The notes under the pieces are model-generated. The model did not search any database. It had not been told where the DNA came from and saw only the letters and a list, made by a program, of their open reading frames with translations. From the NCBI GenBank assembly GCA_947478405.1, contig CANJVX010000007.1, forward strand, positions 1 to 64,000: a stretch of DNA of 64,000 bases. Direction: 5' to 3'. A program made the translations under genes and the position numbers. The stretch comes from Beijerinckiaceae bacterium. Lineage in GTDB: Bacteria > Pseudomonadota > Alphaproteobacteria > Rhizobiales > Beijerinckiaceae. Each line of letters begins with the position of its first letter. The stretch's first letter is position 1. Positions 1-64,000 of this stretch are shown piece by piece.

Positions 1-1
1 G

Positions 2-1144
2 ATAATTCACGAGCACATAGGGATGGGCCGATGGCACAGTAGGATGAGCAAAAGCGCCCGGCGCTTTGCCCGGCCGCACGGGCGCGTCGATCCAGCTTTC
101 ATCGAAAAAGCGGCGTGCGATATCAGCCATCCGCGGTGCGAATGTGCCGTAAGCATCCAGCACCGTGTCGCGCGCTTCTGTCCATGCGTAGGTCTTGGTC
201 GGCACATTGGGCAGCGGCGCATTGCGATCCCAATGATTGAGCTGTTCCGCGCCAAACCATTTGGCCTTCAGCTTGTAATAGCGATGCGAGAGGCGCGGAT
301 GCGCAGCCTCCACGGCCGCCACCATGGCATCGACAACCTCGCGTTCGACGCGGTTCGACAAATGGCGGGAATCGGCAATGTCTTGAAAACCGTGCCAGCG
401 GTCGGAGATTTCCTTGTCTTTGGCCAGCGTGTTGGTGATCAGCGTAAAGCTGCGCAGATTGTCTTTGAGCGTTTTGGACAAAGCATCAGCCGCGGCTTTG
501 CGCGTTTCCGACTTTTTATCCTGCATCATATTGAGGGTGGGTTCGAGCGTCAGCTCGCGCCCTTCAACCTGAAAGCGCAGGCTGGCGATGGTTTCGTCGA
601 ACAAACGATTCCACGCCCCGCGTCCCGTCACGCTTTTTTCGTGAAACAGCTGCTCGATGCGATCTTCCAGCTGATAAGGTTTTTCGCGCCGCACATCTTC
701 GATCCACGGGCGATAATGGTCAAGCGGCCCATCATTCATCGCCGCCTCGATCAGCGCATCGTCGATCCGGTTGAGTTCCAGCGTGAAGAACAGAAGGTCT
801 GATGAGGCATTGGTGATCGTCTCCTGCGCGTCGCCATAAAATTTTGCGCGTGTCGGATCTGTTGTGTCGCCCGAATAGATCAGCCCCGCATAGGACATGA
901 TGCGCCCGAGCAGATCTTCGATGGCCTCATAATCCTGCACCGCCTGAAAGAGCCGCGCACTGGCCTGTGCGCTTGCGGCCGTCTGCGCCAGCTGGCCGCG
1001 CCAATTTTGCGCAAACATCGCGCAGTCCTTTTGGGCCCGCTCGAGGTCGCGCCGATATTCGGCGCTGTCCATGCCGGGGTAGAGGTCGGCCAGGTTCCAT
1101 TCGGGCAGGGTGCCGAAGGCTTGTTCTGAAGCGGCGGAGGTCAT
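2..1144 (-). CDS. pepF: M3-family oligoendopeptidase F, N-terminal part (cut by window edge)
   Basis: The reverse strand from the ATG at 1144 reads open for 381 codons and runs off the left edge. The protein begins with a TLPEWNLADLYPGM motif typical of alphaproteobacterial PepF/M3 oligoendopeptidases, followed by the family's helical N-terminal region with blocks such as DKEISDRWHGFQDIADSRH. These cytoplasmic zinc peptidases cleave short peptides. The catalytic HEXXH motif would lie outside the window, so catalytic integrity cannot be checked. It is transcribed divergently from the response regulator that starts at 1316. The opposite-strand ORFs over this region are shadows. The family call is firm; the substrate is unknown. 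Confidence 0.85.
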   Translation of the reverse strand, partial: MTSAASEQAFGTLPEWNLADLYPGMDSAEYRRDLERAQKDCAMFAQNWRGQLAQTAASAQASARLFQAVQDYEAIEDLLGRIMSYAGLIYSGDTTDPTRAKFYGDAQETITNASSDLLFFTLELNRIDDALIEAAMNDGPLDHYRPWIEDVRREKPYQLEDRIEQLFHEKSVTGRGAWNRLFDETIASLRFQVEGRELTLEPTLNMMQDKKSETRKAAADALSKTLKDNLRSFTLITNTLAKDKEISDRWHGFQDIADSRHLSNRVEREVVDAMVAAVEAAHPRLSHRYYKLKAKWFGAEQLNHWDRNAPLPNVPTKTYAWTEARDTVLDAYGTFAPRMADIARRFFDESWIDAPVRPGKAPGAFAHPTVPSAHPYVLVNY

Positions 1145-1315
1145 GGGTGATCCGGATGCGAGATGGTTGTAAGCCTCCATATTGGGGTTTGTGGCCGCCT
1201 GATCAACTGGCTTGGCGAAATCCCGTCCCGCTCCGGCACAGCTGTTAATCACGTGTTTACCCTGTTCATTCACCTTGTGATCTCGCGGGGCTCTTGCCTC
1301 GCTCAGAGAGAACCG

Positions 1316-2794
1316 ATGTCGTCTACAATTCTGATTGCCGATTCCGATCCCGTGCAGTGTCGCCTGCTGGAGGCCATGTTGCGCCGTTTTGGCTATCGGG
1401 CCGAGGCGGTGGACACGGGTTCCGCCGCGCTGGCGCGTCTGGCAGCCACCGGCGAACCGCCGGTCTCCCTCATGATTTTCGACATTGTGCTCTCCGATAT
1501 GGATGGCATGAGCCTGCTGGCGCGGATGCGCGAGACTGGGCTGCGTGTGCCCTCCATCGTTCAGGTGCAGACCCAATCGGTGAGTCTTGTCACAACAGCC
1601 ATGCGCTCTGGCGCAGGCGATTTCTTGGTGAAGCCCGTCGGTGGCGAGCGCTTGCAGGTTTCAATTCGCAATGTGCTGCGTTTTGGCGCGCTTCAGGACG
1701 AGGTGCGCCGCGCCACCCGCCGTGATGCGGGCGCTATCGGCTTCCGCCATATCTTCACGCGCAGCGAAGATATGACCCGTGCGATCCGGCTGGGCGAACG
1801 CGCGGCTCGCGCTCATCTACCGGTGCTGATCGAAGGAGAAAGTGGTGTCGGCAAACAACTTTTTGCCCGCGCTATTCAAGGCGCTTCGGACCGTCGCGGC
1901 AAGCCGTTTCTATCCGTGAATTGCGTCTCTTTGCCCGAGACCGAAGCCGAAGCCTTGCTTTTCGGCATGGAGGGTGGAAGCGAACGTGCGCAGGGCAAGT
2001 TTGCCGAAGCCCATGGCGGGACATTGTTTCTCGATGAAGTGGGCCGTCTTTCGCTGGATCTACAGGTGCGGCTCTTGCGCATTATTCAGGACGGCGAGAT
2101 TGAAATGGGTGCGGGAAAACGCCCGCAGAAAGTTGATGTTCGCCTCATTTCGGCGACCTCGCAAAATCTGATTGAGCAGGTGAAGGCGGGGCTGTTTCGC
2201 GAAGATCTCTATTATCGGCTGAATGTCTTCCCTGTCACCATTCCGCCGCTACGCGTGCGCCCTGATGATATTGGCGAGCTGGCGCAGCGCTTTGCGCAAC
2301 GCTTTTGCGCCGAAGAGGGCAAGCCGGTGCGCGGTATTTCAGCCGAGGCGCTACAATTGCTCAGCGCCTATGATTGGCCCGGAAATGTCCGCCAGCTCGA
2401 AAACGCCATTTTCCGGGCTGTTGTGCTAAGTGAAGGCGAGGAGCTGGGCGTGGCAGAATTTCCGCAAATCGCAGCTCGTGTGTCGGGCTATGACGTGCGC
2501 GTGCCGCCAGCCCCCTCAATGGCGCCCCCGCTCCGGGTGCAGACCCCGGACCAGCGCTTTGATCCACGTGATCCCCACCTTCTGCGCTTGCTTGATGACG
2601 CCGGTCACGCCCGCCGACTCGATGAGGTTGAGGCGGAAATGATCCGTTTCGCTCTGAACCATTACCGTGGTCAGATGTCGGAAATGGCTCGCCGCCTGGG
2701 CATTGGCCGCTCGACGCTCTATCGCAAGCTCAAGGATCTTGGCTTGCACGAGGGCGAAGAAACAGCTGAGACGCAATCAGATGTGGCCGCCTGA
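1316..2794 (+). CDS. NtrC-family response regulator lacking the GAFTGA loop
   Basis: A 492-residue three-domain regulator. Residues 1-125 form a receiver: the phosphoacceptor Asp lies in FDIVLSDMDG and the conserved Lys in DFLVKP. The AAA+ domain follows, with Walker A GESGVGK (about 174-180), Walker B GTLFLDEV and the WPGNVRQLEN motif. A Fis-type helix-turn-helix is at the C-terminus (GQMSEMARRLGIGRSTLYRK). In sigma-54 activators the loop after LFG..E reads GAFTGA and contacts sigma-54. Here LFGMEGG runs straight into SERAQGKF (about 215-229), so the loop is missing. The ATG at 1316 is preferred over 1163 because the extra upstream residues do not look like a receiver. No histidine kinase gene is adjacent. 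Confidence 0.88.
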   Translation: MSSTILIADSDPVQCRLLEAMLRRFGYRAEAVDTGSAALARLAATGEPPVSLMIFDIVLSDMDGMSLLARMRETGLRVPSIVQVQTQSVSLVTTAMRSGAGDFLVKPVGGERLQVSIRNVLRFGALQDEVRRATRRDAGAIGFRHIFTRSEDMTRAIRLGERAARAHLPVLIEGESGVGKQLFARAIQGASDRRGKPFLSVNCVSLPETEAEALLFGMEGGSERAQGKFAEAHGGTLFLDEVGRLSLDLQVRLLRIIQDGEIEMGAGKRPQKVDVRLISATSQNLIEQVKAGLFREDLYYRLNVFPVTIPPLRVRPDDIGELAQRFAQRFCAEEGKPVRGISAEALQLLSAYDWPGNVRQLENAIFRAVVLSEGEELGVAEFPQIAARVSGYDVRVPPAPSMAPPLRVQTPDQRFDPRDPHLLRLLDDAGHARRLDEVEAEMIRFALNHYRGQMSEMARRLGIGRSTLYRKLKDLGLHEGEETAETQSDVAA

Positions 2795-2861
2795 CGATTT
2801 CCCCGAAATGGGATAACGGGTGGTTGCAACATCAGAGTGCGATAGATTATGGAAAAACGAC

Positions 2862-2890
2862 CTTCTCCCAAATCTGTTGGGGGAAGTTTT
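2862..2890 (+). terminator. Stem-loop terminator or attenuator before the L,D-transpeptidase gene
   Basis: Arms CTTCTCCCAA (2862-2871) and TTGGGGGAAG (2877-2886) pair over 10 bp with one G-T wobble and a five-base loop, followed by TTTTCGTATTTT. It lies 68 bases after the response-regulator stop and ends about 20 bases before the transpeptidase ATG. It is either the terminator of the upstream gene or an attenuator, and it argues against a start at 2849. Confidence 0.5.
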
Positions 2891-2908
2891 CGTATTTTGG
2901 GGATCTGG

Positions 2909-4597
2909 ATGAGCCTGCGTGTTCTTGTCACAGCCAAGATGATCAGCCTGGCGCTCGCGCTGGCGGCCGGATCTATTTGCGCGCAGGAAGCCTCGCCGAT
3001 TTTTCGTGTCGTGAATGCGCCGGATGGTGCGATCCGCGAGGTTGCACCAGACACTTCGTCAAAGTCTGAAGCAACGCCGGTTTTGCGCCCCAGCGAGAGC
3101 GCACCGCTTGCGCCTATTGAAAAGCCGGTCATGACGCTTGATGCCCAGCGAAACGCGGTAAAGGCAGCGCTTGATGGTCGTCTCACACAACGCGGCACGG
3201 CGCAGCAGCGCCGCTTCCGGGAAGCTCTCGCGGCTTTTTATGAATCGCGCCAATACGACCTGCTCTGGATTTCAGATGCCAAGTGGAACAAGCAGGCACT
3301 CTCCGCTATCGCAAGGCTTGAGCGGGCAGGTGATGACGCACTGGATCTGCGCAACGCGCCCATTCCCGCGCTCGCCGGACATGATCTGGCAGCGCTGGCC
3401 GTAGCTGATGTGGCACTGTCTGAGTCCATCGCGACCTACGCACGTCAGGCCGGCGGGTCGCGCATTGATCCGCTCAGCATCTCAAAGCACATTTCTGCAA
3501 AGCCGGAAATCGTCGACGTGGGGCGTGCGCTGGGTGATGTGCACGGCGCGCCTGAGCCTGGCGCCAAGCTCGCCGCTTATAATCCCGAGCAGGCTGCTTA
3601 TCTGCGCTTACGTGAAAAGCTTGCTGAATTGCGCCATGCTGCACCTGCTATGGCGCAGGCCAAACCACGTATTCCCTCTGGCCCCGTGCTGAAAGCGGGC
3701 ATGCGCGACCAGCGTGTGCCGCTCATTCGCGCGCGTTTCGGCCTGACGCCTGCGCAAGAGGCAGAGCCTCTTGTCTATGACACGCAGATCGCCGCCGCTG
3801 TGGCTGATTTTCAAAAACAGAATGGATTGCCGGCTTCCGGTACGCTGACTGCACGCACGGTGGATGCGCTGTCAGATGGCCAACCGGTGCGTCTTGAAGA
3901 TGAGATTATCGCCAATATGGAGCGCTGGCGCTGGATGCCGCGCGACATGGGCGAAGAGCGCATCGAAGTGAACATTCCTGATTATATGGTGCGCGTCTAT
4001 CGCGGCGATAAAATTATCCATCAGGCACGTGTCATCGTCGGCAAGCCGAATACACCGACGCCGGTCTTTTCCAATGCGATGCAATTTCTGATCGTTAACC
4101 CCTATTGGAATGTGCCGCCCTCCATCATCAAGGGCGAGATGTTGCCCAAGCTCAAGGAAGATCCCGATTATCTGAAAAAACTCGGATATGAAGTTCTTCC
4201 GCAAAAAGGTGGCGGTATTGCCGTCCGTCAGCCGCCGGGCGAGCGCAATGCGCTGGGCTGGATTAAATTCATGTTCCCCAATGATCATTCGGTCTATTTG
4301 CATGACACGCCGACGCGAAATCTTTTTGCCAATGGCAAGCGCGCCTTCAGTCATGGCTGCGTGCGTGTCGACCAGCCCTTCGCTTTGGCGGAAATCGTGC
4401 TGGGCGAAGGCTGGAGCGAAGAGCGCGTGAAGAGCCTCAAGGGCGGAGGCGAGCGCATGGTGAAAATGCCGCGTCCGCTGCCCATTCACATCGGCTATTT
4501 CTCAGCTTTCGTCGATGAGCATGGCCAGTTGCAGCTGCGCGATGACATTTATGGCTATTCGCAAAAGGTGAAATCCGCACTGGGCCTCTCCACCTGA
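2909..4597 (+). CDS. L,D-transpeptidase (YkuD/YcbB type) with peptidoglycan-binding domain
   Basis: A 562-residue exported enzyme expected to make 3-3 peptidoglycan cross-links or attach proteins to the wall. The N-terminus is a signal peptide ending near SICAQ. A peptidoglycan-binding type 1 domain lies at about 258-325 (LKAGMRDQRVPLIRARFGL onward), followed by the YkuD catalytic domain with SHGCVRV, whose Cys is residue 484. The ATG at 2909 follows a GGGGA ribosome site at good spacing. The ATG at 2849 would add 20 residues before the signal peptide and place a terminator-like hairpin inside the gene. It is followed by another envelope enzyme, so the two may act together. Confidence 0.9.
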   Translation: MSLRVLVTAKMISLALALAAGSICAQEASPIFRVVNAPDGAIREVAPDTSSKSEATPVLRPSESAPLAPIEKPVMTLDAQRNAVKAALDGRLTQRGTAQQRRFREALAAFYESRQYDLLWISDAKWNKQALSAIARLERAGDDALDLRNAPIPALAGHDLAALAVADVALSESIATYARQAGGSRIDPLSISKHISAKPEIVDVGRALGDVHGAPEPGAKLAAYNPEQAAYLRLREKLAELRHAAPAMAQAKPRIPSGPVLKAGMRDQRVPLIRARFGLTPAQEAEPLVYDTQIAAAVADFQKQNGLPASGTLTARTVDALSDGQPVRLEDEIIANMERWRWMPRDMGEERIEVNIPDYMVRVYRGDKIIHQARVIVGKPNTPTPVFSNAMQFLIVNPYWNVPPSIIKGEMLPKLKEDPDYLKKLGYEVLPQKGGGIAVRQPPGERNALGWIKFMFPNDHSVYLHDTPTRNLFANGKRAFSHGCVRVDQPFALAEIVLGEGWSEERVKSLKGGGERMVKMPRPLPIHIGYFSAFVDEHGQLQLRDDIYGYSQKVKSALGLST

Positions 4598-4631
4598 CAC
4601 AAGATCGCCATGATTGGCAGGCTTTTGTGTC
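4596..4631 (+). other. Compound stem-loop at the 3' end of the L,D-transpeptidase gene
   Basis: GACACAA (4596-4602) pairs with TTGTGTC (4625-4631), and the loop holds a second hairpin, GCCA/TGGC (4607-4610 and 4615-4618). It starts at the stop codon of the upstream gene. There is no clean T-run, so it may be an mRNA 3' stabiliser or a weak terminator. Confidence 0.35.
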
Positions 4632-4731
4632 TCCAGCGGGCTTGACGTTGACCTCCGGTTAACCCTTTTCGGCAACACTCCGTACACCCCGTCGGCTGCC
4701 TGCGCAGCGCCCGTGTTGAAGAGTTTGCCTT

Positions 4732-6300
4732 GTGACGTTTAAAGCCCCCTTCCGACGCCTCCGCACTTGTTTGACGGTTGGCGCCCTCGGCCTCGCTTTC
4801 GCGGTTGCCCTTCCTGCGCGCACGCAAAATGCTATTGCCAACGGCGATACGCGTACAATCTATCTTTATCATGTTCACACCGGTGAGAGCATTGCCGCGA
4901 CCTTCCGCGTCGATGGGCAATATGATCGCGCCACGCTTGAAAAATTGAACTGGTTCTTGCGTGATTGGCGAACCGATGCGCCCACCAAAATGAATCCCAA
5001 GCTTTTCGATGTGATCTGGGAAGCCTATCGGGAATCAGGTTCACGCGCACCGTTACATGTTCTTTCGGCCTATCGTTCGCCTGAAACCAATGCCATGTTG
5101 CGCCGCCGTTCAAGCGGGGTCGCTGAACATTCCCAGCATATTATGGGCCGCGCGATGGATATGCATTATACCGACGTCTCCATGTCGAAGGTCCGCGAAA
5201 TCGCCATGCGTCTGCAGCGTGGCGGCGTGGGTTATTATCCAACCTCCGGAACACCTTTCGTGCATCTCGATGTGGGTTCAGTCCGTGCTTGGCCGCGCAT
5301 GTCCTATCAAGAACTCGCGCGTCTTTTCCCAGACGGCAAGACAGTGCATCTGCCCACCAACGGACAGCCGCTGGCGCGCTATGACGAGGCGCGCGCTGAA
5401 ATCGAAGCGCGTGGTGATGCGCCGGTCATGTTGGCCAGCGCCGATACGGTGCGCAAAAGCCGCGGCTTTTTCGAGCGGCTCTTTGGCATTGGCGAGGATG
5501 ATGAAGACAGCGGCGCCGTTATCGCGCCGCGTGGCCGCACCCGCATTGCGCGCGTGACGACACAAGACAAGGATGATGCGGGCGCCATTGATACGCCCGC
5601 CCAGCGCCGCGCCTCTGGGATCATAGCGCGCGCCGAGCGCAATCTGCCCAAGGGCGAGACGTCGATCGGCACGCCGGTGCAAGTCGCCGCGATCGATGTA
5701 TTGCCGCCGCGTCGTCCGGTTGAAATGGGCGGCGCGCCGCCGCCGGTCGCTGCGGCCCCGGCCTCGGCCCCTGTGCAAGTAGCGATGGCAAATGTCCCGC
5801 TGCCGCCTGCGCGTCCCGCCGCGTTTGGTGGCGCGAAGATCGCCGCTGCCGTCTCGTTGCCGAGCGTGATCCGTCAAGGCGTCGAGGCGGCACCCACCGT
5901 GATGGCCTATGCCGCAACGCCAGCCTTGTCTCTGGAAGAAGCGCGCAATGGCTTGCGCGGCTCACTTGCGTCGGCGCCAGCCAACGCTTTGCCCTCGCGT
6001 ATGGTGCAGGCCAAAAAGACAGCGCTCTATGCTGCGCGTCTTGATCGCAGCAATTACACGCTGATGCTGCAATCGGCCGCGCTGACCACCACAGTCAGCC
6101 CGCAGGACGTTGGCATCCGCCCCGGCCTGAAAGCAGCCGTCAAGGCCGAAGGCCGCTCGGCGGCGCTCGCGGGTGTTGCGCAGGTCACCACGACCTTCGG
6201 GGCGCTCGCTTCCGATCTACCGACGGATCGCTTCACGGGCTCGGCTTTGCGCCCGATGCAGACCGCATCCCTGCAGGCGCCCGATCTGGCTGCGCGCTGA
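4732..6300 (+). CDS. DUF882 / YcbK-like M15 peptidase, exported
   Basis: A 522-residue protein starting at GTG 4732, with a signal peptide (hydrophobic stretch at about 18-28). The DUF882 domain spans roughly residues 35-190. It carries the M15-type zinc-site pattern: His and Asp in SQHIMGRAMDMHYTD (about 135-150) and HLDVG near residue 177. Relatives such as E. coli MepK (YcbK) are murein endopeptidases that cut 3-3 cross-links, which would complement the L,D-transpeptidase just upstream. The second half is a long Ala/Pro-rich low-complexity tail of unknown role. The zinc ligands are inferred by pattern; the endopeptidase function is inferred from family and context. Confidence 0.82.
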   Translation: MTFKAPFRRLRTCLTVGALGLAFAVALPARTQNAIANGDTRTIYLYHVHTGESIAATFRVDGQYDRATLEKLNWFLRDWRTDAPTKMNPKLFDVIWEAYRESGSRAPLHVLSAYRSPETNAMLRRRSSGVAEHSQHIMGRAMDMHYTDVSMSKVREIAMRLQRGGVGYYPTSGTPFVHLDVGSVRAWPRMSYQELARLFPDGKTVHLPTNGQPLARYDEARAEIEARGDAPVMLASADTVRKSRGFFERLFGIGEDDEDSGAVIAPRGRTRIARVTTQDKDDAGAIDTPAQRRASGIIARAERNLPKGETSIGTPVQVAAIDVLPPRRPVEMGGAPPPVAAAPASAPVQVAMANVPLPPARPAAFGGAKIAAAVSLPSVIRQGVEAAPTVMAYAATPALSLEEARNGLRGSLASAPANALPSRMVQAKKTALYAARLDRSNYTLMLQSAALTTTVSPQDVGIRPGLKAAVKAEGRSAALAGVAQVTTTFGALASDLPTDRFTGSALRPMQTASLQAPDLAAR

Positions 6301-6313
6301 CGCTGCTGTTTGG

Positions 6314-6342
6314 TTGACGCCTCAGCCCATCTGCGGCTAGTC
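6314..6342 (+). promoter_or_regulatory. Possible promoter of the ABC importer operon
   Basis: TTGACG at 6314-6319 and CTAGTC at 6337-6342 are separated by 17 bases, upstream of the ATPase gene at 6436. The -35 hexamer is good and the -10 is weak. Confidence 0.3.
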
Positions 6343-6435
6343 CTGAATGCAGAATAATCAAGACAATGTTGAGGGAACGTCCAATCCGGCCGCAGATACG
6401 GGGCCAGCAAGCGTTCCCTTGCGGGGTGGATACCG

Positions 6436-7275
6436 ATGGCATTGAACGAATCCCAATCTGTCAATCCAGCACTCGTTGTTGACGATGTGGTGAAACGCTT
6501 TGGTCGCGGCGATGAAGTGATCACGGCCGTTGATCACATGTCTTTCGATGTGGCGCAGGGCGAATTTGTATCCGTCATTGGCCCATCTGGCTGTGGCAAA
6601 TCAACGCTTTTCAATATTATCGGCGGGTTGCTCAGCGACTACGAAGGTGCGGTGAAAATTGGTGAGGAGCGTATCAGCGCACCCCATCCCGCCGTTGGCA
6701 TGGTGTTTCAGGAAGAATCGACTTTTCCCTGGCGTACAGTCATCGATAATGTCGCCTTCCCGCTCGAATTGCAGGGTGTGGGTAAATCCGAGCGCATGGA
6801 TCGTGCGCATCATTTCATCGACATGGTCGGGCTCGCCTCTTTCGAGAAAGCCTTCCCCTCACAATTATCGGGCGGCATGCGCCAGCGCGTGTCGATTGCC
6901 CGCACGCTCGTCTCACAGCCTAAAATCTTGCTGATGGACGAGCCCTTCGCAGCACTTGACGAGCAGACGCGTCTGCTGTTGGGCGACAAAATCACGCAGA
7001 TCCAGCAAGAGCTCAATCAGACGACGCTGCTGATCACGCATAATCTGACTGAGGCCGTTCAACTGTCAGATCGCATTGTGGTGATGACCTATCGGCCCGG
7101 CCGCGTGAAACGCATCGTGAGGATTGATCTGCCCCGCCCGCGCACATCCGATGTCGTGGGCTCGGATGCCTTTGGCCATTATGTCGCCGAAATCTGGAAC
7201 GATCTGCGCGAGGAAGCCTCGCGTGGCATGGCGGATTCAGAAAGTGCGGCAAGCAGGCGCGCAGCTCATGGCTGA
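6436..7275 (+). CDS. ABC importer ATPase (nitrate/sulfonate/taurine type)
   Basis: A 279-residue ATP-binding subunit. Visible motifs are Walker A GPSGCGKST, Q-loop in GMVFQEES, signature LSGGMRQR, Walker B ILLMDEPFAALD and the H-loop in LLITHNLTEA. It belongs to the SsuB/TauB/NrtD group, which powers uptake of small anions, aromatic acids or thiamine precursors. It forms an operon with two permeases whose starts overlap each preceding stop (7268 and 8041). No periplasmic binding-protein gene is adjacent, so the substrate cannot be read from context. Confidence 0.9.
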   Translation: MALNESQSVNPALVVDDVVKRFGRGDEVITAVDHMSFDVAQGEFVSVIGPSGCGKSTLFNIIGGLLSDYEGAVKIGEERISAPHPAVGMVFQEESTFPWRTVIDNVAFPLELQGVGKSERMDRAHHFIDMVGLASFEKAFPSQLSGGMRQRVSIARTLVSQPKILLMDEPFAALDEQTRLLLGDKITQIQQELNQTTLLITHNLTEAVQLSDRIVVMTYRPGRVKRIVRIDLPRPRTSDVVGSDAFGHYVAEIWNDLREEASRGMADSESAASRRAAHG

Positions 7276-8044
7276 GAAAAGCGGGCCATCTTTTCTGCGC
7301 CGTAACGGCCCTGAATTGTTCGGGGCATTGTCGTTGCTGGCGGCTGTACTTGTTTTCGAAGCGTTGGTCAGAAGCGGCATCGTTAATCGTTTTGTCATTC
7401 CCCCGCCCAGCGACATTGTGCTCGCTTTTGAGCGTGTGATTGTTGAAGAAAATATTCTGGGTCGCTTCCGCGATACAGCCGTTGAAATGGTGATAGCTGG
7501 TTTTGCAGCTGTTGGTGTGGGCGTGCCGATTGGCGCCTTTCTCTATCGCTCGGCTTTATGGCGGCGCGCAATGGAAGATTGGATCGGCGCTTTGGCAGCC
7601 GCCCCCATCGTCCTGGCTTTCCCGCTGTTTCTCGTTCTCTTTGGCCGCTCACCCAAAACCATCATCGTCATGGGTTTCGTGCACGGGCTGGCGCCCATCA
7701 TTTTGAAAATGGTGGAGGGCCTCGCATCTACACGCCCTGTGCTCATCAATGTCGGGCGCAGCCTGAAGATGACATCGTCGCAAATGTTCTGGAAGATCCT
7801 CTTTCCATCAGCTCTCCCCGTCATCTTCACCGGCATCCGGTTGAGCTGGACCTTCGTGTTGATCACGATTGTAGGCGTGGAATATCTCATCAATCTGGGC
7901 GGGCTTGGCCAGCTCATCAATGAATTGGCCGAGCGCTACGATCTACCAGGCACTTATGCAGGTATTTGTTTCGTTGTGCTCGTCTCGGTTCTGTTCTTTG
8001 TCATTCTGGAGCGTGTGGAATCATGGCTGCAGCCGGGAAGATGA
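7268..8044 (+). CDS. ABC importer permease 1
   Basis: A 258-residue inner-membrane permease of the BPD_transp_1 family (SsuC/TauC-like). The EAA-type coupling loop is near INVGRSLKMTSSQMFWKI. The ATG at 7268 overlaps the ATPase stop by 8 bases, which suggests translational coupling. Longer in-frame extensions upstream lie inside the ATPase gene and are not credible. It is expected to pair with the second permease to form the transmembrane channel. Confidence 0.88.
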   Translation: MAEKSGPSFLRRNGPELFGALSLLAAVLVFEALVRSGIVNRFVIPPPSDIVLAFERVIVEENILGRFRDTAVEMVIAGFAAVGVGVPIGAFLYRSALWRRAMEDWIGALAAAPIVLAFPLFLVLFGRSPKTIIVMGFVHGLAPIILKMVEGLASTRPVLINVGRSLKMTSSQMFWKILFPSALPVIFTGIRLSWTFVLITIVGVEYLINLGGLGQLINELAERYDLPGTYAGICFVVLVSVLFFVILERVESWLQPGR

Positions 8045-8802
8045 GCCTCGCCTCAGGTGCTCCCGCACAGCGCGATGTGATCGTGCTGCGCCTTCTCGTC
8101 GCGCTGGTGATTTTCGGCGCCTGGGAAGCCGTGTCACGCTCGGGCCTTTTCTATGGTGAGGTCATCCCCTCACTGACGCGTATCTGGACATCGCTCATCA
8201 AATTGCTGGGCGATGGCGTCTTCTATCGCAATCTGCAGGTGACGACTTTTGAGACAGTGGTTGCTTTGGCCATTGGTGCGGGTTGTGGGATTGCGGTTGG
8301 TATTGGGCTGGGTGCGAACCGCTTTCTCATGCGCGCTTTTGAGCCTTATGTTTATTATCTGTCGCCAACGCCGCGCATCATTCTCTTTCCTGTGATGATC
8401 ATGTGGTTTGGTGTCGGGCCGTCATCGAAAATCGCTCTGGGTGCGCTGTCTGCCTTTTTCGCCATCGCTCTATCGACGGCTGCGGGCATGCGCCAGATTG
8501 ACCCGGTCCTGATCCGTGTCGGGCGCTCGTTTCGTGCGAGCCTGTGGCAGATGACCCTGAAAATTTATCTGCCTGCGATGCGCGTGCCGATCCTCAATGG
8601 ACTGAGGTTGGGCATGGGCACGGCGATCATTACCGTCCTTCTTGGAGAGACAAAGCTCTCCAATCAGGGTCTTGGTTACATGATCATGCAGGTCTATACG
8701 CGCTTTGACATGCCGGGCCTTTACGCCCTGCTCATCGTCGTCTTCTTGCTGGCCGGTGCAGTCAATGCGCTCATCGGCCATTTTGCGCGCGACGGCGCTT
8801 AA
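8041..8802 (+). CDS. ABC importer permease 2
   Basis: A 253-residue permease related to the preceding one, with the EAA-type loop near IRVGRSFRASLWQMTLKI. The ATG at 8041 overlaps the previous stop as ATGA, typical of tight translational coupling. An in-frame ATG at 8023 would add six residues and is less likely. One ATPase and two different permeases imply a heterodimeric channel. A dispersed palindromic repeat begins two bases after its stop. Confidence 0.88.
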   Translation: MSLASGAPAQRDVIVLRLLVALVIFGAWEAVSRSGLFYGEVIPSLTRIWTSLIKLLGDGVFYRNLQVTTFETVVALAIGAGCGIAVGIGLGANRFLMRAFEPYVYYLSPTPRIILFPVMIMWFGVGPSSKIALGALSAFFAIALSTAAGMRQIDPVLIRVGRSFRASLWQMTLKIYLPAMRVPILNGLRLGMGTAIITVLLGETKLSNQGLGYMIMQVYTRFDMPGLYALLIVVFLLAGAVNALIGHFARDGA

Positions 8803-8804
8803 TC

Positions 8805-8891
8805 CGTCCTTGCGAGGAGCCGCAGGCGACGCGGCAATCCAGAGTTACGCGCGCGGCTTTCTGGATTGCTTCGCTCACGCTCGCAATGACG
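8805..8891. repeat. Dispersed palindromic repeat, copy 1
   Basis: A long imperfect inverted repeat whose ends read CGTCCTTGCGAGGAGC and CTCGCAATGACG, with an inner GCAATCCAGA/TCTGGATTGC pair. It fills the gap between the converging permease and GapR genes. Related copies are at 19121, 26152, 56746 and 61033. It can fold into a strong hairpin and may act as a two-way terminator. Confidence 0.85.
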
Positions 8892-8897
8892 AGGTTC

Positions 8898-9140
8898 TTA
8901 TACTTCGCCCAGGGCTGCGAGGTAGAGTTCCAGAATCTCTTCTTCCTCACGACGCTTTTCGCGGTCCATGCGGCGCAGCGAGATGATCTTGCGCATGATC
9001 TTCACGTCATAACCCGTGCCCTTGGCTTCGGCGAAGACTTCCTTGATGTCATCCGTAATCGCGCGCTTTTCTTCCTCGAGGCGCTCGATACGTTCAAGGA
9101 ACGCGCGCAAATGTCCCGCATCAACCGAATTGCTGCTCAT
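8898..9140 (-). CDS. gapR: GapR-family nucleoid protein (DUF2312)
   Basis: An 80-residue, highly charged, mostly helical protein matching the DUF2312/UPF0335 family (SNSVDAGHLRAFLERIERLE at the N-terminus). In Caulobacter, GapR binds overtwisted, AT-rich DNA ahead of replication and transcription machinery and affects chromosome replication and segregation. The length and whole-chain pattern fit the family. It stands alone on the minus strand, converging with the ABC operon. Function is transferred from family knowledge. Confidence 0.88.
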   Translation of the reverse strand: MSSNSVDAGHLRAFLERIERLEEEKRAITDDIKEVFAEAKGTGYDVKIMRKIISLRRMDREKRREEEEILELYLAALGEV

Positions 9141-9265
9141 CGTCTGTCCCGTGTCCGGATGCGGGAGGCGGATGCGCCTCCCCTGAAAAATCGAGCGCGA
9201 TGGATGGGTCTTCCCGCCGGCCCCGTCAAGGACTGAAGGGGGAGTATCCCCGCTTTCCTGCCCCT

Positions 9266-9577
9266 TTAGTGCTGGCCTTTGTCCGCGGGCGAGGTCGCAA
9301 AGGCGGCTTTCTGTTCAGGTGTGGCTTCGGTCTGGTGTTTAGCCTTCCACTCGTCATAGGGCATGCCATAGACCAGCGTGCGCGCATCTTCCTTCTGCAT
9401 TTCTATCTGGCGCTCGTCGGCGGCGTCTTTCATCCAGTTGGAGAGGCAATTGCGGCAGAAGCCCGCGAGATTCATGAGGTCTATATTCTGTACATCGGTG
9501 CGCTTTTGCAGATGCGACAGCAGGCGACGGAAAGTGGCAGCTTCGAGTTCGGTGCGGGTTTTGTCATCGATTGTCAT
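9266..9577 (-). CDS. DUF1244 domain protein
   Basis: A 103-residue soluble protein with the DUF1244 pattern GFCRNCLSNWMKDAADER followed by MPYDEWKAKHQ. Two nearby cysteines (FCRNC) could bind a metal, but this is only a suggestion. The start at 9577 overlaps the stop of the upstream amidohydrolase gene as ATGA, so the two are translationally coupled. The longer ORF start at 9703 lies inside the upstream gene. No biochemical function is known to me. Confidence 0.85.
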   Translation of the reverse strand: MTIDDKTRTELEAATFRRLLSHLQKRTDVQNIDLMNLAGFCRNCLSNWMKDAADERQIEMQKEDARTLVYGMPYDEWKAKHQTEATPEQKAAFATSPADKGQH

Positions 9578-10410
9578 GTGTTGGGCTCCCTGAGTTTGGC
9601 GAGTTCGGCATGCGTCGCTGCCCGGCTCGGATAATGGTGAATCTGATGGGCTTGCGGGGCGGTCAGCACGGGCCCCAGAGCGGCTGTGAGGCGCTCGCTC
9701 CATTCCGCCACGCCTTGGGGGGCAGCAACCAGATCTTGCCTGATTTCGATCAGCACATGGGGCAGGCCAGGCAAAGTGCCTTGGTCAAACATGGTGTCGC
9801 CGCGCAGCGCGCCGTCATAGGGCTCATTGTCGCCGGTCTCGATTCCCTGCGCCCGAAGGGCTTGCAATAGGGGGCGCGCCAGTCGCTCGTCGCAATCCCA
9901 TAAAATAGCGGCCTCCCAAGGGCGCTGGGAGCCCCGCCAGACGGGGGTGAAGGAATGGATCGACACGAGCGCCGGCACTGCGCCGGCCGCCTGCATGGCC
10001 CGCGCTGTGTCACCAATCGCATCCCGATAGGGCTGCCAATAGAGCTCGCGGCGTGCGGCGACTTCGGCCTCGTCAATGCGGGCATTGCCGGGGATGAGCG
10101 CCCGGTCGGATATCCGCATGACCAGCGTCGGGTCGTCGGCACCGCGATTGGGGTCGATCAGCAGGCGCGAGTAGGTGGTGAGCAGAGCGGGGGCCTCAAA
10201 ACGGGCGGCCAGCTGCTCGGTGAGGGCGGCCGCGCCAATGTCGTAGGCAATATGGCGGGTAAAATGCTCAGGGCTCAGCCCCAGGTCGCCGTAAGCTTCC
10301 GGCAGGGCGGGGCTGGCATGGTCGCACAGAAACAGAACGCCCGAATCCATCTGACCTGCGATGGCCCGCAATGGTGCAAAGCGTGTCGGGTGTGGTGGGT
10401 GCTCGTGCAT
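9574..10410 (-). CDS. N-formylglutamate amidohydrolase family protein
   Basis: A 278-residue zinc-type amidohydrolase. Family motifs are the FLCDHASPALP stretch near the N-terminus, YSRLLIDPNRG in the middle and ALVSIHSFTPVW, where the His is a likely metal ligand. HutG-type enzymes release glutamate from N-formylglutamate at the end of histidine breakdown, but no hut genes are nearby, so the real substrate is uncertain. It forms a two-gene operon with DUF1244 and is divergent from the DUF1036 gene. Confidence 0.85.
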   Translation of the reverse strand: MHEHPPHPTRFAPLRAIAGQMDSGVLFLCDHASPALPEAYGDLGLSPEHFTRHIAYDIGAAALTEQLAARFEAPALLTTYSRLLIDPNRGADDPTLVMRISDRALIPGNARIDEAEVAARRELYWQPYRDAIGDTARAMQAAGAVPALVSIHSFTPVWRGSQRPWEAAILWDCDERLARPLLQALRAQGIETGDNEPYDGALRGDTMFDQGTLPGLPHVLIEIRQDLVAAPQGVAEWSERLTAALGPVLTAPQAHQIHHYPSRAATHAELAKLREPNT

Positions 10411-10539
10411 CAGCGCAATCTAGGCTTGGGGTCGCCGCAAGGCCAGAGGGCTCCCCCAAGGGCTTGTGATGAATTGTCTGAGCATTTCGGACCTGACAGG
10501 ATCGCGTGGTCATGGTTCAAAGGGTCGAATCGATCTGGC

Positions 10540-11007
10540 GTGAACGATTCGCCTGCCAATCCGGGTGTCATATTGTCTTTGCGATTTGCTTTCAGACTGT
10601 CCCTCGCTGCGTTTGCCTTCGCTTTGACCGGCGCAGTTCCGGTGCTGGCTGACTTCCGCCTGTGCAACAATTCCTCCAGCCGCTCCAGCGTCGCGATTGC
10701 CTATACCGATGGCGCGACTTGGGTGACGGAGGGTTGGTGGAACCTGAAGCAGGGCGCCTGCGAAACTTTGCTGCGTGGCCCGCTCGCTGCGCAATATTAC
10801 TACGTCTATGCGATGGATGAGCGCGGCGGCGAGTGGAAGGGCAAGGCCTATATGTGCACGCGCGACCGCGAGTTCCGCATTGAGGGCCGCGAGAATTGCC
10901 TCGTGCGCGGTTATGACCGCACCGGTTTCTTCGAGATCGACACGGGCAAGGATGCGCGTAACTGGACTGTTCAATTGACTGACACGAACCAGCCCGGACA
11001 GCGATAG
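10540..11007 (+). CDS. DUF1036 secreted protein
   Basis: A ~155-residue protein with a hydrophobic signal segment ending near PVLA, then a domain beginning ADFRLCNNSS with a regular Cys pattern (CNNS, GACETL, MCTRDREF, ENCLV). This is the DUF1036 family, small exported proteins of unknown role. The start is unclear: GTG 10540 gives a normal signal peptide with a short N-region, and TTG 10573 is the alternative; neither has a strong ribosome site. Pyruvate kinase begins 11 bases after its stop, so they may be co-transcribed. Confidence 0.78.
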   Translation: MNDSPANPGVILSLRFAFRLSLAAFAFALTGAVPVLADFRLCNNSSSRSSVAIAYTDGATWVTEGWWNLKQGACETLLRGPLAAQYYYVYAMDERGGEWKGKAYMCTRDREFRIEGRENCLVRGYDRTGFFEIDTGKDARNWTVQLTDTNQPGQR

Positions 11008-11018
11008 GATTGAATGTG

Positions 11019-12443
11019 ATGAGAAGATTACGCCGTGTGAAAATTCTGGCGACACTTGGTCCTGCCTCGCAGGATCCGGCTGTCGTCAAGAAACTGTTGC
11101 ATGCCGGCGTTGATATTTTCCGCATCAATATGAGTCATACCAGTCACGAGATGCTGCATGAGCGTGTGCAGACCATTCGTGCGCTGGAAAAAGAAAGCGG
11201 CCACCCCATCGGAATTCTGGCTGATTTGCAGGGCCCGAAATTGCGTGTCGGCCAATTTGCAGATGGTGGTGTTGATCTTGTCGCGGGCGCGACATTTATT
11301 CTCGATGCCGACAAGACCTTGGGCGATAGCGTGCGCGTTCATCTGCCTCACCCCGAAATTCTCGAAGCACTGCGCCCCGGCCATACGGTTTTGATAGATG
11401 ATGGCAAAGTGCGCCTGCATGTCATCGAAGTGGCCAAGGGCCGCGCGGTTTGCATGGTCGATGTGGCTGGACGAATTTCCAACCGCAAGGGCGTGAGCCT
11501 GCCCGACACAGAAATTCCTGTATCGGCCATGACCGAGAAAGATCGCTCTGATCTTGATGCGGCCCTTCATGAGGGTGTGGACTGGATTGCCGTGTCCTTT
11601 GTGCAGCGCGCCGATGACATTGCCGAAGTGAAAAAAATTGTGCGTGGCCGCGCCGCTGTGCTGGCCAAGATCGAGAAGCCGCAAGCAATTGCGCGCCTTG
11701 ACGAGATTTTGGAAATTGCCGATGCCCTGATGGTGGCGCGCGGCGATCTTGGTGTTGAGATGCCGGTCGAAAAAGTGCCGGGCCTGCAAAAGCGCATCAC
11801 GCGCGCGGCGCGCCGTCTGGGTAAGCCGGTAGTGGTCGCCACGCAAATGCTGGAATCCATGATCACTTCGCCCGTGCCCACCCGCGCAGAAGTCTCTGAT
11901 GTGGCAACGGCTGTGTTTGAAGGCGCGGATGCTGTTATGCTGTCGGCAGAAAGCGCTGCAGGCCAATATCCGATTGAAGCCGTAGCAATGATGAACCGTA
12001 TTGCAGAAGAGGTCGAAACCGATCCCGTCTATCGCACGGTGATCAATGCGCAGCGCGTGGCACCCGAAGCGACTGGCGCCGATGCGATTGCGGTTGCCGC
12101 ACGTGATGTTGCTGAAACACTCGATCTAAAGGCTGTGATTGCCTGGACAACCTCAGGCTCCACAGCCTTTCGCATCGCGCGTGAGCGCCCGCAGCCGCCG
12201 GTTCTGGCGTTGACGCCCAATCGCAATACAGCACGCAAGCTCACGCTTGTTTGGGGCGTTCATCCGGTCGTGACGAAAGATGCGAGCGATCTGGACGACA
12301 TGGTCAAGCGCGCATGCAAATTTTCAAACCGCGAAGGTTTCTCGAAAGAGGGCGATCGCGTCATCATCGTCGCCGGTGTACCCTTCGGCACGCCGGGCGC
12401 GACCAATATGGTGCGGATCGCTTTTGCTGGGTCTGAACGTTAG
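11019..12443 (+). CDS. pyk: Pyruvate kinase
   Basis: A 474-residue enzyme making pyruvate and ATP from phosphoenolpyruvate and ADP. Seen are the N-terminal RRVKILATLGPAS, the NMSHTSHE region, the catalytic Lys region LAKIEKPQAI (Lys at about 217), VARGDLGVEMP and the MLSAESAAGQYP signature. The ATG at 11019 is chosen over TTG 11010 because homologues start just before the RRVKI block. It converges on the TPR lipoprotein gene and the two stops share four bases. Confidence 0.96.
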   Translation: MRRLRRVKILATLGPASQDPAVVKKLLHAGVDIFRINMSHTSHEMLHERVQTIRALEKESGHPIGILADLQGPKLRVGQFADGGVDLVAGATFILDADKTLGDSVRVHLPHPEILEALRPGHTVLIDDGKVRLHVIEVAKGRAVCMVDVAGRISNRKGVSLPDTEIPVSAMTEKDRSDLDAALHEGVDWIAVSFVQRADDIAEVKKIVRGRAAVLAKIEKPQAIARLDEILEIADALMVARGDLGVEMPVEKVPGLQKRITRAARRLGKPVVVATQMLESMITSPVPTRAEVSDVATAVFEGADAVMLSAESAAGQYPIEAVAMMNRIAEEVETDPVYRTVINAQRVAPEATGADAIAVAARDVAETLDLKAVIAWTTSGSTAFRIARERPQPPVLALTPNRNTARKLTLVWGVHPVVTKDASDLDDMVKRACKFSNREGFSKEGDRVIIVAGVPFGTPGATNMVRIAFAGSER

Positions 12444-13300
12444 GCGCGCACGCCCAGGCGACCGAGGCCTTCACGTGCAATCTTGTTGCTGGGGTCGACC
12501 ACAAGCGCCCGCTGATAGCTTTCAGCGGCCTTCTGCTTATTGCTCTGGCGCTCGTAGGCGAGGCCCAGACCCGACCACGCATCGGCGCTGCGATTGTCGA
12601 CATTCAGCGTCGCGTTGAAATCTTCGATCGCGGCCTCGTATTTGCCGACCACGATCAGGCTTTGGCCGCGTGCGAGATAAGGCGCCGAGGCGAAAGGATC
12701 GCGATCAATCGCATTGTCGAAGTCGGTGATGGCACGCGCGTGATTTCCCTGGCGCTGCCAGATCAGGCCGCGCGCATGAAAAGCGGGTGCGCCTTCCGGA
12801 TTGATGCGGATCGCCACATCAAGATCAGCCATGGCTTCGGTGAGTAATCCTTGCGCGCGATAGAGATTGGCGCGGCCCAGAAATGAGGGTGCATGGCGCG
12901 GGCTGACGGCAATTGCGGAGTTGAAATCAGCCAGCGCCGCATCATTGCGATTGATCTGCCGATAGGCGAGCGCGCGATTGGTGTAAGCGGCGACATTGTT
13001 CGGGTCGATTTTGATGGCGGTCGAGAAATCGGCGATGGCGTCAGTAAAGCGGCCGATGCGGGCGAGTGCTGCGCCGCGTGTATTGTAAGGCTCGGGTGCA
13101 TTGGGGTTGGCAGCCACCACTTGGGTGAGCGAGGCAATGTTGCTCTCGGTCGCTTCGCTGCGTTGTTCGGTCTCGGCAATGCCGGCTGAATTGATGGACC
13201 GGCCCGTGGGTCCGCAGGCGGCCAGCGTCAGCGCAAGCGTGCCAGCGGTGGCGAGCAGGCTCAGACGAGGCAGAAGAAACGGAAGAGTGGGAGCATTCAT
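12440..13300 (-). CDS. TPR-repeat lipoprotein (NlpI-like)
   Basis: A 286-residue protein with a lipoprotein signal (lipobox LAAC, Cys near residue 29) followed by about six tetratricopeptide repeats spaced 34 residues apart, such as PYNTRGAALARIGRFTDAI and AYTNRALAYRQINRNDAAL. It should sit in the periplasm, anchored in a membrane, as a protein-binding scaffold. E. coli NlpI, which recruits murein hydrolases, is a functional analogue but orthology is not proven. Its stop overlaps the pyruvate kinase stop on the other strand. Confidence 0.85.
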   Translation of the reverse strand: MNAPTLPFLLPRLSLLATAGTLALTLAACGPTGRSINSAGIAETEQRSEATESNIASLTQVVAANPNAPEPYNTRGAALARIGRFTDAIADFSTAIKIDPNNVAAYTNRALAYRQINRNDAALADFNSAIAVSPRHAPSFLGRANLYRAQGLLTEAMADLDVAIRINPEGAPAFHARGLIWQRQGNHARAITDFDNAIDRDPFASAPYLARGQSLIVVGKYEAAIEDFNATLNVDNRSADAWSGLGLAYERQSNKQKAAESYQRALVVDPSNKIAREGLGRLGVRA

Positions 13301-13408
13301 CTCGAGGCCTGTTCATGCGAGCAATGGGTGGCAGATGTCGCCGTAAATCCCAATTGCGGACAAATCGAGTCGTTGTCCGCAGATCACCCCAACATGGCTG
13401 ACGAGTGG

Positions 13409-13455
13409 TTAAAAAACCACGGCGCCCCCGGATTTCTCAGGAGGCGCCGTAAAAA
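13409..13455 (-). terminator. Rho-independent terminator of rpsU
   Basis: ACGGCGCC (13419-13426) pairs with GGCGCCGT (13443-13450), an 8-bp perfect stem. On the minus strand it is followed by a six-T run at 13411-13416. It lies 30 bases after the rpsU stop. Confidence 0.85.
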
Positions 13456-13479
13456 TATCTCGAAAACCGAGCGGGCTGC

Positions 13480-13719
13480 TTAGCGTGCGCCCATGACCGG
13501 CTTGGGCTTCATCGGCAGAAGGCCTTCGCGCTGCATCTTCTTGCGGGCGAGCTTGCGGGCGCGGCGAACAGCTTCAGCCGATTCACGGGCGCGCTTTTCA
13601 GACGGCTTCTCGTAATGGCCGCGGAGCTTCATTTCACGGAAGATGCCTTCACGCTGCATCTTCTTTTTAAGAGCCTTGAGGGCCTGATCAACATTGTTGT
13701 CGCGAACGAGAACTTGCAC
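13480..13719 (-). CDS. rpsU: 30S ribosomal protein S21
   Basis: A 79-residue basic protein starting [20 protein letters not shown], the standard bS21 opening, followed by the [16 protein letters not shown] block and an Arg/Lys-rich helix. The C-terminal extension beyond residue 65 is usual in alphaproteobacteria. It lies downstream of purEK in the same direction but is separated by a ~160-base gap holding a 14-base palindrome, so it probably has its own promoter. A clear terminator follows. Confidence 0.95.
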
Positions 13720-13856
13720 CAGAAGATCCTGTCATAGGGGCTCGCCTGAAGGGGCGAACGGGGAATTCGGGAAATGGGATGCGGCCCGCAAAACGAGAGG
13801 CATCTCAACGTGGGCGGGAAATAGCAGAACCATGGGGGGCTGTCCAGCGGCCCAAG

Positions 13857-13870
13857 GGGCAAATTTGCCC
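13857..13870. promoter_or_regulatory. 14-base perfect palindrome between purK and rpsU
   Basis: GGGCAAATTTGCCC lies 13 bases past the purK stop and about 140 bases upstream of rpsU. With no loop it looks more like a protein-binding site than a terminator. The ligand is unknown. Confidence 0.4.
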
Positions 13871-13882
13871 GTTCTACGGGGC

Positions 13883-14962
13883 TTAATCGGGCAGAACCTG
13901 TGTCCAATGGCCCATTTTCCGGCCCTCACGGGCCTCGTGCTTGCCATAGAGGTGCAGTGCCACCCCCGGCTTGGCCAGAAGGGCAGCCCAGTCATTTGCC
14001 TCGGCTCCGATCAGATTGTGCATTTCAATGGCGCCGTGGCGGGCGGGTGAGCCCAGCGGCCAGCCGCAAATGGCCCGCACATGCTGTTCGAATTGCGAGG
14101 TCACGGCGCCATCCAGCGTCCAGTGCCCCGAATTATGCACGCGCGGCGCAATTTCATTCACGACAATGCGCTCCGTCTGCGCCTCTTCAACGATGAACAT
14201 TTCAACCGTGATCACGCCCATATAATCGAGCGCGGCGGCAATGCGCCCTGCCATGTCGATGGCCGCCTTTTGCGTGTCGGGCGAAGCATGCGCCGGCACA
14301 AGGGTGCGCGACAGAATGTGGTTGGCGTGTTCATTTTCGCAGACATCGTAAGCGGCAAATGAACCATCGATGCCGCGTGCGCCAATCACCGAGATTTCAC
14401 GCTGGAAGGGCACGAAGCCTTCGAGAATACAAGCGCCGCCACCCAAAGAGGCAAAAGCTTCGGCGAGATCGGTCGCCTCGCGGATGATCACCTGACCTTT
14501 GCCGTCATAACCGAAGCGGCGCGTCTTGAGCACGCCGGGGCGGCCGATTTTTGCCACCGATTTTTCAAGATCAGCAACGCTATCGACTGATGCAAAAGGC
14601 GCGGTCGGAACGCCAAGATCATTCAGAAAGTTTTTTTCCGCAAAGCGATCCTGCGTGATCGCCAAAGCGCGTGGGCCAGGACGCACGGGGCGGCGCGCCT
14701 CCAGAAAAGCGGCGGTCTTTGAAGGCACATTTTCAAACTCATAGGAGATGATTGCCACGCTGTCAGCAAAAGCGGCAAGCGCTTTTTTATCCTCATATGC
14801 AGCCATCGTATATTGTGCGCAGACGTCGAACGCAGGACCGGACTCGGGGCAATAAATATGTGTGCGAATTCCCAAGCGTGCAGCAGCCAGTGCGATCATG
14901 CGGCCGAGTTGGCCTGATCCCAAAATTCCGATCATATCGCCGGGTTTCAGCACAACACTCAT
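13883..14962 (-). CDS. purK: N5-carboxyaminoimidazole ribonucleotide synthase
   Basis: A 359-residue ATP-grasp enzyme that converts AIR, bicarbonate and ATP to N5-CAIR in purine synthesis. It shows the PurK opening [21 protein letters not shown], the [11 protein letters not shown] loop and the ATP-grasp end [14 protein letters not shown]. The start overlaps the purE stop by four bases, so purE and purK are translationally coupled. Length and motifs are complete. Confidence 0.96.
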
Positions 14963-15456
14963 TTGGCGTCGTCGTCTTTGGGATGTTCGGCAACCGAATT
15001 GGTTTGCGCGGAGCGGAAATCATCCAGACGCTGGGCGAGTGCTTCATCATGCAAAGCCAGGACGCTGGCCGCGAGCAGGCCTGCATTGGATGCGCCCGCT
15101 TTGCCGATGGCCAAAGTGCCGACCGGAATGCCGGCAGGCATTTGCACAATCGAGAGCAGCGAGTCTTGTCCCGAGAGCGCTTTGGATTCCACCGGCACGC
15201 CGAAGACAGGCAGCGGGGTCATGGCCGCTGTCATGCCCGGCAGATGGGCCGCGCCACCCGCGCCGGCAATGATCACCTGAAAGCCGGCGGCTTTGGCGCC
15301 TTTGGCGAAGGAGACAAGGCGGTCCGGGGTGCGGTGGGCGGAGACAATCCGTGCCTCATAGGCAATGCCGAGCTTATCCAGCATTTCGGCAGCATGGCGC
15401 ATGGTGGCCCAGTCGGACTGGCTGCCCATGATGATGGCGACAGGGATGCGGGCCAT
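14959..15456 (-). CDS. purE: N5-carboxyaminoimidazole ribonucleotide mutase
   Basis: A 165-residue class I PurE. It shows the [12 protein letters not shown] phosphate-binding motif, the SAHRTPDRL motif with the catalytic His, and [11 protein letters not shown]. It rearranges N5-CAIR to CAIR, the product used by PurC. It is first of the purEK pair, with purK overlapping its stop. A DUF465 gene lies upstream on the same strand, about 80 bases away. Confidence 0.96.
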
Positions 15457-15538
15457 GGGTCAAGGCTCCTTAAGAAAGAAGCGGCCTGAGATAGACGAAG
15501 GCGGCCTCAAGGGCAAGTTGAGGGGCCGGAACCCCCCT

Positions 15539-15757
15539 CTAGGCGATAATATCGGGAGTGAGCTGGTCTTCGAGGAAGGATAGGCGGTCACGCAGGAAGA
15601 GTTTGCGCTTCTTCAGTCTTTGAATTTGCAGCTGGTCGCCCTTACCCACCAGTTCCAGGGCGTCGATGGCGGCATCCAGATCGCGGTGTTCTTCTCGTAG
15701 ACGTATAGCTTCTGCTATCAGCGCGGCGCGCTCTTCTTCGCTCAACTTATCGGGCAT
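15539..15757 (-). CDS. YdcH-like small coiled-coil protein (DUF465)
   Basis: A 72-residue protein with the DUF465 pattern: an N-terminal helix with LREEHRDLDAAID, then the LKKRKLFLRDRLSFLED block. Such proteins are short coiled-coil hairpins of unknown function found in one or more copies in proteobacteria. A second DUF465 gene is divergent at 16031, with a ~270-base shared upstream region. It may be co-transcribed with purEK but the gap leaves that open. Confidence 0.85.
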   Translation of the reverse strand: MPDKLSEEERAALIAEAIRLREEHRDLDAAIDALELVGKGDQLQIQRLKKRKLFLRDRLSFLEDQLTPDIIA

Positions 15758-16030
15758 GCGCCAATGCTTCCTGAAAAAACGTCCTTAATTCCGCAGTCTG
15801 CTGCGCCGCCATATTGTGCGCGTCAGCGCGCTAAATGCAAGGCGCGCCCCGGCATGTCTTTAGGGAACCTCGAGACCGGGCATTTCGCGCTCTCGGATGG
15901 CCGCAAAAAATGCTGCCGAATAGTGTAAATAAAGGGTTTTTGAATAGTGAAGCTGATTTTTTCTGCTTGCAAGTGTCCGGTTTCGTGCCAGACTTCAAGG
16001 GTGGTCAGCAATCTCGAAAGGATTGACCCG

Positions 16031-16216
16031 ATGTCGTTGCAGAACCATCTCGCCGAACTCGAGCGCCGTCACAAAGCAATCGAAAAAGAGCTTGAGCATG
16101 CCAAGCATCATCCAGCCACCGATGATCTCGACATGGTGGAATTGAAGCGCAAGAAACTAGCTCTGAAAGACGAGATAGAAAAGCTTCGATCTAGGGAGCA
16201 GGCGACCATCCACTAG
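16031..16216 (+). CDS. YdcH-like small coiled-coil protein (DUF465)
   Basis: A 61-residue protein with the DUF465 signature: LAELERRHKAIEKELEHAKH, an acidic turn, then VELKRKKLALKDEIEKLR. The start at 16031 is chosen because upstream in-frame residues do not resemble the family. It is a paralogue of the divergent gene at 15539 but clearly different in sequence. No function is known. Confidence 0.85.
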   Translation: MSLQNHLAELERRHKAIEKELEHAKHHPATDDLDMVELKRKKLALKDEIEKLRSREQATIH

Positions 16217-16248
16217 CGGTCACAACACAGGAACTGCCAGCAATCCAT

Positions 16249-16270
16249 GGCGGGTGCATCAGTACCCGCC
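16249..16270. terminator. Possible two-way terminator hairpin
   Basis: GGCGGGT (16249-16255) and ACCCGCC (16264-16270) form a 7-bp stem between the converging DUF465 and TSUP genes. There is no T-run, so the evidence is modest. Confidence 0.3.
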
Positions 16271-16296
16271 TCGTGCTGTCTTTGGCTGAAATCCCA

Positions 16297-17085
16297 TTAA
16301 AACGGCAGCCAGCCCATATCGCGTGCGCCATCCCAGATCAGCTTCAGGCCGAGGATGAAAGTCGTGGTCGTTACGATCCCATAGAAGCGGGAGGCCTCCA
16401 TACGCTTCACCAGCCAGACGCCCAGAAATGTTGCGGCCACTGCCACCGGCAGGAGCGTGGCCGAGATCATCAGATTGCTCTGTGACACCTGCCCCAGCAG
16501 CACGAAAAGCGCGAATTTGATCCAGTTGATGCAAATAAAGAGAAAAGTCGAAGTGCCGGCATAGACGATGGGCGGCAGGCGCAGCGGCACCGTATAGGCC
16601 TGAAACGGCACGCCGCCCGTATTGGCGATGAACGAGGTGAACCCCGATAAAAGGCCCCAGAAGACGGCAGGTCCGAAGCGGGGTTGTTTGGGTGGTTCAT
16701 CTTTGGCGGGTGCCTTGCGCAGCCAATGCAGGATGACGAAGGCGGTCGCGATCACCCCGACCATCAGCTCGACCATCGCATTGGACACATAGCTTGCCAG
16801 CAGCGCTCCGGTGAGCAGCCCGCCAATTGTGCCGGGCAAATACATGGCGAGAATCCTGCGGTCCCATGTGCGCCGATAGGCCCAGAGCGAGACGAAATCC
16901 TGCACCATCAGAATGGGCATGATGATGGCAGCGCCCTGAAGGGGCGGCACGACGAGCGCCATCAGCGGCAGGGTGACCATGCCCAAGCCTGAAAACCCGC
17001 CCTTGGCGAGGCCGAGCAACAAAACGGCGGGAATCGCCGCGAGGTAAAAGGTCACGTCCATCATGAAGCTCAAGCTTTCAACCAT
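16297..17085 (-). CDS. TauE/SafE (TSUP) family membrane transporter
   Basis: A 262-residue integral membrane protein with about eight hydrophobic stretches. It has the TSUP repeats: GLAKGGFSGLGMVTLPLMAL near the N-terminus and the related GFTSFIANTGGVP in the second half. Family members move sulfite, sulfoacetate or other organosulfur anions. The ligand is not readable here, and no sulfur genes adjoin. A second, distinct TSUP gene lies at 52882. Converges with the small DUF465 gene. Confidence 0.85.
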   Translation of the reverse strand: MVESLSFMMDVTFYLAAIPAVLLLGLAKGGFSGLGMVTLPLMALVVPPLQGAAIIMPILMVQDFVSLWAYRRTWDRRILAMYLPGTIGGLLTGALLASYVSNAMVELMVGVIATAFVILHWLRKAPAKDEPPKQPRFGPAVFWGLLSGFTSFIANTGGVPFQAYTVPLRLPPIVYAGTSTFLFICINWIKFALFVLLGQVSQSNLMISATLLPVAVAATFLGVWLVKRMEASRFYGIVTTTTFILGLKLIWDGARDMGWLPF

Positions 17086-17168
17086 CTTGGCCCTTTTGGC
17101 TAGGCCTAAGAGCCAATCCCGCGGGCGTTGCTTTGGTGGTCCCTGAGCGCAACAAAGGCGGCAGTTGA

Positions 17169-17180
17169 GGGCGCGCGCCC
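17169..17180. promoter_or_regulatory. 12-base GC palindrome in the acyl-CoA synthetase leader
   Basis: GGGCGCGCGCCC is perfectly self-complementary and ends 26 bases before the ATG at 17207. It may be an operator or an RNA stem; nothing identifies a ligand. Confidence 0.25.
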
Positions 17181-17206
17181 GTGAGGAAGCCCTGTGGGAG
17201 GGACTG

Positions 17207-19105
17207 ATGAGTTCATACGCCGAAGTCTATGCCGCTTGGCAGAAAGACCCGGAGGCTTTTTGGGCGCAAGCCGCCAAGGCCGTGGACTGGATCGACGCTC
17301 CGAAAAAAATCTTCGATGCTACACAAGGCCCTTATGGGCGCTGGTTTCCAGATGCCACCTGCAACACCTGCTACAATGTGCTCGATCGCCATGTGAAGAA
17401 TGGTCGCGCCGATCAGACCGCGATCATCTACGATTCCCCCGTCGCCAACACCAAGCGCAAGCTCACTTATGCGCAAGTGCTCGATGAAGTCAGCGCACTC
17501 GCTGCTGTCTTGCAGGATTTCGGCGTGCAAAAGGGTGATCGCGTCATCGTCTATATGCCGATGATCCCCGAAGCTTTGATCGGCATGTATGCCTGCGCGC
17601 GCATCGGCGCGATTCATTCCGTTGTCTTTGGTGGTTTCGCCGCGAAAGAACTCGCCACGCGAATTGATGATGCCAAGCCCAAACTCGTGCTCGCCGCATC
17701 TTGTGGAATCGAGCCGGGCCGCGTGGTCGCCTATAAGCCTTTGCTCGATGAAGCGATCCGTCTGTCATCGTCCAAACCCGACAATGTCATTTTGTTTGCG
17801 CGCGAACAGGCGAAGGCCGAGATGGTCGTAGGCCGCGATCATGATTGGACGAGTCTTGTTGAGGCTGCCAAGACAGCCGGCAAGCGCGCGGAATGTGTGG
17901 CCGTCAAAGCCACCGATCCGCTCTATATTCTCTACACATCCGGCACGACCGGTATTCCCAAGGGTGTGGTGCGTGACAATGGCGGCCATATGGTTGCCCT
18001 CACCTGGACGATGAAAAATCTCTACGGCATCGAGCCTGGTGAAGTGTTCTGGTCAGCCTCCGATGTGGGTTGGGTGGTTGGTCATTCCTACATTGTCTAT
18101 GGTCCGCTGCTGCATGGTGCCACGACGATTGTTTATGAAGGCAAGCCAATTGGCACGCCTGATGCGGGCGCGTTCTGGCGCGTGGTTGAGGAATATAAAG
18201 CCGTCGCGCTCTTCACAGCGCCCACGGCTTTCCGCGCCATCCGCAAGGAAGATCCGGACGCAAAATTTTTGTCGCAATATTCGACCAAGAGCTTGCGCAC
18301 TTTGTTTCTCGCAGGCGAACGCGCCGATCCCGATACTGTGGCTTGGGCTGAAACAGTTCTTGGTGTTCCGGTTGTTGATCATTGGTGGCAGACGGAAACC
18401 GGCTGGGGCATTGTTGGTAATCCCGTGGGGCTTGGTCTTCTACCGATCAAACACGGCTCGCCGACTGTGCCGATGCCGGGCTACGACGTGCAGATCGTCG
18501 ATGAAGCGACAAAGCCGGTGGCCAATGGCCAGATGGGCTCCATCGTTATCAAATTGCCGCTGCCGCCAGGCTGTCTGCCGACGCTCTGGCAGAATGATGG
18601 CCGCATGAAAGAAAGTTATCTCGAAGAATTTCCGGGCTTCTACAAAACAGCCGATGCGGGTTTCAAAGATGAGGATGGCTATCTCTTCATCATGGGCCGC
18701 ACGGATGATATCATCAATGTCGCGGGCCACCGTCTCTCGACAGGCGGCATGGAAGAAGTGTTGGCCTCTCATCCCGCGGTTGCCGAATGCGCGGTGATCG
18801 GCATCAAGGATGAGCTGAAGGGCGAGCAGCCCTGCGGCTTTGTGGTGTTGAAGTCAGGCGTGACGAAATCACCGCTCGAGGTCGAGAAGGAAATTGTGGC
18901 GCTCGTGCGCGAAAAGATTGGTCCCGTGGCGGCGTTTAAGATTGCGATCACGGTGAACCGTCTGCCCAAAACGCGGTCTGGTAAAATCTTGCGCGGCACG
19001 ATGAAAAAGATTGCCGACGGCGATGCATGGACACCACCCGCCACCATCGACGATCCGGCTATTCTGGATGAAATCGCAGCGGCATTGGGTAGCAAAGGGA
19101 TTTAA
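17207..19105 (+). CDS. prpE: Propionyl-CoA synthetase (PrpE/ACSS3-type)
   Basis: A 632-residue acetyl/propionyl-CoA synthetase of the ANL superfamily. Visible are the AMP-binding motif YTSGTTGIPKGVVRDNGGH, the adenylate-binding DHWWQTETGWGI, the hinge region with GRTDDIINVAGHRLSTG and the C-terminal PKTRSGKILRGTMKKI, whose last Lys before the Ile-Leu is the usual acetylation site. The sequence around TSGTTGIPKGVVR matches the propionate group better than acetate Acs. The ATG at 17207 follows GGAGGGA. It would activate propionate or acetate in the cytoplasm. Confidence 0.88.
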   Translation: MSSYAEVYAAWQKDPEAFWAQAAKAVDWIDAPKKIFDATQGPYGRWFPDATCNTCYNVLDRHVKNGRADQTAIIYDSPVANTKRKLTYAQVLDEVSALAAVLQDFGVQKGDRVIVYMPMIPEALIGMYACARIGAIHSVVFGGFAAKELATRIDDAKPKLVLAASCGIEPGRVVAYKPLLDEAIRLSSSKPDNVILFAREQAKAEMVVGRDHDWTSLVEAAKTAGKRAECVAVKATDPLYILYTSGTTGIPKGVVRDNGGHMVALTWTMKNLYGIEPGEVFWSASDVGWVVGHSYIVYGPLLHGATTIVYEGKPIGTPDAGAFWRVVEEYKAVALFTAPTAFRAIRKEDPDAKFLSQYSTKSLRTLFLAGERADPDTVAWAETVLGVPVVDHWWQTETGWGIVGNPVGLGLLPIKHGSPTVPMPGYDVQIVDEATKPVANGQMGSIVIKLPLPPGCLPTLWQNDGRMKESYLEEFPGFYKTADAGFKDEDGYLFIMGRTDDIINVAGHRLSTGGMEEVLASHPAVAECAVIGIKDELKGEQPCGFVVLKSGVTKSPLEVEKEIVALVREKIGPVAAFKIAITVNRLPKTRSGKILRGTMKKIADGDAWTPPATIDDPAILDEIAAALGSKGI

Positions 19106-19120
19106 CGGCGATCTAGCGCC

Positions 19121-19207
19121 GCCATTGCGAGGAGCCGAAGGCGGCGCGGCAACCCAGAAGCCTCACGTGTGGCCTCTGGGTTGCTTCGCTCACGCTCGCA
19201 ATGACGG
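19121..19207. repeat. Dispersed palindromic repeat, copy 2
   Basis: The ends GCCATTGCGAGGAGCC and CTCGCAATGACGGC are inverted, with an inner AACCCAGA/TCTGGGTT pair that differs from copy 1 yet still pairs. It lies between the converging prpE and fadD genes. Confidence 0.85.
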
Positions 19208-19219
19208 CCAATTGAGCCG

Positions 19220-20914
19220 TTACCCCCGCATCACCTCATCGCGCAATTCGCGGCGCAGGATTTTTCCGACTGGCGTTTTAGGCAAGCTTGCGCGTGTCTC
19301 GATTTGGCGTGGCACTTTATAGCCCGTCAGTTTCTCGCGACACCAAACGCGCATTTCTTCGTCATCCATCGTACGGCCATCGCGCGAGACGACGAATGCG
19401 CGCACTGCTTCGCCCGAATGTTGATCGGGCACGCCAATCACTGCGGCTTCTGCAACATTGGGATGCTGGGCCAGCACATCTTCCACTTCATTCGGATAGA
19501 CGTTGAAGCCTGACACAAGGATCATATCCTTGATGCGGTCAGCAATGCGCACAAGCCCGTCTTCGGCAATAAGCCCGACATCACCCGTGCGGAAGTAACC
19601 ATCGCTCGTAAAGCTCTTGGCGGTTTCTTCCGGTTGCTGCCAATAGCCTGCCATGACTTGCGGGCCTTTGATGCAAATCTCGCCCGTCTCGCCAATTGCG
19701 ACTTCTTCGCCCTTGTCATTGCGGATCGAAATATCGGTCGAAGAGACCGGATAGCCAACGCCACCTGTAAATTCTTCGATGTCGAGACGGTTCACGCAAG
19801 CCACAGGCGAGGTTTCCGACAGGCCGTAGCCTTCAATCAGTGGGCGCCCCGTGACCTGTTTCCATTTCTTGGCAACGGCAGCTTGTGTCGCCATGCCGCC
19901 GGAAATGGCGAAGGACAATTGCGAGAAGTCGACCTGTTTGAAATCATCGCGCGAGGCCAGCGCATTGGCGAGCGTATTGACGACAACGATCATCGTCATG
20001 CGCGTTTTTTTGATCGTCTTCACAAAGGCCGGAAAATCACGCGGATTGGGAATGAGGATCTGGCAGCCGCCCAGTTTTGCTACAAACAGGCAGCAGGCGG
20101 TAAGGGCCAGAATGTGATAAAGTGGCAGTGCCGTCACCATCACATGATCATCGCGCTCGCCGGCAAAAGAGCGCAGCCACGCCTGACATTGGTTGACGTT
20201 GGCAATAATATTGCGGTGAAGCAGAATGGCGCCTTTCGCGCGCCCCGTCGTGCCGCCCGTATATTGCAAAAAGGCCATATCATCGGGGCCGATTTCAACA
20301 GGCGTGAATTTTCCCTGCTTTGCGAAGAAAAGGAAATTCGAGAAGGGTAGGGTGGCGGGCAACTTGTACGGCTTCACATTGCGCTTGATGTAGCGCGAAA
20401 CAAAATTGACGATCCCGCCTTTGAAACCAATCAGGTCACCCGGCTTCACGATCACCGCCATTTCTGCATTCAGCTCTTCCAGAGCCTCCTGTACCGTATG
20501 GGCGAAGTTTTCGAGCACGAAGAGCACGCGCGCACCGGAATCATTCATCTGATGGGTGAGTTCGCGCGCCGTATAAAGCGGATTGATATTGACCACGACG
20601 AAGCCGCCGAGCAAAACGCCGAACATAATGGCCGGATAGGCCATGACATTGGGCATCATCAGCGCGACGCGATCCCCTTTCTGCAGGCCAAGGCGCTGCA
20701 GGCCGGTGGTGACCTCTTCTGCAGTCTTCATCAGCTCACCATAGGTGAGCCGCACACCAAAACTCTCCGCGGCCGGGCGGTTGGCGAAAGCGGTGTCAGC
20801 ATGGCGCAGAACGTCGGCGATGGTCTCGCGCGAATGTTCATCAATTTGGTCTGGAACACCCGGCGGATAATGGGCAAGCCACGGGCGGCGAGTGTCCGCT
20901 GAATTGTTCAACAT
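19220..20914 (-). CDS. fadD: Long-chain fatty-acid--CoA ligase
   Basis: A 564-residue acyl-adenylate-forming enzyme. Motifs are YTGGTTGRAKGAIL (ATP loop), GYGLSETSP, the hinge DRIKDMILVSGFNVYPNEVE and PKTPVGKILRRELR at the C-terminus. It activates long-chain fatty acids for beta-oxidation or lipid recycling at the inner membrane. The ATG at 20914 follows GGGGGA at close spacing; the in-frame ATG at 20980 would add 22 residues with no family match. Converges with prpE. Confidence 0.92.
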   Translation of the reverse strand: MLNNSADTRRPWLAHYPPGVPDQIDEHSRETIADVLRHADTAFANRPAAESFGVRLTYGELMKTAEEVTTGLQRLGLQKGDRVALMMPNVMAYPAIMFGVLLGGFVVVNINPLYTARELTHQMNDSGARVLFVLENFAHTVQEALEELNAEMAVIVKPGDLIGFKGGIVNFVSRYIKRNVKPYKLPATLPFSNFLFFAKQGKFTPVEIGPDDMAFLQYTGGTTGRAKGAILLHRNIIANVNQCQAWLRSFAGERDDHVMVTALPLYHILALTACCLFVAKLGGCQILIPNPRDFPAFVKTIKKTRMTMIVVVNTLANALASRDDFKQVDFSQLSFAISGGMATQAAVAKKWKQVTGRPLIEGYGLSETSPVACVNRLDIEEFTGGVGYPVSSTDISIRNDKGEEVAIGETGEICIKGPQVMAGYWQQPEETAKSFTSDGYFRTGDVGLIAEDGLVRIADRIKDMILVSGFNVYPNEVEDVLAQHPNVAEAAVIGVPDQHSGEAVRAFVVSRDGRTMDDEEMRVWCREKLTGYKVPRQIETRASLPKTPVGKILRRELRDEVMRG

Positions 20915-20982
20915 TTCATCCCCCGCAATGCGAGGCTCTGCACCGGAGCCACTCGCTTGAGCATCGTGCAAGGATTGCATTG

Positions 20983-21011
20983 AAAAGGCGCGGTCCGCAA
21001 TCGGCCGCGCC
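20983..21011 (-). terminator. Terminator of the trcR gene
   Basis: GGCGCGG (20987-20993) and CCGCGCC (21005-21011) form a 7-bp stem. Reading on the minus strand it is followed by TTTTC. It lies between the trcR stop and the fadD start. Confidence 0.65.
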
Positions 21012-21045
21012 TCGAAATCACTTCAAAAGAAATTGCGCGCGGCTG

Positions 21046-21762
21046 CTATTCGTTGCCGTGCTTCAGAGCATTGAGCTTGCCGAAGACGGCATCGAGATTG
21101 AAGCTCTCTTCCTGTTCACGGCGGGGCGCGGGAGCACTCGTGCCAAACACGTCTTCCTGCGTGGCAGGCTGGCGCGGAGCCGTTGTAATTTCAGCCGGAA
21201 CGAGTGTTGCGCCGTGATCTTCAACTTGCGCGGGACGATCTTTGGCGGCGCGGTTGACTTCGAGATCGAGATCAAGCTGCGAGCACAGGCCGAGTGTGAC
21301 GGGATCGAGCGGGGTGAGGGCTGCCGAATTCCAATGGGTCCGATTGCGGATCTGCTGCAGCGTCGACTTGGTCGTGCCGGCAAGGCGCATGATCTGCGCG
21401 TCCTTCAATTCCGGATGGTTGCGCACCAGCCAGAGGATTGCATTGGGGCGATCCTGACGGCGCGATAGCGGCGTATAGCGGGCCCCGCGCGCCTTCTTCG
21501 GTTCCGGCAGCACAACCTTCGATTTCGCCAGCGTCAGGCTGTAGGCGGGGTCCGCCTCGCCTTTGGCAATTTCTTCGCGGGTCAGCTGGCCCGAGGTGAT
21601 CGGGTCATGACCCTTGATGCCGGCGGCCACTTCGCCGTCGGCAATGCCCTTCACCTCGAGCGGGTGAAGTTTGCAGAAATCGGCGATCTGGTCGAACGAC
21701 AGAGCAGTATTGTCTACGAGCCATACAGCCGTGGCCTTGGGCATCAGGGGCGCGTTGCTCAT
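21046..21762 (-). CDS. trcR: TrcR-family RNA polymerase-associated cell-cycle regulator (DUF1013)
   Basis: A 238-residue protein with the DUF1013 core: PKATAVWLVDNTALSFDQIA, then DGEVAAGIKGHDPI, and the helix-turn-helix-like stretch ELKDAQIMRLAGTTKSTLQQ. In Caulobacter, the DUF1013 protein TrcR travels with RNA polymerase and influences CtrA- and GcrA-dependent cell-cycle genes. The start at 21762 fits the family; the ORF start at 21840 adds unrelated residues and would include leader hairpins. A good promoter lies about 100 bases upstream and a terminator follows. Confidence 0.87.
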   Translation of the reverse strand: MSNAPLMPKATAVWLVDNTALSFDQIADFCKLHPLEVKGIADGEVAAGIKGHDPITSGQLTREEIAKGEADPAYSLTLAKSKVVLPEPKKARGARYTPLSRRQDRPNAILWLVRNHPELKDAQIMRLAGTTKSTLQQIRNRTHWNSAALTPLDPVTLGLCSQLDLDLEVNRAAKDRPAQVEDHGATLVPAEITTAPRQPATQEDVFGTSAPAPRREQEESFNLDAVFGKLNALKHGNE

Positions 21763-21797
21763 TGCTGAGACTCCAAGCAAACAGGGGACGAGCGTCA

Positions 21798-21828
21798 CCG
21801 GGCTCCGGCCCGGCCGAGGCAAGGCCTC
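21798..21828 (-). other. Two adjacent hairpins in the trcR leader
   Basis: CCGGGC/GCCCGG (21798-21803 and 21808-21813) and GAGGC/GCCTC (21816-21820 and 21824-21828) are both perfect stems with 3-4 base loops. They sit between the predicted promoter and the trcR start codon. Confidence 0.45.
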
Positions 21829-21860
21829 AAAACACATCATCCATGACGGGAATTGGACCT

Positions 21861-21889
21861 AATATAGAACTCCGGGTCTCGAAAGGCAA
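21861..21889 (-). promoter_or_regulatory. Likely trcR promoter
   Basis: On the minus strand TTGCCT (21884-21889) and TATATT (21861-21866) are spaced by 17 bases, about 100 bases upstream of the trcR ATG. Confidence 0.5.
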
Positions 21890-21913
21890 TGCCGGAGGCT
21901 TGGCGGGGGCCTA

Positions 21914-22918
21914 TCAAACGGTCAGGACAATCTTGCCGATATGGGTGGAGGCTTCCATCAGCGCATGGGCCTTGGCGGCGTCAGCCAGCGGGAAACTGGC
22001 CTCGATGACGGGTCTGACGGCACCCTTGGAAAGGAGCGGCCAGACCTTTTCCTCCAGCTCGCGGGCAATTAGGGCCTTCTGGGCCGGGGTTCGTGGACGT
22101 AGCGTCGAGCCCGTATGGGTCAGCCGTTTGGCGCTGATCGCGCGCATATCGAGGCTCTCGATTTTGTAGCCCTGCATGAAGGCAATCTGGACGATGCGTC
22201 CCTCAATAGCGGCCGCCTCATAATTGCGCTGCACGTAAGTGCCGCCGACCATATCGAGGATCACGTCTGCGCCCTTGCCGTCGGTGATTTTCTTCACTTC
22301 GGCGACGAAATCCTGATTGCGGTAATTGATTGCGTGATCAGCACCCACTTTGACACAAGCCGCGCATTTTTCATCTGTACCGGCAGTTACGATCACATGG
22401 GCGCCGAAGGCTTTGGCCAACATGATCGCCGTTGTGCCAATGCCCGATGAGCCGCCATGCACGAGCAGCGTTTCGCCGCCGACCAGATGGCCGCGCTGAA
22501 ACACATTCGTCCAGACCGTGAAGAAAGTTTCAGGCAGAGCCGCTGCTTCGATCATCGAAAAGCCCTGCGGCACAGGTAGGCAATTGCTTTCATGCGCCAG
22601 ACAAAAAGATGAATAGCCGCCGCCCGGTACAAGCGCGCAGACGCTCTCACCCACTTTCCAGCGCGTGACGCCATGGCCGCAGGCGACAATCATGCCTGCC
22701 ACTTCAAGGCCCGGCACATCCTGCGGAGCGCCCGGAGGTGGCGGATATTTGCCCTGACGCTGTGACACATCGGGGCGGTTGACGCCCGCTGCGCTGACCC
22801 TAATCAGCACTTCGTGATCGCCCGGCATTTCAATGGGGCGCTCCCGCGGCTGCATCACCTCTGGCGCGCCAAATTGCGTGATGACAATGGCAGTCATGTT
22901 CTGCGGCAGGCTCGACAT
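21914..22918 (-). CDS. NAD(P)H quinone oxidoreductase (PIG3-like zinc-independent MDR family)
   Basis: A 334-residue medium-chain dehydrogenase/reductase. The N-terminal MTAIVITQFGAPEVM, the GVNRPDVSQRQGKYPPPPGA catalytic-domain block and the Rossmann motif LVHGGSSGIGTTAI match the TP53I3/PIG3 quinone oxidoreductase group. There is no structural zinc Cys cluster. It would reduce quinones or enones with NADPH. The long ORF start at 23206 is a false extension that reads through the antisense of DUF1192. A hairpin covers its ribosome site. Confidence 0.88.
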   Translation of the reverse strand: MSSLPQNMTAIVITQFGAPEVMQPRERPIEMPGDHEVLIRVSAAGVNRPDVSQRQGKYPPPPGAPQDVPGLEVAGMIVACGHGVTRWKVGESVCALVPGGGYSSFCLAHESNCLPVPQGFSMIEAAALPETFFTVWTNVFQRGHLVGGETLLVHGGSSGIGTTAIMLAKAFGAHVIVTAGTDEKCAACVKVGADHAINYRNQDFVAEVKKITDGKGADVILDMVGGTYVQRNYEAAAIEGRIVQIAFMQGYKIESLDMRAISAKRLTHTGSTLRPRTPAQKALIARELEEKVWPLLSKGAVRPVIEASFPLADAAKAHALMEASTHIGKIVLTV

Positions 22919-22920
22919 GG

Positions 22921-22946
22921 AAGGGCTCCCGAAATCACAAGCCCTT
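22921..22946 (-). other. Hairpin over the quinone oxidoreductase ribosome-binding site
   Basis: AAGGGCT (22921-22927) and AGCCCTT (22940-22946) pair perfectly. On the minus strand the GGGAG ribosome site lies in the loop and proximal arm, directly before the ATG at 22918. Confidence 0.4.
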
Positions 22947-22968
22947 TTTCTAACACAAAAGTCTTCGC

Positions 22969-22974
22969 TATAAT
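22969..22974 (+). promoter_or_regulatory. -10 element for the DUF1192 gene
   Basis: A perfect TATAAT lies 32 bases before the DUF1192 ATG. The -35 region 17 bases upstream is poor (TTTTCT). Confidence 0.4.
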
Positions 22975-23006
22975 GAGCGAGGCAGATATCAAACGAGGGG
23001 GTAGAC

Positions 23007-23213
23007 ATGGCGCGGGATGATGAAGACCCCTTCGGTGCACCCAAGCCAAAGGTGCCTGTGGTCCATGTGCTTGGCCAGCCGCTCGATACTTTGTCGGTTG
23101 ATGAGCTGGATGAGCGCGTTGAGTTGCTCATGGCCGAAATCGGACGGCTTGAGGCGGCTCGGGTCGCCAAAGAGGCCTCGCGCCGGGCGGCGGATGCCTT
23201 CTTCAAGAGTTGA
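23007..23213 (+). CDS. DUF1192 small protein
   Basis: A 68-residue acidic protein with the DUF1192 pattern: DDEDPFGAPKP at the N-terminus, then SVDELDERVELLMAEIGRLE, which is helical with a heptad-like pattern. Its function is unknown. It is preceded by GAGGGGG at normal spacing and lies just upstream of rcdA in the same direction. Confidence 0.87.
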   Translation: MARDDEDPFGAPKPKVPVVHVLGQPLDTLSVDELDERVELLMAEIGRLEAARVAKEASRRAADAFFKS

Positions 23214-23354
23214 ATCTCCCTAAAGGCATAGGAATAGAGCTTTTCAGTCCATCTGCCGTTAAGGTTAATCGCAGCTTACCCCTGCCGAAGTCGGGGTTTT
23301 TGGCTAGGGTTATGTCCTGCCGCGGATGGTTCCGCGGGTGGAGACCTCTCAGCC

Positions 23355-23882
23355 ATGCTGCGCAAAGCCCCGACAGCGCCCCGCAACACCGTATGCTTCG
23401 CCCATCATCTGGCCTCGTCCGAGGCCTTCAAGACCCTTTTTCGTGAAGGCATGATGCTGGTTGAGGAGGCAGCAGCCTATCTTGATGGGCCCGGACGGCA
23501 GGAATCGCGCGTGTTGCATCGCCATGATGCGCTGGCCTACGCCTCCGAGAGCATGCGGCTAACCACCCGTCTCATGCAGATGGCCTCCTGGCTGCTGCTG
23601 CAGCGGGCAGTGAATGAGGGCGAACTGACCCCCCAACAGGCGCGCGCCGACAAGCATCGGGTCAATCTGGTGCGCCACGGGCTGGCCACGGCCCCCGACG
23701 CTTTTTCCCGATTGCCTGACCGGCTGCAAGAGCTGGCTACGGCCTCTCACCGCTTGCAGTCGCGGATCATCCACCTCGATGGGCTGCTGTTTGGCGAGGC
23801 CCGTCCCGCTGTGCCGGGGGCGCCAGCCGTCCTTGACCAGCTGGCAAGCCTGCAGGCTGCCTTTGGCGCACGCAGCGCCTGA
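23355..23882 (+). CDS. rcdA: CtrA-degradation adaptor RcdA (DUF1465)
   Basis: A 175-residue protein matching DUF1465/RcdA, with the core FREGMMLVEEAAAYLDGPGR and the helical TRLMQMASWLLLQRAVNEGE. In Caulobacter, RcdA works with CpdR and PopA to deliver CtrA and other substrates to ClpXP at the cell pole. The start is set by the MLRKAPTAP opening. A shared two-way terminator separates it from the converging rpmE gene. Confidence 0.87.
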   Translation: MLRKAPTAPRNTVCFAHHLASSEAFKTLFREGMMLVEEAAAYLDGPGRQESRVLHRHDALAYASESMRLTTRLMQMASWLLLQRAVNEGELTPQQARADKHRVNLVRHGLATAPDAFSRLPDRLQELATASHRLQSRIIHLDGLLFGEARPAVPGAPAVLDQLASLQAAFGARSA

Positions 23883-23887
23883 ATAAC

Positions 23888-23915
23888 AAAAAACCCCGGC
23901 AAAGCCGGGGGTTTC
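23888..23915. terminator. Two-way terminator between rcdA and rpmE
   Basis: CCCCGGC (23894-23900) and GCCGGGG (23904-23910) flank a three-base loop. A six-A run precedes it and GTTTCTT follows, so it can end transcription from either side. Confidence 0.8.
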
Positions 23916-23939
23916 TTGATCTGACGCTTTGGAAGAAGC

Positions 23940-24170
23940 TTACTTCTTGCCGAGCGAGATGCCGCCAAAGCGGGAGTTGAACTTCGACAGGCGTCCGCCG
24001 CGATCGAGCAGCTGCTGCGAGCCGCCGGTCCAGGCCGGATGGGTCGACGGGTCAATGTCGAGGCTCAGCTTGTCGCCCTCATTGCCGTAGGTCGAACGGG
24101 TCATATATTCCGAGCCATCGGTCATGACGACCTTGATGAAATGGTAGTTGGGATGCGTATCGGCCTTCAT
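23940..24170 (-). CDS. rpmE: 50S ribosomal protein L31, zinc-free type
   Basis: A 76-residue bL31. The opening [19 protein letters not shown] and the RSTYG and STHPAWTGG blocks are diagnostic. It has no cysteine at all, so it is the C-minus form that does not bind zinc. It converges with rcdA across a shared terminator and is divergent from the ABC exporter gene. Confidence 0.95.
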
Positions 24171-24335
24171 CGTCTTGTCCTTGAGTTCAGCGGGGACGCG
24201 GTTGAGCGTTGACGCAGCCGCTAAAAAGCTTCCCGAATTCGGGGTTGCGCCCGTATAACGCAGGTGTGGACGCGAGACAAGCGCTATGGATCGGTCGCCC
24301 CCCTCGGGGGTAAAAGGGAAAAGGGTCTGGGACAG

Positions 24336-26135
24336 ATGGCTGAGCCGAAAGAAGCGAACAAGTCGGCAACCTCACTGAAGGCGCTCTTGCCCCTGATCCC
24401 TTATGCGCACCGCTATTCGGGCAGGATCCTGGCAGCGCTCGCCGCTTTGATCGTGGCCTCGGGTGCGACCCTGACAGTGCCTCTGGCTGTGAAGGGTATG
24501 ATCGACCACGGCTTCTCCTCAGCTGACAGTGTCGGTGCCATCAATTTCTATTTTGCTGCCATGGTTGTTGTCGTCGCCATTCTCGCGCTGGCCTCGGCCA
24601 CGCGATATTTTTTGGTGATCACGATTGGCGAGCGTGTCGTGGCCGATCTGCGTGCTGATCTCTTCGCACATCTGACGCGCCTCGATGCGGCCTTCTATGA
24701 CAATGCGCGCATTGGCGAATTGGTGTCACGCCTGACCGCCGACACAACGCAAATGAAGACGGCATTCGGTGCATCGGCTTCAGTCGCGTTGCGCAATTTC
24801 TTCATGTTCATCGGCGCCACTTCCATGATGGTTATCACTAGCCCTAAATTGTCGGGTCTTGTGCTGGTGGCCATCCCGATCATTGTGCTGCCGCTGGTGG
24901 CGTCTGGCCGCACCGTGCGCGCGCGTTCCCGCGCGGCGCAGGACCGTCTTGCTGATGCCACGGCCTTTGCCGCTGAAAATCTCGGTGCCGTTCGCACCAT
25001 GCAGGCGTTTGGCGCCGAACGCACGACCATCAGCCGCTTCACCGAAGCGGTGGAAGAAGCTTATATGGCGGCCCGCAATGCAACGGCGGCCCGTTCGGTC
25101 CTGACAGCGGTTGCCATCTTTCTGGCTTTTGCCAGTGTTGTCTGCGTGCTGTGGCTTGGCGCGCAAGATGTTCTAGCCGGGCGCATTACAGCGGGTTTGC
25201 TGTCGCAATTTGTGCTTTACGCCGTTTTTGGCGCAGGCGCGCTGGGCGAGCTTTCGCAGGTGTGGAGTGAAATCTCTGCTGCCGCTGGCGCGGCGGGGCG
25301 CATTGCTGAAATTCTCGCCGTACAGCCAAAGATCGTCGCGCCAGCCAAACCGCTGGCTCTGCCCATGCCACCGCGCGGTGAAGTGACGTTCAATGATGTG
25401 TCCTTCTCCTATCCCACGCGCGCCGATGCGCCTGCTGTGCGCAAACTATCACTTCGCATTGCGGCGGGCGAAACTGTTGCCATTGTTGGTCCTTCGGGCG
25501 CTGGCAAATCGACCGTCTTTCAATTGCTGATGCGCTTTTATGATCCCGCATCCGGTTCCATAGCCGTGGACGGTATCGATCTGCGCGAAATAGCGCCGGC
25601 CGATCTGCGCGGACGTCTTGCGCTGGTGCCGCAAGATCCCGTGATTTTTGGCGCCAGCATTGCCGACAATATTCGCTATGGCTCGCCCGAGGCGCCGCTC
25701 GACAACGTGCAAAGCGCGACTGAGCGTGCGGCTGCCGCAGAATTCGTCAACGCACTCGACAAAGGTTACGAGACGACGGTTGGCGAACGTGGCGTCACGC
25801 TCTCAGGTGGTCAGCGCCAGCGTCTCGCCATTGCGCGCGCGATTTTGAAAGATGCGCCGATCCTGTTGCTGGATGAAGCGACGTCCGCGCTGGATGCGGA
25901 AAACGAAGTGCTTGTTCAGGCTGCGCTCGAAAATATCATGAAGGATCGCACGACACTGGTCATCGCGCATCGTCTGGCCACAGTGCTGAAGGCAGATCGT
26001 ATTCTTGTTATGGATGAAGGCGCGATTGTGGAAGAAGGCACGCATGCCGAGCTCGTTGCCAAAGGCGGCCTCTATGCCCGCCTCGCCCGCCTGCAATTTG
26101 ACGCTGGCGCTGTCCAGGAAGAAGCCGCGCAGTAA
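24336..26135 (+). CDS. MsbA-like ABC exporter (fused membrane and ATPase domains)
   Basis: A 599-residue half-transporter: six hydrophobic helices in residues 35-310, then a nucleotide-binding domain with Walker [10 protein letters not shown], signature [15 protein letters not shown] and Walker [13 protein letters not shown]. It should work as a homodimer at the inner membrane, exporting a lipid, drug or peptide. Homologues in alphaproteobacteria are often labelled MsbA- or AtmA-like, but the cargo cannot be told from sequence. The ATG at 24336 follows GGGACAG; the ORF start at 24264 adds a non-membrane extension. Confidence 0.9.
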
Positions 26136-26151
26136 GAAGAGCACTCCGCAT

Positions 26152-26229
26152 CGTCATTGCGAGCGGAGCGAAGCAATCCAGAGGCCTCACGTGTTGCTTC
26201 TGGATTGCTTCGCTCCGCTTGCAATGACG
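26152..26229. repeat. Dispersed palindromic repeat, copy 3
   Basis: Ends CGTCATTGCGAGCGGAGCG and CGCTCCGCTTGCAATGACG are inverted, with an inner GCAATCCAGA/TCTGGATTGC pair. It lies between the converging ABC exporter and MotB-like genes. Confidence 0.88.
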
Positions 26230-26232
26230 CAA

Positions 26233-27252
26233 CTAGCGTTCCGTCAGTTTCAGCTCAATGCGGCGGTTGCGGCGAAAGGCTTCTTCTGTCTCGGCTGGAT
26301 CAATCGGCTGAAACTCACCAAAGCCAGCGGCCACCAGATGCTGTGGCGACACGCCTTTGGAAACAAAAAACTGCACCACAGCAATGGCGCGTGCGGCTGA
26401 GAGATCCCAATTGGTGCGCGCCACGATCGGGCGTTTGTCGGTATGGCCATCCACCCGCATGACCCAATTGATCTCGGGCGGAATCACGCGCTCCAGATCG
26501 GCCAGTGCTGATGCTACTTTCTCCAGTTCTGCGCGACCCTGATTGTTCAGGGAGGCCTGTCCGACCTCAAACAGAACTTCCGATTCAAAAACGAAACGGT
26601 CTCCCACCACACGCACGCCCGGTCGCTGGCCCAGAATATCGCGCAAGCGACCAAAAAAATCCGAACGGTAGCGGTTGAGTTCCTGCACCTTCTGCGCGAG
26701 CGCCACATTGAGGCGCGAGCCCAGATCGGCAATGCGTGTCTGGTTCTCCTTGTCGCGCTTTTCAGAGGCATTGAGCGCTTCTTCAATCGCGGCAAGCTGG
26801 CGGCGCAAGGCTGAAATCTGCTGGTTTAAAATCTCGACCTGTGCCAAAGCGCGCGCCGAGACTTGTCGTTCATTGTCCAGCTGGGAGCGAGCTTGCGCAG
26901 TCGCGCTGCCAGCAGTTTCCAATCCGCCGCGCGTAGCGTCCGCCAAGCCCTGCAAGCGCAGCTTTTCGCGCTCGGCAGCTTCAAGTGTGGCCTGCAAGGC
27001 GAGGATTGTTGATTGCGCCTCCCCCTTGGTGGCGCGTTCCAGAGATAGCAACGAGGTGAGTTCCTCGATCTGCCGATTGAGGCGCTGCAGCGCATTGTCC
27101 TTGCCGCTCATTTCGCGCGTTAAAAAATATTGCGCGAGCATGAAAACGGACAGCAGGAAGATGATGGTGAGCAGCATCGTCGACAAAGCGTCGACAAAGC
27201 CCGGCCAGTAATCGAAGGTGCGGCCGGTTTTACGTGTGCGACCCAGCGCCAT
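26233..27252 (-). CDS. MotB/OmpA-like peptidoglycan-binding protein
   Basis: A 339-residue protein. One membrane helix (about 15-45) carries the MotB-type Asp in the PGFVDALSTM segment. A long coiled coil follows (about 50-200), then an OmpA-type peptidoglycan-binding domain with GHTDKRP and NWDLSAARA. It pairs with the upstream MotA/TolQ-like gene, whose stop it touches. Such pairs form ion-driven stator units, but there are no flagellar genes here and the driven machine is unknown. Confidence 0.85.
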   Translation of the reverse strand: MALGRTRKTGRTFDYWPGFVDALSTMLLTIIFLLSVFMLAQYFLTREMSGKDNALQRLNRQIEELTSLLSLERATKGEAQSTILALQATLEAAEREKLRLQGLADATRGGLETAGSATAQARSQLDNERQVSARALAQVEILNQQISALRRQLAAIEEALNASEKRDKENQTRIADLGSRLNVALAQKVQELNRYRSDFFGRLRDILGQRPGVRVVGDRFVFESEVLFEVGQASLNNQGRAELEKVASALADLERVIPPEINWVMRVDGHTDKRPIVARTNWDLSAARAIAVVQFFVSKGVSPQHLVAAGFGEFQPIDPAETEEAFRRNRRIELKLTER

Positions 27253-28229
27253 CAGCGCGGCTCCGTTTCAGATGCAAGCCGTGCGAGCAATTTACGAATC
27301 TCGCTCTGTTGTTCGGCTTGCGCTTCCACCCAGCTGCGCAGCAATTGATGCTCGCCGCGCATATGCTGCACGAGGCCTTGAATGCCTTCAGCCAGATTAG
27401 CCATAGCCTGCGTGGCATGTTGGGCTGCAGCGGGATCGTTGCCCTCAGACATTTTTTGTAAGGCGGCACGAATGTCGTCTGGCAATCCTTCACCATTCAA
27501 GATTGGTGCGCTCATGGCTTGGTCCTGCGTATTGGCAGAAAGCGCATCTTCCAACTCGGTGTAGAAGCGGTTTTGTGCCTGTCCGGCTTGCAGATCGAGA
27601 AAGCCGAGGATGAGTGAGCCAGCGAGACCAAAGAGCGACGAGGTAAAGGCAATAGCCATGCCCGAGATGGGCGCGGCCAAACCATTCTTCAAATCATCGA
27701 ACATGACAGCTGCATCAGAGCCTGTCTGCATGGAGCGGATCACGCCGCCGATAGAGCCGACTGTTTCCAGCAATCCCCAGAATGTTCCAAGCAAGCCCAG
27801 AAACACCAGAAGGCCGGTGAGATAGCGCGCGATCTCGCGCGATTCATCGAGCCGTGTGCCGATGGAATCAAGAATGGCGCGCAGCGTCGCGGTGGAAATG
27901 GTGCGATAGGCATCCTGCCCGATGATCCGCGCCATGGGCGCCAGCAGCACAGGTGGCGGTACTTGATGCGCGAGCCCACGGCGCATGGCATTGACCCAGC
28001 GGATTTCCGGGAAGAGTTGCACCACCTGCCGCAGGCCCAGAAAAATACCAATCGCCATCACACCCAGGATCAGGCTGTTGAGGCCGGGGTTGGCCATGAA
28101 GGCGGTAACAATCTGCCGATAGAGGATCAGCGCCACAAAGGCGGCAAGGATCAGAAACACCACCATGCGCAACAGAAAGATACGCGGCGAAGACAGTGAA
28201 TAGGGGTCGCGCTCGGCCATGTCAGACAT
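27252..28229 (-). CDS. MotA/TolQ/ExbB-like proton channel subunit
   Basis: A 325-residue membrane protein with four predicted helices, including the MotA/ExbB core LLVFLGLLGTFWGLLETVGS and APISGMAIAFTSSLFGLAG. It has a soluble C-terminal tail of about 100 residues. It would assemble around two MotB-like helices to conduct ions. The start at 28229 (MSDMAERD) or 28220 (MAERD, with GGGA nine bases upstream) is uncertain; the ORF start at 28265 has no support. It overlaps its partner by one base. Confidence 0.85.
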   Translation of the reverse strand: MSDMAERDPYSLSSPRIFLLRMVVFLILAAFVALILYRQIVTAFMANPGLNSLILGVMAIGIFLGLRQVVQLFPEIRWVNAMRRGLAHQVPPPVLLAPMARIIGQDAYRTISTATLRAILDSIGTRLDESREIARYLTGLLVFLGLLGTFWGLLETVGSIGGVIRSMQTGSDAAVMFDDLKNGLAAPISGMAIAFTSSLFGLAGSLILGFLDLQAGQAQNRFYTELEDALSANTQDQAMSAPILNGEGLPDDIRAALQKMSEGNDPAAAQHATQAMANLAEGIQGLVQHMRGEHQLLRSWVEAQAEQQSEIRKLLARLASETEPR

Positions 28230-28317
28230 TCCCGCCGCGACGGCTTGTCGGCGCGGCCTCTGCACGTAGGAGACGCCAAAACGGCAAGCGGTTCAAGGGC
28301 TGCCTCGCGGTTCAGCC

Positions 28318-29109
28318 TCAGGCGCTCTTGATCGTGGCCAGAAGTGCGCGGTGCATGAACTCATTGCCCGCGCAGACCGAACCCGTATCGAGGAAGGTGT
28401 CACGGCCGTCCGCGTCCGAAATATAACCGCCGGCTTCCTTCACCAGAATCGAGCCCGCCGCAATGTCCCAAGCCGAAAGGCCGCGTTCCCAGTAGCAATC
28501 GAGCTGACCGGCCGCGACCATGGCCAGATCGAGTGAGGCGGCGCCCATGCGCCGGATGTTGCCGCATTTGGCAATCACCGCGCCCAGTTCCTGCTTGGAG
28601 CGCGGGTGGAGATGGGCGCGCGCCAGCGGGGGAATGCCGCAGGCGACCAGCGCCTCGGCAAAATCACGGCGCTCGGCCACCCGCAGGCGGCGGTTATTGT
28701 GCCAGGCACCCTGGCCTTTTTCGGCGACATACATGTCGTCGGTGGCCGGATTATAGATTAGGCCTGCGATCAGCTGGCCTTCGCGCTCCAGCGCGATGGA
28801 AATGGCGAAGACGGGCAGTCCGTGCAGGAAATTGGTGGTGCCATCGAGTGGGTCTATGATCCAGCGATGTGTTTTGTCTGTGCCTTCCACCGCGCCGCTT
28901 TCTTCCATCAGAAAGCTGTAGCCCGAGCGAGACTTGTTCAATTCCTCAAACAGAACTTGTTCTGCGCGCCGGTCGGCAGCCGAGACGAAGTCGCCCGGGC
29001 CCTTGACCGAAACCTGCAGATTTTCGATTTCGCCGAGATCGCGCTTCAGGCCGCGGCCGGCCTTGATGGCGGCGGCGGTCATGACATTCATCAGGGCTGA
29101 GCGGATCAT
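28318..29109 (-). CDS. suhB: Inositol monophosphatase family protein
   Basis: A 263-residue metal-dependent phosphatase. It has the EESG metal ligand, the signature WIIDPLDGTTNFLHG and the second signature WDIAAGSILVKEAGG. Members hydrolyse inositol-1-phosphate and related sugar phosphates; SuhB in E. coli also binds the ribosomal antitermination complex. Lies upstream of, and in line with, the MotA/MotB-like pair with an 88-base gap. The family call is strong; the in vivo substrate is not known. Confidence 0.93.
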   Translation of the reverse strand: MIRSALMNVMTAAAIKAGRGLKRDLGEIENLQVSVKGPGDFVSAADRRAEQVLFEELNKSRSGYSFLMEESGAVEGTDKTHRWIIDPLDGTTNFLHGLPVFAISIALEREGQLIAGLIYNPATDDMYVAEKGQGAWHNNRRLRVAERRDFAEALVACGIPPLARAHLHPRSKQELGAVIAKCGNIRRMGAASLDLAMVAAGQLDCYWERGLSAWDIAAGSILVKEAGGYISDADGRDTFLDTGSVCAGNEFMHRALLATIKSA

Positions 29110-29183
29110 CGGACGGGTCTTTCGGGCGGGTCGGCTTGGAGGGGCTTGCGTCTTAACCCGTGGGGGCTGTGCTCACAAGCCGT

Positions 29184-30188
29184 TTAAGGGGCCAGCAATT
29201 GCCGGACGGCCTCTTCCACTTGCTGCATCTGGGTCATGGTCAGGGTGCCTAAGGTCTGGTCGAGCCATTCGTCCTGCAGACCGACGGCGCGCGCCAGCAA
29301 GTACCATTTCATGCCCTCGACGACATTTTTCTCGACCCCGCGGCCTGAGACATAGAGGCGGGCGAGGCGGTTCATGGCGATGGGATTGTTGCGCAAGGCG
29401 GCTTTGCGAAAGAGCTTGGCGGCGCCGGCCTCATCCTTCGCCACGCCATTGCCGTTGAATGTCATAATTCCAAGTTCGATGATGGCGGCTGAAACATTGT
29501 CTTCTGCCGCCCGTCGCATCCAGAGCGCTGCCTCTTGCAGATCGCGCTCGACGCCCTTGCCCTCCTTATAGAATACGGCGAGCGAATAGGCTCCGTCTGC
29601 GTTGCCGGCTTCGGCCGCTTTGCGGAAATGATCGGCAGCAGTGCGGAAGTCCTGAATGTCTCCCTCGATTGCGAGCACGCCCAGATTGTAGTGCGCATTC
29701 GCATGGCCTTTTGCCGCGGCTTTTTCAAACCAGTTTTTCGCTTCCGCCTTGTCTGCGGTCATGCCCTCGCCTTTGAGGGCAGCGACAGCAACTGCAAAGA
29801 TCGCATTACGCTCGCCTTGCTCTGCCGCCAGCTTGTACCAATGCAGTGCTTCGTCCAGATTGCGCTTCACACCATTGCCATCGCGGTAAATCTCGCCCAG
29901 CAATGTCATGGCAGCCGCATCGTTGCGGTTTTTCTCAACGCGCTTCATTGCCTCCTGAAAGGCGGAGCGAAAATAACCGCGCTGATAGGCGCCATAGGCA
30001 ATATCGGCACCGGGCTTGATGGGCCCTTTTGTTGGAGGCAGCACTTGCGGCTGGAAGAGCGGCACGAGGCCGTTTTGCAATGTTGCCGGTGCACTAGGTG
30101 CCAGCTGCGGGGCGGTTCTCAGCGTCTGCGCAAAAGCGGGCGCAGGCAATAGCCACAAGCAGAGCGCGAGGCTGTGCTTGATGGACAT
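29184..30188 (-). CDS. Sel1-repeat secreted protein
   Basis: A 334-residue protein with a signal peptide ending near PAFAQ and about six Sel1-like repeats of 36 residues (AMTLLGEIYRDGNGVKRNLDEA; AHYNLGVLAIEGD; AIELGIMTFNGNGVA), each carrying the usual Ala/Leu-Gly pattern. It should be a periplasmic protein-binding scaffold. Its start overlaps the stop of the ThiE-like gene by one base, so they are in one operon. Partner proteins are unknown. Confidence 0.85.
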   Translation of the reverse strand: MSIKHSLALCLWLLPAPAFAQTLRTAPQLAPSAPATLQNGLVPLFQPQVLPPTKGPIKPGADIAYGAYQRGYFRSAFQEAMKRVEKNRNDAAAMTLLGEIYRDGNGVKRNLDEALHWYKLAAEQGERNAIFAVAVAALKGEGMTADKAEAKNWFEKAAAKGHANAHYNLGVLAIEGDIQDFRTAADHFRKAAEAGNADGAYSLAVFYKEGKGVERDLQEAALWMRRAAEDNVSAAIIELGIMTFNGNGVAKDEAGAAKLFRKAALRNNPIAMNRLARLYVSGRGVEKNVVEGMKWYLLARAVGLQDEWLDQTLGTLTMTQMQQVEEAVRQLLAP

Positions 30189-30853
30189 TATTCACGCCCA
30201 CGACTGTTGGCATGCGCATCCAGCGAGGCCTGCGCTTGCGCCATGGCGGTGATGGCGCCGCGCGGATCGTTCCATACAGCTTCACGTAGCGAGATGAAAT
30301 CAGCGCCAGCCTTGGCAAGTGTGGCAACATCATCAAGTGTTGCCGCATGGGCGACGCAGGGCACGTTGAAAATATCCGCCCACCAAGCCGCGCGCTCGGC
30401 AATCTGTTCGATCGGTGGCACATAACCATCGGGTGCGGGATCGCCGAAGCTGACGTAATCCACGTCATATTCGCCTGCAATCATCGCATCATGCTTGGCG
30501 CGCAAGCCGCCAATCCCGAGAATGCGATCTTCTTTCTTGATCGTCTTCACGGCATCGGGGACGAGTTTTTCAAGCGAGTCGGGATTGACGCGTAGATGCG
30601 CGCCATCTGCGCCTGCGCGCATGACCAGTCCCGGTGCATCAATGAGCAAGGCAACGCCCGCGGGCTCTGTGATGGCGATGAGATCTTTCACAATCTTCTT
30701 CGCGCTTACCTCATCACGGGCGACGAGCGGTGCCAGAACACAGGCAACATCGCCCGCCCCCAGGGCCGCCTGCAATTTCTGCGGCCAGTCGCCCGCCTCT
30801 TCGAGGGGCGGGAGCATGAGATAGAGGCGCTGCACTGTGTCTGAATTGCTCAT
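30188..30853 (-). CDS. ThiE-like TIM-barrel protein with altered active-site motifs
   Basis: A 221-residue protein that scores by eye as thiamine-phosphate synthase-like: a barrel with GADGAHLRVNPDSLEKL, ILGIGGLRAKHDAM and YVSFGDPAPDG in order. In true ThiE these positions read roughly GxDGVHLGQxD and VGxGPIFPT, and an N-terminal QLREK is present. Here the QLREK and HLGQ motifs are lost. It may therefore have another substrate. It is coupled to the Sel1-repeat gene, and no thi genes are near. Confidence 0.65.
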   Translation of the reverse strand: MSNSDTVQRLYLMLPPLEEAGDWPQKLQAALGAGDVACVLAPLVARDEVSAKKIVKDLIAITEPAGVALLIDAPGLVMRAGADGAHLRVNPDSLEKLVPDAVKTIKKEDRILGIGGLRAKHDAMIAGEYDVDYVSFGDPAPDGYVPPIEQIAERAAWWADIFNVPCVAHAATLDDVATLAKAGADFISLREAVWNDPRGAITAMAQAQASLDAHANSRGRE

Positions 30854-30859
30854 GAAAAA

Positions 30860-31606
30860 TCAGCCGCCCATCTTGGCCATAAGTGCGTCGGATATTTCGA
30901 AATTGGCATACACGTTTTGCACGTCGTCATTGTCTTCGAGCGAGCCGATGAGACGCAGGATTTTCTCGCCAGCTTCATCATCGACATTGATCGTGTTTTG
31001 CGGGCGCCAGACCAGCGAGCTCTTGCGGGCTTCGCCAAAGCGCGCTTCGAGCGTCTTTTGCACATCCCGCAAAGCTTCGAGTGAGGTGATGATTTCGTAG
31101 TTTTCTTCTTGAATGACGACATCATCAGCGCCCGCTTCAATGGCGCCTTCCATCACAGCATCTTCCGAGCCGATGCTCTTGGGATAATCGATCAGGCCAA
31201 CATGGTCGAACATGAAGGAGACAGCGCCGGTTTCTGCCAGCGCGCCACCAGCTTTGGTGAAGTAGGAGCGCACTTCGCCTGCGGTGCGGTTGCGATTGTC
31301 AGTGAGGGCCTCAACGATGACGGCCACGCCACCGGGCGCATAGCCCTCGTAGCGCACGTCATCGTAATTATCGCCTTCGCCACCGGCGGCCTTTTTGATG
31401 GCGCGCTCGATATTGTCCTTGGGCATGTTTTCCGCGCGCGCTTCAATGATCGCCGCGCGCAGGCGCGGGTTCATCGCTGGGTCGGGCATGCCCATTTTGG
31501 CGGCAACCGTGATTTCACGGCCAAGCTTGGAGAAAAGCTTGGAGCGCACGGCATCCTGCTTGCCCTTGCGGTGCATGATGTTTTTGAACTGACTATGGCC
31601 TGCCAT
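30860..31606 (-). CDS. yebC: YebC/PmpR-family protein
   Basis: A 248-residue protein with the YebC opening [18 protein letters not shown], then [17 protein letters not shown] and the [18 protein letters not shown] block. YebC proteins were annotated as transcription regulators; family members also help ribosomes pass proline stretches. It lies seven bases upstream of the ThiE-like gene. In many relatives it sits next to ruvC, but here ruvCAB is 20 kb away. Confidence 0.93.
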
Positions 31607-31681
31607 GGACCCCTCGGAGCGATACTGAAGTTAAGCTGGCCGCGGTTATACGCTCCGGCCCCGGTTTTTTGAAGGGGCGGC

Positions 31682-32503
31682 CTAACCCCAGAACTCCGGC
31701 AAAGCTGCCGACAGACGCCCGCCAATCCGCACCGGCGCGACTTTCAGCGCCAGTCCCGTCGTGTCGTCGATCTCCACCGCCAGCCCGCACAGTGTCGCCT
31801 TGCCCTCTGCGGGCTCAAAACGGCCACCGGGAATTTTGCGGGTGAAACGGCGTAGCGGCTCTTCCTTGTCCATGCCAATCACGCTGTCGAAATCGCCGGT
31901 CATGCCGGCATCTGATTGGTAGGCCGTGCCGCCCGGCAGCACTTGATAATCGGCGGTCGGTACATGCGTATGCGTGCCCACGACAAGGCTTGCGCGGCTA
32001 TCAACGAAATGACCAAGCGCCATTTTTTCCGAGGTTGTTTCCGCATGCATGTCGATGACAAAAGCATCACAGCCCAGACCTAGCGGGCAAGCTGCCAATT
32101 CGCGTTCAACGGAGGCGAAGGGATCGTCCATCGCATCCATGAAAATACGGCCCATTACATTCATCACCAGAATGCGCTGACCTTTGGCATTTTCAAACAA
32201 ATTGGCACCGCGCCCTGGCGTGCCTGCGGGATAATTGGCGGGGCGCAGCAAGCGCGGCTGGCGCTCGATGAAAACGAGCGCCTCTTTCTGGTCGAAGGCA
32301 TGATTTCCCAGCGTGATGCAATCGGCGCCCGCATTGAGAACTTCATCGCAAATGGCTTCGGTAATGCCAAAGCCGCCAGCGGCATTTTCACCATTCACGA
32401 TGACGAAATCGAGATCGTAACGTGCACGTAAAGCAGGAAGATGTTCCAGCAGTGCTCTGCGCCCCGCTCGTCCCACAATGTCGCCGATGAACATGAGCCG
32501 CAT
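31682..32503 (-). CDS. YmdB-like metallophosphoesterase (TIGR00282)
   Basis: A 273-residue calcineurin-like phosphoesterase. The motifs MFIGDIVGRAGR, NGENAAGGFG, LGNHAFDQKE and the late VGTHTHVPTAD hold the expected Asp, Asn and His metal ligands. YmdB-type enzymes cleave cyclic nucleotides and affect RNA turnover in Bacillus. It follows the formyl-THF cyclo-ligase gene at a gap of nine bases, a pairing common in alphaproteobacteria, so they are probably co-transcribed. Confidence 0.9.
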   Translation of the reverse strand: MRLMFIGDIVGRAGRRALLEHLPALRARYDLDFVIVNGENAAGGFGITEAICDEVLNAGADCITLGNHAFDQKEALVFIERQPRLLRPANYPAGTPGRGANLFENAKGQRILVMNVMGRIFMDAMDDPFASVERELAACPLGLGCDAFVIDMHAETTSEKMALGHFVDSRASLVVGTHTHVPTADYQVLPGGTAYQSDAGMTGDFDSVIGMDKEEPLRRFTRKIPGGRFEPAEGKATLCGLAVEIDDTTGLALKVAPVRIGGRLSAALPEFWG

Positions 32504-32512
32504 GATGACTTC

Positions 32513-33070
32513 CTATGGCGTTTGCGTCGCAATGATCTCGCGTTCCGTTACCACGAAATCGAGCACGCGGTCGTGGGCTTCATCTGGCACACGGACTATT
32601 TCCTGTGTGGCAAAGGCCAGCCCGATGGTGAGCGCCTGAGGTAGGGCCGCCAGCGCCCGGTCATAAAAACCTTTGCCATAGCCAATACGGTGGCCGCGCC
32701 GATCAAAGGCCGCGAGTGGCACGATGAGGATTGCGGGCGTGATTTCACGTGCGCCAGCCAGCGGCTCAGACAGGCCAAAGGGGCCGGAGGCGAGCGGGTC
32801 GCCCATCTGCCAGAGGCGGAATGTCAGGCCCTCGGGCATGGTGGTGGGCAGGCACAGGGGGCGGTTGATGAGGGCGGCAGCGGGTCTCGGATCAGCCTCG
32901 GTGCGGATAGGCCAATAAAGGGCGAGCGGGCCGTCTGGCAGGGGCAGATGGGCGACGAGGGCGGCCATGGCATCTGCGCCGCGGGCGCGCTCGGCGGGCG
33001 TCAGTGCTTCACGGCGGGCCAGCGCCTCAGCGCGCAGATCAGCTTTGGTCAAGGGGGGAGTCGGTCCCAT
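32513..33070 (-). CDS. 5-formyltetrahydrofolate cyclo-ligase
   Basis: A 185-residue enzyme (YgfA/Fcl) that converts 5-formyl-THF to 5,10-methenyl-THF using ATP. It shows LTKADLRAEALARREAL with the basic ATP-binding start, and GHRIGYGKGFYDRALA, the phosphate-binding signature. The start is uncertain: ATG 33070, ATG 33079 or ATG 33121; the last would run into the 6S RNA. As in other alphaproteobacteria it lies directly downstream of 6S RNA. Confidence 0.9.
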   Translation of the reverse strand: MGPTPPLTKADLRAEALARREALTPAERARGADAMAALVAHLPLPDGPLALYWPIRTEADPRPAAALINRPLCLPTTMPEGLTFRLWQMGDPLASGPFGLSEPLAGAREITPAILIVPLAAFDRRGHRIGYGKGFYDRALAALPQALTIGLAFATQEIVRVPDEAHDRVLDFVVTEREIIATQTP

Positions 33071-33119
33071 CAGGGGCATCCATGCCGGGACCGGCGCAAG
33101 GGAGAAAGGTGCGGGCCAC

Positions 33120-33250
33120 AAAAGCCGTGGGATAACGACCCCGGAGACCTACAATGTAGGTGGGCGCCATGTGACCAAGTCCACGGACAAGGTCAGGGAC
33201 AGCTCCCTGAGAGTCGATAAGGCCCCGGGAATACTTTTTCCACACGCACC
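33120..33250 (-). ncRNA. ssrS: 6S RNA
   Basis: The minus strand holds the alphaproteobacterial 6S pattern: CCGGGGCCTTATCGACTC, the hairpin TCAGGGAGCTGTCCCTGA, the hairpin GTCCGTGGAC, CGCCCACCTACATTGTAGG and the closing CTCCGGGGTCGTTATCCC. The position between zapA and the 5-formyl-THF cyclo-ligase gene is the classical one. 6S RNA mimics an open promoter and holds sigma-70 RNA polymerase in stationary phase. The ends are approximate; I judged them from pairing, not from a covariance model. Confidence 0.85.
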
Positions 33251-33309
33251 CAGCAGCACCGCCCTTTCTATGTAGGGCAAGGGGGCGGCTGGGGGAAGGG
33301 GAAAGCGCC

Positions 33310-33561
33310 TTACTTCTTGGCGATCGCATCACGCAAAGTGGCATTGATGCGTGACTGCCAGCCCGGCCCGCCTTGCCGAAAATGTTCGATCACCTCGACA
33401 TCAAGCCGCAAGGTCGTGGAGATTTTAGGGTTCGGAATTTTGGGCCGCCCGCGCGTGACTTCTTCTGCGCCGATGATGTCTTGCCAATAGGGCGTGCTCA
33501 GATCAGGCGCATCATCGGGGTCAACCCATTCTTGGTCTGTAGAGCGCTTATTCTCGTCCAT
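33310..33561 (-). CDS. brnA: BrnA-family antitoxin
   Basis: An 83-residue antitoxin with the BrnA pattern: an acidic N-terminus, GRPKIPNPKISTTLRLD and the ribbon-helix-helix end LDVEVIEHFRQGGPGWQSRI. It binds BrnT and represses its own operon. The start overlaps the toxin stop by 14 bases, toxin first, as is usual for brnTA. The pair is set between zapA and 6S RNA, two genes that normally adjoin. Confidence 0.92.
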   Translation of the reverse strand: MDENKRSTDQEWVDPDDAPDLSTPYWQDIIGAEEVTRGRPKIPNPKISTTLRLDVEVIEHFRQGGPGWQSRINATLRDAIAKK

Positions 33562-33793
33562 TGGCTTTCCTCAATGAAATGATGCGGAAAACATCACCGC
33601 GCCTAGTCCAAACCAAAACGACCATCCGATCGTCCAGATATCCAATTCTAACGAGGCGTTCCTCGCCATAGTTGAGCCGATCGTCACGAAAGGAGATTCC
33701 GATCCTGTCAAAGACTTCCTGCGCGCGCCCCATGTCGAGACCGCGCGCCTCGAGCGTCCAATTCCGCTTGGCCGGATCAAAATCAATCTGCAT
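33548..33793 (-). CDS. brnT: BrnT-family ribonuclease toxin
   Basis: An 81-residue toxin of the BrnT/RelE-like fold. The opening QIDFDPAKRNWTLEARGLDM, the FDRIGISFRDDRLNYGEERL middle and the RRGDVFRIISLRKAN end, with the usual catalytic Arg and Lys, are diagnostic. It would cleave mRNA and arrest growth when antitoxin is lost. There is no visible ribosome site: the start codon lies only three bases from one arm of the putative operator, which suggests a leaderless or nearly leaderless message. Confidence 0.92.
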   Translation of the reverse strand: MQIDFDPAKRNWTLEARGLDMGRAQEVFDRIGISFRDDRLNYGEERLVRIGYLDDRMVVLVWTRRGDVFRIISLRKANGRE

Positions 33794-33796
33794 TTT

Positions 33797-33840
33797 TGTT
33801 ACTACATAAAATCGATTGTGTCAAAATATTTGTAGTAACA
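33797..33840. promoter_or_regulatory. brnTA promoter with flanking inverted repeat
   Basis: TGTTACTACA (33797-33806) and TGTAGTAACA (33831-33840) are a perfect 10-base inverted repeat with a 24-base AT-rich spacer. On the minus strand TTGACA (33819-33824) lies inside the spacer and TAACAA falls 17 bases further on. This fits a BrnA-bound operator around the promoter. Confidence 0.65.
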
Positions 33841-33887
33841 GAAAATATTTTCAGGTCGGGCACCAGCCAGACCTTCGGGGTGGTTGC

Positions 33888-34268
33888 TTACTTCGCCCCG
33901 TTGAGCGTCTGCGCCAGCCCTTCAATGCGGCGGGCGGTCACTTCGAGTGATTGGGCGAGGCTCTCCACCCAGGCGGCGGATTGGTCTCCGGCCTTGGTAG
34001 CCTCCTGCTTGGCGCCGGCCACCTGCTTTTCCAGCGCTGTAATCTTCTTGCGGGCTTCGGCCAGTTCATCGGCCAAGGTGATCGATGCCATAACGGTCAG
34101 TCGCTGGTCGCCGATCTCGCCAAAAGCGCCGCGCAGCTGGTTGATACGCTCGTCGATCTGGCTTGCCAAAGCTTCCAGATGCGCTTCTTCACCCGGACCG
34201 CAGGCCATGCGGAAGGAGCGACCAGCGATGGTCACATTGACGGATGTGGCGCCCTTGTTCTGTGGCAT
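33888..34268 (-). CDS. zapA: Cell division protein ZapA
   Basis: A 126-residue protein with the ZapA beginning TSVNVTIAGRSFRMACGPGEE and the LEALASQIDERINQLRGAFGEI helix, followed by a coiled coil. ZapA cross-links FtsZ filaments at the division site. It follows the DUF4164 gene by three bases, so both belong to one operon on the minus strand. Confidence 0.93.
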   Translation of the reverse strand: MPQNKGATSVNVTIAGRSFRMACGPGEEAHLEALASQIDERINQLRGAFGEIGDQRLTVMASITLADELAEARKKITALEKQVAGAKQEATKAGDQSAAWVESLAQSLEVTARRIEGLAQTLNGAK

Positions 34269-34271
34269 GGC

Positions 34272-34571
34272 TTAGGCCCCCTCATCTTCGGAGGGGAGGC
34301 TGAGACCCAGCACATGGCGGATGGTGGCGCCCGTGGCGGCGAGCTTTTCGGCCACCAATGCGTTAGCTGCCTCCAGTTTGCGGGTACGTGAGAGCGCGCC
34401 TTCAAGCTCAATTCCAAGCCGCGAGCGGTCATCCTGCATGACGGCGAGCTCTTCTTCCAGATCGGCGCGGCGCTGAGCGCTTTCCGCACGCCGTTCTGCC
34501 GCCGCTTCGAGATGATCGAGCGCAGCAGCAAGTCGTTTCAGGGGAATATCGAAGCGTTCAGGCAGTTTCAT
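34272..34571 (-). CDS. DUF4164 coiled-coil protein
   Basis: A 99-residue protein that is nearly all helix with heptad character (LAAALDHLEAAAERRAES, then LEEELAVMQDDRSRLGIELE). DUF4164 proteins precede zapA in many alphaproteobacteria and may act as a ZapB-like partner, but that is inference. The start at 34571 begins the coiled coil; the ORF start at 34706 adds an unrelated segment. Confidence 0.82.
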   Translation of the reverse strand: MKLPERFDIPLKRLAAALDHLEAAAERRAESAQRRADLEEELAVMQDDRSRLGIELEGALSRTRKLEAANALVAEKLAATGATIRHVLGLSLPSEDEGA

Positions 34572-34688
34572 GCGACTCTGGGCCAGATTTAGCTCATTAG
34601 GAGCAAGAAGCTGCCTGCCGTCAACGAAGTGGGCGCGCATTCCTGTGCGCGATTGGTCCAACAGCCTGAAAACAGGCCTTTGGGCGCG

Positions 34689-34716
34689 TTGACACCGAGG
34701 GTCCACCTGTTATCAA
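34689..34716 (+). promoter_or_regulatory. Likely tkt promoter
   Basis: TTGACA (34689-34694) and TATCAA (34711-34716) are spaced by 16 bases, about 75 bases upstream of the transketolase ATG. Confidence 0.5.
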
Positions 34717-34789
34717 AACCCCGCCGGCCGGTCCCTGGCGGAAACGCCCCGCCCGAAGCTCCTCGCCTCGCGATTCTGGAAAAGAAAAC

Positions 34790-36772
34790 ATGAGCGTCTC
34801 CCCCCAGTCGATGGCCAATGCGATCCGCGCCCTTGCGATGGATGCGGTCGAAAAAGCAAAATCCGGTCATCCTGGCCTGCCCATGGGCGCTGCCGATATG
34901 GCGACCGTCCTGTTTCGTGACGTGATGAAATATGACGCGACGGATCCGACCTGGCCCGACCGCGATCGTTTCGTGCTCTCTGCCGGTCACGGCTCGATGT
35001 TGCTCTACTCCGCTCTGTACCTCACCGGCACGCCGGGCATGACGCTCGATGAGATCAAGAATTTCCGCCAGATTGGCTCCAAGACGCCGGGACATCCGGA
35101 AAATTTCGTCACCAAAGGTGTCGAGACAACCACGGGGCCACTGGGCCAAGGCATTGCGACAGCTGTCGGCATGGCGCTGGCTGAACGCATGCTCAATGCC
35201 GAGTTCGGCGATGTCGTCGATCACTACACCTATGTGCTCGCCTCGGATGGCGATTTGATGGAAGGCGTGTCGCAGGAAGCGATTGCCATTGCAGGCCATC
35301 TCAAACTCAATCGCATGATTGTTTTGTGGGATGACAATGACATCTCCATCGACGGCCCGCTGTCTGTGGCCGATTCCGTTGATCAGATCATGCGTTTCAA
35401 ATCAGCCAATTGGAACGCTATGCGCATTGATGGTCACGATCAGAAAGCCATTTTACGCGCTGTGCGCAAAGCGCAGAAATCTGACAAGCCGACGCTCATC
35501 GCCTGCAAGACGCAGATCGGTTATGGCGCGCCTAAGCGCGCTGGCACATCGAAGGCGCATGGCGAACCACTGGGTGCGGAAGAAATCGCCGGTGCACGTG
35601 CCGCTCTCGGCTGGCCGCATGAGCCCTTCGTTGTGCCCGATGATATTCTGGCCGCATGGCGCAAGGCTGGCCGTAAAGGCAAGCGTCTCCATAAGGCGTG
35701 GAAGACAGACAAGCTCGCAGCACTCGCGGCTGACAAGCGCGCGGAATTTGAACGCCGCGTGAAGGGCACTCTGCCTGCCGCTTTGGCTGAAACGGTGAAG
35801 ACCGCCAAGCTGCGTTTGGCCGATGACCGCACGGAAATGGCAACACGCAAAGCCTCGGAAGCGGCCATTGCAGTTCTCGCGCCTGTCGTGCCGGAACTCG
35901 TGACGGGCTCCGCCGATCTCACCGGCTCCAACAACACCAAGGTTGCGGCCACGCCTGCAATCTCGCCTGGAAATTATGCGGGTCGCTTTGTCCATTGGGG
36001 CATTCGCGAACATGGCATGGCCGCTGCCATCAATGGCATGGCGCTGCATGGTGGTTATATTCCCTCAGGCGCGACCTTCTTGGTCTTTGCCGATTACATG
36101 CGCCCCGCTTTGCGCCTCGCAGCTCTGATGAAGACGCGCCATATCGAAGTGCTGACGCATGACTCGATTGGTTTGGGCGAAGATGGCCCGACCCATCAGC
36201 CGGTCGAAACCATTGCCTCGCTGCGCGCGATCCCCAATCTGAATGTGTTCCGCCCCGCGGACCAGACGGAAACGATTGAATGCTGGCAGGCGGCCCTAGA
36301 AGCTGGCCACACGCCATCTGTGCTCGCACTCACACGCCAGAACTTGTCGGCGGTGCGCACGACCTATGTTGCAGAAAACCTTTCTGCCAAGGGCGCTTAT
36401 GAACTCGCACCCGCCAAGGGCGACGCCAAAGTCACGATCTTTGCCTCCGGCTCGGAAGTCGAGATCGCGCTGAAGGGCCGCGACCTCTTGGCAGAAAAAG
36501 GCATTGATGCGCGCGTGGTTTCCGTGCCTTGCATGGATCTCTTCCTCGCGCAGGATGAGGCTTACAAGGCCAAGATCATCGGCAAGGCGCCCGTGCGTAT
36601 TGCGGTTGAGGCGGCTGTGCGCATGGGCTGGGATGCACTCATTGGCGACAAGGGTGTGTTCATCGGCATGAAGGGCTTTGGCGAAAGCGCACCGGCCAAG
36701 AAACTCTACGAACATTTCGGCATCACGCCGCAAGCGGTGGCAGAGGCTGCGGTGCAGCACTTGCCGCGCTGA
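34790..36772 (+). CDS. tkt: Transketolase
   Basis: A 660-residue thiamine-diphosphate enzyme that moves two-carbon units between sugar phosphates in the pentose phosphate pathway. Seen are the N-terminal [20 protein letters not shown], the cofactor motif [13 protein letters not shown] and, in the pyrimidine domain, [19 protein letters not shown]. It is first in a run of four sugar-phosphate genes in the same direction (tkt, gap, pgk, fba) and has a credible promoter upstream. Confidence 0.96.
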
Positions 36773-36811
36773 TTGGTCAGCATCAGAATTTACGCATTGA
36801 AGGAGAGTAAC

Positions 36812-37816
36812 ATGGTGAAGGTCGCAATCAACGGTTTCGGACGTATCGGCCGCAATGTTTTGCGCGCCATCGTGGAATCGGGCCGCAAGGATATTCAGGT
36901 TGTTGCCATCAACGATCTGGGTCCGGTCGAAACCAATGCGCATCTGATGCGCTTTGACTCGGTGCATGGCCGCTTCCCCGGCAAGGTGACAGTGTCTGGC
37001 GACACGATTGATGTGGGCTTTGGCCCGATCAAGGTCACCGCGATCCGCAATCCGGCCGAACTGCCGCACAAGGAACTGGGCGTCGACATTGCGCTCGAAT
37101 GCACGGGCATTTTCGTGACACGTGACAAGGCAGCTGCGCATCTCGAAGCAGGTGCCAAGCGCGTCATCGTCTCGGCGCCTTGCGACAATGCTGATCTCAC
37201 GGTCGTCTTCGGCGTCAATCATGACAAGCTGACGAAGGATCACATCGTCATCTCGAATGCCTCTTGCACGACGAACTGCCTGGCGCCTGTCGCCAAGGTC
37301 CTCAACGATGCCATCGGCATTGAAAAGGGCTTCATGACGACGATCCATTCCTACACCGGCGACCAGCCGACACTCGACACGATGCACAAGGATCTCTACC
37401 GCGCTCGCGCGGCCGCTCTGTCGATGATCCCGACATCAACGGGCGCAGCCAAGGCTGTGGGTCTCGTTCTGCCTGAACTCAATGGCAAGCTCGATGGTTC
37501 GGCCATCCGCGTGCCGACCCCGAATGTCTCGGTCGTTGATCTGAAGTTTGTCGCCAAGCGCGCCACCACGGTTGCTGAAGTCAATGCGGCGATCAAAGCG
37601 GCTGCTGATGGTTCGCTCAAGGGCATCCTCGGCTATACGGATGTGGCGAACGTCTCGATCGACTTCAATCACGACTCGCATTCATCCGTGTTCCACATGG
37701 ATCAGACCAAGGTCATGGAAGGGACATTCGTGCGTATCCTCTCCTGGTATGACAATGAATGGGGCTTCTCGAACCGCATGAGCGACACGGCTGTGGCCAT
37801 GGGCAAGCTCATCTAA
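36812..37816 (+). CDS. gap: Glyceraldehyde-3-phosphate dehydrogenase
   Basis: A 334-residue type I GAPDH. It has the NAD-binding start [17 protein letters not shown], the active site [13 protein letters not shown] with catalytic Cys at about residue 152, and the C-terminal [13 protein letters not shown]. The ATG at 36812 is preceded by AAGGAGAG. It lies 39 bases after tkt. A strong terminator follows, so pgk may be transcribed separately or by read-through. Confidence 0.96.
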
Positions 37817-37824
37817 AATAAATC

Positions 37825-37855
37825 GGGCGCGCCTTTGTGAGGCGCGCCCTTTTTC
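37825..37855 (+). terminator. Terminator after gap
   Basis: GGGCGCGCC (37825-37833) and GGCGCGCCC (37841-37849) form a 9-bp perfect stem with a seven-base loop, followed by TTTTT. Confidence 0.88.
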
Positions 37856-37884
37856 ATGTGGCACAAGATAAAAGAGTTTCGGGC

Positions 37885-39081
37885 ATGAGCGCCTTCCGCA
37901 CACTCGATCAGGCTGACGTCAAGGGAAAGCGCGTTCTTCTGCGCGTCGATCTCAATCTGCCGATGGAGAATGGTAAGATATCGGATGCAACACGCATCGA
38001 GCGTATTGTGCCCACCATCAAGGAACTCACATCCAAAGGCGCACGCGTTATTCTGCTGGCGCATTTCGGCCGCCCGAAGAATGGTCCCGATGTCGAAAAC
38101 TCGCTGCAGCCGATTGCAGCCGCATTGCCTGAACATCTGGGCGCGCCTGTTGCTTTTGCATCTGACTGCATCGGGCCTGTGGCTGAAGCCGCTGTTGCCA
38201 AGCTGATTGACGGCGAGATTCTGCTGCTCGAAAACACCCGCTTCCACAAAGCGGAAGAAAAGAATGATGCGGCCTTTGTGGCGGCACTCGCCAAGCTTGG
38301 CGATCTCTATGTCAATGATGCCTTCTCGGCCGCACATCGCGCGCATGCTTCCACCGAAGGTCTTGCCCATGTCCTGCCAGCTTACGCGGGTCGCGGCATG
38401 CAGGCCGAGCTCGAAGCTTTGACCAAGGCGCTGGAAACACCCAACCGTCCCGTGGCGGCGATTGTGGGTGGTGCAAAGGTTTCGACCAAGCTCGAATTGC
38501 TCGGCAATCTGTCGAAGAAAGTTGATTTCATCATCATCGGCGGCGGCATGGCCAATACATTCTTGGCAGCCCAAGGCGCCAAGGTTGGCAAGTCGCTCTG
38601 CGAGCATGATCTTGTCGGCACAGCCCTTGAGATGATTGAGCAAGCCAAAGCCGCCAAATGTGAAATCGTGCTGCCCCCTGATGTGGTGGTGGCGAAGGAA
38701 TTCAAAGCGCATGCCGCCTCGCGCGTGACCGATGCGCAGCATGTGGCTGATGATGAAATGATCTTGGACGCTGGTCCTGCATCGGTGGCAGCGGTCGAAA
38801 AAATTCTCGGCACCTGCAAGACGCTGGTGTGGAACGGCCCGTTCGGAGCCTTTGAATTGCAGCCCTTCGATGCGGCGACCAATGCAGTTGCCAAGGCGGC
38901 GGCACAGCTCACCAAAAAGGGCGCGCTCGTCACAGTGGCTGGTGGTGGCGATACAGTGTCGGCGCTCAATCAATCAGGTGCGGCTGAAAGCTTCACCTAT
39001 ATTTCGACAGCAGGTGGCGCATTCCTTGAATGGCTCGAAGGCAAAGTGCTGCCGGGCGTCGAGGCTCTGCGCATCAAATAA
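37885..39081 (+). CDS. pgk: Phosphoglycerate kinase
   Basis: A 398-residue kinase of lower glycolysis, joining 1,3-bisphosphoglycerate and ADP. Seen are [20 protein letters not shown], the [10 protein letters not shown] block, [16 protein letters not shown] in the hinge and the nucleotide loop [13 protein letters not shown]. The ATG at 37885 begins the conserved domain; upstream in-frame residues read from the gap terminator. The aldolase gene follows 28 bases later. Confidence 0.96.
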
Positions 39082-39109
39082 TTTTAGATTTTCTCGGAGG
39101 AGTTTGACG

Positions 39110-40126
39110 ATGAACAAGGACCAACTCGCCAAAGTGGCAGCGGCCATGTGTGCGCCCGGTAAGGGCATTCTCGCAGCTGACGAGAGCTCGGGCACGATCA
39201 AGAAGCGCTTTGATGCGATCGGTGTGGAATCCACCGCCGACAGCCGCCGCGATTATCGCGAGATGATGTTCCGCACGCAGGACGCGATGACGCAGAACAT
39301 TTCCGGCGTCATTCTCTATGATGAAACCATCCGCCAGAATGCCGCGGACGGCACGCCGCTGGTGAAAATCATCGAGCAGATGGGTTCGCTTCCCGGCATC
39401 AAGGTTGATGCGGGCGTGAAGTTCCTGCCGAATTTTCCCAATGAAACAATCACCGAAGGCCTCGATGGTCTCAGCGAGCGCATGGCCGAATATTACAAGA
39501 TAGGCGCGCGTTTCGCGAAATGGCGTGCGGTGATCGACATTGCTGATGGCATTCCTTCGCGCGGCGCGATCCTTGCCAATGCACAGGCGCTCGCCCGTTA
39601 TGCAGCGATCTGTCAGGCCAATGACATTGTGCCGATCGTCGAGCCGGAAGTGCTGATGGATGGCGGCCATGATCAGGCGCGCTGCTATGAAGTGACCGAA
39701 TTCGTTTTGAAGACGCTCTACAACGAGCTTTATGAAGCGAAGGTCTTCCTCGAAGGCACTGTGTTGAAGCCCAACATGATCGTGCCGGGCAAGAAGAGCG
39801 CCAAGCAAGTTTCAGCTGAGCAAGTCGCAGCCGAAACCGTGCGCGTGTTCAAGCAGACCGTGCCGGTTGCCGTGCCGGGCATTGCCTTCTTGTCGGGCGG
39901 TCAGGCTGATGTGGAAGCGACAGCCAATCTGGACGCGATCAACAAGCTCGGCCCGCTGCCGTGGCTGGTGACCTTCTCCTACGGTCGGGCTTTGCAGGCG
40001 GCTCCGCAGAAGGCTTGGGCTGGCAAGGCAGACAATGTGCCTGCGGCACAAAAGGCTTTCGCCCACCGCGCCAAGATGAATGGCCTGGCCTCCAAGGGCC
40101 AGTGGAACAAGGGTCTCGAGGGCTAA
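39110..40126 (+). CDS. fba: Fructose-bisphosphate aldolase, class I
   Basis: A 338-residue Schiff-base aldolase. It has the class I opening KGILAADESSGTIKKRF and the active-site EGTVLKPNMIVPG with the lysine at about residue 220. Class I enzymes are less common in bacteria than the zinc class II but occur in several Hyphomicrobiales. The start at 39110 follows GGAGGAG. It ends the tkt-gap-pgk-fba run, and a terminator follows. Confidence 0.95.
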   Translation: MNKDQLAKVAAAMCAPGKGILAADESSGTIKKRFDAIGVESTADSRRDYREMMFRTQDAMTQNISGVILYDETIRQNAADGTPLVKIIEQMGSLPGIKVDAGVKFLPNFPNETITEGLDGLSERMAEYYKIGARFAKWRAVIDIADGIPSRGAILANAQALARYAAICQANDIVPIVEPEVLMDGGHDQARCYEVTEFVLKTLYNELYEAKVFLEGTVLKPNMIVPGKKSAKQVSAEQVAAETVRVFKQTVPVAVPGIAFLSGGQADVEATANLDAINKLGPLPWLVTFSYGRALQAAPQKAWAGKADNVPAAQKAFAHRAKMNGLASKGQWNKGLEG

Positions 40127-40151
40127 TCGCTTTCTACCCTTCAAAAGAAAA

Positions 40152-40179
40152 AGCCTGGTGGAAACACCGGGCTTTTTTT
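40152..40179 (+). terminator. Terminator after fba
   Basis: AGCCTGGTG (40152-40160) and CACCGGGCT (40165-40173) form a 9-bp stem with one wobble and a four-base loop, followed by a run of seven Ts. Confidence 0.88.
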
Positions 40180-40180
40180 A

Positions 40181-40239
40181 TCACCCTCTCCCAGAGGGAG
40201 AGGGTCGGCGCGAATGCGCCGGGGTGAGGGGTTGCAACC
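40181..40239 (+). repeat. Left inverted repeat of the DUF559 unit
   Basis: Contains a perfect hairpin CCCTCTCCC/GGGAGAGGG, then a second hairpin GGCGC/GCGCC, then GGGTGAGGGGTT. Read in reverse it matches the right repeat at 40681-40734 over its whole length, apart from the second hairpin and a short insertion. Confidence 0.85.
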
Positions 40240-40270
40240 TCTGGTTTCTTGCGCAATGTTACCAAGCGAG

Positions 40271-40289
40271 GGCATGCTTAAAGCATGCC
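40271..40289. promoter_or_regulatory. Palindrome covering the DUF559 start codon
   Basis: GGCATGCTT (40271-40279) and AAGCATGCC (40281-40289) form a perfect 9-base inverted repeat around a single A. The ATG of the DUF559 gene is inside the right arm. It could be an operator or an mRNA hairpin that blocks initiation. Confidence 0.6.
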
Positions 40290-40668
40290 TCGTCGTTCCA
40301 TCATCATTGCGCGTAAATTGCGCGCTCGCGACACCTCACCAGAAGAAAAACTCTGGGAGCAATTGCGTAATCGTCGCCTTGAGGGTCTAAAGTTTCGGCG
40401 ACAAGTTCCCATCGATAGATACTTTGCCGACTTCGCGTGTCTTGAGCTTGGAATCACCATTGAGCTTGATGGCATCCAACATGAGCACATGATCGAGGCA
40501 GATCGTGCGCGGCGGGATGTGATCGAGGCGCAAGGCTTTCTTGAAGTGCGTTTCACAAATATAGAGATTAACGAACGTCTTGATTGGGTTGTCCAAGAAA
40601 TACGACGCGTGATTGACATTGCGCGCGCACGCGACATGCGCGATCCGCGCATGCGATGGGATGTCTGA
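40285..40668 (+). CDS. DUF559 endonuclease-like protein inside inverted repeats
   Basis: A 127-residue protein of the DUF559 family, which has a PD-(D/E)XK nuclease-type fold related to the Vsr mismatch endonuclease. Motifs are ARKLRARDTSPEEKLW (N-terminal helix), FRRQVPIDRYFADF (Asp 49), ITIELDGIQHE (Glu 60, Asp 62, His 66) and an LEVRFTN strand. Catalytic roles are inferred by pattern. The gene fills the space between two ~55-base inverted repeats that lie between the fba and ftsH terminators. No ribosome site is obvious and the start codon is in a palindrome. No nuclease target is known. Confidence 0.85.
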   Translation: MPRRSIIIARKLRARDTSPEEKLWEQLRNRRLEGLKFRRQVPIDRYFADFACLELGITIELDGIQHEHMIEADRARRDVIEAQGFLEVRFTNIEINERLDWVVQEIRRVIDIARARDMRDPRMRWDV

Positions 40669-40680
40669 TCCCGGAGAGGT

Positions 40681-40734
40681 GGTAACCCCTCACCCCGCTC
40701 CTGCGGAGCGACCCTCTCCCTCTGGGAGAGGGTA
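40681..40734 (-). repeat. Right inverted repeat of the DUF559 unit
   Basis: Reads AACCCCTCACCCCG, then hairpin GCTCC/GGAGC, then the perfect hairpin CCCTCTCCC/GGGAGAGGG. It is the inverted partner of 40181-40239 and starts 13 bases after the DUF559 stop. Confidence 0.85.
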
Positions 40735-40762
40735 AAGAAAAACCCGGCGTCTCCGCCGGGCT
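40735..40762 (-). terminator. Terminator of ftsH
   Basis: CCCGGCG (40743-40749) and CGCCGGG (40754-40760) form a 7-bp stem. On the minus strand it is followed by TTTTTCTTT. It lies just after the ftsH stop at 40772. Confidence 0.82.
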
Positions 40763-40771
40763 TGTTTGTCC

Positions 40772-42685
40772 TCACGCAGAAGGCTGCGGCTCTAGCCCGC
40801 CTTCGGCTTGCGGTGGACGCTTTGTTGTCGGCACCTGCGAAGAGCGCGGTGGTGACGGCTCGTCGTCGGTGTCGCGCACAGGCTTTTTTCCGTCGAGCAG
40901 GCCCAAAATTTCATCGCCTGTCAGCGTTTCATATTCGAGCAGGCCTTGGGCCAAAGCCTCAAGCCCGTCGCGCCTTTCGGTGATGATCCGGCGCGCTTCA
41001 TTATGGCCCATTTCAACCAAGCGGCGGACTTCGCTGTCGATCGTCTTTGCTGTCGATTCCGAAATGTTCTGCTGCTTGCCCATCGAATAGCCCAGGAATA
41101 CTTCTTCCTGGTTCTCGCCATACATCACTGTACCCAGTGCATCCGAGAAGCCCCAGCGCGTGACCATGGCGCGCGCGAGTTTCGTTGCCTGTTCAATGTC
41201 AGACTGCGCGCCGGACGTGATCTTGTCTTTGCCGAAGACGATTTCTTCAGCCACACGACCGCCCATCAGCACGGCAAGACGAGATGTCATTTGTTCATAG
41301 CTCATCGACAGCTTGTCGCGTTCCGGTAGCTGCATGACCATGCCCAAAGCGCGGCCGCGCGGAATGATCGTCGCTTTATGGACAGGATCGGTTGCAGGCA
41401 CGCTGAGGGCCACCAGAGCGTGACCACCTTCGTGATAGGCGGTCAGCATCTTTTCCTGTTCTGTCATGACGAGTGTGCGGCGTTCCGCACCCATCATGAT
41501 TTTGTCTTTGGCGTCTTCGAATTCCGCCATGGTGACAATGCGCTTGCCACGCCGCGCCGCCATCAGCGCGGATTCATTGACGAGATTCATCAGATCAGCG
41601 CCCGAGAAACCCGGTGTTCCGCGTGCAACCACTTTCAGATCAACATCGGGAGCAAGGGGAACCTTGCGCACATGCACTTTCAGAATGCGCTCACGGCCCG
41701 TGACATCGGGATTGGGCACAACGATCTGGCGATCGAAGCGGCCCGGACGCAGTAGCGCTGGGTCGAGCACGTCAGGGCGGTTGGTGGCTGCAATGAGGAT
41801 GATGCCTTCATTGGCTTCAAAGCCGTCCATTTCGACGAGCAATTGGTTGAGCGTCTGTTCGCGCTCATCATTGCCACCGCCAAGGCCCGCACCACGATGG
41901 CGACCGACCGCGTCGATTTCGTCGATGAAGATGATGCAAGGCGCATTCTTTTTTGCCTGTTCGAACATGTCACGCACGCGGCTTGCGCCCACGCCCACAA
42001 ACATTTCGACGAAGTCAGAACCCGAGATGGTGAAGAATGGCACACTGGCTTCGCCCGCAATGGCGCGTGCGAGCAATGTCTTACCAGTGCCCGGAGGTCC
42101 AACCAGCAATACGCCGCGCGGAATGCGTCCGCCCAATCGCTGGAACTTTTGCGGGTCTTTCAAGAACTCAACGATTTCCTGCAGGTCTTCCTTGGCTTCA
42201 TCAACGCCCGCGACATCTTCAAATGTCACGCGACCATGCGCTTCGGTGAGCATTTTGGCTTTTGACTTGCCAAAGCCCATGGCTTTGCCAGCGCCGCCCT
42301 GCATTTGTCGGGAGAGGAAAATCCACACGCCCAAGAAGGCAATCAGCGGCAATCCGTTGACGAGCAATGTCACCAACCAATTATTGCCATCAGACGGTGG
42401 CTTGGCCGTGATCGACACATTCTTCTGATAGAGCTTTGACACCAGCGTCGGGTCGCTCGGCGCATAGGTCGAGAAAGCGCGATTGTCATTGAAATGACCA
42501 AAGATCTCATTGCCCGAGATCGTCACTTCACGCACGCGGCCCTGATCCACCTCGCTCAAGAGCTGGCTGAACGGGATTTCCTGTGTCTGCTGGCGCTGTC
42601 CCGGATTTTGGAACAACATCACAAGTGCGACGACAAGGAGGAAGATGATCACCCAAAGGGCGAAATTCCTGAAATTCGGATTCAT
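40772..42685 (-). CDS. ftsH: ATP-dependent zinc metalloprotease FtsH
   Basis: A 637-residue membrane-anchored AAA+ protease. Two hydrophobic helices lie in the first 130 residues, then Walker A GPPGTGKT, Walker [13 protein letters not shown], the SRH region and the zinc site HEGGH (His at about 418). It degrades membrane proteins and regulators such as sigma-32, whose gene rpoH is also in this window. The start at 42685 ([11 protein letters not shown]) follows AGGA; the ORF start at 42781 is too long. Downstream of tilS, as is common. Confidence 0.96.
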
Positions 42686-42815
42686 TTCAGTCCTGTATGC
42701 GGCGAAGACCGCCGTCCCGGTGCCACCCCGAAGGGATCTTTTCGATGTTCTCAATGTAGGCTTGCAGGGCACCCTTGCCAAGGGAAGGCCGGAGCTGAAT
42801 CGTCAGGGGTGACCT

Positions 42816-43808
42816 TTAGAGGCCCCATTTGCGAGGGGCTTCGCGCGTGATCACAAGAACGCTATCGCTTTTGAGGTCGATCAGCGTGCCGCCTAAAGTC
42901 GAGCGCCAAGGGGTGTCTGCAGCCCAAGCCGCACTCAGATCAGCGACCAAAGCCTCGGCCTGTTCGAGCCTCGGCATCTGGCCGATACGGGCAATTTCGG
43001 CCATCAAAAGCCGCAAAACATGCTCCGCAGGGGCGTTTTTCAGCCTTTTGGCATTAAGCTCGCTCGCTTCGTCAGTGTGCCGCAGAAGCGCTTCTGCTGT
43101 GAGGCGCTCTGTGCCTTCCACCAGGGCAGCTTCAGCGCGCGCCGCACGTGCGGCGAGCCGCGTGAAGGTTTCGGGGCCAAGGCCCTCTTCTTCGAGTTGG
43201 GCGGTGAGGCGGCGCATTCGCGTGCGTGCAAAGCGTGGATCCTCATTTGACGGATCTTGAATATAGTTTAGCCCGCGCGCCTCGCAGACCGTCATCAGCT
43301 CTGATTTACGCCACCCCAAGAAGGGGCGCGCATGCGTGAGACCCTCGCGGTTGAGCTGCGCACGCATGCCAGCCAGCCCGCCGATAGAAGATCCGCGCAT
43401 CAAGCGAAAGAGGATGGTCTCCATCTGATCATCCGCATGATGGGCGGTGACGAGATGGTCTGCGCCGATGGTTTTGGCGTGGGCAATCAGCGCGCCATAG
43501 CGCGCGTCCCGCGCTTCTTCCTGAATGCGGGTTGTGGGCTTGTCGCCTTCCCATGTGAGGATGGAATGGGCAATGTCCAGTCGCGCGCAAAGCCGCGCGC
43601 AATGTTCAGCCTCCTCGCGCGAGGCGGCCCGAAATCCATGGTCGAAAGTTGCTGCAGACATTGCAGGGCTCGCGCCGCTTTGCTTCCAGTCTGCAAGAAG
43701 GGCCAGTGCTGCAACGGAATCTGGACCACCCGACAGGCCTAAAAGAATGCCGCGCGCTGAGGCGAGCCCCGCGAAAAGATCAGCGGGGGCAGGCTCGCTC
43801 ACGAGCAT
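42816..43808 (-). CDS. tilS: tRNA(Ile)-lysidine synthase
   Basis: A 330-residue N-type ATP pyrophosphatase with the PP-loop SGGPDS at residues 26-31 and the family block DHLVTAHHADDQMETILFRL. It adds lysine to the anticodon C of the AUA-reading isoleucine tRNA and is essential. It overlaps the end of cpoB by 10 bases and lies before ftsH, the usual alphaproteobacterial order. The C-terminal domain is short. Confidence 0.93.
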   Translation of the reverse strand: MLVSEPAPADLFAGLASARGILLGLSGGPDSVAALALLADWKQSGASPAMSAATFDHGFRAASREEAEHCARLCARLDIAHSILTWEGDKPTTRIQEEARDARYGALIAHAKTIGADHLVTAHHADDQMETILFRLMRGSSIGGLAGMRAQLNREGLTHARPFLGWRKSELMTVCEARGLNYIQDPSNEDPRFARTRMRRLTAQLEEEGLGPETFTRLAARAARAEAALVEGTERLTAEALLRHTDEASELNAKRLKNAPAEHVLRLLMAEIARIGQMPRLEQAEALVADLSAAWAADTPWRSTLGGTLIDLKSDSVLVITREAPRKWGL

Positions 43809-44860
43809 TTGGCGCGGGCAAATTCGCGCTGGGCTGTTGTCTTGATGGTATTGGCCTGCGGAAATTTGCGCGGCACTTCTGCAAAAAAAGCGCAGGCCTG
43901 TTCTTTGGCGCCGAGTTTTTCGAGCGATTGTCCAAGCCGCAGCATGGCATCTGGCGCATGTGCGGTCTTGGGGTGGTCGGTCGAGATTTTCAGATATTGC
44001 TCGGCCGCATCGCGGTGGCGGTTGCGCTTAAAAAAACTCTCACCCAGATAATATACCGCCTCGCCCGCCAGCGGGTCCTTGGGATAGCGCTGCATGAAGG
44101 CTGCAAGGCTCGCCTCTGCCGCATCATATTGACCCTGTTCGAACGAGAAAACGGCGAGTTCGAATTCATCCTTGGGTGTTGTTGCCGCCATTGCCACGGC
44201 GCCCGTAGGCGGTGTGGCAATGGCGGCTTGGCGTCCACCTGTGAGATCGAGCGGGGCTGTGGAATCATCCTGCGCACCGAGCGGGCCACCTGGCACAGGG
44301 CGAGCCTGCGGGCGACTGGCCGAGTCCGGCGAGCCCAGCGTGCGTGGCACGCCGGGAGCTTGGGGATTGGCCGCAGGGTCGAATGCATCGCCCCGACCAT
44401 TGCCACGTGCGCCCGCGACCCCAGCCACAATGGCTGGAGCAATTTGCGGGGCTGCTCCCACGAGGGGGGGCTGGCCGCCCGTCTCGGGTTCCAGATCGCC
44501 GCGCCGCTGCGGGGGCACCGGTGCGGGGGCAGGGGCTGCAGGGCGGGCGGCCCCACCTTTGGGCTGCATCTCCTGGAAGCGGAAATCCACGTCCTGCTGG
44601 AATTTGCGCAGCAATTCTTCGCTGCGGCGAACCTGGAACTGCATTTCTTCCATGCGGCCGTTCATGGTGCGGATCTGGTTTTCAAGCCGGTCGATGCGCA
44701 GCAGCAGTTCGGCTGTGTCGCCGCCGGCCTCGCGTCCGCCCCCGAACAATTGCGCGCTGGCAGGCATGGCCGCACCCAGCGCCATCAGGGCTGCGAGCAG
44801 CAGGGTCTGGATTGTGAACCGTGTCAGCATCGGCATTTTCAACATGGGCAATTTCAACAT
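43799..44860 (-). CDS. cpoB: Tol-Pal system protein CpoB (YbgF)
   Basis: A periplasmic protein of up to 353 residues. It has a signal peptide ending near PASAQ, an N-terminal coiled coil (LRIDRLENQIRTMNGRMEEM), a long Pro/Ala/Gly-rich linker and C-terminal TPR-like repeats (KDEFELAVFSFEQGQYDAAE onward). CpoB links Tol-Pal to cell-wall synthesis during division. Three closely spaced in-frame ATGs open the gene because a short segment is repeated (MLKLP MLKMP MLTRF); starts at 44860 or 44830 are both possible. Confidence 0.87.
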   Translation of the reverse strand: MLKLPMLKMPMLTRFTIQTLLLAALMALGAAMPASAQLFGGGREAGGDTAELLLRIDRLENQIRTMNGRMEEMQFQVRRSEELLRKFQQDVDFRFQEMQPKGGAARPAAPAPAPVPPQRRGDLEPETGGQPPLVGAAPQIAPAIVAGVAGARGNGRGDAFDPAANPQAPGVPRTLGSPDSASRPQARPVPGGPLGAQDDSTAPLDLTGGRQAAIATPPTGAVAMAATTPKDEFELAVFSFEQGQYDAAEASLAAFMQRYPKDPLAGEAVYYLGESFFKRNRHRDAAEQYLKISTDHPKTAHAPDAMLRLGQSLEKLGAKEQACAFFAEVPRKFPQANTIKTTAQREFARAKCS

Positions 44861-44958
44861 GGGTTTGGCCTCTTCATCCGCATCATGGTCTCCGGGATGT
44901 GTGCAAATCGAGGCGAGACTTCGGCCGAATTGGGATGCTGAAAGCCTGTCCTCATATG

Positions 44959-44995
44959 AAAAGACCGGCGCTTTATGAGGGCGCCGGTCGTTTTC
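44959..44995 (-). terminator. Terminator after pal
   Basis: GACCGGCGC (44963-44971) and GCGCCGGTC (44981-44989) form a 9-bp perfect stem. On the minus strand it is followed by TTTTC. It separates pal from cpoB. Confidence 0.82.
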
Positions 44996-45022
44996 GTTCA
45001 AGCCTGTGCCACAGGCGGATGA

Positions 45023-45535
45023 TTACGAATTGGCGCCGCCCAAAACCGTGACCGCACGACGGTTCTGCGACCAGCAGGAAATGTCGTTGCAGACCGCCAC
45101 GGGCCGTTCCTTGCCATAGCTGATCGTGCGCAGACGCGAGGCGGGAATGCCGCGTGCCGCCAGATAGGACTTGGCAGCTTCCGCACGGCGTGCGCCCAGA
45201 GCGAAATTATATTCGCGCGTGCCACGCTCGTCCGCGTGACCTTCGATCGTGATCGAATATTGGCCATATTGCGCGAGCCAGGTGGCCTGCTTGTCCAGCG
45301 TCGCCTGCGCCGTCGAGGTCAGTTCCGTGGAATCGCTCTCAAAGAAGACGCGATCGCCAACATTGACGACGAAATCCTGTTGTGAGCCCGGCGTGGATGC
45401 GCCCGCACCAAGCCCCAGTCCGCCCGCACCATTGGTGCCGTCTTCGTTCGGGTTCTTCGAGCACGCAGCCATTGCAAGGCCGATGGAAAGCACGGCCGCA
45501 ATCTTGAGGCTCCGCGCTGAAATCATGAATGACAT
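45023..45535 (-). CDS. pal: Peptidoglycan-associated lipoprotein Pal
   Basis: A 170-residue outer-membrane lipoprotein. The lipobox is LAMAACSK, followed by a short Gly-rich spacer and an OmpA-type domain with TIEGHADERGTREYNFALG and GARRAEAAKSYL, the diaminopimelate-binding segment. It ties the outer membrane to the wall. The start at 45535 follows GGAG. A stem-loop lies just upstream of the ribosome site. Confidence 0.95.
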   Translation of the reverse strand: MSFMISARSLKIAAVLSIGLAMAACSKNPNEDGTNGAGGLGLGAGASTPGSQQDFVVNVGDRVFFESDSTELTSTAQATLDKQATWLAQYGQYSITIEGHADERGTREYNFALGARRAEAAKSYLAARGIPASRLRTISYGKERPVAVCNDISCWSQNRRAVTVLGGANS

Positions 45536-45553
45536 ATCGGGGACTCCTTCACC

Positions 45554-45577
45554 GACCAGATAAGTTGATCTCTGGTC
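45554..45577 (-). other. Stem-loop in the pal leader
   Basis: GACCAGA (45554-45560) and TCTGGTC (45571-45577) pair perfectly with a 10-base loop. It lies about 10 bases upstream of the pal ribosome site, in the tolB-pal gap. The role is unknown; it has no T-run. Confidence 0.4.
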
Positions 45578-45624
45578 TAGTCAGTCTTGGTTAATGTTTG
45601 GTTTACCAGCCCTTGATTGGCTCG

Positions 45625-46956
45625 TTAGCTCAGCAACGGTCCCCAGGCAGGATCGGATCCATAATTTTGGGTCGGCACCTGGAATTCGCCGCGGCCAAAC
45701 ACGTCGGCCATGAAAATCTTCGGGCCACCGCCGCCGCCCGGATCGCGGAAGAACATCACATAGAGCCCGTTGGGCGCCCAGGTCGGGCCTTCATTATGGT
45801 AGCCGTCGGTGATGATGCGTTCACCCGAACCATCGGGCTTCATCACACCAATGCCGAAAGAGCCGCCCTTTTGACGTGTGAAGGCGATGAAGTCGCCTTT
45901 GGGCGACCAGACGGGCGTCGAATAGCGCGCACCTTCCGAATAGGAAATCCGCTTGGCGCCGCCGCCACCCGCGTTCATCACATAGACTTGCTGCGTGCCG
46001 CCGCGGTCAGATTCGAAAACCACCTGCGTGCCATCAGGCGAATAAGAGGGGGACGTATCAATGCCCGCCGTATCGGTCAGGCGCGTGGTGGCGCGCGAGC
46101 GCAAGTCCATTGTGAAGAGATTGGAGGCCGAGCCCTGCGACAGCGACATGATGATCTTCTGACCATCGGGCGAGAAGCGCGGCGAGAAAGTCATGCCCGG
46201 AAAATTACCGACAACTTCGCGTTGGCCAGTCTCGATGTTCAAAATAAATACACGCGGCTCGCCCTTGCCGAAGGACATATAGGCGACATCCTGCGAGGAA
46301 GGCGAGAAGCGCGGCGTTACGACGAGGTCATCGCCTTGCGTGAGATTGCGCACATTGGAGCCATCCTGATCCATGATGGACAGCTTTTTGATTCGGCGCT
46401 CCTTCGGGCCGGTTTCGTCGATGAAGACGACGCGGGAATCAAAAAAGCCTTTCTCGCCCGTGATGCGCGAGAAGATCGCATCCGAGACAATATGCGCCAC
46501 GCGGCGCGCATTGTTGGGATCAGTCACATATTGCTGGCCCGTCACCTGCTGGCCGGTTGAAACATCCCACAGGCGGAACTGTGTCTGCATACGTCCATCA
46601 GCGCCACGTGCCACGCGGCCCGTCACCACGAATTGCGCATTGATCATGCGCCAGGCATCCGCGCGCGGGGGCGCATCGGGATTGCTGATCTGTTCGGGGA
46701 AGGAGCGGGGTTCCAACGGCTGCAGGAAGACCGAGCGGGCAAAATTATTGGTGATAATGCCCGACAATGCGGGGCCTTGGTCGCCCGCAAAATTGGTCAC
46801 CGCAATCGGCACGGGTTGAAAATTCGAGCCGCGTCGCACGTCGAGATATTTCGATTGCGCGAAAGCGCTGCCCGGCATCAGGCCGGCGCCCAGCAGTCCG
46901 CCAGTGAGAAGGCCAGCGGCTTGGCGGCGTGAAAGAAGCAGTTTGGTCTCGCTCAT
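45625..46956 (-). CDS. tolB: Tol-Pal system protein TolB
   Basis: A 443-residue periplasmic protein. After the signal peptide comes the TolB N-terminal domain ([16 protein letters not shown]), then a six-bladed beta-propeller with repeats such as [18 protein letters not shown] and [17 protein letters not shown]. It binds Pal and TolA. The start at 46956 gives a signal with paired arginines (LLSRRQAAG), resembling a Tat signal though without the full FLK pattern. It lies between tolA and pal in the usual order. Confidence 0.94.
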
Positions 46957-47000
46957 GAGATGATCTCGCGGGCTATCGGAAGGTGATGTGGCGCATGGCG

Positions 47001-48071
47001 TCAGCCCTGCATTTCGTCGGGATCGAAACGCAGGATACGCGCGCGCCATTGTTCGAAATAGGGTTGGTATTGAGCAGGAATCTTGAGAGGATTGCAGCGG
47101 CGTACCGCGCGCACAGCACTTTCCGCCAAAGTGTTCAAAGACGGATCAGATGGCGGGTTGAGCAGCGAGGGCTGGCCCACAAGCGCGCCGTCCTTCGCAT
47201 ATTCCACCTTGATTTGCGGGATGTAGCGCTGGCCTGAACTCATGCCCAGATAAGACCAGCACTGCTTGTATTGGTCCTGCAAAAGACCATCGAGCGCCGC
47301 CCAAAGCGAGGGCGACATTTTCGGCGCATTGGCGCTGGCCGTTCCAAGCGAAGCTGTCTTGCTGAGCTGTTGTCCCGTGGACGCACGCTGTTGCGCTTGC
47401 TCGCGCGAGAGCAAGCGCGAAATCTCGGTCGGATCGGTCTTGGCCTTCATTGCCTGTTCGTCGCCTGACTTTGCCTTTTGCGCAGGCTTGTCGTCCTTCT
47501 TCTGTTCCAGAAGTTTTGCGACCTGGTCGATCTTGGGCGGCTCGGGCTCTTTCGGGCGCGGCGGAATTTTGGGCGGGACCGGGGTCTCGACCTTTTTCTG
47601 TTCTTGCGGCTTCTGCTTCTCAAGCACTTCGGCCTCTTTAGGAGGCTCTGGCTTGGGTGGTTCTTTCACCGGCTCGGGCGGCTTGGGCGTTGGCGGAGGT
47701 GTTGGGGTCACCTGCTTTTGCTGGGGCGCAGGCAGAGGCTTTTCATCTTGGCCGGGATCAGGCTCGCGCTTGCCTGCTTGCACGGGTGCAGCTGTATCGA
47801 CCTTCGCTTCTTTGATGACAGGTGTCGGGCGTGTCTCGGTCTGTTCGGAAATTTTCTCGGCGCGTGGGGGAAGGGGTTTGGTTTCCTTCGCCGTCTTTTC
47901 ACCGCGCATGATCTGGTTGAATTGTTCGTTGGTGATCATTTCAACCGGGACGCTCTCTTCGGCGTCCTTGAATGCAGGGGTAGCCGAAAAAATGACAAGC
48001 GTCGCCGCCAGCAATGCGGCATGGCCGACTACTGAAGCGATGATGCCGGTCTCGGATACTTTGACCTTCAA
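47001..48071 (-). CDS. tolA: Tol-Pal system protein TolA
   Basis: A 356-residue protein with one N-terminal membrane helix ([19 protein letters not shown]), a long Pro/Lys/Glu-rich middle (about 70-240) and a C-terminal domain ending in a TonB/TolA-like fold ([19 protein letters not shown]). It couples TolQR energy to Pal and TolB during cell constriction. The middle region is proline-rich rather than the alanine-rich helix of E. coli, as in other alphaproteobacteria. Confidence 0.9.
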
Positions 48072-48081
48072 AGCGAGAAGC

Positions 48082-48531
48082 TCACTTTTTTTCCTGCGCG
48101 TTCACCAGCCCCACACTCTTGTAGCCGGCATTGGTGATGATCGACACAACTTCAGCGAGACGTGCATAGATTGTACCCTTTGAAGCCCGCACATAAATGC
48201 GCTGATCAAAACCATCCTTGGCAAGGCTCTGCAGGCGAGCAGGCAGCGCCTCTATCTCGACCGCTTGATCAGCTAGGAAAATCGTACCTTTTTCATCAAT
48301 CGAAATGGAAAGTGGCTTCCGGTCAATATTGAGTGCAGCTGCTTTTGTCTCCGGCAGATCAACAGGCACGCCTGTAGCAAGCAATGGTGCAGCCACCATG
48401 AAAATGATCAGCAACACGAGCATGACGTCGATGAACGGCGTCATGTTGATTTCAGCCATAGCGGCATAGCGGGGAACTCCGCGACGCCTGCGCCCGCCAC
48501 CACCTTTGGAAGCCCCGACCGACATGCCCAT
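48082..48531 (-). CDS. tolR: Tol-Pal system protein TolR
   Basis: A 149-residue ExbD/TolR protein. A single membrane helix carries the essential Asp in INMTPFIDVMLVLLIIFM, followed by a periplasmic domain ending VVSIITNAGYKSVGLVN. The start at 48531 follows GAGGAG at six bases; the longer ORF start lies inside tolQ. It forms the proton-driven stator with TolQ, 10 bases downstream of tolQ's stop. Confidence 0.95.
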   Translation of the reverse strand: MGMSVGASKGGGGRRRRGVPRYAAMAEINMTPFIDVMLVLLIIFMVAAPLLATGVPVDLPETKAAALNIDRKPLSISIDEKGTIFLADQAVEIEALPARLQSLAKDGFDQRIYVRASKGTIYARLAEVVSIITNAGYKSVGLVNAQEKK

Positions 48532-48541
48532 GAAAAACTCC

Positions 48542-49270
48542 TCAGCTGTTCTTGCCGCGATCGACGCTGATTTCGATGGTGCGCGACAGCTCGTAGGAAA
48601 ATTCATCGGCAAAATTTTCCATGCGCGCCCGTGAGCGCGCCACTTTGCCAGACAGGATATTATAGAAAACCAACGCAGGAATCGCTGCAAACAGACCAAT
48701 GGCCGTTGCGAACAAGGCCTCGGCAATGCCCGGCGCCACAACAGCCAGCGATGTGTTCTTCGATGCGGCAATCGAGCGGAATGAACTCATAATGCCCCAG
48801 ACTGTGCCGAATAGACCAACGAATGGTCCGGCGGACGCAACAGAAGCCAGCACCAGCAGATTGGATTCCAATCGCTCGACTTCGCTAGAAATGGAAATAT
48901 CGAGCACTTTTTCAACGCGCGCTAGCGTCCCCATAGCGAAAGAGGAGTGGGCGCCTTTATGTCTCTCCCATTCCGCCATGGCTGCCACAAACATTCTGGC
49001 AGTGGTGCTGGTTTCAGTTTTGCTGACGGCATTATTAAGTTGCGTAAGAGTTGGGTACGACAAGTAACTTGCTTCAAAGCTGTCCATTGTCGCCTTGGCG
49101 TTGTGCAGGACGATGTACTTCTCGACGATAATGGCCCAGACCCAGACGGAGGCGGCGAGCAGGCCGACCATCACCGTCTGCACGACGAAATGGGCTCCCC
49201 AGAACATATTCCAGATGGAGACTTCTGTGGATGCGGTAAGCGCGCTCGAAGCAATGTCGGCAGGATTCAT
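48542..49270 (-). CDS. tolQ: Tol-Pal system protein TolQ
   Basis: A 242-residue inner-membrane protein of the ExbB/TolQ/MotA family. It has three helices, with GPFVGLFGTVWGIMSSFRSI and APGIAEALFATAIGLFAAIP as the conserved pore helices. The start at 49270 (MNPADIASS) follows AAGGA; the ORF start at 49330 has no support and would run through a structured leader. It is first of the tolQRAB-pal set on this strand. Confidence 0.95.
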   Translation of the reverse strand: MNPADIASSALTASTEVSIWNMFWGAHFVVQTVMVGLLAASVWVWAIIVEKYIVLHNAKATMDSFEASYLSYPTLTQLNNAVSKTETSTTARMFVAAMAEWERHKGAHSSFAMGTLARVEKVLDISISSEVERLESNLLVLASVASAGPFVGLFGTVWGIMSSFRSIAASKNTSLAVVAPGIAEALFATAIGLFAAIPALVFYNILSGKVARSRARMENFADEFSYELSRTIEISVDRGKNS

Positions 49271-49299
49271 CGAATTATCCGTCCTTTGTACGACCCATA

Positions 49300-49354
49300 T
49301 GTCGCAGAGCGACTGGGACGTTCGACTCAACGTCCCCGCTGTTCCTCTGCGACA
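49300..49354 (-). other. 55-base double stem-loop in the tolQ leader
   Basis: Outer arms TGTCGCAGAG (49300-49309) and CTCTGCGACA (49345-49354) pair perfectly over 10 bp. Inner arms GGGACGTT (49315-49322) and AACGTCCC (49329-49336) pair perfectly over 8 bp around a six-base loop. It ends 30 bases upstream of the tolQ ATG and has no T-run after it, so it looks like a structured mRNA leader rather than a terminator. Confidence 0.6.
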
Positions 49355-49476
49355 AATCGGTCAATTCTGGGGCCGGTCATGCAGAAACCGGCCAAGCCTT
49401 TGACCACAGACGAGTTAAGCATTATTTGAGGTTAATATCGGGTTAGCGTTACCGCATTGCGGTGATCGCTTAACCT

Positions 49477-49884
49477 TTAGGCAGCCAGCGTGGCGCGCAG
49501 GAAAGCGGGCAGGCGGCAGGGGCGGCCATCGACCACACAGGCGATACGCACATTGGCTTCGATCAAGAGTTCGTCGCCGCGCTTGATGCGCTGGGCCAAT
49601 TCCAGGGACGCGCCCGCCAAGTCGAGGATCTCCGTCTCGATGGTGAGCAGATCATCCATACGGGCGGGTTTGAGAAAATCGACATTCATAGCGCGCACGG
49701 CAAAACCGAAGCGCTCAGCCGCGTCGCTGGCGAGCACAGCGCCCTGATCAACACCTTTTGAGCGCAGCCATTCCGTACGCCCACGCTCCATGAAGCGCAG
49801 ATAAGACGCGTGATAGACGACGCCGGAAAAGTCCGTGTCCTCGTAATAGACGCGGATGGGGAAAGTATGGGGGGAGGGGGTCAT
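49477..49884 (-). CDS. ybgC: Tol-Pal-associated acyl-CoA thioesterase YbgC
   Basis: A 135-residue hot-dog thioesterase. The pattern VYYEDTDFSGVVYHASYLRFMERGRTEW holds the conserved Asp of the active site. Its start overlaps the stop of the MazF-like gene as ATGA, so it is translationally coupled to a toxin. In most alphaproteobacteria ybgC follows ruvB directly; here a toxin-antitoxin pair lies between them. Confidence 0.93.
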   Translation of the reverse strand: MTPSPHTFPIRVYYEDTDFSGVVYHASYLRFMERGRTEWLRSKGVDQGAVLASDAAERFGFAVRAMNVDFLKPARMDDLLTIETEILDLAGASLELAQRIKRGDELLIEANVRIACVVDGRPCRLPAFLRATLAA

Positions 49885-50237
49885 GCGCGGCTCATTGCGT
49901 CGTTGTTGGTATCGGCCAGACCCAGAAAGATGATGATGGACTGGTTCAGCTTTTGAAGATCCAAAATGCTCAGCTGTCCGATCTTTTTACCCAGTTTCGA
50001 TTTTGGGACTGTGGTGACCTTATCGGCCATCAATCGCGACATACGTTCGAGTCCATTCTCCTTGGTTGCTTCAATGAGCATACGAAATGCTGGGCTCTCT
50101 GTTGGGTCGCTGGTGATGGAGCAGACGGTAATAGAGGCCGTTTCGTTGTAAGCATCATTCTGGATAATCACGCAGGGGCGAGGCTTGCTCGCATAATCAG
50201 GGCCTCCAGCGACGGTCCAGATCTCGCCTCGTTTCAT
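49881..50237 (-). CDS. mazF: MazF/PemK-type endoribonuclease toxin
   Basis: A 118-residue toxin. The start MKRGEIWTVAGGPDYASKPR, the RPCVIIQND block and VTTVPKSKLGKKIGQL match the MazF/PemK family, with the catalytic Arg in KPRPCVI and Thr in SITVCSIT. It cleaves RNA in the cytoplasm. It overlaps the antitoxin stop by four bases upstream and the ybgC start by four bases downstream. Confidence 0.92.
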   Translation of the reverse strand: MKRGEIWTVAGGPDYASKPRPCVIIQNDAYNETASITVCSITSDPTESPAFRMLIEATKENGLERMSRLMADKVTTVPKSKLGKKIGQLSILDLQKLNQSIIIFLGLADTNNDAMSRA

Positions 50238-50476
50238 TTCGACCAGATTTCAGAGATGGAATCGATAAAGTCCTGATCTTCTTTTTCGTAAGGGCTCATG
50301 GCGACAGCCCGTGACTGGCGGCGGGCTTCCGCAAGCCATTCCGGCGAGCGGGTATCTGGCACCCAAATCTGGACAAGCCGCAGCCCCTTTTCGCGCTGTC
50401 GCTTGCGAAAATCATTGACCTTGCGCCGCGTCGCGAGGCGCTTCTCATCTTCAGGTCGCTTGGGTGCACTAGACAT
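50234..50476 (-). CDS. MazE-type antitoxin (DUF3018)
   Basis: An 80-residue antitoxin of the DUF3018 family, which pairs with MazF. The N-terminal basic helix region RRKVNDFRKRQREKGLRLVQ should bind DNA, and the acidic C-terminal YEKEDQDFIDSISEIW should wrap the toxin. It starts 15 bases from a perfect 16-base palindrome, the likely operator for self-repression. Confidence 0.87.
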   Translation of the reverse strand: MSSAPKRPEDEKRLATRRKVNDFRKRQREKGLRLVQIWVPDTRSPEWLAEARRQSRAVAMSPYEKEDQDFIDSISEIWSK

Positions 50477-50490
50477 GGAGCTTTCCCGTG

Positions 50491-50506
50491 AGGTTACATG
50501 TAACCT
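50491..50506. promoter_or_regulatory. 16-base palindromic operator of the MazEF-type pair
   Basis: AGGTTACATGTAACCT is perfectly self-complementary. It lies between the ruvB stop and the antitoxin start, as expected for an autoregulated toxin-antitoxin promoter. Confidence 0.65.
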
Positions 50507-50538
50507 AGATCAGGGCCGCATATTTGGCAAGGACGAAT

Positions 50539-51582
50539 TTACTCATCCCCCTCGGCAAACAGGCCGAATTGGGTCGAGGCATCTCGCGCAGGCGCTTCCA
50601 GCCCCAGATGTTTGAAAGCTGCAGGCGTCAGAATCCGCCCGCGCGGTGTGCGTTGGATGAAGCCTTGCTGCAGCAAATAAGGCTCGATGATTTCTTCAAT
50701 CGCATCGCGCGGTTCTGATAGTGCAGCCGCAATAGTTTCAATGCCAACCGGCCCGCCGCCAAATTTCAGCGCGACCGTGTCAAGATAGCGGCGGTCCATC
50801 ATGTCCAGACCGATGGCGTCGACATCCAGCAGCAGAAGTGCCTTGTCAGCCACCGTGCGCGTGACGGTGGCATTATTGTCGACAATGGCAAAATCACGCA
50901 CGCGCCGCAGCAGTCGGCCCGCAATGCGTGGCGTGCCACGTGCACGGCGCGCGATTTCATGTGCGCCATCATCCGACATGGGAATACCCAGCACGCGTGC
51001 GCCACGCGCGACAATGCCCTGCAATTCTTCCACCGTATAAAAATTGAGCCGGATCGGAATACCGAAACGATCACGCAGAGGCGTGGTCAAAAGGCCCGCG
51101 CGTGTGGTCGCGCCCACAAGCGTGAATTTGGCGAGATCAATTTTGACGGAACGCGCAGCAGGGCCTTCGCCGATGATGAGATCAAGCTGGAAATCTTCCA
51201 TCGCCGGATAAAGAATTTCCTCCACCGCCGGATTGAGGCGATGGATTTCATCGATGAAGAGCACATCGCGCTCTTCGAGATTGGTGAGCTGGGCGGCGAG
51301 GTCGCCCGCTTTCGCGATGACGGGGCCGGAGGTCGAGCGGAAGTTGACGCCCAGTTCACGTGCCACAATTTGCGCCAGCGTTGTCTTGCCCAAGCCTGGC
51401 GGGCCAACAAAGAGCACGTGATCGAGGGCTTCGCCGCGCGCTTTCGCAGCCTCGATGAAAATTTTCAAGTTTTTGCGTGCAGCTTCCTGCCCCGTGAAAT
51501 CCATCAGGGTCATTGGGCGGATCGAGGCATCCGTGTCGTCGCCGCGCGTTTCAGCCGAGACGAGGCGGGGATTATCACTCAC
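50539..51582 (-). CDS. ruvB: Holliday junction helicase RuvB
   Basis: A 347-residue AAA+ motor with the N-terminal [13 protein letters not shown], Walker [13 protein letters not shown], Walker [12 protein letters not shown] and the [19 protein letters not shown] sensor block. It drives branch migration with RuvA. The start overlaps the ruvA stop by four bases. It is last of the ruvCAB operon; the MazEF-type pair follows. Confidence 0.97.
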
Positions 51583-52193
51583 TTCGAAAGCTCCTTCAGG
51601 CCGCGGCGGATCAGCGCCTGCGTGCCCGCGTCTTCGCCCAAAGCGGTAACGCTTGCGGCAATGGCAGCTGCAGCTTGCGGGCGCCCGTAGCCCAGATTGA
51701 CCAGCGCGGAAATCGCATCCTGCACGGGCTTGGGCACTGAGTTGTTTTCCTCGCCCGCAAGGCGCGCGAGATTGGGATCGACAGAGCCAAATTGCGGCGC
51801 CTTGTCTTTCAGTTCCAAGACAATGCGCTGCGCCAGTTTTGGCCCCACGCCAGGTGTCCGCGCAACGGTTGCTTTGTCTTGCATGGCAATGGCGGAGGTC
51901 AATTCATTGGGTGCCAGAATGCCTAGAATGGCCAGCGCGACTTTCGCGCCCACGCCTTGCACTGTCAGCAACAAGCGAAACCAGTCTCGCTCAGCATCGG
52001 ACGAAAAGCCAAACAGGCGGATTGCATCTTCGCGAACCTGCGTCTCGATGGCGAGGGTGGCGGCTTCCCCCACGCGCGGGAGTTTCTGTAACGTGCGCGA
52101 TGAACATTGCACGACATAGCCCACGCCTTGCACATCAATGATCACATGATCCTCGGCGTAGGAATCGATAATGCCCTTCAGCTTGCCGATCAT
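51579..52193 (-). CDS. ruvA: Holliday junction protein RuvA
   Basis: A 204-residue protein that forms the tetrameric junction-binding cup. It opens [20 protein letters not shown], has the HhH motifs [13 protein letters not shown] and [13 protein letters not shown], and ends with the RuvB-binding domain ([17 protein letters not shown]). It overlaps both ruvC and ruvB by four bases, so the three genes are coupled. Confidence 0.97.
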
Positions 52194-52711
52194 GCCTTCA
52201 CCTTTTTCAGATTGGCCGCGAGCTGGCGCGAGCCGCGGTGCTGAGCATGGCAGATCGCGACGGCCAATGCATCCGCCGCATCGGGCGAGGATGCGTCACT
52301 TCTGGGCAGCAGCACTTTGATCATCATGCCCACTTGTGTCTTTTGCGCGTGGCCTGCACCCACAACCGTCTTCTTCACCAGATTGGCCGCATATTCTGCC
52401 ACCGGAATGCCCGCGAGCGCGGGGACGAGAAGGGCGATGCCGCGCGCTTGGCCCAGTTTCAGTGTCGATTGCGGATCGCGATTGACGAAGGTCTCTTCGA
52501 CGGCTGCTTCATCGGGCATGTGTGCGTGAACGATGCTGGCAATGCCGTCATGCAATTGGCGCAAGCGATCGGCGAGCGACAATGATCCGTCCGAATGGAC
52601 AGTTCCGCAGGCGACATAAGAGAGGCGCGATCCTTGTGCTTCGATGATCCCCCAGCCGGTGTTGCGCAGGCCGGGGTCGAGGCCAAGAATCCGAATCGTT
52701 TGCAAAGTCAT
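52190..52711 (-). CDS. ruvC: Holliday junction resolvase RuvC
   Basis: A 173-residue resolvase with the acidic active site: Asp in [15 protein letters not shown], Glu in [10 protein letters not shown] and two Asp in [15 protein letters not shown]. It cuts junctions at a consensus sequence. It is first of ruvCAB. Upstream is a tandem hairpin array shared with the divergent TSUP gene. Confidence 0.97.
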
Positions 52712-52733
52712 GGTAATTGATTATCCCGCTCAC

Positions 52734-52859
52734 AAGGCGGTGTCGCTAGCACCGCCCCACTAAAGCAAGGCGGTGTCGCTAGCACCGCCCCACTAAAGCA
52801 AGGCGGTGTCGCTAGCACCGCCCCACTAAATCAAGGTGGCGTCGCTAGCGCTGCCCTGA
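52734..52859. repeat. Tandem array of four 33-base hairpin units
   Basis: Units start at 52734, 52767, 52800 and 52833 with an exact 33-base period. The first three are identical over AAGGCGGTGTCGCTAGCACC and the following GCCCCACTAA; the fourth is partial and diverged. Each unit holds GGCGGTG/CACCGCC with loop TCGCTAG. It occupies the divergent ruvC-TSUP gap. There are no spacers, so it is not CRISPR. Confidence 0.9.
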
Positions 52860-52881
52860 CAGTCGCCAGCTGGAGATCCTG

Positions 52882-53661
52882 TTGCCCTTTGAATTGAGCC
52901 TTGCAGCCGTCACGGAGATCCTTGTGCAACCGCGCACGTGGGAATTGGCGGCCATTATCCTTGTTGGCGGGGTTGTGCGCGGCTTTTCGGGGTTTGGTGG
53001 AGCGCTGATCTTCATTCCTCTGGCGTCTGCCCTTGTAGGCCCCAAGCTCGCCATTCCGATTTTCTATCTGATCGATCTGTGCACAGCGACGCCCTATGGC
53101 CTGCGCATGGTGCCCAAAGCGAGCCTGCGCGAGGTCGGTCCCATGCTGGTGGGCAGCTGGATAGCGGCGCCCTTTGGCGGCTGGATTCTGGTGACGATTG
53201 ATCCCGACACTTTGCGCTGGGCGACCAGTTTCATGGTTCTGGCCATGGTTGGCCTATTGGCGTCAGGCTGGCGCTACGGGCAGGAACCCCGCCCTGCGCT
53301 GTCTCTGGGGCTGGGCGGCACGGCCGGGTTGTTGGGTACAGCCACCGGCATTTCAGGGCCCGTGATCATTGCCTATTTTCTGGGAAGCCGCGCCTCTGCT
53401 GAATTGGTTCGGGCTAATATTATGGCCTTTTACGCGCTGGCGTCGCTGGGCTCGGATATTGTCTTCTTCTGGAATGGTCTCTTCACGCTGGAAGCTTTGG
53501 TCTATGCGGCACTGGCAGCCCCACTCTACGCGGTGGGGCTTGCGCTGGGCACCCGTGTTTTTGGGCGCTCCAGCGACAAAGCCTATCGTCTGGTGGCTTT
53601 TATTCTCATCACGGCGTCTGCCATTTCCGGCATGCCGCCGGTCAGTGCCCTGATCCGTTAG
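52882..53661 (+). CDS. TauE/SafE (TSUP) family membrane transporter
   Basis: A 259-residue membrane protein with repeated TSUP motifs: GGVVRGFSGFGGALIFIPLA and GGTAGLLGTATGISGPVI. It differs strongly from the TSUP protein at 16297. The predicted start is TTG 52882, with GGAG seven bases upstream. The ligand is unknown. It converges on the ArsC-like gene and the two stops share four bases. Confidence 0.83.
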   Translation: MPFELSLAAVTEILVQPRTWELAAIILVGGVVRGFSGFGGALIFIPLASALVGPKLAIPIFYLIDLCTATPYGLRMVPKASLREVGPMLVGSWIAAPFGGWILVTIDPDTLRWATSFMVLAMVGLLASGWRYGQEPRPALSLGLGGTAGLLGTATGISGPVIIAYFLGSRASAELVRANIMAFYALASLGSDIVFFWNGLFTLEALVYAALAAPLYAVGLALGTRVFGRSSDKAYRLVAFILITASAISGMPPVSALIR

Positions 53662-53999
53662 AGAAAGGGCTCGACCTTCTCAGCAGGGCGGCAGACGGCA
53701 GCCTTTTTGCCCTTCACGACAATCGGGCGCTCCATCAGGATCGGATGGGCGAGGATGGCGTCGAGGATCTGGGCGTCGCTCATCTTGGCTTCCTCGAGAC
53801 CCAGAGTTTCCAGCGTCGTGCCCTTGGTCCGCAGGATCTGGCGGGGTGAGAGGCCCAGCATCGCCAGAAGGCCCGTCAGCTGCGACCGGTCCGGCGGGGT
53901 TTTCAGATATTCGACAATCTCCGGCTCAATCCCGGCATCCTTGATCATGCCCAGAACAGTGCGCGAGGTGCCGCAGGCGGGATTATGGTAAATGCGCAT
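53658..53999 (-). CDS. arsC: ArsC-like (glutaredoxin-type) arsenate reductase
   Basis: A 113-residue thioredoxin-fold protein with the catalytic Cys 9 in HNPACGTSRTVL and the LTGLLAMLGLSPRQILR and HPILMERPIVV blocks. The length and motifs match the glutathione/glutaredoxin-dependent arsenate reductase family, which includes YfgD-type proteins with other roles. No ars operon genes adjoin, so arsenic function is not assured. Confidence 0.87.
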   Translation of the reverse strand: MRIYHNPACGTSRTVLGMIKDAGIEPEIVEYLKTPPDRSQLTGLLAMLGLSPRQILRTKGTTLETLGLEEAKMSDAQILDAILAHPILMERPIVVKGKKAAVCRPAEKVEPFL

Positions 54000-54151
54000 G
54001 AAACCTCACGATTTTATAGTCATGATAGGCAGTTGGCGCCATTCTGTGCCCGGTAAGTGGCCGGGTCGATGACGATGGGGAAGAAGGCCGTGCTTGACAC
54101 CCGCGCCCCTCTCACGCCTCTTCGCGCAAACGCATCTTCGAGGCAAGGTCG

Positions 54152-55510
54152 ATGGGACGCAAATTTTTCGGCACGGATGGTATTCGCGGCAAGGCCAATG
54201 GCCTGATCACGCCCGAACTCGCCATGAAAGTGGGCCAGGCCACGGGCTTGGCTTTCGTGCGCGGCAATCATCGCCACCGTGTCGTCATCGGCAAGGATAC
54301 GCGGCTGTCGGGCTATATGATCGAATATGCGCTGGTGAGCGGCTTTACCTCGGTTGGTATGGATGTGTTGCTGCTGGGTCCGGTGCCCACGCCCGCCGTC
54401 GCCATGCTGACGCGCTCCATGCGCGCTGATCTGGGCGTAATGATTTCAGCCTCGCATAATCCCTTCGCCGACAATGGCATCAAGCTATTCGGGCCCGATG
54501 GTTACAAATTGTCGGATGAACTCGAATGCGAGATAGAGACCTTACTTGAGGCCGATCTGGGCCCGCGTCTGGCTGCCTCGCGCGATCTGGGTCGCGCCAA
54601 GCGCGTGGATGATGTGCGCGCCCGCTATGTCGAATTCGCCAAGCGCACGTTGCCGCGCAACCTGTCGCTGGAAGGCTTACGCATTGTGATCGATTGCGCC
54701 AATGGCGCTGGTTATAAAGCCGCGCCCGAAGCCTTGTGGGAATTGGGCGCCGAGGTTTTTGCCATTGGTGTCGAGCCCGATGGCTTCAATATCAACCATG
54801 AGGTGGGCTCGACCGCGCCCGCACGGCTGATTGAAAAAGTCCTCGAAGTGCGGGCCGATATTGGCATTGCGCTCGATGGCGATGCGGATCGCGTGCTTGT
54901 CGTGGACGAGCGCGGCCAGCTTGTGGATGGCGATCAGCTGATGTCAGTGATTGCTGAAAGCTGGCACCAAGACGGGCTTTTGTCGAAGCCCGGCATTGTT
55001 GCCACCATCATGTCCAACCTCGGCCTTGAGCGTCATCTTGAAGGGCTGGGCCTTTCACTCATCCGCACGGCGGTGGGTGATCGCTATGTGCTCGAGCGCA
55101 TGCGTGAGGATGGCTATAATGTTGGCGGCGAACAATCGGGCCACATCATTCTGTCTGACTATGCAACGACGGGTGATGGTCTGGTCGCCGCGTTGCAATT
55201 GCTGGCGGTGGTGAAGCGGCAGGAGCGGCCGGTGAGCGAAATCTGCCACCGCTTTGATCCCTATCCGCAGATTCTCAAAAATGTCCGCTTCTCGGGCGGC
55301 CGTCCGCTCGACGACGAAAAAGTGAAGGCGGCGATCAAAGCTGCGGAGGCGAGCCTTGGCAAAGAGGGGCGTCTGGTCATTCGTCCGTCCGGCACCGAGC
55401 CTCTGATCCGCGTGATGGGCGAGGCCAATGATCACGACAAGGTCGAAAAGGCTGTCGACATGGTCTGCGATGCCCTGAAGCGGGTGACAGCGGCCGCTGC
55501 GGCGGAGTAA
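54152..55510 (+). CDS. glmM: Phosphoglucosamine mutase
   Basis: A 452-residue mutase that makes glucosamine-1-phosphate for peptidoglycan and LPS. It has the start [14 protein letters not shown], the phosphoserine loop [12 protein letters not shown] (Ser at about 101), the metal loop [12 protein letters not shown] and the C-terminal [12 protein letters not shown]. The start codon is preceded by AAGG. It lies upstream of serC in the same direction. Confidence 0.97.
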
Positions 55511-55579
55511 GCCGTACTCTACTTGACCTTGCTTTTTCGCGCGCCTAGCACGGGCCGCATTGTTTTTGGGATGAGGGAT

Positions 55580-56743
55580 ATGGCAGCGCTCGAAAAGCCG
55601 TCTGTGCGGACGGCCAATCCGAACTTCTCTTCCGGCCCCTGCGCCAAGCGTCCCGGCTGGACGCCGATGGCGCTCACGGGCGTGCCCGCGGGTCGCTCGC
55701 ATCGCGCGCCTGTTGGCAAGGTGAAGCTGAAAGAAGCCATCGATCTGACGCGCGAGATTCTGGGCGTTCCGGACGATTACCGCATCGGCATTGTGCCGGC
55801 CTCCGATACGGGCGCGGTGGAAATGGCCATGTGGTCGCTGTTGGGCGCGCGCGGCGTTGATATGGTTGCCTGGGAAAGTTTTGGCGAGACCTGGGTTGCT
55901 GACGTTTTGAAGCAACTCAAGATCAAGGACACACGCGTCATCAACGCGCCCTATGGTGACTTGCCCGATTTATCCAAGATTGATTTTGACCGCGATGTCG
56001 TCTTCACGTGGAATGGCACGACGTCTGGCGTGCGCGTGCCCAACGGGGATTTCATTCCCGCTGACCGCAAAGGTCTGACCCTTTGCGATGCCACCTCGGC
56101 CGCTTTCGCCCAGCGCCTCGATTGGCCCAAGCTCGATGTCGTGACTTTCTCTTGGCAAAAAGTGCTCGGTGGTGAGGGTGCCCATGGCATGCTGATCTTG
56201 TCGCCGCGCGCGGTTGAGCGGTTGGAAAGCTATGAGCCGTCTTGGCCCATGCCGAAGATTTTCCGCCTCACCAATGGCGGCAAGATCATTGAGGGCATTT
56301 TTGTTGGCGATACGATCAATACGCCGTCCATGCTCTGCAATGAGGATTATCTCGACGCTTTGAAATGGTCGAAATCAATTGGCGGTTTGGAAGGATTGAT
56401 TGGCCGCGCTGATGCCAATCTGAAAGCTGTTGCCGATTGGGTGGCAAAAACGGACTGGGTGGATTTTCTCGCCCGCGTGCCCGAAACCCGCTCCAACACG
56501 AGCGTGTGCTTGCGCATTGTGGATCCCGCTGTGACGGCTTTGCCGGAAGATAAGCAAGCAGCGGTGGCCAAGAAGATCGCGGCACTGCTCGACAAAGAAG
56601 GCATTGCCTACGACATCGATTCCTATCGTGATGCGCCCTCAGGTCTGCGCATTTGGTGTGGGGCAACCGTCGAGACGAGCGACGTCAAAGCGCTCACAGG
56701 CTGGCTCGATTGGGCTTTTGCAGTGGCGAAGAGTGAGATTTAA
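55580..56743 (+). CDS. serC: Phosphoserine aminotransferase
   Basis: A 387-residue PLP enzyme of the alphaproteobacterial SerC type, with [14 protein letters not shown] at the N-terminus, [15 protein letters not shown] and the PLP lysine in [15 protein letters not shown] (about residue 194). It makes phosphoserine from phosphohydroxypyruvate. The start is ATG 55580 or ATG 55571. In related genomes serA usually follows at once; here an EamA transporter on the other strand takes that place. Confidence 0.95.
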
Positions 56744-56745
56744 CA

Positions 56746-56781
56746 CGTCCGTCATTGCGTCGTTTTCGCTCGCAATGACGG
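56746..56781. repeat. Dispersed palindromic repeat, copy 4 (short form)
   Basis: The ends CGTCCGTCATTGCG and CGCTCGCAATGACGG are kept but the inner part is reduced to a few bases. It lies between the converging serC and EamA genes. Confidence 0.75.
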
Positions 56782-56791
56782 CTTTAGCTCG

Positions 56792-57706
56792 TCACTTCTT
56801 CACGCCGAAAAACTCTGCCAGCGCGACGCCGCCCAGTGACAATGCGAGTCCGGCTGCGTGATAGGGCGCAAAGGGTTCGCCAAGCAAGGTGACGGCCATG
56901 ATTGCGCCCAGCGTCGGTACGAGGTTGTAGAAAAGGCTCGCGCGTCCCGGGCCAATGGCCGCCACACCGCGAATGAAGAAGATCTGCGCCAGAAGCGAGG
57001 GAAAGACCACAATATAGCTGATCACCACCCAGCCGCGCAGGGTTGGCCATTGCGCGGCATGATCGGCCATTTCCCAAGCAAGCAGTGGCAGCGATGCAAT
57101 CGTTGAGACGATGGAAAGGGCTGTGAAAAACGCAAAGGCCGAAATGGCAGGCCGACTGCGCAAGGCCACCGTATAGCCCGCATAAAAAATCGAGGCGACG
57201 AGCATGGCCAGATCGCCGACATTGAGATCCATGCCGAAAAGATGCAGCGGCTCGCCGTGGGTTGCCACTGTTGCCACGCCCAGCATGGTCATCACCAAAC
57301 CGATGCCGCGCACAATGCCAATCGGCGTGCCGTAGAAAATGCGCGCACCTGCGAAAATGAAAGCTGGTGCCACGCCTTGCAGGATCGCCAGATGCATCCC
57401 GCTCGTATATTGCGCGGCGGTGAAATAGAGCGCCTGATAACCAGTGAAGCCGAAAATCCCCATCAGCGAGATCATCACCCAATTCTTGCGGATGAGCGGC
57501 CATTCGGTGATGAGGGGTTTCCACGCGAAGGTCAGCATGACCAGCGTCACTGTGCCCCAGCGAATCGTCACCAGCACCATGGGCGACAATTCCCCGACCG
57601 CATTGCGTGATGCCACCACATTGCCCGCCCAGAACAGGGCCGTCAGCATGAGCATGATCCAGGCGCTGACGGGCGCGCGACTTGTTTCGGCTGTCTGCTT
57701 GTCCAC
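56792..57706 (-). CDS. EamA-family (DMT) transporter
   Basis: A 304-residue membrane protein with about ten hydrophobic helices in two EamA repeats (LMLTALFWAGNVVASRNAVG and MLVASIFYAGYTVALRS). Members export amino acids or metabolites. The start is GTG 57706, preceded by AAGGA nine bases upstream; the long ORF start at 57907 reads antisense to the purA leader. It lies between serC and purA on the opposite strand. Confidence 0.87.
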   Translation of the reverse strand: MDKQTAETSRAPVSAWIMLMLTALFWAGNVVASRNAVGELSPMVLVTIRWGTVTLVMLTFAWKPLITEWPLIRKNWVMISLMGIFGFTGYQALYFTAAQYTSGMHLAILQGVAPAFIFAGARIFYGTPIGIVRGIGLVMTMLGVATVATHGEPLHLFGMDLNVGDLAMLVASIFYAGYTVALRSRPAISAFAFFTALSIVSTIASLPLLAWEMADHAAQWPTLRGWVVISYIVVFPSLLAQIFFIRGVAAIGPGRASLFYNLVPTLGAIMAVTLLGEPFAPYHAAGLALSLGGVALAEFFGVKK

Positions 57707-57787
57707 GGGCGTTGTTCCTTTTGGCCTCCCGCAGTGCCGGATGGGGGCCTGAGATGCAAGCCCGGGGGCGCAAAATGGGCATATCTG

Positions 57788-57890
57788 GCGTGCTTTGCCC
57801 ACGCCTGTCGTCACGGTTTGCCTTGCTTCGGGGCGTGCTTTTGGGTAATCCATTCCCGCAATGAGCCCCGGCCTTTGTGCCGGGGTTTTG
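57788..57890 (+). terminator. Hairpin and intrinsic terminator upstream of purA
   Basis: GGCGTG/CACGCC forms a stem near 57788-57806. Further on, CCCCGGC (57866-57872) and GCCGGGG (57879-57885) form a 7-bp stem followed by TTTT. There is no plus-strand gene directly upstream, so it is a leader attenuator, a small-RNA end or the leftover terminator of a lost gene. Confidence 0.55.
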
Positions 57891-57951
57891 CTTGTGGGCG
57901 GCCTCAAATCCGCGCGGCGCGAGACGCGTCATCTCAAAGAGCGAAATCATT

Positions 57952-59247
57952 ATGGCGAATGTGGTTGTCGTCGGCGCCCAATGGGGCGATGAAGGTAAAG
58001 GCAAGATCGTCGACTGGATGTCGATCGAGGCCGATGTGGTTGTCCGTTTTCAGGGCGGCCATAATGCAGGCCACACGCTTGTCATCGACGGCAAGGTCTA
58101 CAAGCTCTCGCTTTTGCCTTCAGGCATTGTGCGTCCCGGCAAAGTGTCGGTGATCGGCAATGGTGTCGTTGTCGATCCTTACCACCTCATCAAAGAAATC
58201 GGCATTCTGCGCGGGCAGGGCGTTGAGGTTTCGCCGGAGAATTTGAAGCTCGCTGAAAATGCGCCGCTCATTCTCTCGCTGCATCGCGAGCTCGACGCGC
58301 ATCGTGAATCTGCTGCGACTGGCGGCACCAAGATCGGCACGACGATGCGCGGCATTGGCCCGGCCTATGAAGACAAGGTCGGTCGTCGCTCCATTCGCGT
58401 GATGGATCTTGCCGAGCCCGATACGCTCGACGACAAGATTGCCCGCCTTCTGGCGCACCATAATCCACTGCGCCGCGGGCTCGGATTGCCGGAAATCACT
58501 GCCAAACAGGTGCGCGATGAACTTCTCGCAGTCGCGCCCGAAGTGCTCCCCTACATGGACGCAACCTGGGATCTGCTCGATTCCATGCGCCGCCAGGGCA
58601 AGCGTATTCTTTTCGAGGGTGCGCAAGGCGCGCTGCTTGATGTCGATCACGGAACCTATCCTTTCGTGACCTCCTCCAACACGACAGCTGCCAATGCGGC
58701 CACGGGCTCTGGCATGGGTCCGCGCGCGATCGGCTATGTGCTGGGGATTGCCAAAGCCTATACAACGCGTGTCGGCGGTGGTCCGTTCCCCACCGAACTC
58801 ACCGACGAAATCGGCCAGACGATTGGCGAGCGTGGGCGTGAATTTGGGACGGTCACGGGCCGTGCACGTCGCTGTGGCTGGTTCGATGCTGTGCTAGTAC
58901 GCCAGACGGTGAAGACCTCTGGCATTGATGGCATTGCGCTCACCAAGCTTGATATTCTTGACGGCTTCAAAGAGATCAAAGTGGCGGTCCGTTACCTGCT
59001 CGACGGGCAGGAGATTGACCGGCTTCCGGCGAGCCAGGCAGCTCAGGCCCGCGTCGTTCCGATCTATGAGACAATTGAAGGCTGGCAAGGCACGACGGCG
59101 GGAGCCCGCTCTTGGGCTGATCTTCCGGCGCAAGCGATCAAATATGTGCGCCGTATCGAGGAGCTGATCGGGGCACCTGTGGCCTTGCTTTCCACCAGTC
59201 CCGAGCGCGATGATACAATTCTTGTGCACAATCCTTTCCAGGATTGA
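57952..59247 (+). CDS. purA: Adenylosuccinate synthase
   Basis: A 431-residue GTP-dependent enzyme joining IMP and aspartate. It has the phosphate loop [17 protein letters not shown], the catalytic His in [12 protein letters not shown] and the [12 protein letters not shown] block. The ATG at 57952 starts the conserved fold; upstream in-frame residues read through the leader. With purEK at 14 kb it is the second purine locus of the window. Confidence 0.97.
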
Positions 59248-59291
59248 GTGTTTGTCGGTGAGTGAGGAGTACAGAGTGGGCGAAGAGTGCA

Positions 59292-61019
59292 ATGGCTGAG
59301 TATTATCCGTTGCTTGCGAGGGCCGTTGCGGCCCTGCCGAATTCCAGCCCGGATTCGCGTCGCTCGATCTATGACCGCGCCCGCGCAGCGCTGATTGCGC
59401 AATTGCGCGCTGTCCAACCCCCTATTGCCGAAGACGATATCCAGCGCGAAAGCCGCATGCTGGATGAGGCTATTGCCCAGCTTGAAGCAGAGGCCGATGC
59501 TGCAGCCAAGGCGCCCGCGCCAGCCGTTGAAGCGTCCTCCAGCCCGCCTGCGCCCTCTCGGGCCCCCGATGTGCGGCCGGACAGCAAGATAGGTGGAGGG
59601 CTGGCACCCGAGAGCCGCAAACTGGCCGAGCCATTGGTGAAGCGCCCCGAAGCTGGATCAAACATTCCTGCGCGCCTGGCCGCGGCCGCCCGCCCCCTCT
59701 CAGGTTCAGGGGGCTTGCCACCGCGCCCCTCCGCCGAAAAGAGCTTGGGCGCCCTCGAGGCAGCCCGCCAGCGACTGGCCAATCTTGCCCGTTCGGCCTC
59801 CTCGCGCCCGGCGACGCCCGTGACGTTGCCCAAGCCGCCCACTCTGCCGCCCGCTCTGGAGCATGGGAAGCCAGCTGTTGCTTTCACGCTTCCAACCCCC
59901 GGCGAGCGCCCGCTGTCCGCGCAGCGGCCCGCGCCTGAGCCAGTCGAACAGCTTGATCCGCTGGCATCACCCGCTGAGCCTCATGCTGAGACCGTCGAGG
60001 CGCCAACCATTGTGACAGGTGCCGAGCCGCAAGCATCGGACATGGCTGCACCTGAGCCGATCTTGCGCAAATATGGGCCTCGGGCTGAAGCCGCCGCGGT
60101 TGCCGATCAGGCGGCGACGGTGACGCCCGCAGGACGCGCTGATGATGAGGACGGCAATCGAGGCCCTTCCCATCCTGCGGCCCCGCTGCCGGCGTCCGAG
60201 AAAACACGCAATCTTCGCCCGTTGCTGATTGGGGGGCCTGTTTTGATGATTGTGGCGGCCATTGCCTATCTGGGCTGGAAGAACCGCGACAATCCCGACG
60301 AGATCGCCAAGCTGCGGCCCGCCCCCGGTGTGGAGGCGCCAGCGGACGCTGCGCAGGGCGACAAGATCGTCGAGCGCATTGGTGGCGGTGCCAAACAGAT
60401 TGTTCGTCCTTCTGCATCGCAGACCCAGCTGGGTCAGGCCCCGCAGGTGCTGCCGCAATCAGGCACGCAGGCCGTGCCCGTGGCCCAGCGCGCAGCATTG
60501 CTTCTCGATGCACCCGACGATCCCCAGCGCGTGAAAACATTCGTGGGCAATGTAGTCTGGCGTCTCGATAATGTAAGTCGTGGTCCTGGACAGCCGCTGG
60601 CTGTAGGCGTGCGTGCAGAAATCGATCTTCCGGATGCAAAATTAAAAGCCGTCATGCTCTTCCAGAAAAACACGGATGAAACCCTGCCGGCATCCCACAC
60701 GATTGAATTACGATTCACGCCCGCCGACGGCAGTGTGGTGCCCGGGATTGCGCAAATTCAGACACCGCAATTGCGCAGCGAAGATACGCCTTCGGGTGAT
60801 CCTCTGGCAGGTGTCCCGACGCCTATCCTGCGCAATTTCTTTCTGGTGGGTTTGGCACGTGGCGGGCCTGCGGAGACGCGCAACATCGAGCTGATCCGCA
60901 ATCGCGGCTGGTTCGACGTGCCGATGCTTTTGACAGATCAGCGCATTGCCAAGATCACCTTCGAAAAGGGGTCGGCGGGCGAGCGCATCATCAAGGAAGC
61001 GTTTGACGCCTGGAAGTGA
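59292..61019 (+). CDS. Membrane-anchored protein of unknown function
   Basis: A 575-residue protein with three parts. Residues 1-75 form a helical, conserved-looking domain (AEYYPLLARAVAALP, then SRRSIYDRARAALIAQLR). A long Pro/Ala-rich linker follows, then one membrane helix at about 310-330 (PLLIGGPVLMIVAAIAYLGW) and a C-terminal domain of about 160 residues with VVWRLDNVSRGPGQPLAVGV. The helix suggests a cytoplasmic N-domain and periplasmic C-domain. Similar proteins occur next to purA in other Hyphomicrobiales, but I know of no function. Confidence 0.75.
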   Translation: MAEYYPLLARAVAALPNSSPDSRRSIYDRARAALIAQLRAVQPPIAEDDIQRESRMLDEAIAQLEAEADAAAKAPAPAVEASSSPPAPSRAPDVRPDSKIGGGLAPESRKLAEPLVKRPEAGSNIPARLAAAARPLSGSGGLPPRPSAEKSLGALEAARQRLANLARSASSRPATPVTLPKPPTLPPALEHGKPAVAFTLPTPGERPLSAQRPAPEPVEQLDPLASPAEPHAETVEAPTIVTGAEPQASDMAAPEPILRKYGPRAEAAAVADQAATVTPAGRADDEDGNRGPSHPAAPLPASEKTRNLRPLLIGGPVLMIVAAIAYLGWKNRDNPDEIAKLRPAPGVEAPADAAQGDKIVERIGGGAKQIVRPSASQTQLGQAPQVLPQSGTQAVPVAQRAALLLDAPDDPQRVKTFVGNVVWRLDNVSRGPGQPLAVGVRAEIDLPDAKLKAVMLFQKNTDETLPASHTIELRFTPADGSVVPGIAQIQTPQLRSEDTPSGDPLAGVPTPILRNFFLVGLARGGPAETRNIELIRNRGWFDVPMLLTDQRIAKITFEKGSAGERIIKEAFDAWK

Positions 61020-61032
61020 CGATCTGAAGGCC

Positions 61033-61100
61033 CGACGCGGCAATCCGGATGTCGCACGTGATGCTTTCGGGATGGTGCAAGCTGATGCCCGCAATGATGG
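61033..61100. repeat. Dispersed palindromic repeat, copy 5 (degenerate)
   Basis: GACGCGGCAATCCGGATG and GCCCGCAATGATGGC echo the ends of the other copies, with many substitutions. It lies between the converging unknown gene and rpoH. Confidence 0.5.
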
Positions 61101-61106
61101 CGGTTG

Positions 61107-62018
61107 TTAAGGGCGCGCTTCAATCTGCTTGATTGGTGTAGAATTAGATTCCAGTTGAGCAATGCCCGCTTTGACTGCGGCCTGGACTTTTTCAAATGCC
61201 CGCACTTCGATCTGGCGCACGCGTTCGCGCGAAATGCTGAACTCTTCCGAGAGTTGTTCCAGCGTGACAGGATCATCTTGCAGACGGCGTGCCTGAAAGA
61301 TGCGGCGTTCGCGATCATTCAGAACCGACATGGCCGAGCGCAAGGCTGCCATGCGATTGTCGGTCTCTTCCTGCTCGACAAGGATGTTTTCCTGACTGTT
61401 GGATGTATCCACCAGCCAATCCTGCCATTCGCCGCCGCCCTCGCCTTCCGAGCGCAAAGGTGCATTGAGCGAGGCATCACCCGCCATGCGGCGGTTCATA
61501 TCCACCACATCCTGTTCGGTGACGCCGAGACGCGTGGCGATATGCTTCACCTGATCGGGACGCAGATCACCTTCTTCCAGCGCGGAGATCTGGCTCTTCG
61601 CCTTGCGCAGGTTGAAGAAGAGTTTCTTCTGGTTCGCTGTCGTCCCCATTTTCACAAGCGACCACGAGCGCAGGATATATTCCTGAATGGAGGCGCGGAT
61701 CCACCACATGGCATAGGTCGCCAGACGGAAGCCCTTCTCGGGCTCGAAGCGCTTCACCGCTTGCATGAGGCCCACATTGCCTTCGGAAATGACTTCGCCA
61801 ATCGGCAGGCCGTAGCCGCGATAGCCCATGGCAATTTTGGCAACCAGACGCAGATGCGAGGTAACCAGTCTGTGCGCGGCATCACGGTCGCCATGTTCGC
61901 GCCAGCTGCGCGCCAACATATATTCCTCTTCCGGCGCCAGCATCGGGAAACGCCGAATCTCTGCGAGATAGCGGGAGAGCCCACTCTCAGCGGAAATCAT
62001 CGGAAGCGTCGCAGCCAT
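61107..62018 (-). CDS. rpoH: RNA polymerase sigma-32 factor RpoH
   Basis: A 303-residue heat-shock sigma factor. Region 2 holds GLPIGEVISEGNVGLMQAVK and FRLATYAMWWIRASIQEYIL; the RpoH box ANQKKLFFNLRKAKSQI sets it apart from sigma-70; region 4 ends with ISRERVRQIEVRAFEKV. The ATG follows AAGGAGG. A GC-rich hairpin (CGGGCC/GGCCCG) lies just upstream of the ribosome site. FtsH, the protease that degrades RpoH in E. coli, is also in this window. Confidence 0.95.
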   Translation of the reverse strand: MAATLPMISAESGLSRYLAEIRRFPMLAPEEEYMLARSWREHGDRDAAHRLVTSHLRLVAKIAMGYRGYGLPIGEVISEGNVGLMQAVKRFEPEKGFRLATYAMWWIRASIQEYILRSWSLVKMGTTANQKKLFFNLRKAKSQISALEEGDLRPDQVKHIATRLGVTEQDVVDMNRRMAGDASLNAPLRSEGEGGGEWQDWLVDTSNSQENILVEQEETDNRMAALRSAMSVLNDRERRIFQARRLQDDPVTLEQLSEEFSISRERVRQIEVRAFEKVQAAVKAGIAQLESNSTPIKQIEARP

Positions 62019-62235
62019 TCATTCCTCCTTTTCGGGCCCCCGGAAGGGCAGGCCCGGACCGGCCAACAGCAAAGATCGCGCGCGGCTCGGTGATCAATAT
62101 AGTTTTGCTCAACCATGGCTAAAAGGGGGCGGTCGACATGCCCTGAGGTTTTGAGCCATTCGCCTTCAGATGCCTTCCCCAACCCCGTAGAGCGCAAAAT
62201 GTTCCTTTAATTCTAATTGGTTAGAGGAAAACATG

Positions 62236-62264
62236 CAGACCGCCTCCAAGACGTGGCGGGTCTG
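62236..62264 (-). terminator. Possible terminator after the RluA-family gene
   Basis: CAGACCGCC (62236-62244) pairs with GGCGGGTCTG (62255-62264) with one bulged base, followed on the minus strand by CATGTTTTCC. The T-run is short. Confidence 0.35.
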
Positions 62265-62296
62265 GACGCCTGTATTAATTTTCTTTCACAAAGGCG

Positions 62297-63424
62297 TCAG
62301 GGCGCACAATCTGCCCGCAAAGCCTCGATCAGCGCCGTCAGATCGGCGGGAAGGGGGCTTTCGAACATCAGCTCTTCGCCCGTCACCGGATGCTCGAAGC
62401 CCAGCCGGGCCGCATGGAGCGCCTGCCGCGAGCCAAGTTTTGCGAGAACCGCCTTGGTGGCCTCTCCCAGATGGGCGGCCTTGGTTTTGAAGCCCGCTCC
62501 ATAGACGGCATCTGCCAGCAGGGGATGGCCGATATGGGCCATGTGGACGCGGATCTGGTGCGTGCGTCCGGTCTCCAGTTCGCAGCCCACCAACGTCACG
62601 GCACCGGGGCCGGTGCCAAAAATTTCCTGCGCATCCCAATGGGTGATCGCTTCACGCGCACTCTCATGATGGGACACGGCCATTTTCTCGCGATTGTGCG
62701 GATGGCGCGCGATGGGTGCGTTGATGTGCCCCGCGCGGCGATCCATCCTGCCCCAGACAAAGGCCCGATAGGCGCGCGTCAGCGAGAGTGTCCGGCCGTG
62801 ATCTGCAAAGAGATTCGACAAGCCCTGATGGGCGGCATCGGTCTTGGCGACGACGAGCAATCCGGACGTGTCTTTGTCGATGCGATGCACGATGCCCGGG
62901 CGTCGTACGCCACCAATGCCTGACAGGCTGTCGCCGCAATGGGCGATGAGCGCATTCACCAAAGTGCCCGTTTCATGGCCACTTGCCGGATGCACGACGA
63001 GGCCGGCCGGCTTGTTGATGATGATGAGATGCTCGTCTTCGAAGACAACATCGAGTGGAATGTTTTCAGCCTGCGGTTCAGCGGGAGCAGCCGCGGGAAC
63101 ATCAATTTCGATGATCTGTCCGGCTTTTACTTTGGTGCCGGCATCGCTGATGCTTTTGCCAGCCACGCGCACTTGGCCTTCTTCGATCAGAGCGCGGATG
63201 CGTGTGCGCGAGAGCGCGAGACTTTCTGTTTCGGCGCGCGCAGCCAAAGCGCGGTCGAGCCGCTGGCCCGCTTCCTCTTCGGTGATCTCATAGGTCAGTG
63301 TGCCCTCTTGCGGTGTCGCAAGCGGAGCGGTGGGGAGCTTGGGCTCTTTGGGGCGCAACCGCTCAGCCCGTTCGGCTTCCGCGGTAATGCCAGCCTGATA
63401 GCGGCGTTTGGCGTGCTGGTTCAT
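62297..63424 (-). CDS. rluD: RluA-family 23S rRNA pseudouridine synthase
   Basis: A 375-residue enzyme with an S4 RNA-binding domain (about 60-120; RLDRALAARAE) and the catalytic domain carrying GIVHRIDKDTSGLLVVAK, where the first Asp is catalytic. The extended N-terminus and S4 domain favour RluD-like specificity for helix 69, but RluC-like action cannot be excluded. The ATG at 63424 is used; the very long ORF start at 63988 reads antisense to the next gene. Confidence 0.85.
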   Translation of the reverse strand: MNQHAKRRYQAGITAEAERAERLRPKEPKLPTAPLATPQEGTLTYEITEEEAGQRLDRALAARAETESLALSRTRIRALIEEGQVRVAGKSISDAGTKVKAGQIIEIDVPAAAPAEPQAENIPLDVVFEDEHLIIINKPAGLVVHPASGHETGTLVNALIAHCGDSLSGIGGVRRPGIVHRIDKDTSGLLVVAKTDAAHQGLSNLFADHGRTLSLTRAYRAFVWGRMDRRAGHINAPIARHPHNREKMAVSHHESAREAITHWDAQEIFGTGPGAVTLVGCELETGRTHQIRVHMAHIGHPLLADAVYGAGFKTKAAHLGEATKAVLAKLGSRQALHAARLGFEHPVTGEELMFESPLPADLTALIEALRADCAP

Positions 63425-63499
63425 AGGACAAGCCCATAGCACGTCCGGCGGTTTGCAACTAAAGGTCAGACATCTTTTTTTTGCAGATTGGGCCTGCCC

Positions 63500-64000
63500 G
63501 TGCCGTCTTCCGCGTCGAAAACAGCTGCCGTGATCGGGGCGGGCCCCGCAGGCCTGATGGCCGCGCAGGAAATGGCGCGCGCCGGGCTGGCGGTGACCAT
63601 TTTCGACCGCATGCCCTCGCCTGCGCGTAAATTTCTGCTGGCGGGTCGTGGCGGGCTCAATCTGACCCATACCGAGCCGCTTGAAACTTTCATGACGCGC
63701 TATGGCACCAGTGCTCCGCAACTGCACCCGATGATCGAGGCTTTCACGCCCGACATGCTGCGCACTTGGAGTGAAGATTTGGGAGAGCCTACTTTTGCGG
63801 GGTCCAGCGGGCGTGTCTTCCCTAAAAGCTTCAAAGCCTCGCCTCTGTTGCGTGCGCTTTTGCGCCGACTGGATGATCTGGGTGTGCGTTTGTTCGCGCG
63901 CCATTCTTTTGCGGGCTTTGATGAGCGTGGCTTGCCCATTCTTCTTGATGCTCAGCAGTTGCGTGTGACAAAGCATTTCGATGTGCATGTTTTTGCATTG
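63500..64000 (+). CDS. HI0933-type FAD-dependent flavoprotein, N-terminal part (cut by window edge)
   Basis: From GTG 63500 the plus strand reads open to the right edge. The protein starts with a dinucleotide-binding motif VIGAGPAGLMAAQEMA, then FDRMPSPARKFLLAGRGGLN with the LTHTEP block, and SSGRVFPKSFKASPLL. This matches the HI0933/TIGR03862 family of predicted flavoproteins. The start could also be TTG 63488; no strong ribosome site is seen. The C-terminal half is outside the window. Confidence 0.82.
   Translation, partial: MPSSASKTAAVIGAGPAGLMAAQEMARAGLAVTIFDRMPSPARKFLLAGRGGLNLTHTEPLETFMTRYGTSAPQLHPMIEAFTPDMLRTWSEDLGEPTFAGSSGRVFPKSFKASPLLRALLRRLDDLGVRLFARHSFAGFDERGLPILLDAQQLRVTKHFDVHVFAL

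Follow-up and report, generated by a model that had tools for sequence, protein, structure and literature searches.

A DUF559 nuclease gene enclosed by inverted repeats resembling intrastrand triplex motifs, and the association of this gene family with such motifs across genomes

Introduction

Intrastrand triplex motifs (TM, also PIT) are repeats that are abundant in Proteobacteria, including E. coli, and have been linked to genome instability; the available text of the paper describing them leaves the manner of their spread open (Holder 2015, PMC4666352). According to the same text, the E. coli motif (TM_ECO) folds into a triplex in solution, with no sign of a stable triplex in vivo, and its authors never found mobility-providing activities around the E. 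coli copies. The published TM_ECO pattern has a second loop of 3 nt, and the five inverted TM pairs of E. coli K-12 always join two types, which are defined by this second loop (PMC4666352, available text).

YcjD of E. coli has already been placed among the members of the PD-(D/E)XK superfamily, and its profile finds Vsr (PMC1189080, available text). YcjD belongs to the Pfam family DUF559 (PF04480), as does VsrA of Caulobacter, which has a DUF559 domain and without which, it is reported, a methyltransferase mutant does not mount its SOS response (PMC12907096, available text). A non-exhaustive literature search, by title or abstract, returned no paper joining DUF559 with triplex motifs. The repeat and the protein family are each already known, and what the sequences suggest as new is their pairing.

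Results

A DUF559 Gene Lies between Inverted Repeats

The window, a stretch of 64,000 nucleotides from a Beijerinckiaceae bacterium (positions 1 to 64,000 of contig CANJVX010000007.1, assembly GCA_947478405.1), carries a DUF559 unit placed between the convergent genes fba and ftsH. The unit and its immediate surroundings comprise the following features.

40150..40180, + strand: fba terminator-like hairpin and T run, immediately outside the left repeat (direct reading, hairpin at 40150-40175; absent from the terminator scan output)
40183..40205, + strand: left repeat, hairpin H1, CCCTCTCCC-AGA-GGGAGAGGG (exact pattern match 40184-40230, + strand)
40206..40221, + strand: left repeat, variable hairpin H2, which separates the purine arm from the tail (sequence reading; differs among other copies)
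40222..40230, + strand: left tail GGGTGAGGG, rich in G and facing the gene; it mirrors the purine arm, T or A standing opposite its A residues (sequence reading)
40285..40668, + strand: DUF559 (PF04480) Vsr-like PD-(D/E)XK nuclease gene, 127 aa (open reading frame, profile match, conserved residues and predicted fold)
40687..40695, - strand: right tail, CCCTCACCC on the + strand, facing the gene (pattern match 40687-40732, - strand)
40696..40710, - strand: right repeat, variable hairpin H2 (sequence reading)
40711..40733, - strand: right repeat, hairpin H1 (sequence reading and inverted-arm search)
40740..40763, - strand: ftsH terminator-like hairpin, immediately outside the right repeat (terminator scan)

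The open reading frame at 40285-40668 matches PF04480/DUF559 with an E value of 2e-32 and 111.7 bits, above the gathering cut-off of 20.6, and the residues E20, W24, Q40, D49, D62, G63, H66, D73, R76 and R89 are invariant among 85 sequences. The predicted fold (pLDDT 88.7) is nearest, among solved structures, to 3hrl, a gonococcal endonuclease-like protein that is also matched by the DUF559 profile, then to the homing endonuclease I-Bth0305I and, more weakly, to Vsr. Two pairs of arms are inverted around the gene, 40174-40223 with 40693-40742 (50 nt, 80% complementary) and 40220-40242 with 40675-40697 (23 nt, 91%), and the unit arms reach a left/right inverted-repeat score of 45.5 against a control 99th percentile of 15.5. 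The original prediction of a small nuclease gene packaged between inverted structured repeats is borne out by these arms, which enclose the DUF559 frame, and its placement of the unit between the fba and ftsH terminators agrees with a hairpin on both sides, found by scan for ftsH and by reading for fba. A search for known RNA families gave 11 matches at E ≤ 1, none of which reaches the gathering score, and PADLOC gave no match to a defence system.

The Repeats Resemble Intrastrand Triplex Motifs

The repeat is built of three parts, namely hairpin H1, with a pyrimidine 5′ arm (CCCTCTCCC) and a purine 3′ arm (GGGAGAGGG), the variable hairpin H2, and the G-rich tail (GGGTGAGGG). Across classes the tail reads as the mirror of the purine arm, A being opposed by either T or A, as in GGGAGAAGG with GGATGAGGG, GGGGAGAGG with GGTGAGGGG, GGGGAGGG with GGGTGGGG, and GGGGGAGA with AGAGGGGG. 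When the mirror relation was compared with a direct one in 195 asymmetric arms, of which only the 98 having a tail by either relation enter the comparison, the mirror fitted better in 59 and the direct relation in 13, with 26 ties, and the mean tail fit was 0.96 for mirror, 0.87 for direct and 0.81 for shuffled tails. The alternative that the tail relates directly (Watson-Crick) to the pyrimidine arm was set aside as weaker overall, though it is not without cases, being the better fit in these 13 of 98 arms. Because many arms are nearly symmetric, searching by this relation continues to give hits, on the left of 57, the right of 39 and both sides of 27 among 108 DUF559 loci, against 1 of 302 controls.

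Direct reading of the window repeats shows purine arm and tail mirroring each other, with triads of the G*GC, A*AT or T*AT kind, as in triplex motifs. Mirror tails give the triads of a purine-motif triplex, which places the window repeats within, or very near to, the intrastrand triplex motifs already published (TM/PIT; Holder 2015, PMC4666352); as repeats they are not new. Their second loop is 17 nt long and so departs from the 3 nt of the published pattern; the linker measures ≤6 nt in 34 of the 89 DUF559 loci of the order-level set (described below) that have an inward TM.

The Source Genome Holds Gene-less Doublets of the Same Build

The source genome (3.03 Mb, 79 contigs, 95% complete) has one DUF559 match, and its 79 contigs gave no match to a Y1 HUH transposase (PF01797) at E ≤ 0.001. 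BLAST with the left arm finds dispersed copies, one of them 100% identical over 51 nt. A dispersed inverted-doublet feature, REPIN-like in form, is present as 11 gene-less doublets with tails inward; ten measure 118-133 bp, and one, on contig C10, has a longer spacer, its second half lying some 60 nt away. By reading, every gene-less doublet consists of one CCCTCTCCC half and one CCTTCTCCC half. The DUF559 unit has the build of a doublet in which the gene replaces the spacer, and both its halves are of the CCCTCTCCC type, unlike the mixed doublets.

DUF559 and Triplex Motifs Are Associated across Genomes

DUF559 matches occur in 130 of 249 genomes of the host order, from which we assembled 111 DUF559 loci, counting the one in the window; some genomes contribute several loci, and the set consists mostly of the top HMM scorers. 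Sufficient flank was available for 108 of them and lacking for 3. Left/right inverted repeats score above the 99th percentile, taken from 430 shifted windows of the same loci, in 61 of the 108. A TM is found on at least one side of 93 of the 108 (left 77, right 54, both 38), against 6 of 302 shifted control windows. A named, Caulobacter-rich set gives at least one TM side in all 55 assessed loci and both sides in 41 (4 of 59 loci skipped; controls 10 of 213), and a set from outside the order, counted after removal of 3 of its 23 loci that belong to the same order, gives 19 of 20 loci with at least one side and 5 with both (controls 5 of 40).

DUF559 and TMs are also systematically associated at the level of whole genomes. 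Counted by an exact pattern that covers two repeat classes, and hence part of the repeat classes only (a reversed control pattern gave 0 matches), the 249 genomes of the order divide into 98 with both, 32 with DUF559 only, 13 with TM only and 106 with neither, an odds ratio of 25; with DUF559 at E<1e-8 the four counts, in the same sequence, are 96/23/15/115. When labels were permuted within host families, the count of 98 was reached in 0 of 5000 trials, and of the 20 host families with both DUF559 states, 17 differ in mean TM count, 16 of these in the expected direction. Outside the order, 258 genomes give 47/34/8/169 with any DUF559 match and 44/12/11/191 at E<1e-8. The association is likewise seen among RAYT-negative genomes of the order (79/31/10/92). 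RAYT was rejected as the true mobiliser, as it has no match in the source genome and its own link to TMs is weak (22/15/89/123, p 0.07).

Against these figures, the TM pattern is absent from 32 of the 130 DUF559-positive genomes and present in 13 of the 119 DUF559-negative genomes of the order, and TMs lie on both sides of only 38 of the 108 order loci. Some genomes without a pattern match, G132, G175 and G214 for example, nevertheless have DUF559-flanking TMs of another class. Furthermore, the E. coli control genome scored as lacking DUF559 although K-12 MG1655 has ycjD, which reflects either another strain or a missed match, so some DUF559-negative scores may be misses. The original prediction had set two outcomes against itself, repeats scattered with no link to DUF559 and DUF559 genes usually bare of flanking repeats; the repeats are scattered but co-occur with DUF559, and TM flanks are the usual state of the order loci.

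Inward Pairs and Repeat Class Follow the Gene

Among the matches listed, all five inward TM pairs that lie 250-1500 nt apart span a DUF559 match (G239 contig C47, G242 C207, G351 C4, G231 C26, where a stop lies inside the gene, and G000 C7). In 400-kb samples of G058 and G211, deliberately placed on known DUF559 sites, the three gene-length inward TM pairs all hold DUF559 and the 13 closer pairs do not (0/13); against this, only 3 of the 6 DUF559 loci in these samples lie inside an inward pair. Two other arrangements were seen among the matches listed. Some doublets in G122, G168, G206 and G170 have outward tails, their halves separated by about 20-35 nt, and so reverse the arrangement of the source genome, and contigs C4 and C17 of G150 carry same-orientation TM arrays in regular steps of about 271-299 bp.

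The class of the repeat arm agrees with the DUF559 tree better than would be predicted from host family, as is partly expected if gene and flanks travel together. On a quick tree of 89 loci, from which the 19 loci without an inward TM were left out, we count 7 changes of arm class; shuffles within host families average 23, and none of 200 was as low. Linker class follows the tree more weakly, with 20 changes against 24.7 in shuffles, of which 3 in 200 were as low. The two DUF559 paralogues compared in G211 differ in flank class, and repeats resembling each flank are dispersed in that genome.

The Contents of Slots Change between Close Relatives

Within one genus, the alleles of two sites were chosen among the matches listed, both flanks being present in 22 of 23 and 23 of 30 fetched loci. 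The DUF559 gene is present in 7 of the 22 two-sided alleles of the first site, the others being gene-less doublets or short hairpin remnants, and in 3 of the 23 of the second. Genomes G064 and G123, whose flanks are 97-99% identical, differ in content at the same point: the first carries a DUF559 unit there, the second a gene-less doublet whose sequence is different. At two loci (L184 and L268) and in similar alleles, short palindromic remnants resemble a fusion of the two outer hairpin arms, such as deletion of the middle of a doublet or unit would leave.

A sister genome (G567, a Rhizobiales MAG) has the unit at the same place as in the window, with a DUF559 93% identical, and the gene is under purifying selection between the two species (dN/dS 0.07). 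This genome contains 31 TM-pattern matches. Comparison of 10 doublet slots (L317-L326) found in G567 one similar TM doublet, one different TM doublet, five doublets of the CGTC REP type, one CGTC doublet fused to a TM hairpin and one short CGTC-like remnant; in the remaining slot the right flank was not found. The slots are therefore common to the two genomes and their contents change. These slots seem to be contested by repeat families that are unrelated, and the CGTC REP doublets in 5 of 10 could mean that the slots rather than the nuclease drive the turnover. In several compared slots, TM doublets lie close behind stop codons. By eye, no clear target-site duplication was seen in the sites compared, few of which are truly empty.

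The ycjD Gene of E. coli

The DUF559 gene of K-12, ycjD, is flanked by a TM on the 3′ side; no TM was seen on the other side. The ycjD region, counted as a match over most of it, is present in 3365 of 5426 E. coli genomes (3364 on recount), and the neighbouring sapF end in 5372. Clean empty sites were sought, and all three ycjD-less sites examined hold efflux genes; efflux genes at the ycjD slot of other lineages have been described (PMC12817139, available text). A spread sample of 60 was drawn from 5393 records; in it, the 37 genomes with ycjD have 12-27 TM-matching places (median 19, the ycjD place included) and the 23 without it have 1-19 (median 5, one having 19), a contrast that is clonal and uncorrected for clonality. 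For comparison, 29 TM motifs were reported in strain 55989 and one in IHE3034 (PMC4666352, available text).

Discussion

We favour, with a probability of about 0.6, the reading that the unit is the gene-bearing form of a TM-element family, in which DUF559 would be the family's own nuclease, the dispersed doublets its gene-less relatives, and cutting of the motif by DUF559 the cause of its spread. This reading draws on the enclosure of the gene by tail-inward TMs, the gene-less doublets of the same build, the co-occurrence across genomes, the tracking of the protein lineage by arm class and the change of slot content between close species. The nuclease would recognise the hairpin or triplex end of a TM, probably while one strand is single at the replication fork, and would nick or cut at the folded end; host repair would then fill the break by copying in either a further TM doublet or the unit with its gene. 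The overall process would be an ectopic, homing-like copying rather than transposase chemistry. Strand joining is not expected of a PD-(D/E)XK nuclease by itself, which counts against spread driven by the nuclease.

The main rival shares the cutting step with this mechanism and makes DUF559 a homing parasite: the TM doublet would spread otherwise and serve as the target, and DUF559 would be a homing endonuclease gene, free-standing, that has settled in the spacer of the very site it recognises. The unit does resemble a doublet with a gene in its spacer, its fold lies near I-Bth0305I, and doublet and unit alternate at one site. Such a parasite, however, predicts many genomes with TMs and no DUF559; only a few of the DUF559-negative genomes are of this kind, 13 of 119 in the order and 8 of 177 outside it, and both halves of the unit are of the first type whereas the doublets of the source genome are mixed. 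We consider this rival unlikely, though it fares best among the alternatives.

Somewhat less probable still is a housekeeping role, in which DUF559 would trim or resolve TM hairpins at forks and the flanking TMs would regulate the gene as terminators or as a feedback site. Purifying selection (dN/dS 0.07) and the position kept in the sister species are what such a role leads one to expect; it leaves unexplained, however, why the flanks match a dispersed subfamily of the same genome and why the two G211 paralogues have different flank classes, and the content of the site varies within one genus. DUF559 could also serve a cytosine methyltransferase by Vsr-type mismatch repair, the role proposed for VsrA of Caulobacter, which has a DUF559 domain and on which the SOS response of the methyltransferase mutant is reported to depend (PMC12907096, available text); this role offers no reason for the repeats, and we regard it as improbable as the explanation of the unit, although it is not exclusive with a role as TM partner. 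Least probable of all is that TMs gather in slack intergenic DNA, where dispensable genes such as DUF559 merely tolerate them, since TMs are rare in shifted control windows (6 of 302), gene-length inward pairs held DUF559 (5 of 5 among the matches listed and 3 of 3 in the DUF559-enriched samples) and DUF559-TM co-occurrence is strong, even if TM doublets do lie close behind stop codons in several compared slots and the E. coli ycjD slot holds efflux genes in other lineages.

Returning to DUF559 as the nuclease of its own TM-element family, the pairing of gene and repeat recurs in many other bacteria, and the DUF559 family may therefore be the missing partner that spreads or maintains TM repeats. 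A broader and more tentative proposal, to which we give less than even odds, is that DUF559 elements form a separate minimal class of mobile DNA, in which a single Vsr-like PD-(D/E)XK nuclease would read the triplex end and seed gene-less doublets through host repair across proteobacterial genomes, including, via YcjD, the PIT/TM repeats of E. coli. If DUF559 is the cognate nuclease, TM spread becomes testable in E. coli and Caulobacter, a family of unknown role gains a function, the type of partnership known from REP/RAYT has a second, unrelated solution, and a protein recognising triplex or hairpin DNA is suggested.

Comparison with Known Systems

YcjD and VsrA belong to the same Pfam family as the window protein, and YcjD too has a TM at its 3′ side; their literature, so far as its available text extends, shows no link to repeats. 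The Vsr-like homing endonuclease I-Bth0305I has a related fold and is likewise a small nuclease gene inside a DNA element. Unlike in that system, no intron or intein is seen at the unit, and the repeats that enclose it belong to a family scattered over many unrelated sites.

As in REP/RAYT (TnpA-REP) systems and REPINs, the repeats here are palindromic, extragenic and arranged as inverted doublets, two of them enclose a small nuclease gene, and the lineage of that gene is tied to repeat class. The nuclease here is a Vsr-like PD-(D/E)XK enzyme whereas RAYT is a Y1 HUH enzyme, and the window repeats have a mirror-image G tail fit for a purine triplex. The original prediction of a build like that of REP/RAYT with a different protein fold thus stands, both in the inverted doublets with an enclosed nuclease and in the fold of that nuclease. 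The REP repeats of REP/RAYT carry a GTAG or CGTC tag, and both tags appear in the title of PMC3733652; by direct reading, neither tag occurs on either strand of 40183-40230 or 40687-40733. Since the Y1 HUH enzyme and the tag are both missing, we do not file the unit under REP/RAYT.

The closest likeness of the repeats is to TM/TM_ECO/PIT, with which they have in common the stems CCCTCNCCC / GGGNGAGGG / GGGNGAGGG, the mirror relation and the inverted pairs of two types. They differ from TM_ECO in their second loop, a 17-nt stretch with a hairpin in the window against 3 nt in E. coli, and in what sets the two types of a pair apart, the arms in the window genome and the second loop in E. coli. 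Unlike TM_ECO, the motif here is accompanied by a partner gene.
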